64,000 bases of DNA from Craspedostauros australis (lineage: Eukaryota; Bacillariophyta; Bacillariophyceae; Mastogloiales; Achnanthaceae), in contig JAMXDE010000006.1 in the NCBI GenBank assembly GCA_026770025.1, positions 2,548,001-2,612,000 on the forward strand, given 5' to 3'. Position numbers and translations under genes: made by a program. Position 1 is the first letter of the stretch; the number at the start of each line of letters is the position of its first letter. Under the pieces are notes generated by a model that searched no databases, was not told the DNA's origin, and was given only the letters and a program-made list of their open reading frames with translations. Positions 1-64,000 of the stretch are shown in pieces.

Positions 1-381
1 GTTGGTTCGGTTGGTTGGCTTGCTTGAGCTTTGGATTGCATTGTTATGAGCTGGTTCGAATGTGGAGCGTTGGCTTCGAACGCCTGGTGCAAAGTCGTTG
101 AAGGTTGCAACGTGCCAATGGTGAAACATCCTTGAATCATCCCAGACCAGAGAAAGTACCAATACTCGCAATGCGTGCTGTGGCATAGCGATTGGATGGC
201 GAGGAGATGGAGAAGACGCTGATGAGATGGGGAAGAAAAGTGGAGATGCCTTCTTTCATCCGAGAAACATGAAGACGGTTGATCTCACGATCATTCTTGA
301 ACAACCAAGAAGTTCGTTCAGCATGGCAGAACATCACTCTGATTCCGATGCCTGCTTGGTGTAGAAGAGGATAGTAGAGTA
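1..381. other. Intergenic, no gene seen
   Basis: No open frame of convincing composition and no RNA gene is recognisable. The last six bases (376-381, AGAGTA) are the left copy of the target duplication of the solo LTR that follows. Confidence 0.5.
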
Positions 382-1303
382 TGTTGGAAATCCGGGGTAC
401 CCCAGTCTCTAGTAGTAGTCTCTGGTTACCTATTCCTGTTATTGCATTGTTGGAACTGTGAGTACAACATCTTCATCACTTTCAATTCCGTTTGCCAAAG
501 CATACATAATCCATAGTAGCACACAGTCTTGCCCTTGCTCATGCAGTGCTGTCCTCCTGCTTCATCATGTCATGCAGCATGTACTCCATGTACATCTCAT
601 CTTGCAGTATTGGTTCATCTCATCATGCATTTCATCATGCATCTCAGATATTCCATCTCCTGCCCTCTACCGATAGTTTCGTTAGCATAGACATCACCGA
701 GTCGTAGGCATCATACAGCTCGGTCCATTCGATCGGATCAGGGTCTCCCATTCGTCACAGGAGCACCCTGGATGGGAGCTCATTCAGCTCCTCATCATCA
801 CACATCTCCGATCATCTCCAATCTTCTCCGATCGTTTCTCCCATTACTTCGCCGATCACTTCACCGGCTTCCTGGAAGTTCGTCATCACTGGTTCGTTCA
901 CAGGCCATCTCACACTTCGTGACATTGGCCTTCCTCCAGTACTCTTTTTCATTGGTTGCGACATGGGGGCCGTAGTCGCTCGTGTCGTGATGTTGGTCAC
1001 GATTCCAACATCCCCGCCCCCTGCGACATGCACGCGTGATTGGCATTCCTGCATTGAGGTCACGGACACCATAGTCCGGTTCGCATTCGGCACGTGGCGT
1101 TCTTCACCACAAGACGCGTGTAGCTCACATTTTCTGTCACAAAGATCCACAGGTGGGAGTTGCGGTAATGTAGCATTTCATGACATTCGACTCCTGACTC
1201 CTGACTTATTGGGAGGTGCGGTAATGCAGCATTCCACGATGCTCAACTCCACACTCTTGGGAGGTGCGGCAATTTGGTGTTTCACAACACCCGATTCCTG
1301 ACA
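382..1303 (-). repeat. Solo LTR of a copia-type retrotransposon
   Basis: On the plus strand it opens with TGTTGGAAATCCGGGG and closes with CGATTCCTGACA, the same ends as the two LTRs of the complete copia element at 3823-11266, and it aligns loosely with them throughout. It is flanked by a direct 6-bp duplication AGAGTA (376-381 and 1304-1309). No internal region or second LTR is present, so it is best read as the product of LTR-LTR recombination. At 922 bp it is longer than the 754-bp LTR of the intact element. Part of the extra length is a roughly 50-bp stretch carrying GGGAGGTGCGGTAAT, present in three diverged copies at about 1155-1290 against one in the young LTR. In element sense, which is the minus strand, these copies lie at the 5' (U3) end. 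Confidence 0.85.
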
Positions 1304-2287
1304 AGAGTACGATTTATGTGCGTATGGTGGTATGTCACACAAGCAAAACGCAAGAGAAGCGCAATCATCCAGGTTGTGGCAATGATGATGGAAGGACTGT
1401 CACTGCCACCACTGCCAAGAACTTAGCATCCAGATGTCGCTACTGTTGTCTTGTTTCCCTCCGACATGTTCGTGGAGGCAAACGGGATTGGAACACGAAG
1501 CGACGTCACACATTATGCCAATTAATCTTCCAATATACCTTTCCGATATCGCCAACGATACTTCCAAAACTATACGTGGTCGTTTGATATTTGCATACGG
1601 ACAACATTCGCATGTTCGTTTACGAACTCATGTCTGTCCGCTTGAGTCAATGCCCGTTAAATACTGTCTGTATATCACTTGGAATGAACATGTCTGTGTG
1701 AAGAGGCATGTTTGTTCAGTTGCATGTGGCTGTTTGCCAGTGGGTTGAGTGTGATACAGTCGTGGATAATAGGTCTTGTGTGAGGAACATCTCGTCGGAT
1801 GGTGTGGGTGTGCGGCCGCTGTGGTATCTTGTGATTCGAACTGGGACGCTTCTCTTGTTGTTGGTTGGGGGCGCATCCGGTTGAGCGTCGTCAACTTCGG
1901 TATCAGAGGACCGCCATCACGAATCATTCCAAGATGTTGGGATGCTGAGAGAGCACCGCCAGGAGGCACAGTTCCTGCGTGGAAAGCATGAAACATCTAC
2001 ACACAAGATGTGATCTGGCATCTCACATGGGCACTACTACATAGAATAGTACTCGCAGATGGCGGAGGAGGGTCGAGCAGTACATGGATGTCATCCCGTT
2101 GGTGTAGTCACATTGGAATGCAACCAGATGCATTCCTTGTTGATGTGATCACAAAATGTGAAGCCAACGAATTGGAAACGAAGAAACAACATCGACACCG
2201 AGTGCGTAGGTACAGGATCGCGTATATTTGTACATTCCGTATTCACGCTCTGTGTTCACACTCCGTGTTTGCGCTCAGCGTTGGCCG
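1304..2287. other. Intergenic, no gene seen
   Basis: Only short overlapping open frames without family resemblance. It holds one copy of the 14-mer AGTACTCGCAGATG (about 2049), which recurs at about 30697. The segment just before 2288 presumably carries the promoter and leader of the next gene. Confidence 0.4.
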
Positions 2288-3250
2288 ATGACTTCTCAAG
2301 CCACCACCATTGCGAGGACATGGCACCGATGCGATATCCCTTCCATTTCTTGCCGAAGGATATCGTTCGTGCTTGCGTTGCTTCTCACATTCACACCAAT
2401 GGCATTGTCCTTTGCACAGTTGCAACACTCTCTGTTCCTCAAACCGTCCTTGCCCCCGACATCTTCTGTGGCTCCGTCATACCACTGCCACCATCGTCGC
2501 CGCCATGACCATCATCAACAGCAGAAACAGGAGCAGACGCACAAGCAGACGCAGCAACAACGCTGGAAGAGTTCCACCACCATACGTGCCAAACAGGATC
2601 CAACCATGAAAGATTCGTACCAAACCAGCGTTCAGCAGCACCCCGCGACGCGTTCGCCATCAAAGGCATCCCCCCGACCCCCGTTCATGGTCGGAGCCAC
2701 CGTGGCCGATCTCTTCTCGTCGCCACCATCCTTGGCAGTTGTGTACCAAACAATCGGGACAGCCTACGATGTCTCCAGCGCTGCCGGACTTGTCGCCGGC
2801 TCGCTGATGCACATGGGTGGCTTCCGACCGTACCCATCTTTTGCTGCAACGGTGGGAACCGTCACGCTTGCAACTGGCTTCACCTGCATGATGTTGGCCG
2901 AAGCGAAGCTGATCTGGATGATCCGACATAATCCGGATCCCAACGAAGAACAACGCGCCAATTCGAGCGGCATTCTCAGCGGGCATTCAGGCAACATTCC
3001 ATGGACCACCCATGCGCTTCAACAGCGAGTGGAGGAGATCCGGAATGACTTCGACATCCGGCTGCTTGATTTGAGTGTTTGGAGCGGGTTGGGTGTGTCA
3101 GCACTCACGATGGCCGCGACCAAAGGAGGCCCAACGGCGATGGCATTGTCCCCTGGTAAATTGGGAGTGTTGCAAGGATTGAGCCTGGGGTCGGGCATTG
3201 GTGGCCTTGCAGCGCTCAGTGTGATCGCGGCTTACAAGTTGAAGGCGTAG
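2288..3250 (+). CDS. Predicted plastid membrane protein of unknown function
   Basis: The gene encodes 320 residues from the first ATG of an open frame that extends further upstream without another ATG. Residues 25-41 form a hydrophobic signal peptide ending ...PMALS, and residue F42 follows directly. That matches the diatom bipartite plastid presequence, in which Phe sits at the +1 position. A long basic and His/Gln-rich stretch (about 50-110) could be the transit peptide. The mature part has hydrophobic, Gly/Ala-rich segments around residues 150-190 and 255-315 that may span a membrane two to four times, with a polar loop between them. I do not recognise the family. The copia 3' LTR lies about 570 bp downstream. 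Plastid targeting is an inference from the presequence only. Confidence 0.7.
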   Translation: MTSQATTIARTWHRCDIPSISCRRISFVLALLLTFTPMALSFAQLQHSLFLKPSLPPTSSVAPSYHCHHRRRHDHHQQQKQEQTHKQTQQQRWKSSTTIRAKQDPTMKDSYQTSVQQHPATRSPSKASPRPPFMVGATVADLFSSPPSLAVVYQTIGTAYDVSSAAGLVAGSLMHMGGFRPYPSFAATVGTVTLATGFTCMMLAEAKLIWMIRHNPDPNEEQRANSSGILSGHSGNIPWTTHALQQRVEEIRNDFDIRLLDLSVWSGLGVSALTMAATKGGPTAMALSPGKLGVLQGLSLGSGIGGLAALSVIAAYKLKA

Positions 3251-3822
3251 CAAGTGGTGGGAGAAGAGCACATGGTGCATGGTGCGAGCACGATCTACCA
3301 ATAGTCTTCAAATTGTCGATCGTTGGTTGCCAATGGAGCCTCCAGTGCTCAAACGTACACAATACATAGTAATGCAGAACATGGATAATGTGGCCGTCCG
3401 TTCATTCTCGCGATACGGTCGTATGTACTCGCATGCCTAATCGTACCATGTACCTGTGCAGGTGCGTCCTGATCGTTGATTGTTGATCGTTTGTCTTGTT
3501 TGGCTGAGCCGCCGTGGCTCCACTATCAGTCGAAACAGATCTGCCAGCATTCTCAATAGTGTGGAAGACTAAGTGAGTGTATGGTGCTACAGAAACCACG
3601 GATTGATTCTGGAGCATAGCTTGGGAGCCCGCTGTTCTATCAGCGACCGCCACGCGACGGACCAAATCCGCCAAACGAAGATTGAAACTCAACCATGCTA
3701 GGGCACTGATTAATGGTGTGTTTTTGTGTTCAAAACAAGGTGGCGCACTCTTCAATGTCTCAGTTGCGATGAGGCGTTGAGAGTGTAGATTAGCCAGAGG
3801 CTCCATCAATTGCACGAGTGTG
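3251..3822. other. Intergenic up to the copia insertion site
   Basis: No gene is visible. Bases 3817-3822 (AGTGTG) are the left target-site copy of the copia element. A 186-codon open frame reaching from the LTR into this segment crosses the insertion boundary and is therefore not a gene. Confidence 0.5.
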
Positions 3823-4576
3823 TGTTGGAAATCCGGGGTTAGGTAGTAGATTAATCTGTTATCAATCTGTACCAATTTAGAACTGTGAGAACAAACTCCT
3901 TGACTCTCCAATTCCAATTCAGCAGCAAGTGTAATCTGTAGCAGTTCACCATGATCATGCACTTGTCCATGGTTGCTTTCATCTGCTTCATCAGCTTGCT
4001 CTCATGCTCTCTTCTGCAGGTTCATCATGCATTCTCGTGGTGATTGCATCTTCTACATTCGAGCAGCATCTCTCATAGACGCACAGGTACCTTCAGCATG
4101 GGTCTCAGTCTGATCGATCCCACTTGACCTTCGGTTCCTCAGTATTCCTCCTGCGCCATCATCACATACTCACCGGTCATGTTCATTCCATGTCGCGTCG
4201 TCAATCGTGCTCTTGAGCGGATAGGGGCATCGCTTCCGTTTCTCTTTCTCAGAGAAGCGATCCCTTGTCCGTCGATGCGCATCGACTTGTCTGATATATA
4301 TCGACAGTTTCGCCCATAGTCTTGGCTCATGTGCGAATACATCCCTAGAGGTCGATCCATAGGTTCGCCCTCATTACAGCGGTGGTACATGGATAGGCTC
4401 CATGGCGGGACATGACTGATGTTGATGTCATTCATGGACAGAGGGTTGATGGGGGACAGGCTGCAAGGTGGTCCGAGTGTTACCAACGAAGTTGACCTCG
4501 TCGAGTTGTGAAGATATTATTGGGAGGTGCGGCAATCATGGGTATCTTGGTAAAAGCGTACCCCCGATTCCTGACA
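3823..4576 (-). repeat. 3' LTR of the copia element
   Basis: 754 bp, the same sequence as 10513-11266. In element sense it begins TGTCAGGAATCGGGGG and ends GGATTTCCAACA. It contains a fortuitous 115-codon open frame (4139-4486) that recurs in the other LTR only because the LTRs are identical. Confidence 0.95.
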
Positions 4577-4586
4577 CCCTTCCATT
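4577..4586 (-). other. Polypurine tract
   Basis: On the element strand the ten bases before the 3' LTR read AATGGAAGGG, the expected place and composition for the plus-strand primer of reverse transcription. Confidence 0.65.
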
Positions 4587-4661
4587 GTCGCATCGACAAT
4601 ATATCGTTCTTGACTCTGCTCTCTCTTACCCTTCATCACCACCATCCCACTCTCCGTTCCA

Positions 4662-7600
4662 TTAGTCCAATGCTGACCTTGGCTGGATGATATCGCCCTT
4701 GTGTCTGTCGTAGATCTCCTTCTTCGTGTTCTTGGTGAACCCGTCTGCGATGTTGTCCTCTGAACGTACGAACCGGGCTCTAGCCTCTCTGTTCGCAATC
4801 AGTTCTCGAATGAAGTGATGTCGTATGTCGATGTGTCTGGTTCGGGCGGATGTGGATGGGTTGGAAGCGATGAAGATTGCTCCCACGTTGTCAACCATCA
4901 CGTCTGCTGGTCTGTGCATCTCCAACCCGATGTCTTTCATCAGTTGGGTGAGGAAGCGGATCTCCTTTCCGGCCTCCGATAGTGCAACGTACTCTGCTTC
5001 CGTTGAGCTCAGTGTCACGCTGCGTTGTGCCTTCGATCTCCAGATGATTGGCAATCCTTGTAGTAGCACGATGTGTCCTCCTACGCTGATGCGATTGTCC
5101 TTGTCGCCAGCGAATTCGCTGTCGGTGTATACGACAATCTTCCATGCATCGTTCTCTAATGGATCCGGCTTCACCCTTAGTCCATATTCTCTCGTGTCCG
5201 ACACGAACTTCATGACCCTTAGCATTTCCTTGTATGCTACGGCTGTTGGTCCATCCAACACCTTGGTCAGTTCGCGTACTGCGTTGGCGATGTCGGGCCG
5301 GGAGTGTTTCACCAAGTATAGCAGCATACCTACTCCACTTCGGTACCTGCTATGCCGATCCTTGTCCACCTTGGGCGAGTCGCTGTCCCTTTGGATGCCT
5401 TGCCCTGGTGTCCCTGGTGTACCGTACCGTTGTAGCTTCATCACGTCGTCCTTGAATGTGTCAGTGATGTTCTTGATGATGTGCGGTTGGTTCACCCAGC
5501 AGTTCGTATGGTCGTGGTTGAATATGATCTTGCAACTGAGATAGTCTTCGAGATCCTCTTCCACCTTGATTCCGAACCGCTCTGCCTTGATATCCCTCAC
5601 TAGCTTCTTCAGTTCCTGTTCCTCTCCGATGCATAAGCAATCGTCAACGTAGGTTCCGATCAGCAGTAGGCTCCCTTCCTGATTCCGAATCAGAAGGCAT
5701 GGATCCACAGCGCTCTGTCTAAACCCCAATTTGAGTAGGATGTCGACCAGCTTCTTGTTCCATTGTCTGGCACTCTGCACGAGTCCATAAATCGTCTTCT
5801 TGAGTAGCAGGCATTCGTCGGCTTCATGCTTCATACCCTTGGGGCATCGCATGTAGATCTCTTCCTCGAGTTCTCCATGTAAGAATGCTGTTTCAAAGTC
5901 GATAATGATGCTGTCCAAGTGTAACAACATCTTCATTGTGAGCATAACGCGGTAGGTTGCGTCGTGTATCACTGGTGCGTGGTGTGCTGAGAAGTCAACT
6001 CCTGCAATCTGCGAGTATCCGCATGCGACGAGTCTTGCACGGAACACACCGTTCCTCTTCTCCTTGAACACCCATTTGGTCTTCACGCATCGCCGATCCT
6101 TCGGCATTTGGTTCATCTTGATCTTCTCCCATACTCCTCTTCTGGCCATATCGCTGAACTCCTTGTTGATGGCCTCCCGCCATTTCGTTCTCTTCTCGGG
6201 ATCTGCATGATCCCAGCACTCCTCGAATGTGGTAGGGTCTAGCATCATTGCGACATTAGCTTGCTCATACCCCTCTTCGAGTGATCGTTGGTCCAATCCT
6301 TGGCTCGCAGTGATGAAGTCGTCGAGTCTCATCTTACCATGAGTAGTATCTATCATCATACCTGCGACGTCTCTGTTGAATGTTGACCAATTCGTGTGGA
6401 AATTCTGTCCTGATGTTGCCAATGGTGTGGTAGTCGTTGTTGGAGTAGTCTCGTTCTCTCCTTCATCTGATTCTGACTCTCCACTGGATCCTAGGTCTCG
6501 TTCCTCCATTGGAATGGGTGAATTGTTGAACCCCGCGAGAGCCTTCAGCATCCTTGGCATGCCTCTAACAGGTGTTGCGACTGGGACCTCGTCTTGATCG
6601 TATGGTCCCTTCTCGTCGTCCCTTCCGGATTCATCGTCGTTATCATCGTACGAATCATCATCCCCTTGGGTGGGGAGCAAGTCATCTTGCCCTTGAGCAG
6701 CGTCTTCTGTATCTACATCAATTCCGGCTCCTCTGCTCTGATCTGCGTCGTCGGTCTCCATTCCCTTGATGGTGTCCTCACGTCGCTCCCAAGTTACTCT
6801 ATTGTTCGGGGAAGGTATCTCCGATGTAGAGTCGTCATCTTCCAGGTCTATTAGTACTGACCTGTTGGCGTTCGCAATACCCTTGAACTGCCCATATGAC
6901 TGGTTCATCCATGTCACGTCTCTCGTGATTAGGATTCTTGTTGTAGCTAGATTCATCATCCGGTACACACCACTAGCATGCGATTGGCCGTATCCGACGA
7001 ACATAGCCGGTTTGGATCTGCTGTCCAGCTTCGCCTTGATTGTTCGTCCTCCGATGTGGACCATACCTATTTCCCCGAATGTACGCAGTCCATCTACGTA
7101 GGTGGGGACCTGTTCGTTGAATAGGATACACGCTGGTTCTCTTGTCTTTGTTCCGATGATGTTCTCCAATTGCGTGGCTGTGCGAGCTGCTTCTGCCCAC
7201 AGCTTACTTCGAGAGCTCTTCGGTAGATGCGTCTGATTCAGCATAGCTCTCACCTTTCCGTATAGTACAGCGAATTTTCGCTCCACGCGACCATTTTGTT
7301 GGGGAGTGGCCGCGGCGGTGTACTCGAAAGTCGGTCCGAATCCAGCGTTAAGTAGTTGCTTCTCCGTGGAGTAATTTTCTCCCGCGTTGTCACATCTCAC
7401 ATTTTTCACGCTCACTTCCTGATTCGCCTGAAGCCACCGTAATAACCCCACCATCTTGGATCCGACGTCGCTCTTTTCTCTCACAAAGAAACTCCAGCAG
7501 TAATCGCTGTAGTCATCGATAACCAGAAGCCAGTATTTGCCTCGGCCGAAACTGTATGTCTGAACACTCGATGTGTCCATGAACAGTCGCTCTCCGACTT

Positions 7601-9098
7601 TCTTTGCTCTTGGCTGTAGAGTCTTCGTCAATCCTCTTTGTCGCGATTTGCCGATCGCGCAATCCACACAAGCGTTCAGTTTCCCTGTGACATTCCATCC
7701 GTATCGTCCCGCAGTGCGAGAGATGGTGTAAGTGTCAACATGGCCTAACATTTTATGAATTTTGTTGATGTCGATCGGTTTCTTCGTCGACACCACGACG
7801 TTGGCTTGATCGTCATGGGCAGGAGCGGCCACCATGTTCACGCCGCTCACAAATCCACTGTGCGTCGCCATGATGCGATCGAAGCGAATGCGTTGTCCCT
7901 TCTTCTCCAAGGACATGATCACACCTCGGTTGCTAATATCGAAACCGTTTTCGAGAGCCTTGTTGATGCTCAAGAGGTTGACCCATAGCTCAGGCACGTA
8001 CTTCACCGACTTGAGGAGGATGATTGCGGTATCGCCATTCTTCTGCATGACCTTCATCCGCTTGTCCCCCACCTTGGTTGCCTTGAGGTATCGACCGCTG
8101 CCTACCTTGATGGAGTGATTCGCTGTGCGCACGTTGATCATACCCTCGTCGTTGTTCGTGAGGTGACAGGAGGCGCCGGAATCTCCCAACCAGGTGTTGG
8201 CCTCGTGGCGGTCGGGTGCGATGGTCGACTTGCGCGTATCGACGTCGTCCAAGTCGCCGATCACCATTGCCATTTCGTGGCCGTTGGCATCGCTGTACGG
8301 TGGTAACTCGCAATGGGTGCGATAGTCACGGACGCCGTTGATGCTTGGGTGGTGCATCCACATCAGCTGTTCCGATGCGATGCTGCTCATTTCTCCGATC
8401 AGCGCCTGTTGGATTGGTTGAAGACGAACACTCTCCAGCATTCCATTCATCCTGTATGCATTCACGCACACGTCGAGTGCACCTCGCACTCCGATTTGGT
8501 GCATCAAGTAGTACAGGGAGCGTGGCTCCACCCCCGTCAATCTGAGGGTTGCAATGTTATGCACTGCCTCGATGCAGATGAGGGAGAGTTCGGACCGGAC
8601 GTCGTTTGGTGAAAGGACGTTGCTCAGCGAGCACCGGGCGGTCACGAACAACATTCCGCTCGTCTCATCTAGCACTTCTCTGCGCACCATCCTTTCGCCT
8701 TCGTTTCTAGGCACGGCACCTCTTGGCTCGTTGGCGAGCTGGATGAAGAAGGGTATGTTCGGGCAGTCCACGCACCATGCGTAGAGAGGCCCTCGCTTGA
8801 GGCACAACGGACACCATCCGTTGTTCATGTCGCGACGCGATGATTGCTCGATCATGTCGTCGAGTGCGCTTGGGCGGGATGGGAGACTATAGACCGGTTC
8901 GTTGATGGCGCGGTCGATGTTGTCGTTGTCGACTCCTGTCATCGCCATCTCCGTTACGTCTGCGTCCTCCTCATCTGTCGTTCCCTCGTGGTACTCTGTG
9001 ACCACATCGTCGGGATCCTCAGCTTCTGCGTCGGATGAAAAGAGCTCGTCTTTGATCATCTCCTCGTCGTTGATAGGGGGCCCGTAGTAACCGTACTC
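4662..9098 (-). CDS. pol: Copia Pol polyprotein (PR-IN-RT-RNase H), joined to gag through a TGA
   Basis: The frame is open for 1478 codons after the gag stop; its first ATG is at 9059, giving 1465 residues. Numbering from that ATG: an N-terminal extension with a CX2C-X9-CX2C cluster (83-99); aspartic protease DSG at 293-295; integrase zinc motif H435/H440/C464/C467; integrase triad D495, D557, E593 with the DDX35E spacing; an acidic linker (about 735-870); reverse transcriptase with a YVDD box at 1137-1140; RNase H with D1313 and E1354. All catalytic residues I can see are present, so it looks functional. Gag and pol share one frame, so a Gag-Pol fusion needs read-through of the TGA, or else pol starts independently at 9059. 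The roughly 290-residue stretch before the protease is long for this superfamily. Confidence 0.95.
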   Translation of the reverse strand, partial: EYGYYGPPINDEEMIKDELFSSDAEAEDPDDVVTEYHEGTTDEEDADVTEMAMTGVDNDNIDRAINEPVYSLPSRPSALDDMIEQSSRRDMNNGWCPLCLKRGPLYAWCVDCPNIPFFIQLANEPRGAVPRNEGERMVRREVLDETSGMLFVTARCSLSNVLSPNDVRSELSLICIEAVHNIATLRLTGVEPRSLYYLMHQIGVRGALDVCVNAYRMNGMLESVRLQPIQQALIGEMSSIASEQLMWMHHPSINGVRDYRTHCELPPYSDANGHEMAMVIGDLDDVDTRKSTIAPDRHEANTWLGDSGASCHLTNNDEGMINVRTANHSIKVGSGRYLKATKVGDKRMKVMQKNGDTAIILLKSVKYVPELWVNLLSINKALENGFDISNRGVIMSLEKKGQRIRFDRIMATHSGFVSGVNMVAAPAHDDQANVVVSTKKPIDINKIHKMLGHVDTYTISRTAGRYGWNVTGKLNACVDCAIGKSRQRGLTKTLQPRAKKVGERLFMDTSSVQTYSFGRGKYWLLVIDDYSDYCWSFFVREKSDVGSKMVGLLRWLQANQEVSVKNVRCDNAGENYSTEKQLLNAGFGPTFEYTAAATPQQNGRVERKFAVLYGKVRAMLNQTHLPKSSRSKLWAEAARTATQLENIIGTKTREPACILFNEQVPTYVDGLRTFGEIGMVHIGGRTIKAKLDSRSKPAMFVGYGQSHASGVYRMMNLATTRILITRDVTWMNQSYGQFKGIANANRSVLIDLEDDDSTSEIPSPNNRVTWERREDTIKGMETDDADQSRGAGIDVDTEDAAQGQDDLLPTQGDDDSYDDNDDESGRDDEKGPYDQDEVPVATPVRGMPRMLKALAGFNNSPIPMEERDLGSSGESESDEGENETTPTTTTTPLATSGQNFHTNWSTFNRDVAGMMIDTTHGKMRLDDFITASQGLDQRSLEEGYEQANVAMMLDPTTFEECWDHADPEKRTKWREAINKEFSDMARRGVWEKIKMNQMPKDRRCVKTKWVFKEKRNGVFRARLVACGYSQIAGVDFSAHHAPVIHDATYRVMLTMKMLLHLDSIIIDFETAFLHGELEEEIYMRCPKGMKHEADECLLLKKTIYGLVQSARQWNKKLVDILLKLGFRQSAVDPCLLIRNQEGSLLLIGTYVDDCLCIGEEQELKKLVRDIKAERFGIKVEEDLEDYLSCKIIFNHDHTNCWVNQPHIIKNITDTFKDDVMKLQRYGTPGTPGQGIQRDSDSPKVDKDRHSRYRSGVGMLLYLVKHSRPDIANAVRELTKVLDGPTAVAYKEMLRVMKFVSDTREYGLRVKPDPLENDAWKIVVYTDSEFAGDKDNRISVGGHIVLLQGLPIIWRSKAQRSVTLSSTEAEYVALSEAGKEIRFLTQLMKDIGLEMHRPADVMVDNVGAIFIASNPSTSARTRHIDIRHHFIRELIANREARARFVRSEDNIADGFTKNTKKEIYDRHKGDIIQPRSALD

Positions 9099-10430
9099 TC
9101 ATGGAGAGTGCTTGGCCATATCTTCGGAAGTCCACACTCTCTCTGCATTGGATGTTCCGCTCTGGAAGCTGGCGGTTCCGTCGACATCGATCGTGACGAA
9201 CGCCATGTCATCCATCATCACGTCGTCATCGTGTGAAAACACACGGTCCTGTGTGGTCACATTTCTGTCTTGGTTTGCGAATTTGGTGATTTTGTTGAGT
9301 TTTTCGCTGATCACATTTTCTTCTTCGGTCGCGTCTTCGTTGATGAACACACACATCATGTCGTCTGATGCGGTGAGTGCGACGTCGTCGACTCCATCCA
9401 TCCCATCGGTAGCGACGTTGGCGGAGTCCGCCTCCTTCATGGCGGCCCTGAGCTTGAAGCACTGCACAATCTTGTGCCCCTTCTTGCCGCAGTAGTTGCA
9501 TTCCCCGTTGAATTTGGGTTTGCCTCCGCCGTTGCCTTGGCCCTTCGACTTGTTCTTGCCGTTGCCCTTCTTGGCTGCGGAGCGACAATCCGCCTTCTTA
9601 TGGCCGTAGGCGCCACAGTTGCGACAGTTGCCCTTGAAGCTCCCAATGGCTGCGAGTGCCATCTCCTCCTTACTGTTGTTGCCGCCGCGGTTGGAGTTGC
9701 CTCCTTTGATGTTGCGGCCGTCGTAGGTGGCACTCATGGTCTCGCGGATGTCTTCGATGGTCATGGTCTCTTCCTTTCCGAGGAATCTGAGTTCTATGAT
9801 CTTCACATCCATTTCGTACTCTTTGCCAAGGGCGTTGAGCACGAGCATGTGGTACTGCTGCATATCCATGTTGATACCAGCGTTACCGAGGCGATTGCGC
9901 AGCACTTCCATTTCGGTGAGGAACGTGTCTGGGTTCTCGCCCTTCTTCAATCGCATCCCGTTGAGTTGAGCCAACAACTTTGCCTTCATAGGCGCGGTTC
10001 GTTGCTCGTAGATGCGCTCAAGAGCCTTCCACGCCTTGCGCGGGTCTCCACTTTCAGTGAGACTGCCCTTAGTCCCCACCACAGCCATGAAGGCGACATC
10101 GCCTTCCGTAGTTTCGTGGTTGATAGCCACGGTCAGTTCTTCGAACGCATACTTAGCCAGCATCTTCTTGTATTCTGCCTTTTCCGCACGGGTCAGGGAG
10201 GATACTTTCTTCGGTTCACTCGCGCCTTCCTCCGTTTTAGGAACGGGAGCCAAAGGGTCTGAGCTGAACGGTGCTGGCTTCACCACTACGTCATCGAAGT
10301 CCATGAGGTAAAAATCCTCGAGCCCCTTGCGCGTGGCGCGGGTGATGAACTTGATACTCCAGCCTTTCCAACTGGAACGCTTGCCGTCGAAGACGACAAC
10401 GCGATCAGACTTGAAGAGATGGGAGCTCAT
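9099..10430 (-). CDS. gag: Copia Gag (nucleocapsid) protein
   Basis: 443 residues from an ATG 83 bp inside the 5' LTR. Residues about 15-240 correspond to the retrotransposon Gag region of copia elements (typical features: a W-rich start and the LNGMRLKKGENPDTF segment). Two CCHC zinc knuckles follow: C269-X2-C272-X4-H277-X4-C282 and C311-X2-C314-X4-H319-X4-C324. They are separated by a Gly/Lys/Asn-rich linker. Gag packages the RNA into virus-like particles in the cytoplasm. The frame ends in CCA TGA and stays open in the same frame into pol, so a stop or a read-through decides the Gag to Gag-Pol ratio. Confidence 0.93.
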   Translation of the reverse strand: MSSHLFKSDRVVVFDGKRSSWKGWSIKFITRATRKGLEDFYLMDFDDVVVKPAPFSSDPLAPVPKTEEGASEPKKVSSLTRAEKAEYKKMLAKYAFEELTVAINHETTEGDVAFMAVVGTKGSLTESGDPRKAWKALERIYEQRTAPMKAKLLAQLNGMRLKKGENPDTFLTEMEVLRNRLGNAGINMDMQQYHMLVLNALGKEYEMDVKIIELRFLGKEETMTIEDIRETMSATYDGRNIKGGNSNRGGNNSKEEMALAAIGSFKGNCRNCGAYGHKKADCRSAAKKGNGKNKSKGQGNGGGKPKFNGECNYCGKKGHKIVQCFKLRAAMKEADSANVATDGMDGVDDVALTASDDMMCVFINEDATEEENVISEKLNKITKFANQDRNVTTQDRVFSHDDDVMMDDMAFVTIDVDGTASFQSGTSNAERVWTSEDMAKHSP

Positions 10431-10500
10431 GGTCGAAGTAGTGGTGGTGATGTTCGTTGCTGTGTTGGTGGGTGATGGAAACGTTGGATTTCAATCGTAA

Positions 10501-10512
10501 CGTTTCGAAACG
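10501..10512. other. Palindrome at the primer-binding position of the copia element
   Basis: CGTTTCGAAACG abuts the inner edge of the 5' LTR exactly where a primer-binding site is expected. It is self-complementary and does not begin with TGG, so it does not pair with a tRNA 3' CCA end. It resembles the T-loop region of tRNAs (TTCGAA), which could mean an internal tRNA fragment is the primer. Confidence 0.5.
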
Positions 10513-11266
10513 TGTTGGAAATCCGGGGTTAGGTAGTAGATTAATCTGTTATCAATCTGTACCAATTTAGAACTGTGAGAACAAACTCCTTGACTCTCCA
10601 ATTCCAATTCAGCAGCAAGTGTAATCTGTAGCAGTTCACCATGATCATGCACTTGTCCATGGTTGCTTTCATCTGCTTCATCAGCTTGCTCTCATGCTCT
10701 CTTCTGCAGGTTCATCATGCATTCTCGTGGTGATTGCATCTTCTACATTCGAGCAGCATCTCTCATAGACGCACAGGTACCTTCAGCATGGGTCTCAGTC
10801 TGATCGATCCCACTTGACCTTCGGTTCCTCAGTATTCCTCCTGCGCCATCATCACATACTCACCGGTCATGTTCATTCCATGTCGCGTCGTCAATCGTGC
10901 TCTTGAGCGGATAGGGGCATCGCTTCCGTTTCTCTTTCTCAGAGAAGCGATCCCTTGTCCGTCGATGCGCATCGACTTGTCTGATATATATCGACAGTTT
11001 CGCCCATAGTCTTGGCTCATGTGCGAATACATCCCTAGAGGTCGATCCATAGGTTCGCCCTCATTACAGCGGTGGTACATGGATAGGCTCCATGGCGGGA
11101 CATGACTGATGTTGATGTCATTCATGGACAGAGGGTTGATGGGGGACAGGCTGCAAGGTGGTCCGAGTGTTACCAACGAAGTTGACCTCGTCGAGTTGTG
11201 AAGATATTATTGGGAGGTGCGGCAATCATGGGTATCTTGGTAAAAGCGTACCCCCGATTCCTGACA
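10513..11266 (-). repeat. 5' LTR of the copia element
   Basis: 754 bp, the same sequence as 3823-4576. In element sense it carries the promoter. Its plus-strand right end (CGATTCCTGACA) is followed by the target duplication AGTGTG at 11267-11272. Confidence 0.95.
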
Positions 11267-11565
11267 AGTGTGACCTTCACGTACGGCAGTGTTCGATTGC
11301 AATGTTCAATACATGGCCTCTAGCTTCGCTATGTTAGATCTCGAATCCACAACATCAAAACATGATGTGCCTCAGAAATGTTCCGTCGGCATCACTTCAG
11401 CTCCTCATCGTTGTGTTCTGCGACGTTGACAATCCTCCTCCTCGACCAACAACAGCGAATTAACCACATTCGTACTCTCCATTGAAGCAAGCGGTCTATG
11501 TATTATACATCTGCAATCGAAGTCCGCATCACACTGACGTTGCCATCAGCGACACGAACAGAAGG
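11267..11565. other. Short leader between the LTR and the TAM41 gene
   Basis: About 300 bp that must contain the promoter and 5' leader of the next gene, truncated from its original upstream context by the copia insertion. A short upstream exon with a targeting presequence cannot be excluded. Confidence 0.4.
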
Positions 11566-12684
11566 ATGAAGGATGCTGGACAGCTTGCATCCCACGATGA
11601 GCTCAGCGACATCATCGGGCACTTCCCACAGCACCATCTGATGCATGCGTTTGGATACGGATCCGGCGTCTTCTCTCAGAACATCCAAGCGCAAGCGCAT
11701 GCCGGCGGCATGATCGACATGATCCTGGTTGTGGACGATGCTCATCGTTTCCACGAGCAGAACATCCAGCAGAACCCCCAGCATTACACGCCCTGGCTGC
11801 GCTGGTCAGGTCCAGCCATTGCAACCACGCTGCAGCGGTCGCTGCCCGATGCCAAGGTTCTGTTCCACGTGGTGGATGATCCCGTGGCCATGAAGTACGG
11901 CATTGTGCAATGGGATGATCTACGAGCAGATCTGTTGCAGTGGAACGCGCTGTATCTGGCAGGTCGGTTGCACAAGCCCACGCTGCCGATCATGACACCG
12001 GCGCCGGACGAGTTTGTGGATGCGCAGGAGACCAACCTGCGGTCGGCAGTGGCGGCCTCGCTGCTGTTGTTGGATGAAAACGATCGTGAGGACGCGGATG
12101 CAGGTCCATCGAAGGAGATTGGAGATCAGAGTGGCACCACCCCATGGTCCAAGCTGTACATGCAGATTGCTTCGCTAAGCTACACGGGCGACTTTCGGAT
12201 GAAGGTTGGGGGAGAAGATCCATTGAAGGTGACGAAGCTGATCCAAGCACCCGGTCAGCTGGATCGCTTCCACTCCATGTATCGTCAATCTTCAGTTACG
12301 CAGACGCTGGAAACTCAGGGAGTGTTGCAGCTGAGCGATGCTGGCGTGGAGTGGGATTGCAAGAGTAGCGCGGCTCGGCGCTGCCTGTGGGAATGCTTGC
12401 CGCCTTCCTTCCAGGCCTTGAATTCGTCGGTGCATGAATCAACCGCATCGACAGAGAGTCGAAAGCCGCTAACGAACGCAAACGCAAACGCAAACATGCC
12501 AACAAGAACGAATGCGGTGAAGTTCGATGGAGATGCGCAGCAACGGCTGATGTCCAAGCTGGAAGACACCGTGGGCAAACCAGCCAGATATCAATCCATG
12601 AAGGGCATCTTCACTCTCGGATTCAGCAGATCGTTCAAGTACGCGGCAGCAAAGCTGTCGAAAGGTTTGTTGAGGCGCAGGTAG
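11566..12684 (+). CDS. TAM41: Mitochondrial CDP-diacylglycerol synthase, TAM41/Mmp37 family
   Basis: 372 residues from the first ATG of the frame. The enzyme makes CDP-diacylglycerol from phosphatidic acid and CTP at the matrix side of the inner mitochondrial membrane, for cardiolipin and phosphatidylglycerol synthesis. Family hallmarks visible: FGYGSGVFSQ (29-38) and MIDMILVVDD (49-58), the nucleotidyltransferase-like core with its acidic residues; the NPQHYTPWLRW segment; WDDLRADLLQWNALYLAGR; and SLSYTGDFRMKVGGEDPLKV. Length fits the family. The visible N-terminus lacks a clear mitochondrial presequence; it may be on an upstream exon, since the frame is open further 5' without an ATG and shows AG sites. 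The C-terminus after about 280 carries a low-complexity NANANAN stretch. The family call is firm, the exact start is not. Confidence 0.92.
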   Translation: MKDAGQLASHDELSDIIGHFPQHHLMHAFGYGSGVFSQNIQAQAHAGGMIDMILVVDDAHRFHEQNIQQNPQHYTPWLRWSGPAIATTLQRSLPDAKVLFHVVDDPVAMKYGIVQWDDLRADLLQWNALYLAGRLHKPTLPIMTPAPDEFVDAQETNLRSAVAASLLLLDENDREDADAGPSKEIGDQSGTTPWSKLYMQIASLSYTGDFRMKVGGEDPLKVTKLIQAPGQLDRFHSMYRQSSVTQTLETQGVLQLSDAGVEWDCKSSAARRCLWECLPPSFQALNSSVHESTASTESRKPLTNANANANMPTRTNAVKFDGDAQQRLMSKLEDTVGKPARYQSMKGIFTLGFSRSFKYAAAKLSKGLLRRR

Positions 12685-13091
12685 AGTAGAGTAGAGTAGA
12701 GCAGGCGAAATCAAGCAAGGAACAAGAAGAAAGAGGAGTGCACTATACTTCGACTTTCTCACCGTCCTGACGCCAACACTGTTTGTGACGCCGCCTGGGT
12801 TTTCATTTAGCTCCGCTCCGTTCCATTTGATTGGGAGCAAACTGGAGATTCATACCATGGGAGTACGCTCAATGATAGCCACATTACCCTTCTCTCGCAT
12901 AAATAGGGCTACAGTTCCATTATGATTCTGTTCAACTTCAGCACTCAAAATGAACTTCAGTTCCTCGAATCTGTTGTGTATGTAGCGGCGGCAACTCGCT
13001 CTGCTCTACCATACGATGATTGGTGTCGCTACTGACACTCGCAACCCTGCCAAACAGAGCGCAATGCAATCAAGCCAATTCTGCTCGCCCA
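12685..13091. other. Intergenic between convergent genes
   Basis: It lies between the TAM41 stop and the stop of the minus-strand chalcone-isomerase-like gene and should contain both 3' UTRs. A short AGAGT tandem repeat starts right at the TAM41 stop (about 12685-12700). Nothing else is recognised. Confidence 0.5.
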
Positions 13092-13814
13092 TCATGCTTC
13101 CACAACGGCCAGCTTCATCTTGCTATTGGAATTCAGTTCACCCAGCAGGCCCCGCTTCAGATCGTCCGCCACGGCCTTCTCGCCAAACCACATGCTCAGG
13201 AACGCACGCTGAAAGTCCCTGCCGGGGATGGACCCCTTCCGCTGGCCTTGGTCGTACACCACCGTCTCGTCGCCGATCAGCTGCATCATCTCCTTGCCGT
13301 ATGCCTTGATGGGACCGAACATGCCGATGAACCGATCCCTGTCCTTCTCGTAGTGGTCGTACCGATGCGTCACGCTGTACTCCAGCTGCTGCTCCCACGC
13401 TGAGGTCACACGACCCTGTCCGACGCTCTTGAGAAACGTGCAATCGAAGATCATGGGACTGCCGGAGTCCAGGTACGACAGCACGTCCTCCTCCGAATTC
13501 ACCGACACCTCCGTGTACAGTCCAGCCACGTAGGCCTTGATCTCAAAGCCGAAGAAGTTGATGGACCGAATGCCATGGCCGTTGCGTTGCAGCATGACTC
13601 CGTCCAGGACGTGCGAATCAGGCAGATGCACGCCCTCCACGGACAGCGACGAGCTGTGGATGGAGACGGATCCTGGTGCTGTTGGCGATGCCAGCACCGC
13701 TGCTGTTCCGCCGCCTCCGACATTCCCATCATGGTTGACGTTGCCCTTCGTCGCTGTGGCGAGGAACAGGACGAAGGCGGCCACGCGGATCTTGTGATTG
13801 CGGAACATTGACAT
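13092..13814 (-). CDS. Chalcone-isomerase-like protein
   Basis: 240 residues starting at an ATG with a hydrophobic signal or anchor segment (residues 9-24). From about residue 65 the sequence follows the chalcone isomerase fold of the CHI-like type: a short strand with LQRNGHGIRSINFFGFEIKA, then KAYVAGLYTE, a helical FKSVGQGRVTSAWEQQLEY-like region and a C-terminal ...PGRDFQRAFLSMWFGEKAV...LLGEL. In this fold the bacterial, algal and fungal members are thought to bind fatty acids or other small lipids and are not flavonoid enzymes; I would not assign isomerase activity. The N-terminus suggests entry into the secretory route or a plastid, but no Phe follows the signal peptide in the usual way. 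It is convergent with TAM41. Confidence 0.85.
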   Translation of the reverse strand: MSMFRNHKIRVAAFVLFLATATKGNVNHDGNVGGGGTAAVLASPTAPGSVSIHSSSLSVEGVHLPDSHVLDGVMLQRNGHGIRSINFFGFEIKAYVAGLYTEVSVNSEEDVLSYLDSGSPMIFDCTFLKSVGQGRVTSAWEQQLEYSVTHRYDHYEKDRDRFIGMFGPIKAYGKEMMQLIGDETVVYDQGQRKGSIPGRDFQRAFLSMWFGEKAVADDLKRGLLGELNSNSKMKLAVVEA

Positions 13815-14626
13815 GATGGGTGGGTATTGGCAAAGGAGATGGTATGGTATGGAAGGGGAGAGAGAGAGACAGAAAGAATGGAGCTATTGATGGGATGCCG
13901 AGTGATGGAGTGGATCGAAGATTATGGAATGGGTATGGAACAACCGCCGAACAAAACGCGGAACAGAGGAGACACAGAAATCGAAGGGAAGAAGGAAACG
14001 AGGACAAGAACAAGAACAAGAACGGCACAAGAAAGGAGGAATGATGATCGAGAGAGTGCCAACATCCTCCCCGTGGATCACAGCGTGACACCCACAGCGT
14101 TGTTCTGTCCGCGGATTCCGACATGCGGAACAAGAAGCTGTTGTGGTTGTCATGACACATCCGGGTGATATCATGTCAAGTTGGTATCTTCAAAACATAC
14201 GGTCCATGTGGTCGTAGATTCAATGGTTGCTCATTGACTGATTCGATCGAAAATCAGAAACAAGAAAAGTCCACCGCCGATGACGCACACGCCAACAACA
14301 GAAAAACGAACAAATGAATGAAGAAAAGAAGCGGAACAGTCGTGCAACGCAGACACACATCATCGAAACAAACCATCATCAATGCTCTTTATGCATCGCA
14401 CCTATTGTACGACCTCAGAGCATCTGACGCATTGCGGGTCCTGTCCTGTTTTGAACATTGGGATCATGCCATGCCTTTCTATCAAAGTGCGCAATGAAGC
14501 AACGATCACGCATTACTCACCCATCGCTCACCCATCCACAAATTCTCCATCTATCCATCCATCCATCCATCCATCAACCAAGCCAGACAACTGAAGGCAT
14601 CCTTTCCAACAACTTCCATCGCCGTC
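13815..14626. other. Shared upstream region of two divergent genes
   Basis: 812 bp between the starts of the chalcone-isomerase-like gene and the DUF1997-like gene. It contains purine-rich low-complexity DNA (about 13855-14045) and a CCAT tandem repeat (about 14550-14575) shortly before the second ATG. No gene is seen. Confidence 0.5.
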
Positions 14627-15448
14627 ATGATGATCCGCTCCCTCTGCCTTGTGGCCATCATGGGGTGCTCCACAGCTGCATTTGCCCCCATTCCGACGAA
14701 TGTTGCGCAAGCCACCTTGCCTTCTGACGCAGTGGACACATCATCGCGACATGTGTCATCAGTTGGACCATTGCGCATGTCGTCTGCATCCACATCGAAG
14801 CCACAGAACACGGTCATGTCTCGACGGCGAGAACTTCTGTCACGCGACGGACCCTACTTTGCGTTGGAACGACGCAAGGGCGACATCAAGTTCGGTGCCA
14901 CCGCGGCGTTGGTAACCGAACTTCGGGACGAGGCCGACCGAGAATCCATCGTGGAGTGGCTCAAGGATGAGAGGTCGTTGGCCATGTCCATCTGGGATGA
15001 AGATCTGACGACGGAGTTGGGGAATTCCATCTACCGACTGCGCACCATGAATTTGCAGTTCGTCACGCTGAAGCTCGCGCCCACAGTCGACATCAAGATG
15101 TGGACCGGATTGGTTCGGAACGATCCCAACCTGCCGGTGTTTGCGTTGCAATCCGTCGCATTCGATCCCCAAGTCGAGATTCTCCCAGGCATGTCGATAT
15201 CTCCGGAGGCATTGGGAATTGAGATTGAGGTGGTCGGTGAGCTACGCGCGTCTGATGACGGGAAGGGCTTGACGGGGAAGATATCGTTCGAATCAGGTGG
15301 CAAGCTCCCCGCTCCAATGAGGCTGCTTCCGGAGGGTGTGCTGAATGCAGCGACGGCCACCATCAACCAGACGGTCGTCAACTTCGCCATCAAGAGTTTC
15401 GAGAAAGGGGCGATTGCGAAGTATCAAGAGCACCTCGAATCGAAATGA
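14627..15448 (+). CDS. Plastid-targeted DUF1997-like protein
   Basis: 273 residues. The N-terminus MMIRSLCLVAIMGCSTAA followed by F19-A-P is a near-perfect diatom ASAFAP plastid signal. A Ser/Thr-rich transit region runs to about residue 65. The mature part (about 75-270) resembles the DUF1997 proteins of cyanobacteria and plastids: a first block with YRLRTMNLQFVTLKLAPTVDI, the central VAFDPQVEILPGM segment, and a C-terminal LPEGVLNAATATINQTV block. Biochemical function is not established. The start is the first of two adjacent ATGs directly before the hydrophobic core. The gene is divergent from the chalcone-isomerase-like gene and convergent with the transporter at 15709. Confidence 0.82.
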   Translation: MMIRSLCLVAIMGCSTAAFAPIPTNVAQATLPSDAVDTSSRHVSSVGPLRMSSASTSKPQNTVMSRRRELLSRDGPYFALERRKGDIKFGATAALVTELRDEADRESIVEWLKDERSLAMSIWDEDLTTELGNSIYRLRTMNLQFVTLKLAPTVDIKMWTGLVRNDPNLPVFALQSVAFDPQVEILPGMSISPEALGIEIEVVGELRASDDGKGLTGKISFESGGKLPAPMRLLPEGVLNAATATINQTVVNFAIKSFEKGAIAKYQEHLESK

Positions 15449-15708
15449 ATTCCATGCAGCAGGAACAATCTGGATTCGAAATCAAATCGAAAGTACAACA
15501 CCTTATCTATGTGGTAGTATTTGGAGAGATTGATCCAGCCTTTGTCTCTTCTAGAGATTCATACAGACACATATTCCTAGGTTAGCTTCATTGTACCACA
15601 TCGTGCAGCTTCCAAGCCATCTTGTTATCTCCACTCGCAGGAGCGGGAGGCCGAAACACTGCAAGGTCCTTCCGTCATCTTGCAACTTATGAATCTGGTA
15701 CACATGCA

Positions 15709-17415
15709 CTAGTATATTCGGATGGAAAGAAGCGCCGATCTCATCGTGCTCATGATGAAAGCGAGGAACGCTTGCAGCTCCGGCAGTTCTTCCTCCAGAA
15801 TCCAGGCGAAGGTGAGGACGTTGGCGGCGATGCTGCAGCACAACCAAAGCCACTCGCTTCTGACCCGCTGCGGCGTTTTGGACACGTACGCTCCGAAGCG
15901 GGTCTTTGCAACCTTTTGGGGAAGCTCGGCTGACTTCCAGACGGATTGAATGCCTTCAATACCAAGATTGCTGTAAAGGCAACCCACGAGGATGAGAACG
16001 GAACCCAACGCAGCGCCGGCTCCGAGTTGCTCTCCCATCACAACAGATGCGAACGCCGTTCCGAACAATGGCTCCGTTGAGAAAATGAGCGTCGTCTCGG
16101 CAGCTGTAAGCGTCCGCAGGGCCTGCGTCTCCATCAGGATCGTGAGGCCTGTGGTTATCAAACCCGTCCAAATGATACTCAGGATGATGGAGGGGGACGT
16201 CAACCATTCAGCCCATGGGTACGACTGCAGCATCGCAACGTCTGTCGACCACACAGCGTATCCAGCCGATGCAAGAGCGACGGCCAAGAGCTGCGCGGCT
16301 GTGGTACGGCTGGCCTGGCCTGGAAATCTATTCATGGCGCTTTCGACTCTCCAAAAACCGATGCCAAAAGCAAGGGGTTGGATGAAAGATAGCAGATCAC
16401 CCCGTGATAGCAAGGGCTCTCCACTTTGCAGCTGTCCACCACCAAGTTCCAGCATGCCAACCCCAAGCACGGCCAGCATCGCCCCAGCCCATTCTCGACT
16501 CTTGAGCTTCTTGCCTGTTGCGAACTCAATGAGCGGCACAGTGACGACGGCCAACGAGCAGATGAAGGCCGACTTCGATGCGTCCGTAGTTTCCAAACCG
16601 ATAGCCTGTGCGATGTACCCAATCGAATTCCAGAGGCCGACCTCAAATCCCAACCACGCAGCTGCGACCGTGTCCTGCAGGGAGACATCCTCTTTTGGAT
16701 TTGGCAACAGCCACGGGAGGCCCGCCAACGACGCCAGTCCGAATCGAAGAGTGGTGCTGACACCAATCGGCAACGAGTCACCGAGTAGTTTGACGAGCGA
16801 GAAATTGGTTCCGTACAATGCTGCGGACGCGAGCAACAGCAACCGCGCTCGCCAAACATCTGAAGGATCTCTGTTGGTTGCTTCGCCTTTGGATGCAAGC
16901 GCTTGCTCGTCCGAACTGCCCTTGTTCATGCCGCCGGAGTTGCTATCGTTGTGTGCATCTCCTTCGTACGAGTACCGTGATGTTTCACAGCTCGTTCCCT
17001 GGTCTTTGTTGGATGAGTATGCATCCAGATGCGCCCGTTCATCGTCAGAATCACGCGAGTCGAATTTGATGGCATTGTTCGTGTCAATGTCCATCTGCAT
17101 CTGGCACTCGCCCGCTTGCGCACTATGAGTGGAAGTTGCGGAGACTGATGTGGCTGATGACACCGACGATGATCGTGACACAGGCCTTGATGGCCGTGAC
17201 ATGGAGTCGTGTTGGAGCCGCGATCCGTTATCGCCTCTGGCTGACGCAAAGAGGCCTGAAGGCGAAGCAAAATGGGACAGCCCAGGTTTGCAGACAGAGC
17301 CACCGCGCTGGAGCGAAGGCCGGTGAGGGCATGTGGAAGACATCGTGAAGGGTGTGACTGTGTCAGCGCCGAGCCGACAGACTACGAACAGAAGGAGGCT
17401 GGATTTGACCATCAT
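15709..17415 (-). CDS. EamA/DMT-family transporter, probably plastid or endomembrane (paralogue 1)
   Basis: 568 residues from the ATG at 17415; the frame is open upstream, but the ATG pair MM directly precedes the signal-like segment VKSSLLLFVVCRLGADTVTPF. Residues about 30-180 are Ser/Asp/Asn-rich and low in complexity. The rest is a ten-span drug/metabolite transporter fold made of two EamA repeats: the first starts LLLLASAALYGTNFSLVKLLG and the second includes GLITTGLTILMETQALRTLTAAETTLIFSTEPLF, the usual signature near the end of repeat two. A last hydrophobic stretch lies near the C-terminus. EamA proteins exchange small metabolites across membranes; the substrate cannot be inferred. A related gene lies at 39642-41087 on the same strand. 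Confidence 0.88.
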   Translation of the reverse strand: MMVKSSLLLFVVCRLGADTVTPFTMSSTCPHRPSLQRGGSVCKPGLSHFASPSGLFASARGDNGSRLQHDSMSRPSRPVSRSSSVSSATSVSATSTHSAQAGECQMQMDIDTNNAIKFDSRDSDDERAHLDAYSSNKDQGTSCETSRYSYEGDAHNDSNSGGMNKGSSDEQALASKGEATNRDPSDVWRARLLLLASAALYGTNFSLVKLLGDSLPIGVSTTLRFGLASLAGLPWLLPNPKEDVSLQDTVAAAWLGFEVGLWNSIGYIAQAIGLETTDASKSAFICSLAVVTVPLIEFATGKKLKSREWAGAMLAVLGVGMLELGGGQLQSGEPLLSRGDLLSFIQPLAFGIGFWRVESAMNRFPGQASRTTAAQLLAVALASAGYAVWSTDVAMLQSYPWAEWLTSPSIILSIIWTGLITTGLTILMETQALRTLTAAETTLIFSTEPLFGTAFASVVMGEQLGAGAALGSVLILVGCLYSNLGIEGIQSVWKSAELPQKVAKTRFGAYVSKTPQRVRSEWLWLCCSIAANVLTFAWILEEELPELQAFLAFIMSTMRSALLSIRIY

Positions 17416-18266
17416 GGTGAGGGAGAACGTTGCTTGGATGAAAGTAGAGTTGGGTATGAGTGAGCGTGAGCGCGAGCGTGAGAGTGGCCTGGTGCTGCTG
17501 TTGCTGTTGTTCCACTTTGCGTGTCTTGAAATGTGCTGATGCCCGTCGGACAGGAGGAATGATCTGTCCTGTGCTGACGCCAGCAACAAGCAGTGTCCCA
17601 CCAGCGTTTTGTCAAACACCGATCAGTGGTCAGTTCCTGCGTGTTCGTTTTTCCGCGGTTGGCTTGACACTTGGAGGGGGCCGAGTGCCTATTGTGCACG
17701 TGCATTTGCATGGAGTTGGCTTGCATCTGTTTGTCTCTGTGTGTGATTGCCCTTCGTTCGCCTCTGTGTTCTCTCACACTTTCTTTCTTCCTCTCTTCTT
17801 TGTGTTCGTGGTTGTGGGTGGGTCGATGACGGGTTCGTGTTTGCGAGAGTTTGTGACATGGCGCGATCCATCAAAGCCCATCAACAAGTCGCAAGATTTG
17901 GACGACAGATGTCAAAACAGATCCGGCCTCAGCCAATCATCATCCTCGTAAGTTGAAGTTATCTTCTCCAAAGAACACATTCCACGTTTTCGCATGTTCG
18001 CCGCGAAACAGATGCTAGCGATGCAAAAATAGGTCACTGGTTCATCGGTGCATTTGCTTCGATGCCGCTCACAAATGCACCACAAACATGGAGCAGTCGT
18101 AGGGTACAATAAGACTGCCGTGTATGGTATGGTATATATTATACAATAGTATTATGTAATGTTACATTCAATTGGTATGTTTGTGTGATGGACAAGGACT
18201 CGCCCACAAGGTACAGGTGAGCGTTGCATCCAATCCATCGCCTAGAGGGGGAGGGGGGCAACCAAA
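17416..18266. other. Intergenic region
   Basis: It contains the 5' side of the transporter gene and the 3' side of the giant flavoprotein gene. AT-rich DNA with TATATTATA-like runs lies at about 18120-18170. No coding signal is seen. Confidence 0.5.
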
Positions 18267-21200
18267 TCAGTCTCTACGATCCATGCCGCTCTGGATGTAT
18301 TGCAAGATGGAACCAAAGCGATCGGCAGCAAAGACGGTGTCAAAGCGGTACTTGTGCAGGAAGTCCCTGGCGACATACTCCCAAGTTTCTCGCTCCTGTG
18401 CCTGTTTGGGGTCGACATCGTTTGGTGTGATCTCCATCATCTTGTACGCGTCCTCGATCTCGTCTCGGAATGCCTCGCAGACGAATTCACCCAGCTTGGG
18501 TGGCAGACGGTAGCGAACGACGTATTCCACGCCGAAGAAGGCGATCGTGGCGAACAGGGCCATCGAAACGCTCCCAAGAGCGACGTAGAATGGAAGCTCG
18601 ACAGCAGCGTCGATCTCGTCGTCATACGCTTGGACGGCAAGAGCCCAGGGCAACGAAACAGCGGCGCCAGTTGCCGCTGTCACCCGCAGTGTGGTGAGGC
18701 AGATCTGAGTCATCGTGACCGTCCTGACGAGAGAGATATTCTCCTTCGAGAGGGCAGTGGGCGCCTCGGATACCTTGTTGCCAAGCACGCTCCACAATCC
18801 CAGCAAGATGACTAGTTTGCGCAGCAGGTGAAAGATGGCAAGGACTGCTCCGACAGTGGATGCCAACAGCGCCCATGCACCTGCTTCTTCCACTCTGGTC
18901 GGTCCACCGGCTCTGCCAACGATCCTGGCGATTGAGAAGATCCAGGACGCCGTGAATACGAGGAAGCCCGACATGAACACCAGCGATGCGATTTCGCTTT
19001 CGCGTGTTGCGTGGTACAGCTGGTAAAGATCCTGCACCTTGCGTCGCATGATCTCGCCACCTGCGATCTCCGACAGTTCCTTCGCTTGCATGGCGATGCC
19101 GAGAGACTCTGTTTGGATCGGAGACAGCGGCATGGGGCCCTCCGCCGATGCGCAGCAGAACATGTTGTAGAAGTACCGGACCGCGACGGTGCAGTCCCAG
19201 TGCCAGAATCTGCGCTGCTTGAGGAAACCGAATCGTGTCGGTCCCCGCTGGAGAGAGGTTGCCAAGATCGAGCTGAACCGATTCAACCTGTAGAACAGAT
19301 GGGCTGCTTCGACGCGATGCGTGGAGTTGCTCTTCTCCGATGTGGATGACAGCATCCGCTGCATCTCGTCGCAGCCGCGATGGATGTTAACCAGATGCTC
19401 CTGAACGTACGAGTTCTTGTGATACACTTCAGTGATGAAGTACGTCGTCAGCAGTCGATCGAATTCATCCAAAGCGGTGGGGTCGTTCCTGTTGTGTTTG
19501 AACTCGTTGTACACCTCCACGAAAGACTTCGGGTCTTCTTCGCCGTAGTACTTGACTGCATCGATGAATTTCTGAACCTCCGCGTCCATGTGCGCCAAGA
19601 AAGGGTTGAGCCTCTCCGGTACGCCCTGCCGTTCCGTGTTGCCCATGAGACAGAACGCCGCTTTCTTCACGCCCTGAAATTTGGCGTCGTGGAATACAAT
19701 CCTCGCCTCCTCGTTGCGGATCTTGTACTGAGACACGTTGGCCATGGTGCCGAAGGACAGGACGATACTCAGAGCACCGACGATGGCAGAGATGATCCCT
19801 GCCACATCGTTCCCATCACCCAGAATGTCGATGAGGTTGAATGCGACCGCGCCTGCAGAGAAGGCCGATGCCAGGGTGAGCGAGTTGGCGAAGTTCTGTG
19901 CCTGCACGGCAAAGTCGTCGACGATGGAATCGACGGACTTGGGCTGGACGTAGATGTGGGATGCCATGCGTTTGTTGTACAAAGCCGCCTTGGTTGCGAA
20001 GTCCATGATCTGATCCACGGTGTCCTCCAAGCATTTTGCAACTTCGCAATGATACTCTGCCAATCGAAGAAGTGCGTCATTCTCGATGCCATCGATGTCA
20101 GCCATGAATTCGCTCCAATACATGGCAGCTCCGAGCTCCTGTCGTCTGTGCACCATTTCTTGCTTGCGCTGCAGCAGCGCCTCCTCGAGCCCTGCGCTGG
20201 AAATCGTCTTGTCCGCCTTGACCTCCGCCACGAGCTTGTTGAAGATAATATTCTGCGTGATCTCGTAGAACGAATGTCGGAACATTTCGTTCAGCTCCAT
20301 CCCTTTTGGGATGAGGGAGGCCGCGAACTTGCTCTTCCAATCGTTCGACAGGACCTTTCGCATATCCTGCTTGGTCTCCATGAACTCGATCACCTTGGAG
20401 TGCAGGTAATCGATGCCTTTCTCGTATTCGAATCCTGGTCGAAGAAATCCGTCCCGGCCGTAGTTGGTGCCGCATCCCCTGGTGACGACTTCGCTGTTGG
20501 ACCAGTTGGTTTCTTTCGAGTACGTGCGGAATCGATCTTCGAACGAAGTGCCATGGATTGCTTTCTTGATGAATTCGTTGAACAGCATGGCGTTGATGCA
20601 TGCGCCGGTGAGTCCGCTGTAGCGCATGAAGTGCGGTGTGGACTGCTCATCGCCGACGAAGGCAAACACGTATCCCTTCGCTTCGTTGTTCAGGCGCACG
20701 GTGCGGTAGTTCACGTAGTGGCTGACGGGGAAGGTCGCCAACGCGACTTTGGATTCCTGGTTACCATCGGGGTTCCTCGTCAGATTTCCTTCCCTTCGCA
20801 CCATGGTGTCTCTCTTCATTTTGGAGATGTAGCCTTCGACGTTGCGTGCCAGAATGCGCTTGCGTTCCTTGATGATGACCTCATACATCTCCTGTGGACG
20901 GTCGCTCACGCGGAAGCTTTCTCCGACGGGGAGAGTGGACAGCTCGACATCTTCGTACGAATTGATGATGTAGATCCTTGGTACCCTCTTGCGTGCTCCT
21001 GGGTTGTAGACATCCCCATGCCGAATGGTCTCCAAACAGGCGTCGTACCAGAGGCGGTCGATGTGGTGGGCGAAGACATTCTTCAATCTGTCGATACTCT
21101 TCTTGTGATCGTCCGCCTTGTACTTGAGGCGCAAGCCGGTCACGAGTTCCTCGGCGGTTTCGGTCTTCCAATGTTCATACTCGCGGCAGAACTCCATGCC

Positions 21201-24200
21201 CAGGTAGTAGTTGTCCCCCGTCTCGAAGAATCGCGTTTGGAGAGTCTGTCGTTGGAACGTCGGCGAAAGGTCGGCCAGCAGCTTGGTCGCCTTCACGAGC
21301 TTGGGAAAGACAGGATCGAACTCGTTCAGGTCGTGATATCTGGATTCGTCGGCGAGCTTGGCGAAGTGAAGCTGCCAGTCCGTGTCATCTCTCATGAACT
21401 CGTACATGCGCTTGCAGACGAGCCGCTGGCGGACCATCTTGGTGAAGTCGCCGATGATGCGCGTGTTCTGGTCGTTCGTTGATCGGAAGTCATCCAAGAG
21501 GCCTTGGCCCCATCGCTTCTCGCCGAAGTTGTGCATGCCAAGCGAAATCTTCAATCCCTGAATGCAACAGACGCCGTATGGCTCCTCGGTGGTTGCGGTG
21601 AAGTGGACCTTGGACCCGTTCGGTTTTCTGAGAGGATTGTGTTCGGAATGATTCAGCATACGAGTACATGCGCCATCATGGAAGCGAGCCAAGATGAAGG
21701 ATGGGACAGAGCATGAGTGGAGCGTGCACGATTATTCAATAGTTGGCGTGTGAGTGTCGATGAGCGAGATGGCCGATACAGAGATTGCCGAGAAAGGAGC
21801 AGGCCGCCTCAGAACAGAGGTGCAGCATGCCAGGTACAACGCATTGTCAAGCTTCCGGCCTCAATCCCGAGGTGCACTTACCCGATGCATTCAACAACGT
21901 GTGTGTGGCCGACGTCGAGGCTGAATTTCTCCTTGCGGATAGACTTCATGGCCAGCTCGTCTCGTGCATAGCCACCAGAAAGACCCTTCTGCACGCATTC
22001 CAGAATCACATGGCTGACATCCGCGTGGCGCGAGGTGCCCTTCGGGTAGACCGATGGCAGGTTGTGTGCCGTGGCCTTGAGATCCGACACGCCCTTCTTG
22101 AGGGCGGTGAAAGAGTACGTGCGAGAGATGAGGTCAACTCCTGTGAGCTTGAAGGGTAGCACTGCGCCTTCCAATCGAATATATACGCCGTACTCGACAC
22201 CGATCTTCAGGTCGTCCAGGCCCAATGGCTGTGTGTAGATGAGGTCGGCAACCTTCCAGGACCAATATTCCTTTGACGGGGCGCCATTGGGATCGTGGCG
22301 GCGGAGAATGCGGTCGTCAATCTTCAGCGCATCGCCAAGCTTGATGAGATTGTTCGTTGACAGATCGTAACGGGTCTTCGAGTTGGTGAAACACTGGATC
22401 ACGCCCTTGGACCAAAGCTTGGACACTTCCACATGCAGCATGTTCTCCAGGTCCTTGATCGTGATTTCAACGAATCCTTGGGAGGCTCTGTGTAGGCATT
22501 ATGGTTGTCAGTATCAGAGTGTCCAGGGTACACATGGCGAGACGTGATTGACGTTGGAAATTGTTGTTGTTGTTGGCGGTGGTGGTGACGACAGCGATGG
22601 TACGTGGAATGAACGCAGGCGAGACGAGTGAGATGGCGAAGATCATGAAGCAGTAGATTCGGTTGTAGTGGACACCACATCCACAGCCATACACGCATAC
22701 ACGTCCGCATGCACAACATCAGCAGCATCATTTGAATCCAAGGCATGCGCGATGCAAGAACGAAGCTGAAATGCAAGCGAAAGGCATCATGCCAAATCAC
22801 ATCCACGACACTTACAGTGTATTGCCCAGCTGCGCATCGGTTTCGCCTGACGCAGGGATGAAGACATCCTCGAAACCCGTTCCGAGATGGTACCGCAGCA
22901 TGGCGATCCATCGTGCATCCAACCGAACGATTTGCGCCCGTTCGAATGTCGAACCGCCCTTCGTGAATGCATCTCGTGCTTCGTACAGCTTCATTTTGCC
23001 TCCGCTGACGAGGACGTTCTCGGTGCAGTGGATGGTGGTCATGAGGCCGGTGGGGCCACCTCCGATCACGATCATGGACTGCGGTGGCACCTTAACGATC
23101 TTCGTGCGTGCCAACGCCACCCACTCAGGATCGACCGGCGTGAACTTCTTGTGGCACATGAATGGCTGATATTCCTTCGTTCGCGAGTTGTACGTGAAGT
23201 ACTGCCTGCCTGGCTCCAAGTCTTGCAGTGCCACCTGCACCTGATTCGATCGTTGGACTTCGCGCAGGACATTGAGGCGAGCGTTGTCAAGCTCTTCGCA
23301 GCACAGCTGCGACAGGACCATCAACCGCCGCAACGCGATCCTGAGGTACGTGAATTCCATGAAGGCGTTGTACTTGAACTTCTTGCCTTGCTCAAGTTCC
23401 ATGTACATGTAGGCACGCTGCGCACGCGTGACCGCTTCGGCCACTGGCACGTAGGCTCTGCAGCGCACGGATCCGTTGTGGAGACGAACGAAGCGCTCCA
23501 GGCCGGAATCGACGTGGACGAAGCGATGCAAGTCCCTTCCAGTGACCTTCGCGTCGTAGATGTACGCGGCACGCTTCTCGCCTTCCTCCAGCCAGTACCA
23601 TTCGTCATGCACGACTTCTTCGACGTAGTCGCCCTGCGACAGCTCGCGGATGGCCTCGTTCAGGAACTCGCGACGCATGCCACGCTGCAGCAACGTTTTA
23701 ACACGGCCGAGCAACAGCTGACATGGTCGCGTCTTGACGAGCTTGTTCTTGACGAGTTCCATGAGCGTGCGCTTGTCACGTGGGGTCGTGAGCAGCAACG
23801 CACCGCGGATGCGCCGCTCGCTGACGTTGGGACCTGGGTTCTTTCCCTTGAGGTGATTGATGATGCCCTTCTTCAGGTCTTCATCCGATGGGATCTTCCA
23901 CGCGACCTGCGTCATGAGGTCGTGGCCAAGCCGGATGCCAATCTCGACGGCTGTGACGGCCTGGTACACCTCCTGCGCCTCTTGCTCGATCAATTCGCAC
24001 GCCTGCAGTATGGCGTCCAACCACGAGCGCAGGGGATCGATGACGGATGCCACGCCAGCGCACAGATTGGTGACGATTTTGTCCTGCATGTCGCGCACGA
24101 GGGTCTTGCAGCCATCCGATTTGCTGCTGGGCTGGAGTTCCTGACAGTGCCTGACGAATGGCCCCAGCACGGTGGCGTCCCATCGATTGCGGCCGCGCAA

Positions 24201-26480
24201 CGATGACAGGACGACGCAGACCGCCGGCATGTGGAATCGCATTGCTTCGAAGGGATCCAGCTGTTCCATGCGCTGATGGGCGAAGTTGCCGGACGGTTGG
24301 TCGAGCATGCTGTGCCAATGCCAGGCTACTTGGTACAAGGTGTGGACGACGCCGTTGTTGACCATCGTTGGAATGGGCTGCGCGACGAACGTGCGCAGGA
24401 TAGACTCGTCCGTTGGCAGGCGATGGTCGAGGCGGAATTCGTTCGTTTTGATGCGCCCAAAGTAGGTGCCGTACTGGTTCCTGTTGGCCAATTCGAAGCC
24501 GTTGGATTCCGCGGCCAGGTTCTGCGCGATGGTGGAAGGATTGTCGGTGAGCAATCCTTCGCGGCCCTGCGTGATCACCCTGGTGATCCAGTTGCCGGGG
24601 CCAAGAAGGAGCCTCGTGATGCTGGCCAGCGCATGGTCCCTCGTGGCCGGAAAGTTCTCCGTGGCTGGGAACGAGGTGATGCCCACAAAGGGGAGCTGCC
24701 CCCATCCATCGAACCATCGATTCCACGTGATCTGGGTGTGCCAGTGCCAGAAGAAGTCCCATCGCGGCAGGATGGTCTGCACGAGGATGCGGCTGACGTT
24801 GCGGTTGCTGAAGGCGATTCGCAGGATGTAGTCCACGTCCCTGCGGCTCTCCAGATCCATGGCCTCGATGACCTGTCCCAGGACGTAGGATTCGTAGCCG
24901 GTGAGGAATGGCAGGAAGAGCTGCAGCTGGCGCGTGACACGCGCACCGGACATGGGATCGAAGGTGTTGCAGAGCAAGCGGCGCAAGATGCCACGCCAGG
25001 CTCCGCCGAACGTACCAATCTCGCTGCTGACCTCGAAGTCCCGCACGCTGCCTTCGTACAAGCGTTCGCGCAGAGAAACGGCGCGTTCCGCGAAGAAGAG
25101 GGAATCTTCCTGCGCCGCCGGTGCGGTCGTCTTGGCTGCGGTGACAACGAGCGCACCGGCGTTATCCATCTCCTGGTAACGCTTGGAATCCAGGAAGTGC
25201 TGCTGCGACACGACGATGGATGTTCCGTTCTCGATATCGAGCAGGCGCTTGGGTGCAAAGCTCTGGACGCGGTCCAACGCCTTGACTTCGGGATCGTTGA
25301 GGTTGGTGTAGGTGTCGGCGCGCTGCTGCGACTTCCACGCACCGTAGGAATCGTCGTAGGATGGCAGGGATTCGTTGCTGAGCGTGTGTCCCGATTGCAG
25401 ACGGTGCGAAACTCGGAGACCTGCCACGGGGAGCACCGACAGCCTGACGGTCTTCTTGCCGGCGATGGTGGAGCCCGTGCGATCCAGGAGGGGTGAATCC
25501 TCCTCCGTGCGGCCAATCGGCACGCCGCTCTTCTTGACGCCGTCGCCGCTTCCGAGAGTCTGACGCAGCCTTCCGACGAAGGAGTTGGACTGCTTGATGC
25601 GCTGCTCCTTCTTGGCCGCTGCGGTGGCTGCTGCTGCGCGTGCGGCGCGGCTGCTGTACCTGCTGCCAACGACAACGTCCTCCGCATCCCTCGCCTTAAG
25701 CAGGCTGGGGACGCTGGAGGGCGGCGGTCCTCCTGGCAGACGCGTGCCTGTGGTTCCGGCAGACTGGATGGAGGCGGCAGATGCAACGGTGCTGCCGCCA
25801 TGTTTGTTCCTATTGTTGTTCCTGTTGTTGCTGCTGCTGCCAGTCTGATTGTTTTTGTTGGTCTTGCTGCGTGGGCGCGGGGGTGGCATGATCGGCTGCG
25901 ATGTGACGGCGTCGCTCGTGGCTTGGGGAGAGGCGTTGAGGTTGGCAAAGGCGGACTGAGGTGGGGCGGGACGCATGGAGGTGTCGGAGAGCAGCATCGT
26001 GGAAGATGCCTGGGTCTGTCCCATGCGCGATGACTGGCTGGACCCCAGCGGGGCATTCATCTCGGCAGTCCGGAATGCTCCTCGTGGCGGAGTCTGCGCT
26101 TGAGCTTGAGCCTGCGCTTGAGCCTGAGCTTGGACTTGACGCTGAGCAGGAACAGGAACTCCACCAATGTCTGGCTGGCTGATGGCATCGACCGATGGAC
26201 CCCTGGTGGCAGTTGACATGAGGGAGGCCACGGAAACGGGGGCCTGGATGCTGGAGGATGACTGTCTCTCTTGCGGATCTCGCTGCTGCTGCTGCTGCTG
26301 TTGGCTCATCATCTGGCGGCCTCCGCTGGCAGGCGCGTTGGCTGGCATCCGACCGACGGGCAGAGTGCTGCGGCCAACGGAGCTGTTCAGGTCGATCGTT
26401 GAGAAGCGGTCCTGGTTGCGAGATGGGTCTCCGCGAAAGGCCTCATCATGGAACTCGTCGTTCGAGTGAGAGGACGACAT
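18267..26480 (-). CDS. Giant (2543 aa) MICAL-like FAD-monooxygenase-domain membrane protein
   Basis: Three exons on the minus strand: 26480-22816, 22487-21882 and 21627-18267. The introns (22488-22815 and 21628-21881) have GTAAG donors and CAG acceptors, and the total is exactly 2544 codons including the stop. Residues about 1-380 are low in complexity (Gln, Ala, Ser, Arg). About 450-1130 is an unfamiliar helical region. A Rossmann FAD motif VIGGGPTGL (GxGxxG at 1140-1145) follows, with LYEARD at the end of the next strand. Beyond it are EITIKDLENMLHVEV in exon 2 and FAFVGDEQSTPHF (GD at 1749-1750), which correspond in order and spacing style to the two later flavin motifs of MICAL-type aromatic hydroxylases. 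After about 2005 come five to six hydrophobic membrane segments (about 2007-2052, 2305-2375, 2400-2462). I know no named family with this layout. The flavin role is inferred from motifs. Confidence 0.8.
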
Positions 26481-28430
26481 CTTGGGAGATGCAGAGTTGT
26501 GCCTGCGCTGCGTTTGTGTTGCCTTCTTGCCTTCCTGTCTTCTTGCGTTCTTGTCTTCTTGCTCGTCGCAGTACTGATACGTGCGAGTGCGATCAAGAGC
26601 TGCTCTGCTCAACGATTCTCGTCTTCGCTTTCGTTTTTCTTGTTCGCTTTTGTGGTTGCCACCACCTTGCGCTTCTCCTTTGTTTCTGGATACTCTCGAC
26701 TTGCGGTTGCGATTGTTGTTGCTATCCAGCCGTGTGCTTGGCTGTGGCAATGCCTCTTGGCAGGGTGGCTGGTGCTGAGGATGCCGGGGGAGGCTTCACG
26801 ACGATGCTTTTTGGGAATTTGTGTGCCCTCACTGCTTGCGTCGGTGCGTGTTCGGCAGTACACACGATGGTTCTCGTGGTGTTGGTTATGGCGTCCGGAA
26901 CGTCGCAGTTGTTCGTGGTGTGGCTCTTTGGTTGGAAGTTGCGGAAGAACGTGTTAATTCTGTTGGCACCAAAAATTTATGAGATCGATCTGGCGATCTC
27001 TTGCCTCTTTGTCGTTGGCGTCAACAAATTCGGCGCATCTCCTGTGTCTCTCAGTCGCGTCTTCCTCTCTCCTCACTCTTGCGCACCTGAATGTGTTGGT
27101 CTCCAAGCCTTCATTCCGCGCTTCAATCATTCCCAAACACAGAACAAGCAAGATCCCATTCCCCATTCACCAGCTCATCCATTCTCTCCTCCACACTCGC
27201 TCATTCACACATCAAACAAGAAGCACGCTCCCCTTGGCGCAGTCACACAAAGTGCGAGTATCACGAGGGGCATGAATGATGTTGATTGCTCAATCAGGAC
27301 CAAGATCACGCCCCTCGACCAAGATTTGTTCGTGTTCGGGTTTTTTCTCGAAGCACATGATTTGGCGCCAGATGTGACTCGACCAGGACTGCAACAGCGC
27401 CTTCTCTTGTTACGAGTGCTCCCCACACACTGCCCCTCTCTTCACAGATAGATGAAGAGATAAATGTCTTCCGTACGAATCGAACATATCCCGCATCGCA
27501 TCCATAATGCGTGACAACACATCCCCCCTGCTCAATCCAAAATCGGACTCGAAAGGATATCGTTTCGGTTTGGTCTTCCTACGATTGAATTCGATTCACT
27601 TTCGTGATGTTGGTTTGGTTGCGGAGATAGATCTATTCCAAGCAAGCGATCTGCGATTGCATTTCCTGCTTGGCAGCAGGTCTTGTCAGAGAGGTGATTT
27701 TGATCACATGGCAGCCAGTGCGAACTGAACGAAGCGTGCCCTGCTCTACGACTGCACCATTGTACGTACGTACAAGGATCCGTGCGCAAGCTTCTTCGCG
27801 ATTGATTTTGGTTGCATTCTTCTGATCTTGCTTGGGGTGATCAGTTCGCACACTTCCGAGATACAGCTGCATACAGATGGCGGTCGTAAAGGGACACTCG
27901 TACGACTACTCTATCTATTTGCGAGCGTGTGCTGGGTGTCAACTTCTGCCATGGAACATTTGTCAACGAGGAGTCGTGGGACGGGAGGTGACATCTTTGC
28001 ACATGATTTGATTGATCTCAATTCTATCCAAGAGGCAAGGAAGCGTGTCGTGTTTCGTTCACTGTTGGAAAGTGAGGGCAGAGTGAGGTAGAAGCTTTGG
28101 GGATGGGAGAACCCTGCCAGGGGCAGTGGGGATGTTGTACGGATACCGTACCGATGGGTCGCAGGCCGCACCCCATGGTACGCACTCTCGCTTCATAGAT
28201 GCCTTGGAGGGTTGGCGATGTCAACTTGATTCGTAGGTGGGAGGTCTGTAGTTAGATGTCTAGAGAAAGGGAGAGAGAGAGGCCACAACGGGCAGCAGAA
28301 CTCGTCGAGACGAACAGAGTAAAATTGAGTTGTGTCGCATCGGCTGCTACGTATTCTATGACACTGTTTACTCGTAGAGTAGATCGCAGAGTACTCCGTT
28401 TGCATACCAACAGTGCCAAAGGCAAAAGCA
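26481..28430. other. Intergenic, upstream of the giant gene
   Basis: 1.95 kb without a convincing gene; several open frames run through it in both strands with unremarkable composition. The stretch just above 26480 is open for 90 further codons upstream of the chosen start but lacks an ATG. One TACTCGCA motif lies on the minus strand at 27253. Confidence 0.45.
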
Positions 28431-29483
28431 TCAGTCGCCAAAGACGACGCATCGATTGTTGTACACGATGACGCGATCCTCCAAATGGGCCTCCAGCGCC
28501 TTCGACAGCACGGTGCCTTCCAGTATCCGTCCCTTGCGCATGAGATCGGGCACTGTATCGCGGTGCGTCACGGACAGCACGTCTTGCGTGATGATGGGGC
28601 CCTCGTCGAGATCGACGGTGGCATAGTGCGCCGTCGCTCCCACGAGCTTGACGCCACGTTCCGAGGCACGTTGGTACGGGCTGCCGCCGCTGAATGCTGG
28701 CAGGAAGGAATGGTGGATATTGATGATGCGGTTGGGGAATTGCTGCAGGAAGGAATCCGTCAGCACCTGCATGTACCTCGCCAGCACCACGACGTCGACG
28801 TCCTTGAGCAACTCCAGCTGCTTGGCTTCTTGCTCCTGCTTGTTCTGGGCCGTCACGGGCAACACGTGGTACGGCAGATCGAAGGTGTCCGCCACATGAC
28901 GTAGAGTCTCATGGTTGCTGATGATGACCTCGATGTCCATGTCGAGCTCGTGCGCGGAATGGCGCAGCAGCAGCTCCCACAGGCAACGGTCGTACTTGGA
29001 CACCATGATGCCGACCTTCGGCTTGCGATCGCGCCAGTTCAAGATGGGCTCCAACCCCATCCGGTCGCAAACATCGTCAATTTCTTGTTGGCATGCGACT
29101 TTGTCGATGCTGGCGGCGTCTGCAATGATAGCATCGTGGTTATCGTATTCAAAGGCAATGCGCTGAAAGAACTTTTCATGGTTGCGATCGACCCACTGCT
29201 CGCTGTTGGTGATGCTGCAGCCGTATCTTCCCAGGATCTGAGTGCAGGCTGCGACAATTCCAGTCTGGTCCGGTCCGGTCACGCGCAACGTTCCCCAAGC
29301 TCTTCCTTTCTTTGTTGGTTTGGGTGTTGTCGTCGGCGGTCGCGATGGCATCGACAACGACGACGTGAATAGTCGCGTTCGTCTACTCCGGCTTGCACAG
29401 CTCGCCTGTGCGGTTGGCCTGGCGAAAACTACTCCAGAGCGGATCGGCAGACGGCGCAGCGCTGATGACGAGCGTGACAACAT
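28431..29483 (-). CDS. purU: Formyltetrahydrofolate deformylase (PurU), mitochondrial
   Basis: 350 residues. The enzyme hydrolyses 10-formyl-tetrahydrofolate to formate and tetrahydrofolate and balances the one-carbon pool. Residues 1-60 are rich in Arg, Ser and Ala with almost no acidic residues, a typical mitochondrial presequence (MLSRSSSALRRLPIRSG). Residues about 65-150 form an ACT domain beginning GTLRVTGPDQTGIVAACTQ. Residues about 155-345 form the formyltransferase domain, with NIHHSFLPAF holding the catalytic Asn and His and HYATVDLDEGPIITQ holding the catalytic Asp. Length is somewhat above the bacterial form because of the presequence. The gene is divergent from the YjbQ-type gene, with 487 bp between the two starts. 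Confidence 0.95.
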   Translation of the reverse strand: MLSRSSSALRRLPIRSGVVFARPTAQASCASRSRRTRLFTSSLSMPSRPPTTTPKPTKKGRAWGTLRVTGPDQTGIVAACTQILGRYGCSITNSEQWVDRNHEKFFQRIAFEYDNHDAIIADAASIDKVACQQEIDDVCDRMGLEPILNWRDRKPKVGIMVSKYDRCLWELLLRHSAHELDMDIEVIISNHETLRHVADTFDLPYHVLPVTAQNKQEQEAKQLELLKDVDVVVLARYMQVLTDSFLQQFPNRIINIHHSFLPAFSGGSPYQRASERGVKLVGATAHYATVDLDEGPIITQDVLSVTHRDTVPDLMRKGRILEGTVLSKALEAHLEDRVIVYNNRCVVFGD

Positions 29484-29970
29484 CTCTTCTTCGATAGATC
29501 CAACGTGGATGTATGCTCGGAGTACAACGGTGCTTCTGATGCTGCTCTGCTCTACTTTAATCTACTTTAATTGATGTTCTCTTTATCGTTGTTTGAAAAG
29601 AGTCGAGGATGATGTAATACACGGATCTTGTCAGAGCAGCATCGCATGCTCCGGATGAGTGGCAACAGCTTCCGCGGAGGGTCATGGAATGGAGCCAGTC
29701 GACGCCAACTTTCATGGATCGCTGTCCTTTTGTGCGTTGACACCACAAGTTCTCTTTGTGTAGTCGTATTAGTCGGATACACGATCTTGGGAAAAGATCC
29801 GCCATCATCATGACCATCGCGGTCGTGACCATCATCCTTCCCGACAACACAGGAGGTCCCACAATCAAGAGAAAGAACAACTCCCAGCAGTATCGTCTGG
29901 ACGCTGAGCAAACAAAAGGCAGCGGCATACGACTCACACCTACAGAGTACTGATAGAGCAGTGTATTACG
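29484..29970. other. Shared upstream region of purU and the YjbQ-type gene
   Basis: 487 bp between two divergent start codons, presumably a bidirectional promoter. No further feature is recognised. Confidence 0.5.
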
Positions 29971-30630
29971 ATGCAAAGAACGCGCGGAAGGACCATTCTG
30001 GGACATTTGCTCATCGTTCTTCTCGTCTTGGCCAACAACATCGCAGTTCCCGTCGCCAGCTTCCTGCTTCTGCCTTGCGCAACTCGCGCAGCATCCATCC
30101 AAGACAGTTGCTTGCAGCAGTCGTCGAACTCCCAATCCGCAGACATCGACGCGACAGCCAAGATGGCGCCCAAGATCCCGCAGTGGTTCCAGCACGAGAT
30201 CACCATCACGGCGCCTAAGCGCGGTTGCCATCTCATCACCAACGACATCCTCAAGGCCGCACCGGAGATCTCCCAACTGCAAATGGGGCTGTGCAACCTC
30301 TTCGTGCAGCACACATCAGCGTCGCTCACGATCAATGAGAATGCCGATCCCGACGTGCGACGTGACATGGAGGTGGCGATGAACAAGATCATTCCGGCCG
30401 AATGGAATCGCGATGGGACCTTTCGGCACACCATGGAGGGAGATGACGATATGCCCGGGCATGTCAAGTCGAGTCTCATGGGTGTCAGCCTGAACATTCC
30501 CATCCGCAATGGTCGGTTGGCGTTGGGGACCTGGCAGGGTATCTACCTCAACGAGCACCGTGATCAAGGTGGTTGGGGCGGCGGCCACGCCAGGCACATC
30601 GTCATCACATTGCAGGGCGTATCCAAGTGA
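29971..30630 (+). CDS. YjbQ/UPF0047 family protein, predicted plastid
   Basis: 219 residues. A strong signal peptide (residues 8-30, LGHLLIVLLVLANNIAVPVAS) is followed directly by F31, the diatom plastid context. The mature domain (about 75-218) is a full YjbQ/UPF0047 fold: LFVQHTSASLTINENADPDVRRD, then GDDDMPGHVKSSLMG, LGTWQGIYLNEHRD and the C-terminal HARHIVITLQG. The conserved His, Glu, Asp and Trp residues of the family are present. The Escherichia coli member has weak thiamine-phosphate-synthase activity; the physiological role is uncertain, so I give no enzyme name. The gene is convergent with the Prp19 gene. Confidence 0.9.
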   Translation: MQRTRGRTILGHLLIVLLVLANNIAVPVASFLLLPCATRAASIQDSCLQQSSNSQSADIDATAKMAPKIPQWFQHEITITAPKRGCHLITNDILKAAPEISQLQMGLCNLFVQHTSASLTINENADPDVRRDMEVAMNKIIPAEWNRDGTFRHTMEGDDDMPGHVKSSLMGVSLNIPIRNGRLALGTWQGIYLNEHRDQGGWGGGHARHIVITLQGVSK

Positions 30631-31062
30631 GTTCTGCGAACATACGGGTACGTATAGTACACGGATGGAGGCCTGAATGTACATGTATGCATCAAAGTAC
30701 TCGCAGATGTGCGAATGCGGTGGTGGAAAGCCAACATCCATGTGCTCCAGTACACGATGGCCACTCTCTGCAGTAGTTCCAACATATACAATAACTATTC
30801 GTGGTGCTTAGTCTTTCCTTGTTTCCTTTCTTTTCCGTTCATTTCATTGTATGCGGTGATTGTCTTGTTTGCTCCCTCTTTGTCAGTCGGTCACAACTGT
30901 GCACAGTACTGTGACGAATCAAGCCTACGTGGATCTTGGATAGAGTAATGTGTTGCACTCGAGCTAGTTGTACCTTTTGGGATTGGCACGCAGCATGCAT
31001 GCATGACTCTTTACATCCGGTCGGCAATTCCATCGTCGGCATCCGTCCGTACATGATGGAGT
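30631..31062. other. Intergenic between convergent genes
   Basis: It holds the 3' ends of the YjbQ-type and Prp19 genes. One copy of AGTACTCGCAGATG is present at about 30697. Nothing else is seen. Confidence 0.5.
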
Positions 31063-32910
31063 TTACTCGCTTCCGTAGAAGGTGACCGATCGGTTGGAGC
31101 CGCTGCTGGTGGCGATCCACTGGCTGGATGGTCCCCACGTGATGCCCGTGATCTTCTTGCCGCTGTACTTGGCGGTGACACCCCATTCTTTGACCGTTGT
31201 GACGACGACGCCGGAGGAGCCACCGTACGCCAGATACTTGCCGCCGTGATCGTAGGCCAGGCAGGACACGCTCGAGAGCTCCTCGTCGTCGCCCGTGTTG
31301 AGCGTCGTCATGACCTTCTGCTTTCGCAGATCCCATGCCTTGACTGCGCCGGAAGCGTGGCAGGATGCCAGGTGGTATCCGTTGTTGGAGAATTCGATGG
31401 CAGTGATGGCATCCGATTCGTCTCCGTCCTGTTCAAGTTGTTGTGTGTTGCATGTGTTGTGGTTTGCATTTGATGGTTGGTGTTGACGATTGATTGTGTT
31501 TGAAGAGATGCATGGATGAATGAGTGAAGGCAACGGCAATCAAATAGAAATAGAGTCGACAAATACGGTACGGAAGAGGACGGTTGAGAATGTGTGAGAA
31601 GACAGCAAAGAAGTCACCGTCTTGAAAGGCTCTCCGCATAGTATGGAATACAGACATGACGTAACATTCGCGTGAACATGGGGATATCCTGGTACTCCGA
31701 TTGCGCTTGCTCAGTTGCTTACCTCCATTGTACTGGCCAAAGACTTGTTCTTGAAATCCCACAGATCGATGGATCCGGTGGATGTGGCGGAAGCGTATAT
31801 AAGACCATCGGGGTGCAAGACGCCGGAGGTGTATTTGGTGGATGACGATTGCGTGAATGTGGAGATGAGGGAGAGACCATCGTCGGTGATGCCCAAGACC
31901 AGAACGGCCCCTGCCGATGTGCAGGCAATGACGTGGGCCTTGGTGGGATGCAGGCGTACATCGACGAGCTTGCCGTCGTCGATGGAGTAGGATCCGACGG
32001 TGTTGCCGTCGGTGTAGTCGAGGAGGGTGACCTTGGTGGAACTGTGCGCGGCGACGACGTACTGGTCGTTCATGTCCAGGGTGATTGTGCTGGAGACGGA
32101 GAAGGAGTGCAGGACGACCTTCTTGTCCGAATCGTAGACGATGACCTGCTTGTCCTTGCCGGCGGTGGCGACGAAGTTTCCGTGCGATGCGATGCTGAGG
32201 ATGGCCTTGCAGCTGGACTTGTGCCAGTTCTTGGCGTCGGAGTTGTCGTCGAAGTCTGACTTGAGGGCATCTGCCGATGGTGCCGCGGCGGCTGCGGCCT
32301 TGACCATGGCCTTTCGCTTGGCGTGCAATTCGTTGCGGACCTTCTCCATCTGATCTACGTGCGACTGCGGGATGTCGTTGTCCATGGGACCGGAGGGCTC
32401 CGTCTTGAGCCTTTTGGTGGCCGGCTCCGCACCGCTGGCGTCGCCGCCGGACGCCTTCCACTGCGCCAATTCCTGGCGGGCGGCGTCGCGCTCCTGCGAG
32501 AGACGCGCCACGACGCGCACGGCCGCATCGTTCTGGTACAGCGCCTGCGACAGCTCCCGGCGCGTCTCCTCTAGGGCCTTGCGCGTGTCAAAGAGGTCCA
32601 GCACCAGCGCGTCGTACTCCTTCTGGAGCAATCCCAGGAGCGAGGGCAGCGAGGAGGCGGGGTTGGGTCTCGGAGGCACGACGGTTCCGGACCTGCTGAC
32701 TTCGATGAGATCGTCCTCGGAGAGCGGTCTGGCGGAGCCCTTGTCGTCCCCGGAAGCAGCCTCGAAGGGATCCACGCCGCCGTTCTCCGCGAGCTTGGTG
32801 AGCAGCAGGTTCTTGAAGCACACATGGCCGGACGGGGTGACGACGATCGTCTGGTTTTCGGTGGCGGTCGCCAAGGCCTGGCCTGAGAGTTGACAGAGTC
32901 CTGCAAACAT
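31063..32910 (-). CDS. PRP19: Pre-mRNA-processing factor 19 (U-box E3 ligase with WD40 repeats)
   Basis: Two exons, 32910-31723 and 31428-31063, encode 517 residues, close to the usual 500 or so. The intron 31429-31722 (GTAAGC...AACAG) falls between codons. The N-terminus (MFAGLCQLSGQALATATENQ, then the ENGGVDPF segment) is the Prp19 U-box, the E2-binding ubiquitin-ligase module. A coiled-coil tetramerisation region follows (about 85-135, KEYDALVLDLFDTRKALEETRRELSQALY within PSLLGLLQ...). The WD40 propeller covers about 215-517, with late blades such as AITAIEFSNNGYHLASCHASGAVKAWDLR. It is the scaffold of the NineTeen complex that activates the spliceosome in the nucleus. The gene is divergent from the PI4-kinase gene. 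Confidence 0.95.
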
Positions 32911-34072
32911 CTTGCTCCTCTTTCTGGTCTTTTCGGTTCCGTTGGGTTTGCGTTTCTTTGTTGGATTGGATTGAGTTGGAGGGTTGGGTTGAGTTGTTTT
33001 GTGTCGTTCTTGGCAGGTGCAGTTGTTGCTCTGCTGTCCTGTTGCCCTTGATGAGGTTGTTGGAGGTGGTGGTTGCGCAGATCGTTGATGGGTTGCGCGT
33101 GTTGAGAGATGGGTGGAAGAAACAACAAAATGCCAAAAACGGGTTGGGTTTGTTGGTTTCGGAAATGTTTGGCTTGGCCGATAACCCGATGGAGATGCGT
33201 TGACTTGTTGGACTGCTTTAATCGTTTTCGAATCGTGACAATCGGTGGCTGGTTTGGGCCTAACTCAGTCATTTCGGTGATTTTCCCAACGGCCGCAACT
33301 GCCACCGTGACGACACCAAGACAAGCAGCGATCCAGGCACTGGGTTTCTTGGTGGGATGTTGGCGCACCGCGTTGTGGTAAACAGCGGTACGAGTGGGGA
33401 ACGGGAGCGAAGCACGAAGAGGCGGCTTCGTCTCCCACCGCGACGGTCATCTTCGTCTGCGTCTTCAGCTGCACCAACATCAGCATCAGCATTGGAAGCA
33501 CGTGTCCAGCGACGATTCCACTGCATCCAACTCGACTTTCCGCGAGCGTTGGACAACCGTCATTCGCGACCATTGTCATCGCTGTCATTGCGACCATCGC
33601 AAGCGCCGCCATTGCCACCATTGTCGCAGGTGCCTGAGCTGACACTTGATCAGAGGAGAAGTACTGCGCTGTCTATTGCAACGGACGCAGAGTCGTCGAC
33701 CTCCGGCTGAACCCCAACATCTGCGGAGACCTCCACAGTTCCATTCATCCATTCATTCATCCATTCGCCCGCTCAATCGCAGTATCTGTAGCAACGGCAG
33801 CAACCGCAGCGAAGGATACATCCAATTGGAATAGGAGCGTATTGGAACATAAAGTATAATACGAGCAAGGAGCAGCAAAGGATTGCGAAGTCTCAAGCTG
33901 AAAATAAGCATTGCACAACAGAACTGGAGAGGACGTGTGCCATTCGACTCCGCGTCATCTGATTCAGTCACTTCTGCGACCACCGCGCCACGTTCAGAGC
34001 GCTACCGTGCAGAGTGGACACTGTGGACACTGTGGACTGTGGAACGCAGAGCAAACAAAAGAAAGACCGAGC
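32911..34072. other. Shared upstream region of PRP19 and the PI4-kinase gene
   Basis: 1162 bp between two divergent starts, with CATT/CCATT-rich low-complexity DNA at about 33740-33770. No gene is recognisable. Confidence 0.5.
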
Positions 34073-37000
34073 ATGTCGCTGACCTCATCCAACTCGCACA
34101 TGGCCGACAGGCACCATGGGATCTGTCAGGGATCGTTGTGGAGGCAGTGCGCAGCATTGTCATCATCTGCTGCCGCGTCGACCTCCTCGGCATCCATGTC
34201 ATCCGTGTCTTCATCGTCTCCCTACAAAAGGGGCACATCAACCTCCGCAAGGAGATCGTCATCCTCGTCCAGCGCCCTGACGTCCATGTCGCCTCACCCA
34301 ACAACCTCCGGTCGCATCAACGAATACTGCGTGTTGGCGGGCGTTCAACTCAGCACGTACGAATCCATGCAGGCATGGGTGCGCGGGGACTATCCTGTTG
34401 CCACCTTCACCATCGTCGGTGCCACATCCGCTAATTCGCTCACCAGCGGCAGCAGGCCCACGTCCTTCCGGCTGGTCACCAACCAGGGCACGCAGGTCAC
34501 CTGCACGGCACCCACAAGGCACTGCAGAGACACGTGGTTGGCAGCCTTCCAGGCCAGCCTCGAAGGCAAACTGCATTCGCTCAATGCATCCACCGATTGC
34601 GACGACGGCGACAACGGCGACGACGACGCGCTCTTGCCCAAGCTAAAACCAAAGCATTACACGCAGACGCCGGCCAGATTTTGCAGATCGTGCGGCAAGG
34701 TGGAGCGGTTGGAGTTTCCGCTGTGCGGCAAGGCAGCGCCTCTTCCTGCCTACGGTCTGGAGGAGCGCTGCGACTTGTGCAAGCACTGTCTCGTCAGCCA
34801 GGGCATGGTGGATCAGGCCAATCACATCCACACGCTCTACGCGTCGGCTTCGTTTGAACTCAACGCCCTGCTCACGGCGAGGCGCCTTCTGTGGGGGCGG
34901 TTGGCCAAGCGGGAGCCGTCCGGCGATATCGCCGACACATCCCAATCCGCAACGACTTCCACTGCCACAACCACGAACGACGACTCGCAGGATGAGGTGG
35001 ATAGATTATCGCTGCACTACAATCAGCGGGAACACCAATGGGTGCCATCGGATACGTCGACGTGGCTCTTTGAGAAGGTGCTGGTGTCGCAAGAGTTTGT
35101 GGCGTGCAAACGGGTGTCGCCGATCCTGGAGAGCCTGTGCCATCAGTACCTCTCGGGCATCATGGGGTTGTTGGAGTTTTTGGAGCAGCTCGATCAGGCG
35201 GTTGGGAGTCGCGAGGGGACGGATTCGCTCAACGAGCTCAAGAAGCAGGCATTCCGCGTCGCCGGAGACATGGGGACGGCGATGAAGATGCTGCAGGAGC
35301 AGGCCGTACCGAATGATACGGCAGGCTCACGATCCTTCACATCAGCGGCATCGCGCAATGGATCAGACGACGCGGCCACCTCCACGGACACGGATCTCCT
35401 GCAATGCATCTTGGAATTCCTTCTGGAATTGGCAGCGGACGGAGAGCTGCAGTCACTGGCCTTCTTCTTTCCGCAGATATGTGCCATCCATCTGCGCATG
35501 CTGCCACCCAGAAATCATGCGGACCTCCTGCGCGTGGAACTGATGGAGGACTTCTTGCTCACGTTGTGCTGTCGGTATTCCATCCAGCTGGGTGTTTCGC
35601 TCATCTGGACGCATCTGGCGGATCTCGATGACGCCTGGACGGCCGTGGAGCGTTCCTTCGCGGCAGGCACCATGAGCAGCACCTTCACATCATCCACCGC
35701 GTCCAGCACGATGTACAACCTTTCGCCCAGCATCCAGCAGGCCTGCAGCCGCCGATTCGCGGTCTTGAGGTTCCTGTGCGAGCTCGAATCGTTGCTCTTT
35801 GACTTTGACAGCGGCTGGGGTGGCGGATCCGTCACGGTCGGCCATCTCATCCAACCGTCCAAACACCAGGTGGCCCTCCTCAAGGGCACCGTGAAACGGA
35901 TACAACGGCTTCGCGTGGAGAATCACAAATCGCGTGGACTCTCCCAATCTGTGCGTATGGACAAGCTCAGGAATGTCAAACAGACGCTGCCTCCCGAGAT
36001 GATGGCCGAGGAGGCCTTGCGCGTGACCAAGAACGCCGACTATCTGTCCTCCCATCTCGTCTTCACGAAACGCCTGTGCGACATCGCGGAGAAGCTGAGA
36101 TTCATGAACGTCGACGATCGCAAGGGTGCGCTGCAGAGCGAACTGAATCGCCTCAACGCATCGGGCAGCATGGGCGGTGATCCGCTGAACACCATCAGCT
36201 CCAGCCTGTCGCGTGTCGTGCGCATTCCATCCAAGGAGGGTCACGTGTTCAGGTCCAAGGAGCGCACGCCTGTCCTGCTGCTGGTGGAAATCTTGGACGA
36301 AGGCGTGCAGTTTGAAGTCGAGGCACAAGAGCGAGAACAAAAACGACAGACCATGATATTGAAACAGAAGGACAAGCTGCGGGCGACGACGGCGGGGACG
36401 TCAGGATCCAGCAATGGTGAGATCGAGGAACAAGAAGAAAAGAAGGGTGACGAATCGACGGCTGTCACTGCGGCAGAAGCTGCCAAAATTGATGCAGAGG
36501 CAGCGAGCGAACACACGGAGCCCACCAAGGATGAAAGTGACTTGGCGGAGGAAGATTCGCCTGCAGAACAAACAGAACAAGTGTGTGAAGCTAAGGAGGA
36601 AACAAAGCACGAAGCCAAGACTGATGGCATTGCTGATGGTGATGATGAAGACGAAGACGATGAGGAGGACAAGACGACAGAACTCAAATCATCTGCGGAG
36701 TCTGAAGATGAGGAGTTCCACTCCGCTGCAGGATCCATCAACGAAGACATTGCTCAGAGCGAGCTGGAAACCCCACGGCCGCAGCCCAAAGTCGTGGTGA
36801 AGATTGACAGCAGATCGGAACTGGAGGGATCCATCACGGAGACCGAAGAGAAGGAATCGAATCGTAAGTGTCTGCGTGCTGCGCTGTTCCGCGAATGTCG
36901 AGTGGGAAGAAAAGGTGAAAGGACGCAGTGATCTTGAGTTTGAGCTTCATGTCATTGCGATCAGTGTAAAAGGGCGCATATGAGCAAACGTGTGCACAAG

Positions 37001-39061
37001 GGTCTGGACACCGAGCAATCTTGATCTCATTCTATTTCTACGCCCCCATTGCCATTCTTTTGGAATCGCATACTCTGTTGCATTCCCACCTCCGTTTATC
37101 CATCTGCGTGTTTATTTGTATTCTCCTTCATGCATTGCGTCACATGATGTTCAGATGCGCTGCGACGCTTTGACAGCCCGAAGGGCAACATGGAGAGCAC
37201 GGTGACATCGAAGACACCCAGCAAAGAGATGGTGGAGCAGCTCGTGACGTCTGTCGTGTCCAAGCACCTGCAGCTGCCGGAATTGGCGATGTCCGCAGGT
37301 GTAAAGGACGGAGAAACCAAGGATGGCCAGGAGAATCCGACGGGAAGTGACACGCCCACCTCAAGTCTGTCACCGAGGAATTCCAAGCACGGCCGTGACA
37401 ACGTTCGAGTTCCAACACGAAAGATTGGGTCGTTGAGCTCCCGCAACTTTGACGAGAATGACAATTCGGATCGTGGCAACGAGACCCGTCGCAAGGTCCT
37501 GGACACGATCATGAGCAAGGGCGCAAGCCATACGCTCGCAGCAAGTGTGTCGGGCGCAGCCCAGCACTCGCTGCAGGCATTGGAGAGGAAGCGTGCTGTC
37601 GCATTGTTGCTGAAGGGGGATAGCGGCGATGGAACCGCGAGCGTGATGTCTGATGGAGATGGCGATACTGTGGACGGCGCCAGGCAAGACCTGCTGTCGC
37701 TGGGCATCGAATCGGCAAGCTCCGATGGGATGGAAGTCACAAACATGGGCCACGACTCGCAGCCAACGGAGGAAGATGAAGCGATGGAGGCAATCCGATT
37801 GCTCCTGATCCAGTACCGTGTCGCCCAAGGGCAGCTCACAGCAGACGCGGCGGCGCAGGCGCTCGCACCCGGTCCCAGGAACTACTTCGAGAGTCTGAAG
37901 ACGTCCGGCACAGGCAAGGCGTGGCCGAAGATGAAGGACCCGCACGAGATGCCGCAGATCGACTCTGGCGCTGTGGATTCACGCCTGGCGGGATGCGGGA
38001 TCTTGCCACCGGCCGTGTTGCAAGCTATGACCCTGTGGAAGGGTGGCATGGTGTCCAACGGGGAGCTCCTGGAGCTCGTCAAGAAGGATCTGGAATACGC
38101 GCAACTTTCCCTGGAGCTGGAGGTGAGCAAGGACAAGCTGAGCGAGGATTCCGCGTTCTGGGGACGGTTTGCATTCGGAGAGCGCTGGGCCGAGAAACGC
38201 TCCAGGATAGCGGCCACCAGCCCGCAGGCCAGCAAACCCGGCTGGGATTTGGTGGGAGTCATCATCAAGTCCAACGATGATCTCCGGCAGGAAGCCTTTG
38301 TGATGCAGCTGATAGAGCTGTGCCGCGAGGCATTCCAAGACGCGGGTCTAGAGCTCTGGCTCCATCCTTACCGCATCCTGTCGACGGGACGCACGACGGG
38401 CATCATCGAGATGGTACGCAACGCCATGTCGTTCGATGCTCTGAAGAAGCGGCCAGGGTACGGCAGCGGCGGACTGCGCGGTCATCTGCGGCGCATGACG
38501 GAATTTTCAGCCAATCCAGAGGAAGCGTTCAAGACAGCGCAGGCGAACTTTGTGAGAAGCCTCGCCGCTTACTCCCTGCTGTCCCATCTGTTCCTGTTCA
38601 AGGACAGGCACAACGGCAACATCTTGCTTGACACGGCCGGTCATGTGATCCACATCGACTTTGGATTCGTGTTCGGAATCGCGCCTGGCGGTTCGTTCAG
38701 TCTCGAGATGTCCACGCCGTTCAAGTTGACGGATGAGATGGTGCAAGTCATGGGCGGGGTGAAGTCGACGCTGTTTTCGGAATTCGTGACGTTGTTCTGC
38801 TGCGGGTTCCTGGCCCTGCAGGCCCACTGCGACATCTTCATGACCATCGTGGAGATCACGTGCAGCAGCAGCACGTTCAACTGCTTCGATGGCAGATCGA
38901 CCGCCGAGATCGTGCAGCAGATGCGCGATCGGTTCCGTCCCGAATTAAACACGGAGGAGACGATCGCGCATGCGCTGGATCTGATCAAGGATTCGGTGGA
39001 TTCGTACGGGACGTCGCAGTACGATTACTTCCAGTACCTGTCGCAAGGCATCGCGACGTAA
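34073..39061 (+). CDS. Type III phosphatidylinositol 4-kinase (beta-like) with N-terminal PH domain
   Basis: Two exons, 34073-36863 and 37155-39061, encode 1565 residues; the intron 36864-37154 has GTAAGT and TTCAG ends and keeps the frame. The start is the first ATG in the frame. A PH domain spans about 80-166 (INEYCVLAGVQLSTYES ... RDTWLAAFQASLE). A Cys cluster (C204, C207, C218, C233, C236, C239) may bind zinc. The PIK helical domain lies at about 330-550. An acidic, Glu/Lys-rich linker follows at about 760-930. The catalytic domain is C-terminal: FGERWAEKRSRI, NDDLRQEAFVMQL, the catalytic loop DRHNGN at 1414 and the metal-binding DFG at 1432. The kinase resembles the PI4KIII-beta/Pik1 type and would make PtdIns4P, usually at the Golgi. 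The PH domain is not part of the animal or yeast beta form. Confidence 0.92.
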
Positions 39062-39641
39062 GAGGTGGGAGGAGCGAAGCGAATTGCATGCATGTTGTTG
39101 CCACGGTGAAGGTAACACTCATAGTGGAGTACGAGTAGTAGAGGTATGGTTGCAGAGTGATGTCGAGTACTCCGTAGTAGAGTATTAATACCATTTATAT
39201 TCTATGGTACCATAACAGTAACAAAAGTCTGCTCACGCCGCATGCACGAGTACTCTGTGTTGTTTGCACAGCTGATGAACGTGGGTACGGCTGAAGGACT
39301 TTGTGGATGACGCAGCTGGAATGGTCTGTCTTCATTGATCTCGTGTGAAGCCTCCAGAGAGCCCGAAGCTGTTCAAAGAATAGTCTCCGGTGCACTCTCT
39401 CCTCGTACTGCTGTCGCAACCAAGACGTCTGTAATTGTTGTAATTGTTGGAATCAAAATGTAGCTGTGCTATGTTATGTGGTGGTAGGAGTATATTAGAA
39501 TGGAGTGGTGCTCGTATGGCGGGGCGTTGTGATGGCCGCTGTGGAAACCTCGATGCCGTACACATCGTCAATACCACTCGCGCCAGTACTCTGGAGAGTA
39601 CTCTGGAGTGTACGACTATGGTACAAAGACAACGCGCCGTT
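39062..39641. other. Intergenic between convergent genes
   Basis: It contains GAGTACTC-like palindromic motifs (about 39150-39250 and 39590-39610) and AT-rich DNA near 39180-39210. No gene is seen. Confidence 0.5.
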
Positions 39642-41087
39642 TTACGACTGGCTGCCATTGGGTGTGACATCAACGGCGTCATCGGTGGCAGAAGTTGGAT
39701 TGCTTTCCATGAGGACGGCGTACGCGCAGGCTCCGATAATGAGGGTGGCACCGAAGTAATCCGACATTCCAAAGGTCTCCCCCAGGGTGATGGCACCCAC
39801 GAGCGCCGCGATCAAGGGTTCCGTCGTGAGGATGATGGAAGCGTCGGTGGCCGGGACCTTGGCGAAGGCGATGGATTCTACCCAGAGCGCCAGGGCGGTC
39901 GTGACCAAGCCCGTGTAGAGGATGCCGCCCAAAGCGAGGGGAGACGAGATGATGGGCGTGATGTCCGGGATGCGGAAGGAGAGCTGGGCGAAGTTGTGCA
40001 TGAGGTTGTCCATCGACGCGAAGGAGGATGGATCGAGCAGCACGGGTCCCAGCTGGAAGGTGAGGAAGGAGGAGGCCGCGACGACAAGCAGCTTGATCGC
40101 GGAGACGGGCAATGCGGCCTGCGGCTTTTTCTCCATGAGCTCCTCGAGGAGGAGGTAGCCCATACCGAATCCGATCGGCTGCGCGAAGGACAGAGCATCA
40201 CCGATCGTGGGCGCTCCGCCGGCGCCCTGCAGCTCGACAACGGCCACACCGGCAACGGCCAGCGCAGCCGGCACCAATCGCTTCGTATCGAATTTGGTCT
40301 CGGCAGCCGCGCGCTGGACACGCCAGTACTCGGCCAAGGCAGCGACAAAGACGCAGTGCAGACTGCAAACGACGCAAGATCGCGATGCGGTGGTCGTGAG
40401 GAGACCGAAGGTCTGTCCCAGGTATCCGAATGCCACCCAGGTGCCGCACGTCGCCGCGGTCGTGATGGTCTTCCAGTCCAGGATGGTGGTCGTTGGCACG
40501 TCCTCTGCGTCGGCGATCGCGGCGGAATCGTTGGCCTCGGTGCCTGCGGTTTCTTCGGCAATCGGGGCGCGGTTGTTTTTGGAGACGATGTTGATCATGC
40601 TTGGGACAGTGAGGGCGACAGCCGCAACGGAGAATCTCGTGACAGCGTAGAGGGTGGAGTCGACGCCTGGTTCTGCCATGACGAGCTTGGCAGCCGCGAA
40701 GTTGGATGCCCAGAGAGCGCAGAGTATGAGGATGACGCCCCTCCACGCCAGCGGTTCGAACCATCCCGGCATGGAGGAGGACTGCATGCTGGAGGCCAGG
40801 TTCGCAGTGTCAGCGTCCTCCTCAACGAGGGCGCTGTTGGACGTGGAGACGGAATCATCCTTCGTGGACGACAGCAAGGACGCTTTTCGGTTGTCATCCG
40901 GTTCGAACGATGCAAACAGCGGCTTGGTCTGCTGTGGCGATTGTGCGAGGAATGGTTGAGCGCTGGAAGGCGGCACTTGTATCCTCCTCGAAGGGGCAGT
41001 GAGGAAGGCGGTGCTCTGAGTGGCAAGTACCGTCAGTGCCAAGCACACGGCGCAGAAGAATCTGCTCGTCGAAATGGAGATTGTCAT
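39642..41087 (-). CDS. Plastid-targeted EamA/DMT-family transporter (paralogue 2)
   Basis: 481 residues. The signal peptide ISTSRFFCAVCLALTVLATQSTA is followed by F28 (STA-F-LTAP), a clear diatom ASAFAP-type plastid presequence. After a linker rich in Ser and acidic residues the ten-span double EamA fold begins near residue 112 (WRGVILILCALWASNFAAAKLV) and ends with GLVTTALALWVESIAFAKVPATDASIILTTEPLIAALVGAITLGE, the second-repeat signature. The C-terminal tail is short and polar. The substrate is unknown; plastid DMTs include sugar-phosphate and other metabolite exchangers, but this EamA type should not be called a triose-phosphate translocator. It shares fold and targeting with the gene at 15709-17415. 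Confidence 0.9.
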   Translation of the reverse strand: MTISISTSRFFCAVCLALTVLATQSTAFLTAPSRRIQVPPSSAQPFLAQSPQQTKPLFASFEPDDNRKASLLSSTKDDSVSTSNSALVEEDADTANLASSMQSSSMPGWFEPLAWRGVILILCALWASNFAAAKLVMAEPGVDSTLYAVTRFSVAAVALTVPSMINIVSKNNRAPIAEETAGTEANDSAAIADAEDVPTTTILDWKTITTAATCGTWVAFGYLGQTFGLLTTTASRSCVVCSLHCVFVAALAEYWRVQRAAAETKFDTKRLVPAALAVAGVAVVELQGAGGAPTIGDALSFAQPIGFGMGYLLLEELMEKKPQAALPVSAIKLLVVAASSFLTFQLGPVLLDPSSFASMDNLMHNFAQLSFRIPDITPIISSPLALGGILYTGLVTTALALWVESIAFAKVPATDASIILTTEPLIAALVGAITLGETFGMSDYFGATLIIGACAYAVLMESNPTSATDDAVDVTPNGSQS

Positions 41088-41978
41088 GATGGATGCTGGT
41101 GGTTGCTGACGGTTGCTGATGGTTGGTTGTTGGACGTCGATGCCAATCTCTGTCTCGGCTTCAATGTTCGAGCGAGGACGAAAAGCTTGACTGGCTTTGT
41201 GTGTTGTGCGAGTCTATGTGACTATTCTATTACAGATGCTGAGGTTGCCAATGCAATTCAGTGCGATGCAGTGCGATGCAATGTAATGGATGGATCGGTA
41301 GATGGATGGATTGTGAGGGTACTTCAACTACTCTATCCTACTTCACGCGGGTGTGGAGGAGTATGTCGGTATGATGGAAGCAATGCAAATGCGGCAGTTG
41401 GGGAAGAAACCAAAGAAGCGAAGTGCGATGTCTTCTTCTTGCGGCTGTTTGCGCAACTTTTGTTCCACAGCTCAGTACGTCCAGTTTTGGACCATGTTCG
41501 GGTGTGTGCGTGTCATGAGAAACCTTTTTCTGCGTCGTGGTGCGTGGTTTTGTTACTTCTTCGAAGACGAACGGCACATGACGTCTTTCTGGGCGCTATC
41601 GCTGTCCCGTCACCACCGCAATCTTCGCGAACAGACAGCGCGACATGTTGCCAGCACGCAAAACTGTTGGTTCAGCTGTGGTTGGCTGACGTCACGAATC
41701 TATTGCGACTCTCTGCAACAACTCGTGACGTAGACGAAACCGTGGTTGTGATGGAGTCATTCTCTGCCCGCCACGTGACGTCAGCATTCGGCGACACTCC
41801 ACCATCTGGCAATCGCCAAGAAGGCAACTCGCACGGAATCTCTCTTTTCCGGAATCTTGGTTGATGGTGGCTGCGAGTTGATTCATGTATTTGAATTCCA
41901 TCTGTAATAACGTATAATTAACGTACATGGATAAACAAAACAACAACAATTATTGATCTTGATTAGAGTCAAGTCGAG
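41088..41978. other. Intergenic between the transporter and the NRT2 relic
   Basis: An open frame antisense to the transporter continues into this stretch but has no family resemblance. The 13-mer ATAAACAAAACAA at 41930-41942 also occurs directly before the ATG of the intact NRT2 (44558-44570), which may be chance because it is low in complexity. Confidence 0.45.
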
Positions 41979-42095
41979 GTCCTCATCAACATCAAGGGCC
42001 ACGCTGGTCTTTTGTGCAGAGAGGATTCCCCTGTCCAGGCCAAGACCACCCTGGCCGTAACAGAGCCAAACGGCGACAAGAGCGATAGGGCCTAA
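41979..42095 (+). pseudogene. Relic 3' end of a second NRT2 nitrate-transporter gene
   Basis: 38 codons plus a stop that match residues 437-474 of the intact NRT2 (44572-46259) at 30 of 38 positions; both end at the equivalent codon. The first 27 bases are identical (VLINIKGHA). Similarity extends about 50 bp into the 3' UTR (a GCAGCGGCAGCAGCAACTGTTGCA-like stretch, then the TTTCTCACGCTG counterpart of TTTCTAGCACCG). Nothing upstream of 41979 resembles the rest of the transporter, so all membrane segments are gone. It is a truncated copy in the same orientation, 2.5 kb before the functional gene. Confidence 0.88.
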
Positions 42096-44571
42096 GCAGC
42101 GGCAGCAGCAACTGTTGCACACGTCCTGATGATTTCGGTTTCTCACGCTGTCGAATGCAAGATTGTCGACGCGTTGAAAGAGATGCCATAATGTTCGTCA
42201 TGAGAAAAGCGCAGTCGCTTCCCTGTTGTCAAGGTGACATGCGAGTACCTGCCCGGAATATGATTAGAGGACACTTTCGCATTCCAGAATTGGCCTGCTC
42301 TCTGGAGTGCTCAACGTGGCGTTGCATTCATCTTGTCGACTCTTCGTTCGTGTTTCTTCGCCCACAAAACGCGGCTCCCACTCCCTGAACACAGCATGAG
42401 TCTGTCAGTGGACCGGAAACACGATTGCCTCGGCTTCAAGTTGTAGTACATGAAGGACGCACTCGAATGAGACACAAAGGGTGTTCTTTTGCGTTCTATC
42501 AACAACAGCTTGAAGCGACGTTTTGGTGACATTGTGGAGACATATGCATGTTCAAAACGGATGAGAACAGGTGCTTCCACGGAGCTGCGACAAGAACAGA
42601 ACCTTTTGCGCTACCAAGGCAACGACGATGATCGGGCGACGCGCTGTGTCAGAATGGAATGGAAAACTCCAAAGATGTACACACCCACATCTGTGATGAC
42701 GACACGGTTCCAACTCTCTGACATAAGAGTTGACCAAAGTAAGAGGACAGCAACACCAGCGAGGATTGTGGCAATCGATCAACATCAAGTACACCGTACA
42801 CTGTCTTCTATTGTATCCCACATATCCACATATATCTGCGTTTCCGCTGTTTGTGTGCAGATTCGATGGTTCTGTGTTGTTGGCAGCAGTATCCCACGTT
42901 GACATACAACTCGCAATCTGTTGTCACCGATGCCGAAGCGTCGCCGTTCTCTCTAGAGACTGGGATTAGACAGACATTTATATTACAGTGCATACTGATC
43001 GAGGAATCATGCTGTACTCTACACTCCTCGATGCATGCTGTGACGACGAACGAAAAGCATCTCGCGGCGATCCGATTGGAGTTCTTTCCCCAGAACGGGC
43101 CACCCACGCCACCAACATTGTTGTCCCCTGTGCCTGCCCTCCAGAGACACCACGAAGGTGGTTAGGCCTGGTAGCTTGGGAAGATCGAGGCCCAACTTGC
43201 ATGCATGTCCCTCGGCCACCACCGGATCGTAGAAAGCACTGGTGCTGGCAAGTGTTGCACAAACTATTTCATGTAACACAAGCGTGTATCATGTGGCTAA
43301 TCTCGGATTTCATGCAGCGCGGCGTGTTGGTACAGAAGATAGTAAAGTACATCGTGGCGGTGGCAAGCACAATTGCTCTATTCTACTCTTTTGGACTTGA
43401 TTTCTGTGGTCTGGTCTGGAGTGGATTGGATTGGAGTGAAGAAGGCATCCCAAACACATCTCCTTGTCCTCGTTGTGTTGCGTTCTGTTCTCTATTTTAG
43501 CCTTCGGTAGCATGACACAAACGTGGATCGGGCGTGTTCGCTTCGTACTCCAAGTCAGTCTCAAAAAGACACCGGAACGTCCCGACTGCCGGCTTTTTGT
43601 TCCTTCACGGAAGGGGCTGGATCCGTTGTTTTGTTCTGCATTTGGGGTTGTGGAGGTGGCGACGATGATTGGCTTGAGGTATGAGTGCGCACGTGGTCCA
43701 AATTACCCACGACGGTTCTCATCACATGCTTCTCTGTCTTCTTCTTTCGCCGACGTGACGCGATGAAACCGGAGAACACGCAGTAAAGTGTGCTCGTTTC
43801 ATTGCTCATGTGACCACAAACACCACCAAGAAAATCTGATCGTGTGTTTGTGCACCCAGACGCGAACACGCCATCGTCTTTTTCGCCACGTCTGCTTCCC
43901 AAAACGGAACGGAGCCAAGGTATCACCGATGTGGCGATCCTATTCCCAGATCCAAGGCGGCATTTTGCCATTTCCATTCTCTTGTTCCCACTCACGAACC
44001 TTCACTTTGTAGCGTCGGCGGCTTCCACCACCCACCAACACCCACCAACATCCACCAGCGCGCCTGATTCCTGTCACACCCGACACGATCACTTAGCGTC
44101 AACATGCAATCAGATGCCGGAACAATAACACATTCCGAAGTGGACGGCGCAAGCCAGCCCACCGACAACGCACCATCTGCGCCGAAAGCACGATTTTGTC
44201 AGTTCAGAATGAGTGTCGGATTGTGGGTGCAAGCATCTCACCCCTCCATCTCTCTTCTTGGCATCACGCAGCGTCACACATCTTCGCTCACCGTTCGAGG
44301 TCCTCGCGGTTGGTACGCACTCCACTCTGTCCTTCGTGGATTACGGCCCACGATTATCTCTGTTCTGTCCTGCCCAACTCGAAGTCAACACGAACAACAC
44401 AACGAAAACACAACAACTCAAACGACACAAGGCGCAATCCGGAGATCCACTTTCTGATCCTCCTCTCTCATCCTCATAAAAAAATCCCAGTTGACTCAAC
44501 ACAACGAGCTTCACCTGCGCATCAACACCAAACCAGCCACCAACCGCATCAAAGCAAATAAACAAAACAAG
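42096..44571. other. Upstream region of NRT2
   Basis: 2.5 kb with many short open frames on both strands and none of recognisable family. The last few hundred bases are C- and A-rich (CACCCACCAACA-type repeats about 44028-44055, ACAACACAACGAAAACAC at about 44390-44420) and probably form the leader of the transporter mRNA. Regulatory sites for nitrogen response cannot be identified by eye. Confidence 0.45.
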
Positions 44572-46259
44572 ATGGCAGCAGTCGATTCAGGAGCCGCTGT
44601 AAGTGATTGCACTATCCAACACGATTGATGGAAGAACTTGACATACACGAAGTCCCCGCGTGCATGTGCATTGTATGCGAATGATCAGATGAATGAATGA
44701 ATGAATGAATGAATGAATTGGATGAATGAAATGATGACAATCCACCGCCTCTCCTAAACTCACTCTCACCTCATTCCAAATCCCATCATTGCAATCATTC
44801 TGCACATCGAAAACAACAACAACAACAATAACGACAACAACAACAACAACGACAACAACAGGGCGAGTGGAAGAAGTACTCCACCTACGCCATCAACACC
44901 GATCCAGACCAGGATGACAAGGCCACAGAGATCAAGCTCTGCAGCTTCGCCCGCCCGCACATGCGAGCATTCCACTGCTCGTGGTGGTGCTTCTTCATCG
45001 CTTTCTTCATCTGGTTCGCCATCGCCCCACTCCTCAGTGAGATCCGTGACGACCTCGGCCTGAGCAAGGAGGAAGTGTGGACATCCAGCATCGTCGGTGT
45101 CGGAGGAACCATCTTCATGCGCTTCGTCCTTGGACCAGGATGCGACAAGTTCGGTGCCCGCATCCTCTTCACCCTCGTCCTCTGCTCCGCCTCCATCCCA
45201 ACAGCCTGCACAGGATTCGTCCAGACCGCCACAGGACTCGCCGTCCTCCGTCTCTTCATCGGTGTTGCTGGTGGTACCTTCGTCATGTGCCAGTACTGGG
45301 CCAGCCGCATGTTCACCAGAGAGGTCGTCGGAACCGCCAACGCGCTCTGCGGAGGATGGGGTAACCTCGGAGGAGGTGTCACTCAGCTCGTCATGGGATC
45401 CGCCCTCTTCCCTCTCTTCAAGGAACTCTTCGACGGAGACTCCGAGCAGGCCTGGAGAACAGTCTCCATCATCCCGGCCGTCGTCGCCTTCGCATCCGGT
45501 GTCATCGTCTACTTGATCAGCGATGATGCTCCAAAGGGTAACTACAGTGAGATGAAGGCACATGGAGTCATGGCCGAGGTGAGCGCCGCCGCCTCCTTCC
45601 GCAGCGGAGCCACCAACTTCAACACTTGGGTCCTGTTCATCCAGTACGCATGCTGCTTCGGAGTCGAGCTGACCATGAACAACGCCGCCGCCCTCTACTT
45701 CAAGGATGAGTTCGACCAGTCCACCGAGTCTGCTGCCGCCATCGCCTCCATCTTCGGATGGATGAACCTGTTCGCCCGCGGAATCGGAGGCTTCCTCAGT
45801 GACAAGGCCAACGCCAGCATCGGAATGCGCGGACGCATCTGGGTCCAGACCATCCTCCTGTTCTGCGAGGGAGCCCTTGTGCTGGTCTTCGCCAACACCG
45901 GAACTCTCGGAGCTGCCATCGCCGTCATGGTCTTCTTCTCTCTGTTCGTCCAGGCCGCCGAGGGATCCACTTACGGTATCGTCCCATACGTCGACCCACC
46001 GGCCACAGGATCCATCTCTGGAATCGTCGGAGCCGGAGGCAACTCTGGAGCTGTTGGATTCGGACTTGGATTCCGCCAGCTTGGATACAAGAGCGCCTTC
46101 GTCATCATGGGCTGCACCATTCTGGGATCCGCCTTCTTCTCCGTCCTCATCAACATCAAGGGCCACGCCGGCCTTTTGTGCGGAGAGGATGCCCCAGTCC
46201 AGACCAAGACCACCCTGGCCGTCCCAGAGCCAAAGGACGACAAGGACGACGAGGCCTAG
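44572..46259 (+). CDS. NRT2: High-affinity nitrate transporter NRT2 (NNP family, MFS)
   Basis: Exon 1 (44572-44598) encodes MAAVDSGAA and exon 2 (44862-46259) starts GEWKKYSTYAINTDPDQDD; the protein has 474 residues. It is a 12-span major-facilitator protein importing nitrate (or nitrite) with protons or sodium at the plasma membrane. Diagnostic motifs: the Arg of span 2 (R96 in FMRFVLGPGCDKFGAR), nitrate signature 1 (about 170-188, ALCGGWGNLGGGVTQL), the second substrate Arg (R315) and signature 2 (about 395-411, SGIVGAGGNSGAVGFG). The C-terminal tail is acidic and charged. The intron (44599-44861) carries seven GAAT repeats and ends in a CAA-repeat instead of a pyrimidine tract. Codon choice is strongly C-ending, as expected of a highly expressed gene. 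A truncated copy lies upstream at 41979-42095. Confidence 0.97.
44691..44718 (+). repeat. GAAT microsatellite in the NRT2 intron
   Basis: Seven perfect GAAT units inside the single intron of NRT2, a likely length-polymorphic site. Confidence 0.9.
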
Positions 46260-47940
46260 GCAACAGCAGCCAGCCAGTGGTCCCCTGGTGTTCACGAATT
46301 GCCTCTCACAGCAGAAACGGCAACAGCAACAGCAGCGGCAACCACATTGCATGTCCCAATAATTTTGATTTCTAGCACCGTTCTTCACGTGGTGTTTCTA
46401 ACAGTCTAACACAAACCAACAGCAAAACAGCAAGCGAGCAAACGCATGATTAGTATATTATTAGCACGATGGTGGGTGGCGGATGGCAGCAACGCAAGGA
46501 ACGATAGCTCTGCTGGATGTGCAGCATCGTCTTGTCGCAGCATGAAAACTCTGCGGGTATGGTCATGCCCCGGTGTCATGCCATGCATGATCTTATCATG
46601 GCATGGCATGGGATGTGGTAAGGGGTGGGAGATGACAACGCGGAGACTACGATGTTGGTGCAGCAGATTGAGACAAGCACTAGATACTGCAGAATGCTGT
46701 CTGGTTTGTTTCAATTAGTACGGACAGGTGGCGGGCAGATGATGATTCTGCATTCATTGCATGCTCCATCTTCAGTCTCGAGGACGGTGACAACCTGGGG
46801 CAGAGGTGTGATTGTCGGCACCCCCAATCAGTCTGAGCACCAAAGTGACGAATTGATTGATGCTGGTTCAGTGGTTTCACACACACGTACCGCTTGTATT
46901 CGTTCGAAACATGGGCGCACAAAGGATGGCAAACGGTCACGGAGTTGGATGTGGTGTTGTGTTCAGAGTTGAAACGATGCCAATACTCGTGCAGGAGTCA
47001 GCCTATGAATCATCCAGTCGATTCGATGAATGCAACAAGCACCAAGTAACCCTGGTTCAGCCCAGGATGAAGATATTGCAGATCATCCGACAGGGATGGA
47101 ACCTGCCGGTGAAGGTTATGGGCATCTCCATGAATGTTCCTGTGACTTTCGGAGGCATTCTTCGCATTCATTGTGTTGTGCAATCAAGGTTGAACCATCG
47201 ACCTCTCCCATCTCCCCCAACAACCACGGGCTGCCTCCATACGAGTACGTATGGTGCAACTATTCGCCCATGGAGCAAACCTTCTCTGTCAGCATCGGTC
47301 TCTGCGTCTGTTTGTGCAAAAGGCGACACACAGAGGGCATACGTTCACAAACAGACATACCGTTGTCTGTCTGTATGTGGAAATGCGTGTGTGTTTGTGC
47401 CTGTCTGTTTACCTGTCAACCAACAGATTCATGATCGACAACGACTGTGCTTCACCCGAGTCGTCCCCGAAGTCTTCGCAAGCGCACGAGTAGTTCGTTT
47501 GAGTACGACTATGAAAACTGGCATCTACTGGTGTAAATGCGGATCATAGTATACCATGCTCTATCATGACCAATGCCCATAGAGTACTCGCATTCTGCTC
47601 ATCCCGTTCTTGGCAATCCGCTGAAACCAATCATACCCAGAGGACGACTTGGTTGATCCAGGAAGATGCCCTCCACTTCTCGCCATGCCTGAGAGGGAAA
47701 CAACACGAATGATCGCAAACCCTGTGCGATTGTGGCCTGCCCTGTGATCGCCTCCTCTGCTCGGGTCCTTGTCGAAGTTTCTTTTCCGCATTCCACATCA
47801 ACACGACAGCACCTTTGGTCTGAGATCGTTCAAGTATTCGCAGTACCTGCGCACCGCCCGTTGCGCCTATAGCACTCTACTGACTTTCTCCTCTTTCTCT
47901 TTCTCACTCTGACTCATGGAAAGCAACATCTGATACTGTA
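46260..47940. other. Intergenic between NRT2 and the TIR element
   Basis: It contains the NRT2 3' UTR with a CAG/CAA-rich stretch and, at 46577-46610, an imperfect hairpin (CATGCCATGCATGAT, a three-base loop, then its near complement with one bulged base). TACTCGCA occurs at 47585. No gene is seen. Confidence 0.5.
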
Positions 47941-47948
47941 CCATACGA

Positions 47949-47985
47949 CCCCATTCAGGATAGAAACGTACGTTTTTGCGGATTT
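47949..47985 (+). repeat. Left terminal inverted repeat
   Basis: 37 bp, reverse complement of 54254-54290 with one mismatch (position 18 of the repeat). The outer edge abuts the 8-bp duplication CCATACGA. Confidence 0.9.
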
Positions 47986-48845
47986 TTAAGATAAGCACTT
48001 AGATCATCCTATTATGTTGCATAGAGTATATGAGTGAAGTTACAAGATCCTGGGCCTTATAGTTAAAAAGTTTATATTTTTCGCATTAGTCTACGACTAG
48101 AAACGTTGAGCATGCGGACGTTGAGAGGCACATAGGGTTCGGAATCGCCAGTCGTGCTTCGGCTCGCTGTCCAGTCGTGTCCATCATCGGCGCTCTCGCA
48201 TTTCGCACGGGTGAGACGGTTGGGTGCGAAGAAATGATGAGGATTGCGCAGTGGCGGCAGGCTTGCTGCGGCCGATGCTTCGTCTGGGCTGCCGATCAGG
48301 CATCGCAATCCAGAGTTGTGGGTTGGTGGGTAATCCAGATCTTGATGCCCAGCTTGACTTCCACACTGCTTTGTTCTCTGTTCTGCTGCTATTCACGGCC
48401 ATCGTTGGCTTCTGGCCGTTGTTCATCTGCTTTGCTCTTGGCTTTTTGTTTCAGTGTCAATTACTTGATTCTTCCGAATTGAACGCAGTTTTGTGTATTT
48501 TCCCGTTTCCGGAGACGCATGATTTTCTTGTTCTCAACGTATTTCACGTTTTGGACGAGAACAAAGGCCTGACGTCATCAAATATTGATTCCAAATTTCT
48601 GATTTCTGATCATGTGTCGGCGAGAGGTGTTCTCCACGATACTGTTTGAATTTTCAGCGACCAATCATTTCTTCTCGATGTCGCACAATATCTTCACGAA
48701 AGAGGGACAGACCTTGTATTTGGCAGTGAATACCAGCAGCAGTTGGGGTCTTGGTGGGAGAGAGTGCAACTCGTGATCCTGTTGTGTTGGGTGCAATCTC
48801 TCCAAGTTCGCCAACCTCTATCGCACCCACACACCACAAGCTACG

Positions 48846-48853
48846 ATTCCAAC

Positions 48854-48887
<34 letters not shown>

Positions 48888-48893
48888 ACAATC
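48846..48893 (+). repeat. CAA-rich microsatellite
   Basis: AACAACAACAAC-type run with a few CGA interruptions inside the TIR element; similar runs occur in the NRT2 intron and at about 55880-55918. Confidence 0.8.
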
Positions 48894-50699
48894 TAACCAC
48901 AAAAGCAGCTCCTGAAGAATCTGCGTTGTGACCGCCAGTTGTCATGATCAGAGATTGTTCCATGGAAGCAATTGAAAGTACAACTGGCATTCATTACTGA
49001 ATTCATTGTTGGGGGCAACACGCATCTTGCACACTCAAAATTTGTCACTCTGCCTGGGAAACCTTTGACCGCGCGAGATGTTTGCGCTCCGCGCGTGCAA
49101 CACTTGTGATGTTGACATCTGTCGAAGGACCACTTTCGATTTGCATTGTCCACGTCGCGTGCAATGATTGGTGTAAAAACAAGTCCATTTGGTCGAGGGT
49201 TGTGACATGTTGGTGATTCCTTCGGTCTCTCTTGGGTCATTCATCCAAGGACTGTCGGATGAAGGATCAGGCATGTGCTGCCGGGATCGATCAGTGTTTG
49301 CAGATCAAGATGGTGGCACTCAAGTATCAGATCGGTGTTGCCCCTGGCATCTGGCCTAGCATGAGTATCCATTTGATTTTCATTCTTTCCATGCTTTGTG
49401 ACCGACGGCAAAGGTATGAGCTTAATGCTCAACTCGATTGCAGCGGACAATGATGGCGATAGTAGTATTCAATGACATGAAAGTTGCTGGATGGTCCAAG
49501 TGTTGAGGGTTCGCACACAGCAGTATAGCATGATGCATGCCATGCAACAGAGATGAAGAACAACTCCAACGCAATACGCACCATGTGGTGTCAGAGTCTG
49601 AGCCACGAATGCAATGTTCCCATACACGCACAATGCCATCACCGATGCACTTACCTGGTGCAGGGCACCCCATCTTCTGCATGCTTTTTGCAATCCTCCC
49701 ATCAACCCTCTTCCGGTGTCGCCTTGCGCATGTGGACGACTGACCCATAGAAGCAACGTCTGCACGAGGCAACCGATCTTGCGATCGGCGTATTCCAACA
49801 ACAATGGACCCCACATGACAGGGTATGTGAGCAGTCATCTCCCCTCTTCCAATATCTTCTCCTCACTTCTTTCCATCGTCAGGCGCACCCTGACACAAAG
49901 TCGGCATACGTCTCAAGTCTAGTGTATGCCATCTGGGATCTGTGCGCATGGCCAGAGTAGGAAGGCATAATATGGCCAAGGCCCAAGCTCCAACTACATG
50001 GCAACCAACTTGTGTACGTTGCTGCTGCGTATTCTGGTGTATGCAGAGCCTGACAGGACTGTTTCCATGACTGCACCGAATGCTGATCGCTGGATGCACT
50101 AAAACACTGACATCGGCGCGTGTGTAGAGGCAGCATCTTTGCCCAGTCGCCAACAGCCAAGTTTTCGCAACCTGGGCACATTCCATGCAGACATATAGAT
50201 GCGGCGCATCGCTAGTCCCATGCATTGTTGCCTCCTCCTCATGCTTGTAGCCTGTGTTGCAACACATCTCACCTATTCTAGTCATTCAATGCTGCCAACA
50301 CGGATACCCTGGGCAGCCAACGCGCTCTCGTGGTATGATCGTTGCTCGTTGCATGTGACCTTCGCCGAGTTTCTGCCAAGTATTTGAACGGATTGACTGA
50401 TGACAATCATGAGCCAAAAGAATTGATTCTGATGGTGCAGAGGCCATCAGCAATGAACCGCGACTGTGCTCATGGCATACCATTTCACTGTTGCCATTGC
50501 CCTCGTCATGGCGCATTCGACGTGTTCCATTCTCCAATGATGCAGGTTGGGCATAAAGCCCGACGCACAGGCTCGCATCAGCAATCTGACCACCACACAT
50601 ATGCGAATGAGCTCGGTTGTGATGTGTTTTCCTCAACTCTCGTGTCGGTTGTACTGCATCTTCTTTCGGCTGTCTATCACTGTGGCGAACTCCTCGCAC

Positions 50700-52806
50700 A
50701 ATGGACACCACAGCTGGTGCTTGAGCTTTGTTCTCCTGATGAGGTGGGGTCAGAGTTTAATAGAGATGGAGGGATTCACAATGACTGCTGCAAGGATAGA
50801 CTTGAACGGCAGTTGCAAATCTTGCCGTATTCGCTTGTAGGATGGCCAGTCAATCATGAGAGCCTTCATTTCCGTTCGGTGCGCTTACATCAACTACCTT
50901 GGCCCCATGTGTTCATCCGCATCCTTGGGGGCATCGTCTGTGCTTTCTTTGTGGGCTACTGCCTGTACTTTTCTTGTCCCCACTTCCGCTTCCACATTCT
51001 TCATGATCTTTGCTTTCAGCTTATTCGCACAATGCTTTATTCACCTGATACATTTTCTGATTAGTCCGTCCTGGTATGTGCTGAAACGTCTTTTCCTCCA
51101 GACACATGATTATTGGCATAAGAGACACACTAGAGAACATCAGAGATTCGGTCTGGCCACCACCTGGCAATCATGTGACGCCAAGTTTAACTTGATCTAC
51201 TTCCCAACTAAACCTGAAGTGACACCACCTTCAATGACCTCAAGATTCATCAATGGAATGTGGAATCGACAGAGCCATGGAATGGTGATGAGTGACATGG
51301 ACACAGGAGACGTCATTGCCACATCATGGGTCATCTCCACATCAGAACAAGATTGCAAAGATGCATGACCGAGAGCTGTCCTTGAACACAGCAACATGAG
51401 ATACAACTCAATGAAGATAACATAGATTCAGAAGTCACTCTACCCAATCAGTGCCTTCGTTACACCAGCTCATTGCCATCTTCCTGAAAGACTTGATCTC
51501 TCTTGACGGATTCGTGTGATTTCGCTGTTTACAATAACAGGATAACACAGCTCCTCCACAGGCTGTTCTGACTCTTGAAGGTGGACAGAGGTGTTCAAAT
51601 GCTCTCACACATGTGTGTGGATGGTCTTGCTGGACTCGTGAACACAACCACAGATGACCCATCTGGATCCTTCGAGATGGTACGTAACATTTTTGGAATT
51701 CACTCTGTGTTGATTGTTGTTGCTGAGCCAAGGCTGCTTCATCTGGAAGGAGAATAAGTTCAAAGAGGATAGGCTTGTTAGACTTGGTGCTTTGAAGATG
51801 GTTCTGGACAAGGGGCAAATGAGGGAGGATTCGAATTCATCTTCCATGCTGCGACCATTGAGGTTGGGATCAGCAGGGAAGATGTGAGCTGATGCATCCT
51901 GGCAGTTCACATGGAAGACAGCATGACCAGGGGTCTGTGTGGAATGGAATAACACTGTCCCTGGTAGTTTATCATTGTGCACCTGGGACGGAAAGTTGTT
52001 GCACAAGTTGCTGTTCAAGGAAATCGCCTCCTTGGCAATGATAGGCGTCTGCATTCGTTCCCCGCGCAACCTTGTGGAAAATGCTACCGACATATGCCGA
52101 TGAGCATCACGGACAGTGCCAACGTTCTGATTGCCCATGGACCAATTTCAAAGGTTGTACATGGGGGAGAATCCAATTGGCAGTGAGCTCTTGTCATGGT
52201 CACAAGGTCACAATCATGTTGGCTGTGGAGGATGGGACCCAGTTTGCTCAAATCCAGCCGACTTGGTGTTGCAAGGCAGTTCAAAGCCATTTCGATTGGC
52301 ACTCCTTCCTTGTGGTTGTTGGAATCATGATGATATCACCAGTTGCAGGAGTATTAGACCTTGTTTTGACATCTGGTGTCCTGAGCGTATATGGTGCATG
52401 GCACGGGCCACTGCTGTAAAAATGGTGGCAGGATGAGGAGGTGTGGCTGCAAGGAACCTTGCACAATGCCTCCTGCCTCCTCTTCTTGTTCCTGTTCCGC
52501 TGCTGCTGGAGTTGGCACGCCCTCTGTTGCGGATCGAATTGGTACTGCTGATCCTGATGTAATTAAGGATCCTGGTGCAGCCAAAGATATCAGGATTTGT
52601 ACCAACAAAGGCACACAGTTCTTGCTGGAACCTGTCTTCTGTTGACACCAATGGCACAATAGCCAGCAACTCTCTCCAGTTTTGTACAGACTGCACAAAA
52701 GGGTGCATGGTTGATGTCTTGGCGTGCTCTTCACAACAGGAGTAGATGAGATGATGCTGCTATTGCTGCTACTCAATCCTATTGGTTCTTCTCCAGCAAC
52801 CTCCAC
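50700..52806 (-). pseudogene. Fragmented coding-like stretches inside the TIR element
   Basis: On the minus strand, separate open segments of 100-180 codons (about 52806-52354, 52138-51605 and 51818-51435) and, around 50900-50700, a segment reading MKALMIDWPSYKRIRQDLQL then LWCPLCEEFATVIDSRKK after a stop suggest a decayed element gene with CX2C features. No catalytic DDE or hAT dimerisation motif could be found. I cannot rule out that some segments are exons of a gene with unseen introns. Confidence 0.3.
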
Positions 52807-54253
52807 GGTTCTGATGTATGTGCATGTTCCAAGGATGTTGGTGGCTGGAGGCTTTGGATGCAGTCGTCATGATGGCCATGTTGTCTCTTGTGGCCACCTG
52901 CTTGCCTGCTGATGGTTGGATGGTTGGAGGGACGGAGGGAGGGACAATGCCATCTATTCGTGCATCGTGCAAGCTCACATGGGATGCTGTGAAAAGCATG
53001 GACCTGGCCTGGTAGAAGTATGATGGGTCTGTACATGTATGGGAGAGCAGAATTGATGTGAGGTGTGTCTGTGGACGGATCTTTTCCCAGAGTATACCAC
53101 GCTCAGCACCAACATTGCAATACGTTGGCAGTGCATGCCAGGTTGACTACTTCCATGGGTGCATGGAAAAGTTGGTGGATGGATGGGCCAGCCCATGTGA
53201 TAATGCTGGAATAGACTGTATTCCATGTCGAAGGCAAGGATGGCAACAGTCGAGAAAAACTGTCACACTCAACGCACCCTCCCACAGATCACCAGATGCA
53301 AAACGTTGAACGGATCATCCGATGTGACCGCAGCAGCCAAAAAAGCTGTCGCGGCTAGTAGCAGTCTGCCCTTGACTTTGCTTCCCCTGCAAAACCAGAT
53401 ACGAAACACTCTTTGGCTGATCTGCACCATCACTGGTTGTCCGATTCTCAGCAGAATGGTTTGACAGTAGAGCCCATTCTCGTGTTGTTTGTCTGCTCGA
53501 TCCTTCAAAATGACAAATTCAACGTCTGTCCCACCACCAGGATCAGAAGCACCAAAACGTGCTCTGACGCCAGATCATGCAAACGGAACCATGGAATTGG
53601 AAAAAATGTGGTCATTTGGTACCTTCTTCCAGCCCAAATCGTGTTGCGATTTGCACAATGATGGCTGCCACAACAGGAAAGGTCAAAATCAACCAACAAG
53701 CACTGAAACACAACAAAGGAAACAACACTGCCGCCACCAGTCTCTTTCCGCGTCGTGCCATCAGCTCAGCAAGGGGAGAGATGCAGGTTGCGCAGGACTT
53801 TGTATGTACAAACTAAGCTTAACATTAAATAGTATAATATCATACAATATTTTGCATACCACAGGATAAGCCACTGTGATCCATTACATTATAGAATACT
53901 GTGTTGTGTGGTATTCGCAAGTGTTGCTGTTGCTGTGAACATGGACGTGCAGGAACGCTGCCACCAACGCTGTGCTGTTTGACACAACACACACACAAAC
54001 GAGGAAGCACACAACAGAACCAAATCACCAACAACGCAAGGAATCAAGGCAACACCGAATCTGCGACAACGTCACCATCCACAACATTGGATTCCATTGC
54101 CGTCTGATATCGACCGTCAAAGACGTCATCAATTCTGTCTATGGCGAAGACAAGTCAGCCAGGTATTTGTGTCGTAGAAGCTAGCTAAATGTATCTAACC
54201 CTAATGGACAACACGAAAAATCATGTTCTAAAAATATCACGTGTTACGATGTC

Positions 54254-54290
54254 AAATCCGCAAAAACGTACGATTCTATCCTGAATGGGG
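54254..54290 (-). repeat. Right terminal inverted repeat
   Basis: 37 bp, inverted counterpart of 47949-47985; followed by CCATACGA at 54291-54298. Confidence 0.9.
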
Positions 54291-54298
54291 CCATACGA

Positions 54299-56871
54299 TC
54301 TCGCCTGCGAAGCTTGCCTCCGACAGTAGCGAAGCATCACGTTTCGCAGTTCGCAGTTCGCTGAATGCCTTGCGCTGCACTGTTGTTGGTTCGGATTCAC
54401 ACTTGTCCAAACTCTGGATCGCACTATACTCCAGAGAAGAGTGCGCATTTGCACTGATCTACTCTATTCGTACTCTTGCTCTGTCGCGGTATTATGCCCG
54501 TGTAACTCCTGTCGATGATCCTTCGTTCTGTGTGAAGGCGCCTCAGCACGTTGCTCGTCATCAGGCGAACGTTGCTCTCGTGACCTCCAACAGCTTCGTA
54601 GCTTGTGCTTGCGCTCGCAGCAAGTTCAAACACCCAACAGGAAGCCAATCGCTATTCTATTCGTACTCTGCCATACAACTCAGATCTCTCCACTGTTCGT
54701 GCCCTGTGGAGCACAGTGTCCACGATCGATGTACAGCCTCCCTCAATCCCGAGGATGGATCTGGGAGCGCGAATGTCAAGCAGACATTGAGCCTCAGATC
54801 TTGATTCCAGGATTGCGCGGTCCAGCACCGAAGTTTGGTGTGGGGCGTATTTGCGACATGCTCTGATTTGTTCCCGAGGTGTACTGGTATAGGGTAGAGA
54901 GAGCAGAGAGGATCCTCTCAGATTCATTCACGCAGCTCTAGCCAATCTCATCATTTCTGCCAATGTCTCTCCACGAGTACAGAGCAGAGAGAGAGAGAGA
55001 GGGCTCGCTCTTGTTGGAGTCTTCCGATCTCGCAGTCTCTCATGTTCAGACCAGGTATCCGTCAGCGCAACCTCCTTCCAGTCTTTTTTCGGGAGCATCT
55101 TGCGTGTGATGTTAGCGGCTGTACGGAAACTGGAGCAACTGTGTCCAAATTGTGAGAGAGCAGCGATAGGAGGGCACTATTAGTACATGTGCCTTCACTT
55201 CTACCCGAGTGAGTTTTCCGTGCATGATTGTGTCCGAAGCGTCACATAACGAACGGCATTCAACTTCATCTGCGCGTGCCCAGCCCGGTTGTTGACGTGC
55301 CAACATCGCCGAACGCCGATGACAGAGGACTAGTTGTTGATGCGTGCGCTTCTTCTGCTGTCGAACCTCAAGCGAAAGTGTGTTGGGCGTAACACTCGAT
55401 TCACAACGATCAAAACTGCATGACGAGGCAACACTGGTGCGAACATCAACGACGACTCTGTGCCGACGAGTGACGAACAATCGGACACACTCAAACGACC
55501 ACGATTGATGCATCCACGAATAGACACCTGTGGGGGGCAGTTCAAAATGCAATAATTGGCTCTATTTCATAGCGTTTAAGTCATAAATCGCTTGTTTCCG
55601 CCTAGTTCTTATCCTCGACGGAATAATATGGCATTTTTGTTCTTTTTTGGATAATTGGTGCTTTCCCCCCAAAATTCGCCCGAGTTGCTTTCGCTCTTCG
55701 TCATTGCTCCATTTCCCCACTTTACACTGTGTCGGTGTTTGCTGAGCGTGTTTTCGTCTCCGGTCCGCGCAAAACAAGGCTGCTGTCTTGGGCCAGCGCA
55801 GAGCACACAAAACTCACAACCCCAACACTCTCCACAGAGATCATTGCTCCACAGAGCACTTCGTTCCTGTTACAATCACAATCACAACCACAACCACAAC
55901 AATAACAACAACAACAACAGGTACACCAACATCACCACTGCAACAGTGTTTCGTCCATGGGTGGCTCCTGTATGCGATGCAACTGGAATTCGTCTGTTCC
56001 AACAGTTCTTCCTGCACCAGCAATGATGTCCGGTGAATTAGTTGCTTGGTTGCCACTGTGCCACAGCAACAATGGAATGCTTGGCTGTAGTTCGTTGTAT
56101 GCCTCAATTTGTGTTCGATACACGTTGTGTTCGCCCATCATGCAGATCAAACAAGGGGCTTCCTGTGGGTGGCTGCATTCCCTCCATGCACAAAACTGTC
56201 CATTTGCTTGCACTCCTTGTCCTGGTTTCCGAATGACCAGGACCGCCATGGTAGGATTGCAACGGAGGTGATTCTGTCCACACCGTCTCTCTGGATTTTG
56301 GTGTCCTTCTTTTGTTGTTGTCAGGTGTGTTGGTACAGCCGTTCGTTCCTTCGTTGACATGTCAATGACTATCCTTGTTGTTGGGAATGAGGTTCATGTG
56401 CATGCTCGTATTGTCAGTTCTGTTGAGATCATCAACATACAGTGGGGCATTTTAGTGTCGACCTTCTAGGCAACGCAAAACACTCCGAAGCTGGTGGGGA
56501 TGCCATGCTCCTTTTCGTACATCCGCATTATCTACATGCCACCCTCAAGCAAGGTGCATTGCAGTGAACAGCTAAACATGCATTGTGTTGTGAAACCATA
56601 ACAGTGTTGTGTTGGCCATTCGTGCTACATGGTTGTTGTAGTCTTTTCTTTGGAGGTGCCAGTGTTGTTTTCCGTTTTCCTTCTCACAACATGGGTGCTC
56701 GCACATGCGTACGCACTCTTCTGCAATTCACTGACAGCCACAACAAACTCCATTGCGGGTAGCACCAACGCAAATGACAAACAACAACGCAGCTACTTGT
56801 GCAACACCAGATGAACAATACGACATTGAGGTAGGGACTATGTGAGAAAATTATATTATGCACCAGACGGC
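54299..56871. other. Gene-poor stretch between the TIR element and the transposase
   Basis: It contains a GA microsatellite (about 54980-55003) and CAA/CACAAC repeats (about 55868-55918). Open frames of up to 187 codons exist but overlap each other on both strands and have no family resemblance. A minus-strand frame at 56360-55932 could be another transposon remnant, but nothing in it is diagnostic. The left end of the transposase element must lie here, yet I found no inverted repeat that marks it. Confidence 0.45.
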
Positions 56872-58081
56872 TCACTCCCGTCCAGAGCTGCTGTCATCGC
56901 TGCTTGCACTGCCACTCGTCGGGCTGCTGCTGACGCTCCCACTTGTTGTGCTGCCACTCATGCCCTCGCTTGTTGTGCTGTCGTCCATGCCCTCGCTCGT
57001 TGTGCTTTTGCTCTTGTCGCTTCTGGCTGCTTCCTCCACCATTTCCTCCATATCCACCTCCCGTGAGGCGGCTGCTCCTGAGGGGGGCGCCAGTGATGCC
57101 ACCCAATTCTCCATTTCCCTGATATCCGCCATGGTCTCCTGCAGGTCAAACAAAGGATTTTCATCCTGCAGTTCGAATTGTGTGATAGCTGCGATGGCAT
57201 ACATTGCCAATTGGTGTTTGCAAAGTTGGTGCCGCCACTCCACCCGCAAGCACTTCCAGTTTTTGAAGCGTTTGTGAACTGTTTCGTGCCTTGCACGTAT
57301 CACTCCATTGTATCTGGTCCTCTCAATGCAACACGAAGGCTCACCCCTGTAGCCTTGATCCGCAATCACCTGCTCCCCTTCGTCCAGTTCCTGCCTCAGC
57401 TTGCGTCGAAAAATGGTTACATCATTCCACTCCCCACATGGAAATGGACCCTCGACCCAAACAAGATGGCCAGTCTGAATGCACACACCAGTCTCGTATC
57501 TGAGGCCTGCCCCATTGAATTTGTGAGAGTACCAATCTGTGTCGAAAGGATTGGGCTCCACAATCCGAAAGTCGGTGCCATCCACGGACATGAAAACAGT
57601 GTTGTGACCAACACTGCCATTCTTTCGTTCCTCTATTCTGATCTGCAGTGATACAAAAAGGAACTTGAGCATGTGCAAGGGATGTGAGTCATGTCAGGCA
57701 AGCACACGCATTCAAGTCATCTCCGCACACAGCACCAAGTTCACTCACCTTTGTTCTGCTCAGTCGTGCAATGCCTTCCAAAACAATCCATGTCCACTTC
57801 ATTAATGTTCTGCGATCCCTATTCAGCATCACTGAAAGAATCTCCCATGGAACGTATTGCTTCAGGAACACGAGTGCACCAAGCATGTGGTTGATTGTGG
57901 TGTTGCCTGGTAGCAGCCCGTCTTGTGTCAGTGCTGTCCATACTGCAGAAGCCACTGCGATGCTGGTCCCATACGTCCTGCGGAAAAGGATGGTGAGCCA
58001 TGGGGGTTGCTCCATGCAAGTGAGCATGTCCACGTTGCGACCCACAATTTGCATACCAGAGTGGGCAATCTCAACCTCCAT
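56872..58081 (-). CDS. PIF/Harbinger-type DDE transposase
   Basis: Two exons, 58081-57749 and 57642-56872, encode 367 residues. The 106-bp intron (GTGAGT...CTGCAG) lies between codons. Exon 1 carries the HTH-like region of Harbinger transposases (VFLKQYVPWEILSVMLNRDRRTLMKWTW). Exon 2 is the DDE_Tnp_4 catalytic domain: the first Asp in SVDGTDFRI, the second Asp in VIADQGYRGE and the Glu in RARHETVHKRFKNW. The segments YSHKFNGAGLRYETGV and HLVWVEGPFPCGEWND between them are typical of the family. The C-terminal 60 residues are a Ser/Thr/Gly/Glu repeat (STTSEGM, STTSGS). No stop or frameshift interrupts it, so the enzyme may be active. The divergent ORF at 60735 may be its partner. Confidence 0.88.
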
Positions 58082-58595
58082 CGTCTTCTGAATGAGTCAT
58101 TGCGAGGTGGAGCAAGTTGATGCACAATGTAGTGGATTGGATGTTGGCTTGATGGTGGATCGGATACTGTCGTGGGCAGGTATTGTGAGAAGTAGTTGAT
58201 TCAGTTGCTTGCGTGTGATTGTTGGCCGTAGTTGTTGTTGACGCCAATACTTTGTTGGCATCAGGCAGCATGTGAGTTGCTGTCGAGGTGCAGCCGATGG
58301 CCATCGCACATTGATGCTGACATCTCGAGAAGCAGAGTCCGCCATTTGCTGCATTGCACAGCAATCACTTGCAATACACGGTGATGCAGAACACAAAGAT
58401 TTCCGTGTTTGTCTCCACGATCTGTTGGCTGGTGGGAGTATTCGCGCGCTGTTCTCTCAACGCGAGTTGGTCTTGGGTCATGTTCCTCGGCTTCCTCAGA
58501 CATTCCACAGAACACTCACTGGGATCGACATCATTCACGAACATCCATGCAAGGTGTCCGTAAGATAAATCGAGGCTTATGACATGGATACATAT
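58082..58595. other. Upstream region of the transposase gene
   Basis: About 500 bp between the transposase start and the first tandem repeat; short open frames only. Confidence 0.45.
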
Positions 58596-59230
58596 TCAGT
58601 CCCTTTCCGCGCAAGCCATCCATTTGGTTGAAACATAGTTTATCAATGACACAGGAGTGTTCCAATCCATACAAGCCCTCCATTTGGTTCCAACAGTGTT
58701 CATGACAGGGACAGATTCGTTCTTGTCCGTACAAGCCCTCCATTTAGTGGAAAGAGCGTTTATCAATGACACAGAAGCGTTCCGATTCATACAAGCCCTC
58801 CATTTGGTTCAAAAAGCGTTTATCAACAGCACAGATTAGTTCTTATCCATACAAGCCCTCCATTGGGTGGAAAGAGCGTTTATCAATGGCACAGATCTAT
58901 CAATAGCACAGATCAGTTCTTATCCATACAAGCCCTCCATTTGGTTCATAGAGCATTCACTACCGGATAAGATTATTTCTTATCTGTATAAGCCATCTGC
59001 TTAGTTCATAGAGCATTCACTACCGGATAAGATTATTTCTTATCCGCATAAGCCATCTGCTTATGTTCATAGAGCATTCACTACCGGATAAGATTATTTC
59101 TTATCCGCATAAGCCATCTGCTTATGTTCATAGAGCATTCACTACCGGATAAGATTATTTCTTATCCGCATAAGCCATCTGCTTATGTTCATAGAGCATT
59201 CTCTACCGGATAAGATTTGTTCTTATGGTG
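58596..59230 (+). repeat. 60-61-bp tandem repeat array
   Basis: About ten units. The first five have an exact 60-bp period (CCATTTGGTT-like marks at 58620, 58680, 58740, 58800 and 58860), with a core TCTTATCCATACAAGCCCTC. The later units (from about 58960) are a diverged subfamily with a 60-61-bp period and the core TTCATAGAGCATTCACTACC followed by GGATAAGATTATTTCTTATC. The last part contains a short palindrome, GATAAG...CTTATC. The 60-bp period keeps reading frames open on both strands (20-residue repeats), which alone is not evidence of coding. Confidence 0.9.
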
Positions 59231-59802
59231 CTGTTCATATGGATAAAACTGCGCCTATCACATAAACATAGGTGCAAATCTGCCCTTATAAGCCCGCGTT
59301 AAAGCAATATTGGCGGCTATGGGCCAGAATCAGATGCATTTCTGACCCTTATGCGCTATCCATAAGGACGCGATGAGTCTTACAACATAGACTCAATTTT
59401 GTTTCGTCCTCACAGCAGTTATGCATAAGACGCAAATAGTGCTTTTGAAGCCGTCCATAAGGCCAAAACAGCGCTTATAATTCTATCCATAGAGGTGTTT
59501 TCGACACTATGGAGCCGTCATAAGACTGAATTGGATGTTACGACTACTTCGACTCAATATGAAGCACTATGCCTATCCAATGTGACCAACACGCCGTATT
59601 CGTAAGTCCAATATATTCCTTATCACACAGGCATCATTTTAAGTGCTTCATGACACCAATCCAAACGGTGAATATTGCCCTTATGGAGTGGTCATAACGC
59701 AATTTTCACCCTCAAAAAGTGATTCATAAGGCCAAATTAGCCCTTGTGAACCCGGCATAGACGTTAATTCATCCTTTCCCGCGCTCCATACACTCAAATA
59801 TT
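59231..59802. repeat. Diverged satellite-like region
   Basis: No gene. Motifs of the type CTTATGGA/TCCATAAG and CTTATAAGC recur irregularly every 50-80 bp (for example 59395, 59455, 59485, 59685 and 59725), which suggests an eroded array linking the 60-bp and the 48-bp repeats. Confidence 0.5.
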
Positions 59803-60170
59803 GCGTTATGATCGTAGGACCAAGTATGCCTTTAACAGAAGCGCAAAAGTGCGTTATGATCGTAGGACCAAGTATGCCTTTAACAGAAGCGCAAAAGTGC
59901 GTTATGATTGTAGGACCGATTATGCATTTAACAGAAGCGCAAAAGTGCGTTATGATCATAGGACCAAGTATGCCTTTAACAGAAGCGCAAAAGTGCGTTG
60001 TGATCGTAGGACCAAGTATGCCTTTACCAGAAGCGCAAAAGTGCGTTGTGATCGTAGGACCGATTATGCCTTTAACAGAAGCGCAAAAAGTGCGTTGTCA
60101 CCGTAGGACCAAGTACGCTTTCAACGCAAGCGTAAAAAGTGCCTTGTGAATGAAGGACCGATGCTGTACC
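59803..60170 (+). repeat. 48-bp tandem repeat array
   Basis: Seven units starting at 59803, 59851, 59899, 59947, 59995, 60043 and 60092, then a partial eighth from 60141. The core is GCGTTATGATCGTAGGACCA followed by AGTATGCCTTTAACAGAAGC and GCAAAAGT. Exact 48-bp spacing gives a 16-residue repeat in one frame (MIVGPSMPLTEAQKCV), and all forward frames are open. The last two units are 49 bp. Confidence 0.95.
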
Positions 60171-60734
60171 TACACATTGTGGTTCCGAAGACGAACATTG
60201 GCCCTCCTTCGCGTTGTCGCCATCCCGCGAATGACTTTTCGCGCTTGCAGCAACTTGGTTACGCCCCTTTGACATCGGCCATTGTTACAGTTTGTACGGG
60301 GAACAGTACACCATTCTTGGGCACCGGTGTCTTTCGCCACGGACAGGAACACAAAAAACACTTCAAGCCAATGCAAGCATCTCTTGACATTTCTTTTCTG
60401 ATGTTCAGATGGCCGCGAACTACAATCGTTGTACGTGTGTGTGCAAGACACCAACACGCGTCACCAGCGCATGTAATGCGTCGTCGGCAAGAAATTGCTG
60501 CGATGGTTGTTTGCTCGTTGCAAAGCACAGCATCTTCCATGTCCTTGGCAACCACACAGCAGCACCCCATGGCCAACTCTGCAAATGAGGACGACACAAA
60601 CCGCATCACGCCAACGTACACACATCCATTGCGCCAAACACTGCTGCTCTCTTGCAGGTGCACTTCAATGGAGCCTTGAGTTGAGCAGAGGTGCCCTTTG
60701 TCACACAAATCAGAAACACAACCAACCACCGATC
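60171..60734. other. Upstream region of the 801-residue ORF
   Basis: 564 bp between the 48-bp array and the chosen start codon. The frame of the following gene is open back to about 60495 but without a better ATG. Confidence 0.45.
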
Positions 60735-63332
60735 ATGACGCCACCAAGGAAACGAGCCCCTCGCTTCTTGAAAAAGGGAGTCGACGCCAAGCTCCTCATC
60801 CGTGAGCTTGCAGCTGATCCCAACTTGTGGATGTGGGAGCCTCGCCACATCCGAGACAAGTATCCGACCCTCGCAAAGTATCCAGCAAAGAACTTCATCA
60901 AAGGGTATGTGATGCTGAAGAAAACGCTCGTGAAGAACAAGATCTTCTTTGGTAAGTCAACTCCAATGCAGGCAACGTGTGGGCCCGACCACTCGGTGGA
61001 CACATTCGTTTGGGGTGGTGGCGATTGCCCTGTTGCATTTCTTGTCCTCAAACTTTGCTTTGATCATGCTGCACAAACACATCACAACTCACAAGCAACC
61101 ACTCGATCTCTTCATCTGTTTGCTTTTGTGAGGGTGTTGGCAGCAAATGGACGCTTCAATCCAGACGCATCAGGTAACTTGGCCATGCATCTTCGCCCCA
61201 TCGATGAGCCAGAGGGCTTCGACAACACAAAGCCCTCGAAATCTCCTCCTGCAAAGTCCGTCGCAGAAACCACAACAACACCCACAATGACAGCACTCTC
61301 CGAAAACGCTGCCACCAACACAGACAAGAGCTGCCATGGAGAAGGGGATCAAAACCCATCTTCGCAAATGGCATCAAGCACCAATGGGTCGGTCCCAAAT
61401 GTTGCCTTCCTCAATGATGACTGGGCCATGGGCGACTTTGGCGAGGAAATTTCATCAGTGTTTGGTCGAGAAATGGACTTCGATGATGACATTGAAGTTG
61501 TGGGCATGACAGGCCCTCCACCATACAACTCACTGACAGCAAGATATGGTCATTTCTTTGACATGGCCGAGAACTCTCGCGTCGCCCAGTTCTCTTCCGT
61601 CCCAACACATGTGGACGTCTTCTACACTACGCAATTGTGGAGGCCGAAGGGAGAGGCATTCCGGATGATCAGCATCGACTTCTACATGCCTGCAGCCACC
61701 ATCCAGCAGGATACACAGCTGACCATTCAATATCGCGAAGTGGGTGGGGTGCCTCGGCCCTTTGTGGTGCTGAAGTATCGGCCTCCAGTGGCCATTGGGG
61801 CAAAGGGGGGTATTGCAAAGGCCATTTGCAACCTTCAGGCGACCCACTTCGTCGACGCAGCACAGAAGGCACAAGCACACGACCTGCAAATGCAGAAGGC
61901 CGGTTTTGCAAAGGGGCACTGGTGCGAAATGCTCGTGCCGATGCCTTTTGCTATCGACACCATGTTCTGCCCATCCGCTTGCGGCACGCTGGGGGGCGTT
62001 GTCTGGCTCAATCATGTGATGCCAGACAACAATGGGCAACCACGTAAAGTCCTCATCTTGTCGACGAGGGTGAAGGAGAAGACAACGACTGTGGGAATGA
62101 CGTGCAAGTTTTCAAAAATGCACGCACTTGGTTTCAACTCAGGCGGAACCAATGCCATCGACAAAGGGGCCAAGTCACAAATGCTACCTTCACAGTCACA
62201 CAGAATCCCCCAATACACGGACAACAACAGCAACTCCAGCAACCCGCCATCTGCCAGCAATGCCCAGAAGGTGACCCCATGGCCACAACCCTTACAACCC
62301 AGGAGCCCAATGGGCAGCCGCATTCAATCACGCTTCCGATCGGCAAGAACGACAAAGAATCTCCGCACCTTTGGAGCACGCAACATGCTTCATGGAGACG
62401 ATCAATCAGTCACGACGCAGGTGACTCAGGTGTTGGAAGCCCAACTCGAATGCCAGGTTGAGAGGGTGGCCGAACTTGAGCTGAGGGTGGCACTGCGAAA
62501 GCAGGCTGCCAGAGAAAGGGCAGAGCTGAGACGGCAAGGACAGCTCAACCAGAGCCGTCCGGGAATGGTGGTGACTGGCGGTACAGCTTCTGACGAGGCT
62601 GCCAGAAACCTTCCTGATGGCGTCTTCAACAAAATGGACGACCTCACCAGACCGTATTTCGTAAAGGGCCCAGGATCAGTCCAGCACCCGGCAATGATGC
62701 AGAATGGTCAGACTGGGACGGGCAACATGCACTCGACGAATCCGCAGCAACTCAGCACAGGACAGATCCTTCCGCACGGACGGGAGGAAGGAATATCGGC
62801 AACAACAACAGCTCAGATGTCTCCTCCACCAACACGAGATGTTGATCCATGTGAAGGAATGCTGGTCCTTGCGGACCAAGCCAACAAACTGACAGAGGCA
62901 GCAGCGGTGGGAGCAGCAGCAGCAGAAGCAACCAACCTTGCAACTGCAACAACCACCATCACAGCGGGGTCCACAGCTGTAAATACGAATCAGAATCCGG
63001 AAGGAGAGAATGTGAGGCAATCCGCAGGCAGTGCAGGCGCTCAGATGACCAGTCAGGAGGCGCCAAACCAACCTGAAGGCGGAGGGGATGGGCCAACAAC
63101 CAACTACTCCTTGGTCGAAGATGTTGAGATAGTGCAGGACCCAACAGCACCATTGAATGCTGCAGAAGCACCATTGAATGTTGATGAAGCACCATTGAAT
63201 GTTGATGAGGCACCATTGAATGTTGACGAGGCACCATTGAATGTTGACGAGGCAATGGACATGACCGGAGATGGAGAGAGGCAGGGTGACAATGGAGGCA
63301 GTGACGGAAACGAGCATGACACAACAAACTAA
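60735..63332 (+). CDS. 801-residue protein of unknown family, possible second gene of the Harbinger-type element
   Basis: Proposed exons 60735-60951 and 61144-63332, with a 192-bp intron (GTAAGT...GGCAG) whose length is a multiple of three; without splicing the frame is also open. The start MTPPRKRAPRF is basic. Residues about 15-70 (KLLIRELAADPNLWMWEPRHIRDKYP and on) form a short aromatic and basic domain that could bind DNA; it is not a recognisable Myb/SANT domain. About 245-470 is a folded-looking, unfamiliar domain (DVFYTTQLWRPKGEAFRMIS, FVVLKYRPPVAIG, VVWLNHVMPDN). A Gln/Arg-rich helical stretch (about 540-590) and low-complexity sequence follow, ending in five 7-residue repeats APLNVDE. 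Its position, divergent to the transposase, fits the two-gene layout of PIF/Harbinger elements. I do not recognise the family. Confidence 0.6.
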   Translation: MTPPRKRAPRFLKKGVDAKLLIRELAADPNLWMWEPRHIRDKYPTLAKYPAKNFIKGYVMLKKTLVKNKIFFGKSTPMQATCGPDHSVDTFVWGGGDCPVAFLVLKLCFDHAAQTHHNSQATTRSLHLFAFVRVLAANGRFNPDASGNLAMHLRPIDEPEGFDNTKPSKSPPAKSVAETTTTPTMTALSENAATNTDKSCHGEGDQNPSSQMASSTNGSVPNVAFLNDDWAMGDFGEEISSVFGREMDFDDDIEVVGMTGPPPYNSLTARYGHFFDMAENSRVAQFSSVPTHVDVFYTTQLWRPKGEAFRMISIDFYMPAATIQQDTQLTIQYREVGGVPRPFVVLKYRPPVAIGAKGGIAKAICNLQATHFVDAAQKAQAHDLQMQKAGFAKGHWCEMLVPMPFAIDTMFCPSACGTLGGVVWLNHVMPDNNGQPRKVLILSTRVKEKTTTVGMTCKFSKMHALGFNSGGTNAIDKGAKSQMLPSQSHRIPQYTDNNSNSSNPPSASNAQKVTPWPQPLQPRSPMGSRIQSRFRSARTTKNLRTFGARNMLHGDDQSVTTQVTQVLEAQLECQVERVAELELRVALRKQAARERAELRRQGQLNQSRPGMVVTGGTASDEAARNLPDGVFNKMDDLTRPYFVKGPGSVQHPAMMQNGQTGTGNMHSTNPQQLSTGQILPHGREEGISATTTAQMSPPPTRDVDPCEGMLVLADQANKLTEAAAVGAAAAEATNLATATTTITAGSTAVNTNQNPEGENVRQSAGSAGAQMTSQEAPNQPEGGGDGPTTNYSLVEDVEIVQDPTAPLNAAEAPLNVDEAPLNVDEAPLNVDEAPLNVDEAMDMTGDGERQGDNGGSDGNEHDTTN
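63161..63253 (+). repeat. 21-bp in-frame repeats encoding APLNVDE
   Basis: GCACCATTGAATGTTGATGA-type units repeated about four and a half times near the end of the 801-residue ORF. The in-frame unit length and synonymous changes (GAT/GAC, GAA/GAG) suggest the repeats are translated. Confidence 0.85.
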
Positions 63333-64000
63333 GCAGCAACCACGTGAGAAATAGATACACACCTTTGAAGAATCTATTGTGGATGTAGTGTGCTCATGAT
63401 AGTCGGAACAAACGAGGAAGTACTGAATGGTTGATTTGTACCACAAGAAGAATGACATTGTGTGGGTAGTGGGAGAGTAGAAGGAAGCACAAGTTGGCCA
63501 TGACAATGAGGAATGTCCGGACAACACACACGATCAGGCGACAGGGTGTAAAAGTCAAAAATGGAGCCACGAATCTGGGTTTTGCATAAATCAGGATGAT
63601 TGTGCAAACAACTGACAGGAAGAAGGCTGAAAGATGGCAAATTTTCAGTTTGGTTTTTGACTTTTGGACTGTAGATTATGGAAGAAACTGTTGTTGCCTT
63701 ATCATGGGAAATGCAAAATTACCGTCTTTCCCCCCCCCCCCTGTGCTGAACGAACTCTTCCGCATGAACACAACCCCACATCAACCAAGACTGCCTTGTT
63801 ATGTCTTCTGGCCAAGGTGCAAAGCAAAATTTGCTCCTTGCCTTCTTTCCCAACAAAAACAAGCGCAGCAAGATGTTTGGCAACACACATGCTCGGTTGC
63901 GCATTTCCAAATCTTCCAACCGCTTTTCTCACAAATCGCAATTCTGCACAAACAACGGCAACAACGGCAACAATCACAACAGCCACAGCAATAACAACAC
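63333..64000. other. Window end, no gene seen
   Basis: It contains a run of 12 C (63730-63741) and CAA/CGG-rich DNA at the very end (from about 63945). If the 801-residue ORF belongs to a transposon, its right terminus is either here or beyond the window; I could not find it. Confidence 0.4.

Follow-up and report, generated by a model that had tools for sequence, protein, structure and literature searches.

Does a diatom encode a MICAL-like oxygenase that is held in a membrane by its own polypeptide chain? MICALs, which have been studied mostly in animals, are known as cytosolic enzymes that disassemble actin filaments by oxidation, and the pairing of a MICAL-like flavin-dependent oxygenase with a probable membrane tail in one very large protein is unusual. 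Among the papers listed in a literature search outside subscription journals, none had a title concerning a MICAL-like enzyme that is anchored in a membrane or comes from a diatom. Here, we analyzed a candidate gene in a 64-kb stretch of the Craspedostauros australis genome (64,000 nucleotides, hereafter the window), the product of which is probably best read as a monooxygenase that uses NADPH and FAD and is anchored in a membrane.

Gene model and domain layout

Three predicted minus-strand exons (26480-22816, 22487-21882, and 21627-18267) join into 2543 codons without an internal stop, and the three frames and two phase-consistent introns proposed in an initial annotation were recovered with exact exon limits. 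Exon 1 (22816..26480) is an open frame from its first ATG at 26480 and encodes residues 1-1222, with codon 1222 split over the join, exon 2 (21882..22487) residues 1222-1424, and exon 3 (18267..21627) residues 1424-2543 and the stop codon. Both introns are GT-AG introns in phase 2, namely intron 1 (22488..22815, 328 bases, GTAAGTG...CACAG) and intron 2 (21628..21881, 254 bases, GTAAGTG...CTCAG). We trained a codon-usage score on six further long frames in the window; it was above zero in the reading frame in nearly all 50-codon exon blocks (the sole named exception being a block at -0.01 in the low-complexity leader) and below zero in all three frames within both introns. One of the training frames (4662-9098) is a Copia-type retroelement. 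Silicon transporters are present in this diatom.

The predicted protein, all features of which lie on the minus strand, probably consists of a leader (residues 1-440), a second region (440-1120), a class A FAD monooxygenase domain of the p-hydroxybenzoate hydroxylase (PHBH)/MICAL fold with long insertions (~1130-1840), and, behind it, a tail predicted to contain five membrane spans (2007-2462). The first two parts make up the ~1100 residues that had been placed in front of the flavin domain. The leader (25161..26480) is of low complexity, rich in Q, S, A, and P, and holds no hydrophobic segment as judged by composition and hydropathy. The following region (23121..25163) matched no family in the family scans, and its comparison with the N-termini of the Endozoicomonas relatives described below scored no better than five shuffles; in the searches made, no relative was found for any of these ~1100 residues.

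Homology to bacterial flavin monooxygenases

Direct look-ups did not place the enzyme domain. When each of the three exons and the spliced segment 1081-1980 were scanned with Pfam (E up to 10), no family cut-off was reached (best E 0.07), NCBIfam likewise reached none (best 0.02-0.15), and phmmer against the PDB gave no sensible solved match, with two unrelated entries at E 0.75 and 1.5. The initial annotation had proposed an HMM search with FAD_binding_3 and a MICAL monooxygenase model as a check. FAD_binding_3 (PF01494) and Rossman_Mical (PF25413) both went unreported in these Pfam scans; a PF25413 search of the diatom's own genome had no match, and the control genomes gave none either.

Relatives were found in bacteria. 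A motif-pattern scan of prokaryote genomes returned 36 stretches, six of which were taken as relatives, while the other 30 were dropped on context, including a 40-residue frame with a phmmer value of 0.015 (L030). An earlier scan of prokaryote contigs with a steered alignment gave 44 stretches and no relatives. Five scans of viral contigs found no relative (two pattern matches there were due to chance), and no match was obtained in plasmids, for which a portion of exon 3 and the Endozoicomonas sequence L045 served as queries, or in phages searched with the chlamydial sequence L026. The relatives come from Endozoicomonas (L045, L049, L016), Bacteriovoracaceae (L035), Chlamydiae (L026, L047), and Legionellaceae (L033, L028), and, judged from their sequences, are class A flavin monooxygenases; the FAD_binding_3 cut-off of 22 bits is passed by L026 (41 bits) and L035 (25.3 bits), with L045 below it (19.8 bits).

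Residues 1130-1840 are homologous to these enzymes. Against the spliced protein, a profile of seven bacterial sequences gave a match in three collinear pieces with an E of 9.7e-17 (Z set to 1e6) and reported none of 200 shuffled versions of it, so the match is not due to chance. The third piece is not independent evidence, since the bacterial seeds had been chosen by the GD motif of the diatom protein itself, and the middle piece scores just 8 bits. Two of the pieces cross exon joins, the match at residues 1136-1247 spanning the first and the weak piece at 1405-1575 the second, and hhalign gave a probability of 98.7 across the join of exons 1 and 2. The spliced protein scored 66.5 bits, compared to 34.5 and 19.3 bits for exons alone. 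Among the 578 six-frame reading frames of at least 60 codons in the window, the profile reported only the two long exon frames at E up to 1000, and at the same limit the short frame of exon 2 by itself was not reported. The match persisted when the Endozoicomonas rows were removed (E 2.7e-6) and when only these rows were used (5.8e-9).

A search of the diatom's own genome, all 75 Mb of it, with one bacterial domain gave three matches. Exon 1 ranked first at 3.1e-4 and exon 3 next at 0.055, hardly ahead of the third match (G000:C47, 0.072), which was rejected as an unrelated flavoprotein in which only the generic start is common. A class-wide search with the bacterial profile found matches in 198 of 274 genomes, and most among the matches listed cover the generic Rossmann start only. 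A few loci, at G185:C4, G044:C1, G096, and G217, have their match in the C-terminal half and are possible additional members. None of the loci from this search entered the seven-sequence profile.

The bacterial enzymes have the same motif order as the diatom protein, with GD...TPHF...SG almost unchanged in six of the seven and the R/E pair of an RxF...YxGxE stretch in common. They differ in their low identity to it (19-22% for the five aligned), in their shorter domain, and in the tail, as none of the five tested has a hydrophobic C-terminal tail and L047 instead has a hydrophobic segment at its N-terminus.

Relationship to MICAL and other class A enzymes

MICAL is among the nearest solved relatives of the bacterial group. 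In PDB searches with family profiles, MICALs took the first five places in both lists, with matches that span only about the first 60 positions and a second piece of 1.8-2.5 bits. An AlphaFold2 model of L026 built with five relatives (mean pLDDT 61.6, pTM 0.59) represents a bacterial relative and not the diatom protein; L045 (949 aa) modeled without an alignment reached a pLDDT of 37.4. The first eight Foldseek matches of the L026 model were all MICAL (query TM-score 0.39-0.45, rmsd 8.7-10.9), and the fold matches listed were mostly class A monooxygenases with TM-scores below 0.55. Its best viral match, a putative ORFan of Tupanvirus deep ocean (A0A6N1NUP4, 604 residues), had an E of 1.2e-11, a TM-score of 0.40, and an rmsd of 12.6, figures that compare it with the model of the bacterial relative only. 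The MICAL-like flavin sequence of the initial annotation stands as that of a flavin monooxygenase for which MICAL tops three lists, yet MICAL is reached only via bacterial go-betweens and is tied with PHBH in one comparison.

That tie bears on the strongest alternative, to which we give appreciable weight, short of an even chance: a membrane-bound enzyme of the PHBH/squalene-epoxidase kind that hydroxylates or epoxidizes aromatics, quinones, or lipids, and in which the nearness to MICAL would reflect the common class A fold only. VIA-align with the L026 model gave practically the same Z for MICAL (20.6) and for PHBH-type enzymes (20.1). Searched alone, L026 showed no preference for MICAL, which appeared at E 0.073 toward the bottom of the best 60 rows with other flavoproteins above it. 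Squalene monooxygenase, which is membrane-bound, appears in both profile and fold lists, and the MICAL Trp is replaced by Phe in the diatom protein. Against this alternative stand the leading places of MICALs in the profile and Foldseek lists and the squalene-epoxidase family, for which the Pfam scans of the diatom protein reported no match. PHBH and other FAD_binding_3 enzymes probably have the fold class in common with the diatom protein, which fails the PF01494 cut-off; PHBH itself is soluble and about 390 residues long.

The monooxygenase domain of MICAL1 and MICAL3 (2bry, 2bra, 4txi, 6ici, 8y6k), an F-actin methionine oxidase, resembles that of the diatom protein in its class A type, in the GxGxxG and GD....P motifs, and in the sequence R-x-[NQ]-[VI]-[LV]-x-L that follows strand 2. 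However, the diatom domain is larger (~700 versus ~480-500 residues), with ~1100 additional residues before it and five hydrophobic spans after it. The diatom protein is MICAL-like and not a MICAL, since no CH, LIM, or C-terminal bMERB domain and no Rossman_Mical match was reported (Pfam, three exons and residues 1081-1980, E up to 10) and since Phe1757 takes the place of the stacking Trp.

Putative flavin-binding motifs

The named motifs, VIGGGPTGL, LYEARD, and two more, do follow one another on the spliced protein in the order first proposed. The GxGxxG motif for the ADP part of FAD (23046..23063) is GGGPTG at G1140-G1145, aligned with the bacterial relatives, and the YEAR motif (22974..22985, residues 1166-1169) provides the acidic residue that ends strand 2 (E1167) and R1169, which is invariant in alignment A3. 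R1181 of FERAQIVRL (22920..22946, residues 1179-1187) is likewise invariant, and Q1183 sits at the Asn column of the MICAL stretch RNNVLHL/RHNVLHL. R1556 and E1569 of RFFETGDNYYLGMEF (21189..21233, residues 1556-1570) are also invariant in A3. The second FAD motif, VGDEQSTPHFMRYSGLTGA (20601..20657, residues 1748-1766), holds the GD....P residues G1749, D1750, and P1755. Class A flavoprotein monooxygenases also feature a central DG-type motif, which is weak in the diatom protein (THVVECIGKPNGSK), where VVECIGKPNGSK compares with the bacterial VICAGGKHSQLR and one G is kept but the D is not. Trp400 of MICAL is described in PMC3645671 as stacking on the flavin; in that column the diatom protein has Phe1757, still aromatic, in a piece whose MICAL alignment is weak (1.8-2.5 bits).

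The weak central motif and the long insertions carried by the monooxygenase region would suit a degenerate, flavoprotein-like scaffold that retained the FAD fold and lost catalysis, and the Endozoicomonas paralogue L049 is altered in the GD as well as the TP of its second motif, so that the wider family does include cases of such loss. In the diatom protein, however, GxGxxG and the entire second motif GD..STPHF...SGLTGA are intact, and we regard a loss of catalysis as unlikely.

The probable membrane tail and its decayed copy

Five to six membrane spans had been proposed behind the enzyme domain; eight overlapping hydropathy segments merge into five (residues 2007-2462). Segments 1 and 2 (19749..19874, peaks at 2009-2027 and 2032-2050) may form a hairpin, followed by segments 3 and 4 (18798..18992, peaks at 2303-2321 and 2341-2367) and segment 5 (18528..18605, residues 2432-2457). 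All five merged segments exceed 1.5 by hydropathy, a measure that also flags a Rossmann segment of L035 (1.84). A DNA search revealed a second copy of the tail region (18267..20382, residues ~1840-2543) on another contig (G000:C39:375389-377522). This copy lacks the enzyme domain, begins just behind it, and is decayed into five pieces with frame changes and two internal stops; the similarity ends at the stop codon. Leaving out a low-complexity block that belongs to a neighboring LRR gene, differences over 696 codons lean to synonymous ones (dN 0.32, dS 1.11). The hydropathy together with the synonymous bias of the second copy suggests that the tail probably sits in a membrane.

That the copy contains the tail only, and that exon 3 could be translated from a start of its own, would fit a gene model in which two or three distinct genes had been joined in error, with tail and enzyme as different proteins, which is very improbable given that the enzyme domain covers all three exons and ends within exon 3 in the frame of the tail, and that the introns are phase-consistent.

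Proposed activity and implications

As a membrane-anchored monooxygenase, the protein would bind FAD in its domain, take hydride from NADPH, and form a C4a-hydroperoxyflavin with O2, by which a substrate would be oxidized, or H2O2 released, at the cytosolic face of the membrane where the tail would anchor the enzyme. The enzyme part is taken as cytosolic because no hydrophobic targeting segment was seen at the N-terminus. Since MICAL tops most lists, we lean slightly toward a protein as substrate, as in MICAL, rather than a small or lipid molecule. Actins generally keep the D-loop Met pair, and it is kept in the one actin gene that was examined (GIMVGMEQRD). A more specific scenario, which we hold to be distinctly improbable, is that diatoms carry a MICAL-type protein oxidase held in the membrane by its own polytopic tail, with an enzyme domain of a MICAL-like lineage common to host-associated bacteria, and that redox cutting of actin or another cytoskeletal protein would thereby be limited to one membrane surface, such as that of the silica deposition vesicle or the plasma membrane.

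The analysis illustrates that a domain unseen by direct Pfam search can be placed via bacterial go-betweens. If true, a MICAL-like oxygenase in a diatom membrane protein would bring such chemistry to an algal lineage, and the relatives in Endozoicomonas, Chlamydiae, Legionellaceae, and Bacteriovoracaceae would hint at an older and wider family that current domain libraries have missed.

Gene structure and genomic context

The gene is carried on the minus strand by three open frames, at 26480-22816 (exon 1), 22487-21882 (exon 2) and 21627-18267 (exon 3, which ends with a stop codon), separated by introns of 328 and 254 bases that have GTAAGTG donors and CAG acceptors and both lie in phase 2. 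The three-exon join of the initial annotation was reproduced exactly in its coordinates, with phase-consistent introns and a spliced product of 2543 codons plus stop, and exon 1 starts at an ATG at 26480 with none earlier in the same frame. Six other long frames of the window served to train a codon-usage score, which was in-frame positive for nearly all exon blocks and not positive for the introns, and GC at the third codon position was 72-77% across all three exons. Opposite exon 3, the plus strand has an open frame of 710 codons (19350-21482), which is taken as a codon-bias by-product rather than a gene.

The window sits on contig 4 of the host genome (74.8 Mb, 90 contigs). Pfam matches were obtained for four of the six other long frames scanned, namely an EamA transporter, a formyl-transferase with ACT domain, UPF0047 and a Copia-type retroelement polyprotein (RVT_2; 4662-9098, minus strand), and were absent at 0.001 for the plus-strand frames at 33908-36931 (1007 codons) and 60477-63332 (951 codons). 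Elsewhere in the genome, the Pfam silicon transporter family matched at 88 places, 32 of them nearly full length (at least 483 of 513 model positions) and 28 of these 32 free of internal stops. We judge from these matches that the host is indeed a diatom; diatoms usually have far fewer copies.

Bacterial relatives of the flavin monooxygenase domain

Searched alone, the protein fell below every family cut-off: the best Pfam matches (0.07 to 0.11) were generic Rossmann models, NCBIfam gave 0.02 or worse, and the PDB gave no sensible match. MICAL, CH, LIM, bMERB and FAD_binding_3 all went unreported, including the two (FAD_binding_3 and MICAL) for which an HMM check had initially been proposed.

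A search of 84,980 species genomes of Bacteria and Archaea with a degenerate form of the motif GDxxxTPHFxxx[ST]G yielded 36 stretches. Among their reading frames, phmmer with the window protein matched Endozoicomonas acroporae L045 (4e-11), Bacteriovoracaceae L035 (2e-6) and Endozoicomonas L016 (6e-5), with E-values calculated for 36 sequences; L026 (Chlamydiae) and L033 and L028 (Legionellaceae) reached only 0.03-0.06 and were taken in on motifs. Also added was L049, another gene of Endozoicomonas found with L045, and 30 of the 36 stretches were excluded. The resulting seven-sequence profile, whose seeds were selected via one motif of the window protein itself, matched the spliced protein at E 9.7e-17 (database size set to a million). 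The match falls into three collinear pieces: residues 1136-1247 with 29.7 bits, 1405-1575 with 8.0 and 1727-1779 with 24.4. The first two are independent of the seed-picking motif and cross both exon joins (codons 1222 and 1424), and hhalign gave a probability of 98.7% across the first join. None of 200 shuffles of the protein was reported. As a control, the profile was run against each of the window's 578 open frames of 60 codons or more; apart from the spliced protein, which scored 66.5 bits, it reported the exon 3 frame (34.5) and the exon 1 frame (19.3) and nothing else, the exon 2 frame by itself being absent. Splicing raises the profile score. The profile without Endozoicomonas rows still gave E 2.7e-6, with exon 1 alone at E 64 and one unrelated frame at E 670, and that from Endozoicomonas rows only gave 5.8e-9. 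We judge the protein to be the product of a real, single, giant gene.

In a whole-genome search with L045 alone, the best match was exon 1 (3.1e-4), followed by exon 3 (0.055) and, close behind it, another flavoprotein (0.072). That third match is L082, a 1277-aa frame at G000:C47:355163-358993 (minus strand of a host contig) with a hydrophobic stretch at its N-terminus, a GxGxxG start of FAD type (VAIVGAGPSGLFLA) and a long insert that is acidic and rich in Tyr; it was rejected as a family member, only the generic Rossmann start being common to both.

Alignment with the relatives places GxGxxG at G1140-G1145, the strand-2 acid at E1167, invariant arginines at R1169 and R1181, and a second motif at G1749-D1750...P1755-H1756-F1757; the central motif is weak, and the domain of the window protein differs by long insertions at ~1254-1345 and ~1600-1720. 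The Endozoicomonas paralogue L049 (G001:C110) has GE..SDHF..GN in place of GD..TPHF..SG, and its flavin site has perhaps decayed.

Placement among class A enzymes

Against Pfam FAD_binding_3 (cut-off 22 bits), L026 (41) and L035 (25.3) scored above and L045 (19.8) below. MICAL chains were the first five of 315 PDB matches for a profile of four bacterial rows, and they also took the top five of 101 places when the profile combined five bacterial rows with the window protein, in alignments that cover mainly the first ~60 positions. With L026 alone, NCR and NfnA came out on top and MICAL stood at E 0.073. When an AlphaFold2 model of L026, built with five relatives (mean pLDDT 61.6, pTM 0.59), was searched by Foldseek, the top eight matches were all MICALs (E 6e-11 to 1e-9; query TM-scores 0.39-0.45, rmsd 8.7-10.9), closely followed by halogenases and other class A enzymes, and VIA-align Z was a tie between MICAL (20.6) and p-hydroxybenzoate hydroxylase (PHBH)-type enzymes (20.1). 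The best viral fold match of a bacterial relative was an ORFan of the giant virus Tupanvirus deep ocean (BFVD A0A6N1NUP4, E 1.2e-11).

In alignment with MICAL3 and MICAL1, F1757 occupies the column of the Trp of MICAL PFWP, and Q1183 that of the Asn of RNNVLHL (MICAL3) or RHNVLHL (MICAL1). According to the review PMC3645671, Trp400 of MICAL stacks on the flavin.

Because of the profile, Foldseek, L026-alone and VIA-align results taken together, we place the protein as a MICAL-like class A flavin monooxygenase, with an uncertain ranking of MICAL over PHBH and a fold comparison made through L026. The MICAL-like flavoprotein of the initial annotation stands as a flavin monooxygenase by the bacterial profile, but not as MICAL proper.

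Tail and front of the protein

Hydropathy listed eight hydrophobic segments, five after merging, at residues 2007-2462, and none upstream of 2007. Residues 1840-2543 also exist as a broken second copy at G000:C39:375389-377522 (67.5% identity over 2163 columns), the likeness stopping at the stop codon. The two differ at 222, 159 and 325 sites in codon positions 1, 2 and 3 (699 codons, two internal stops), with dN 0.32 and dS 1.11 (696 codons); this pattern speaks for a tail formerly under selection as protein, a reading to be taken with care given the high dS and the restriction to blocks alignable by tblastn. Directly upstream of the decayed copy is an LRR gene (L006:2503-5886) that has a long Pro-Thr/Ser repeat and, close to its start, a hydrophobic segment.

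For residues 440-1120 a relative was not found, and comparison with Endozoicomonas N-termini came no nearer than shuffles; exon 1 residues ~361-1222 and exon 2 had no further match in the host genome at E 10.

Possible function

By family precedent, the FAD would be reduced by NADPH and a C4a-hydroperoxyflavin formed, so that a substrate would be oxidised, or H2O2 leaked, beside a membrane. The substrate may possibly be a protein. Actin is present in the host genome, with the D-loop Met pair in the one gene read; since this pair is a general feature, it points only weakly to actin as the substrate. At G000:C6:1241609-1255120, four actin genes with nearly the same score (452.4 to 453.8 bits) are clustered within 13.5 kb, their orientation alternating.

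Among the papers listed in searches of an open-access library, we found none on such a protein. We judge it to be a MICAL-like monooxygenase, not a MICAL, with a predicted membrane tail, an arrangement that is new as far as the searches here reach.
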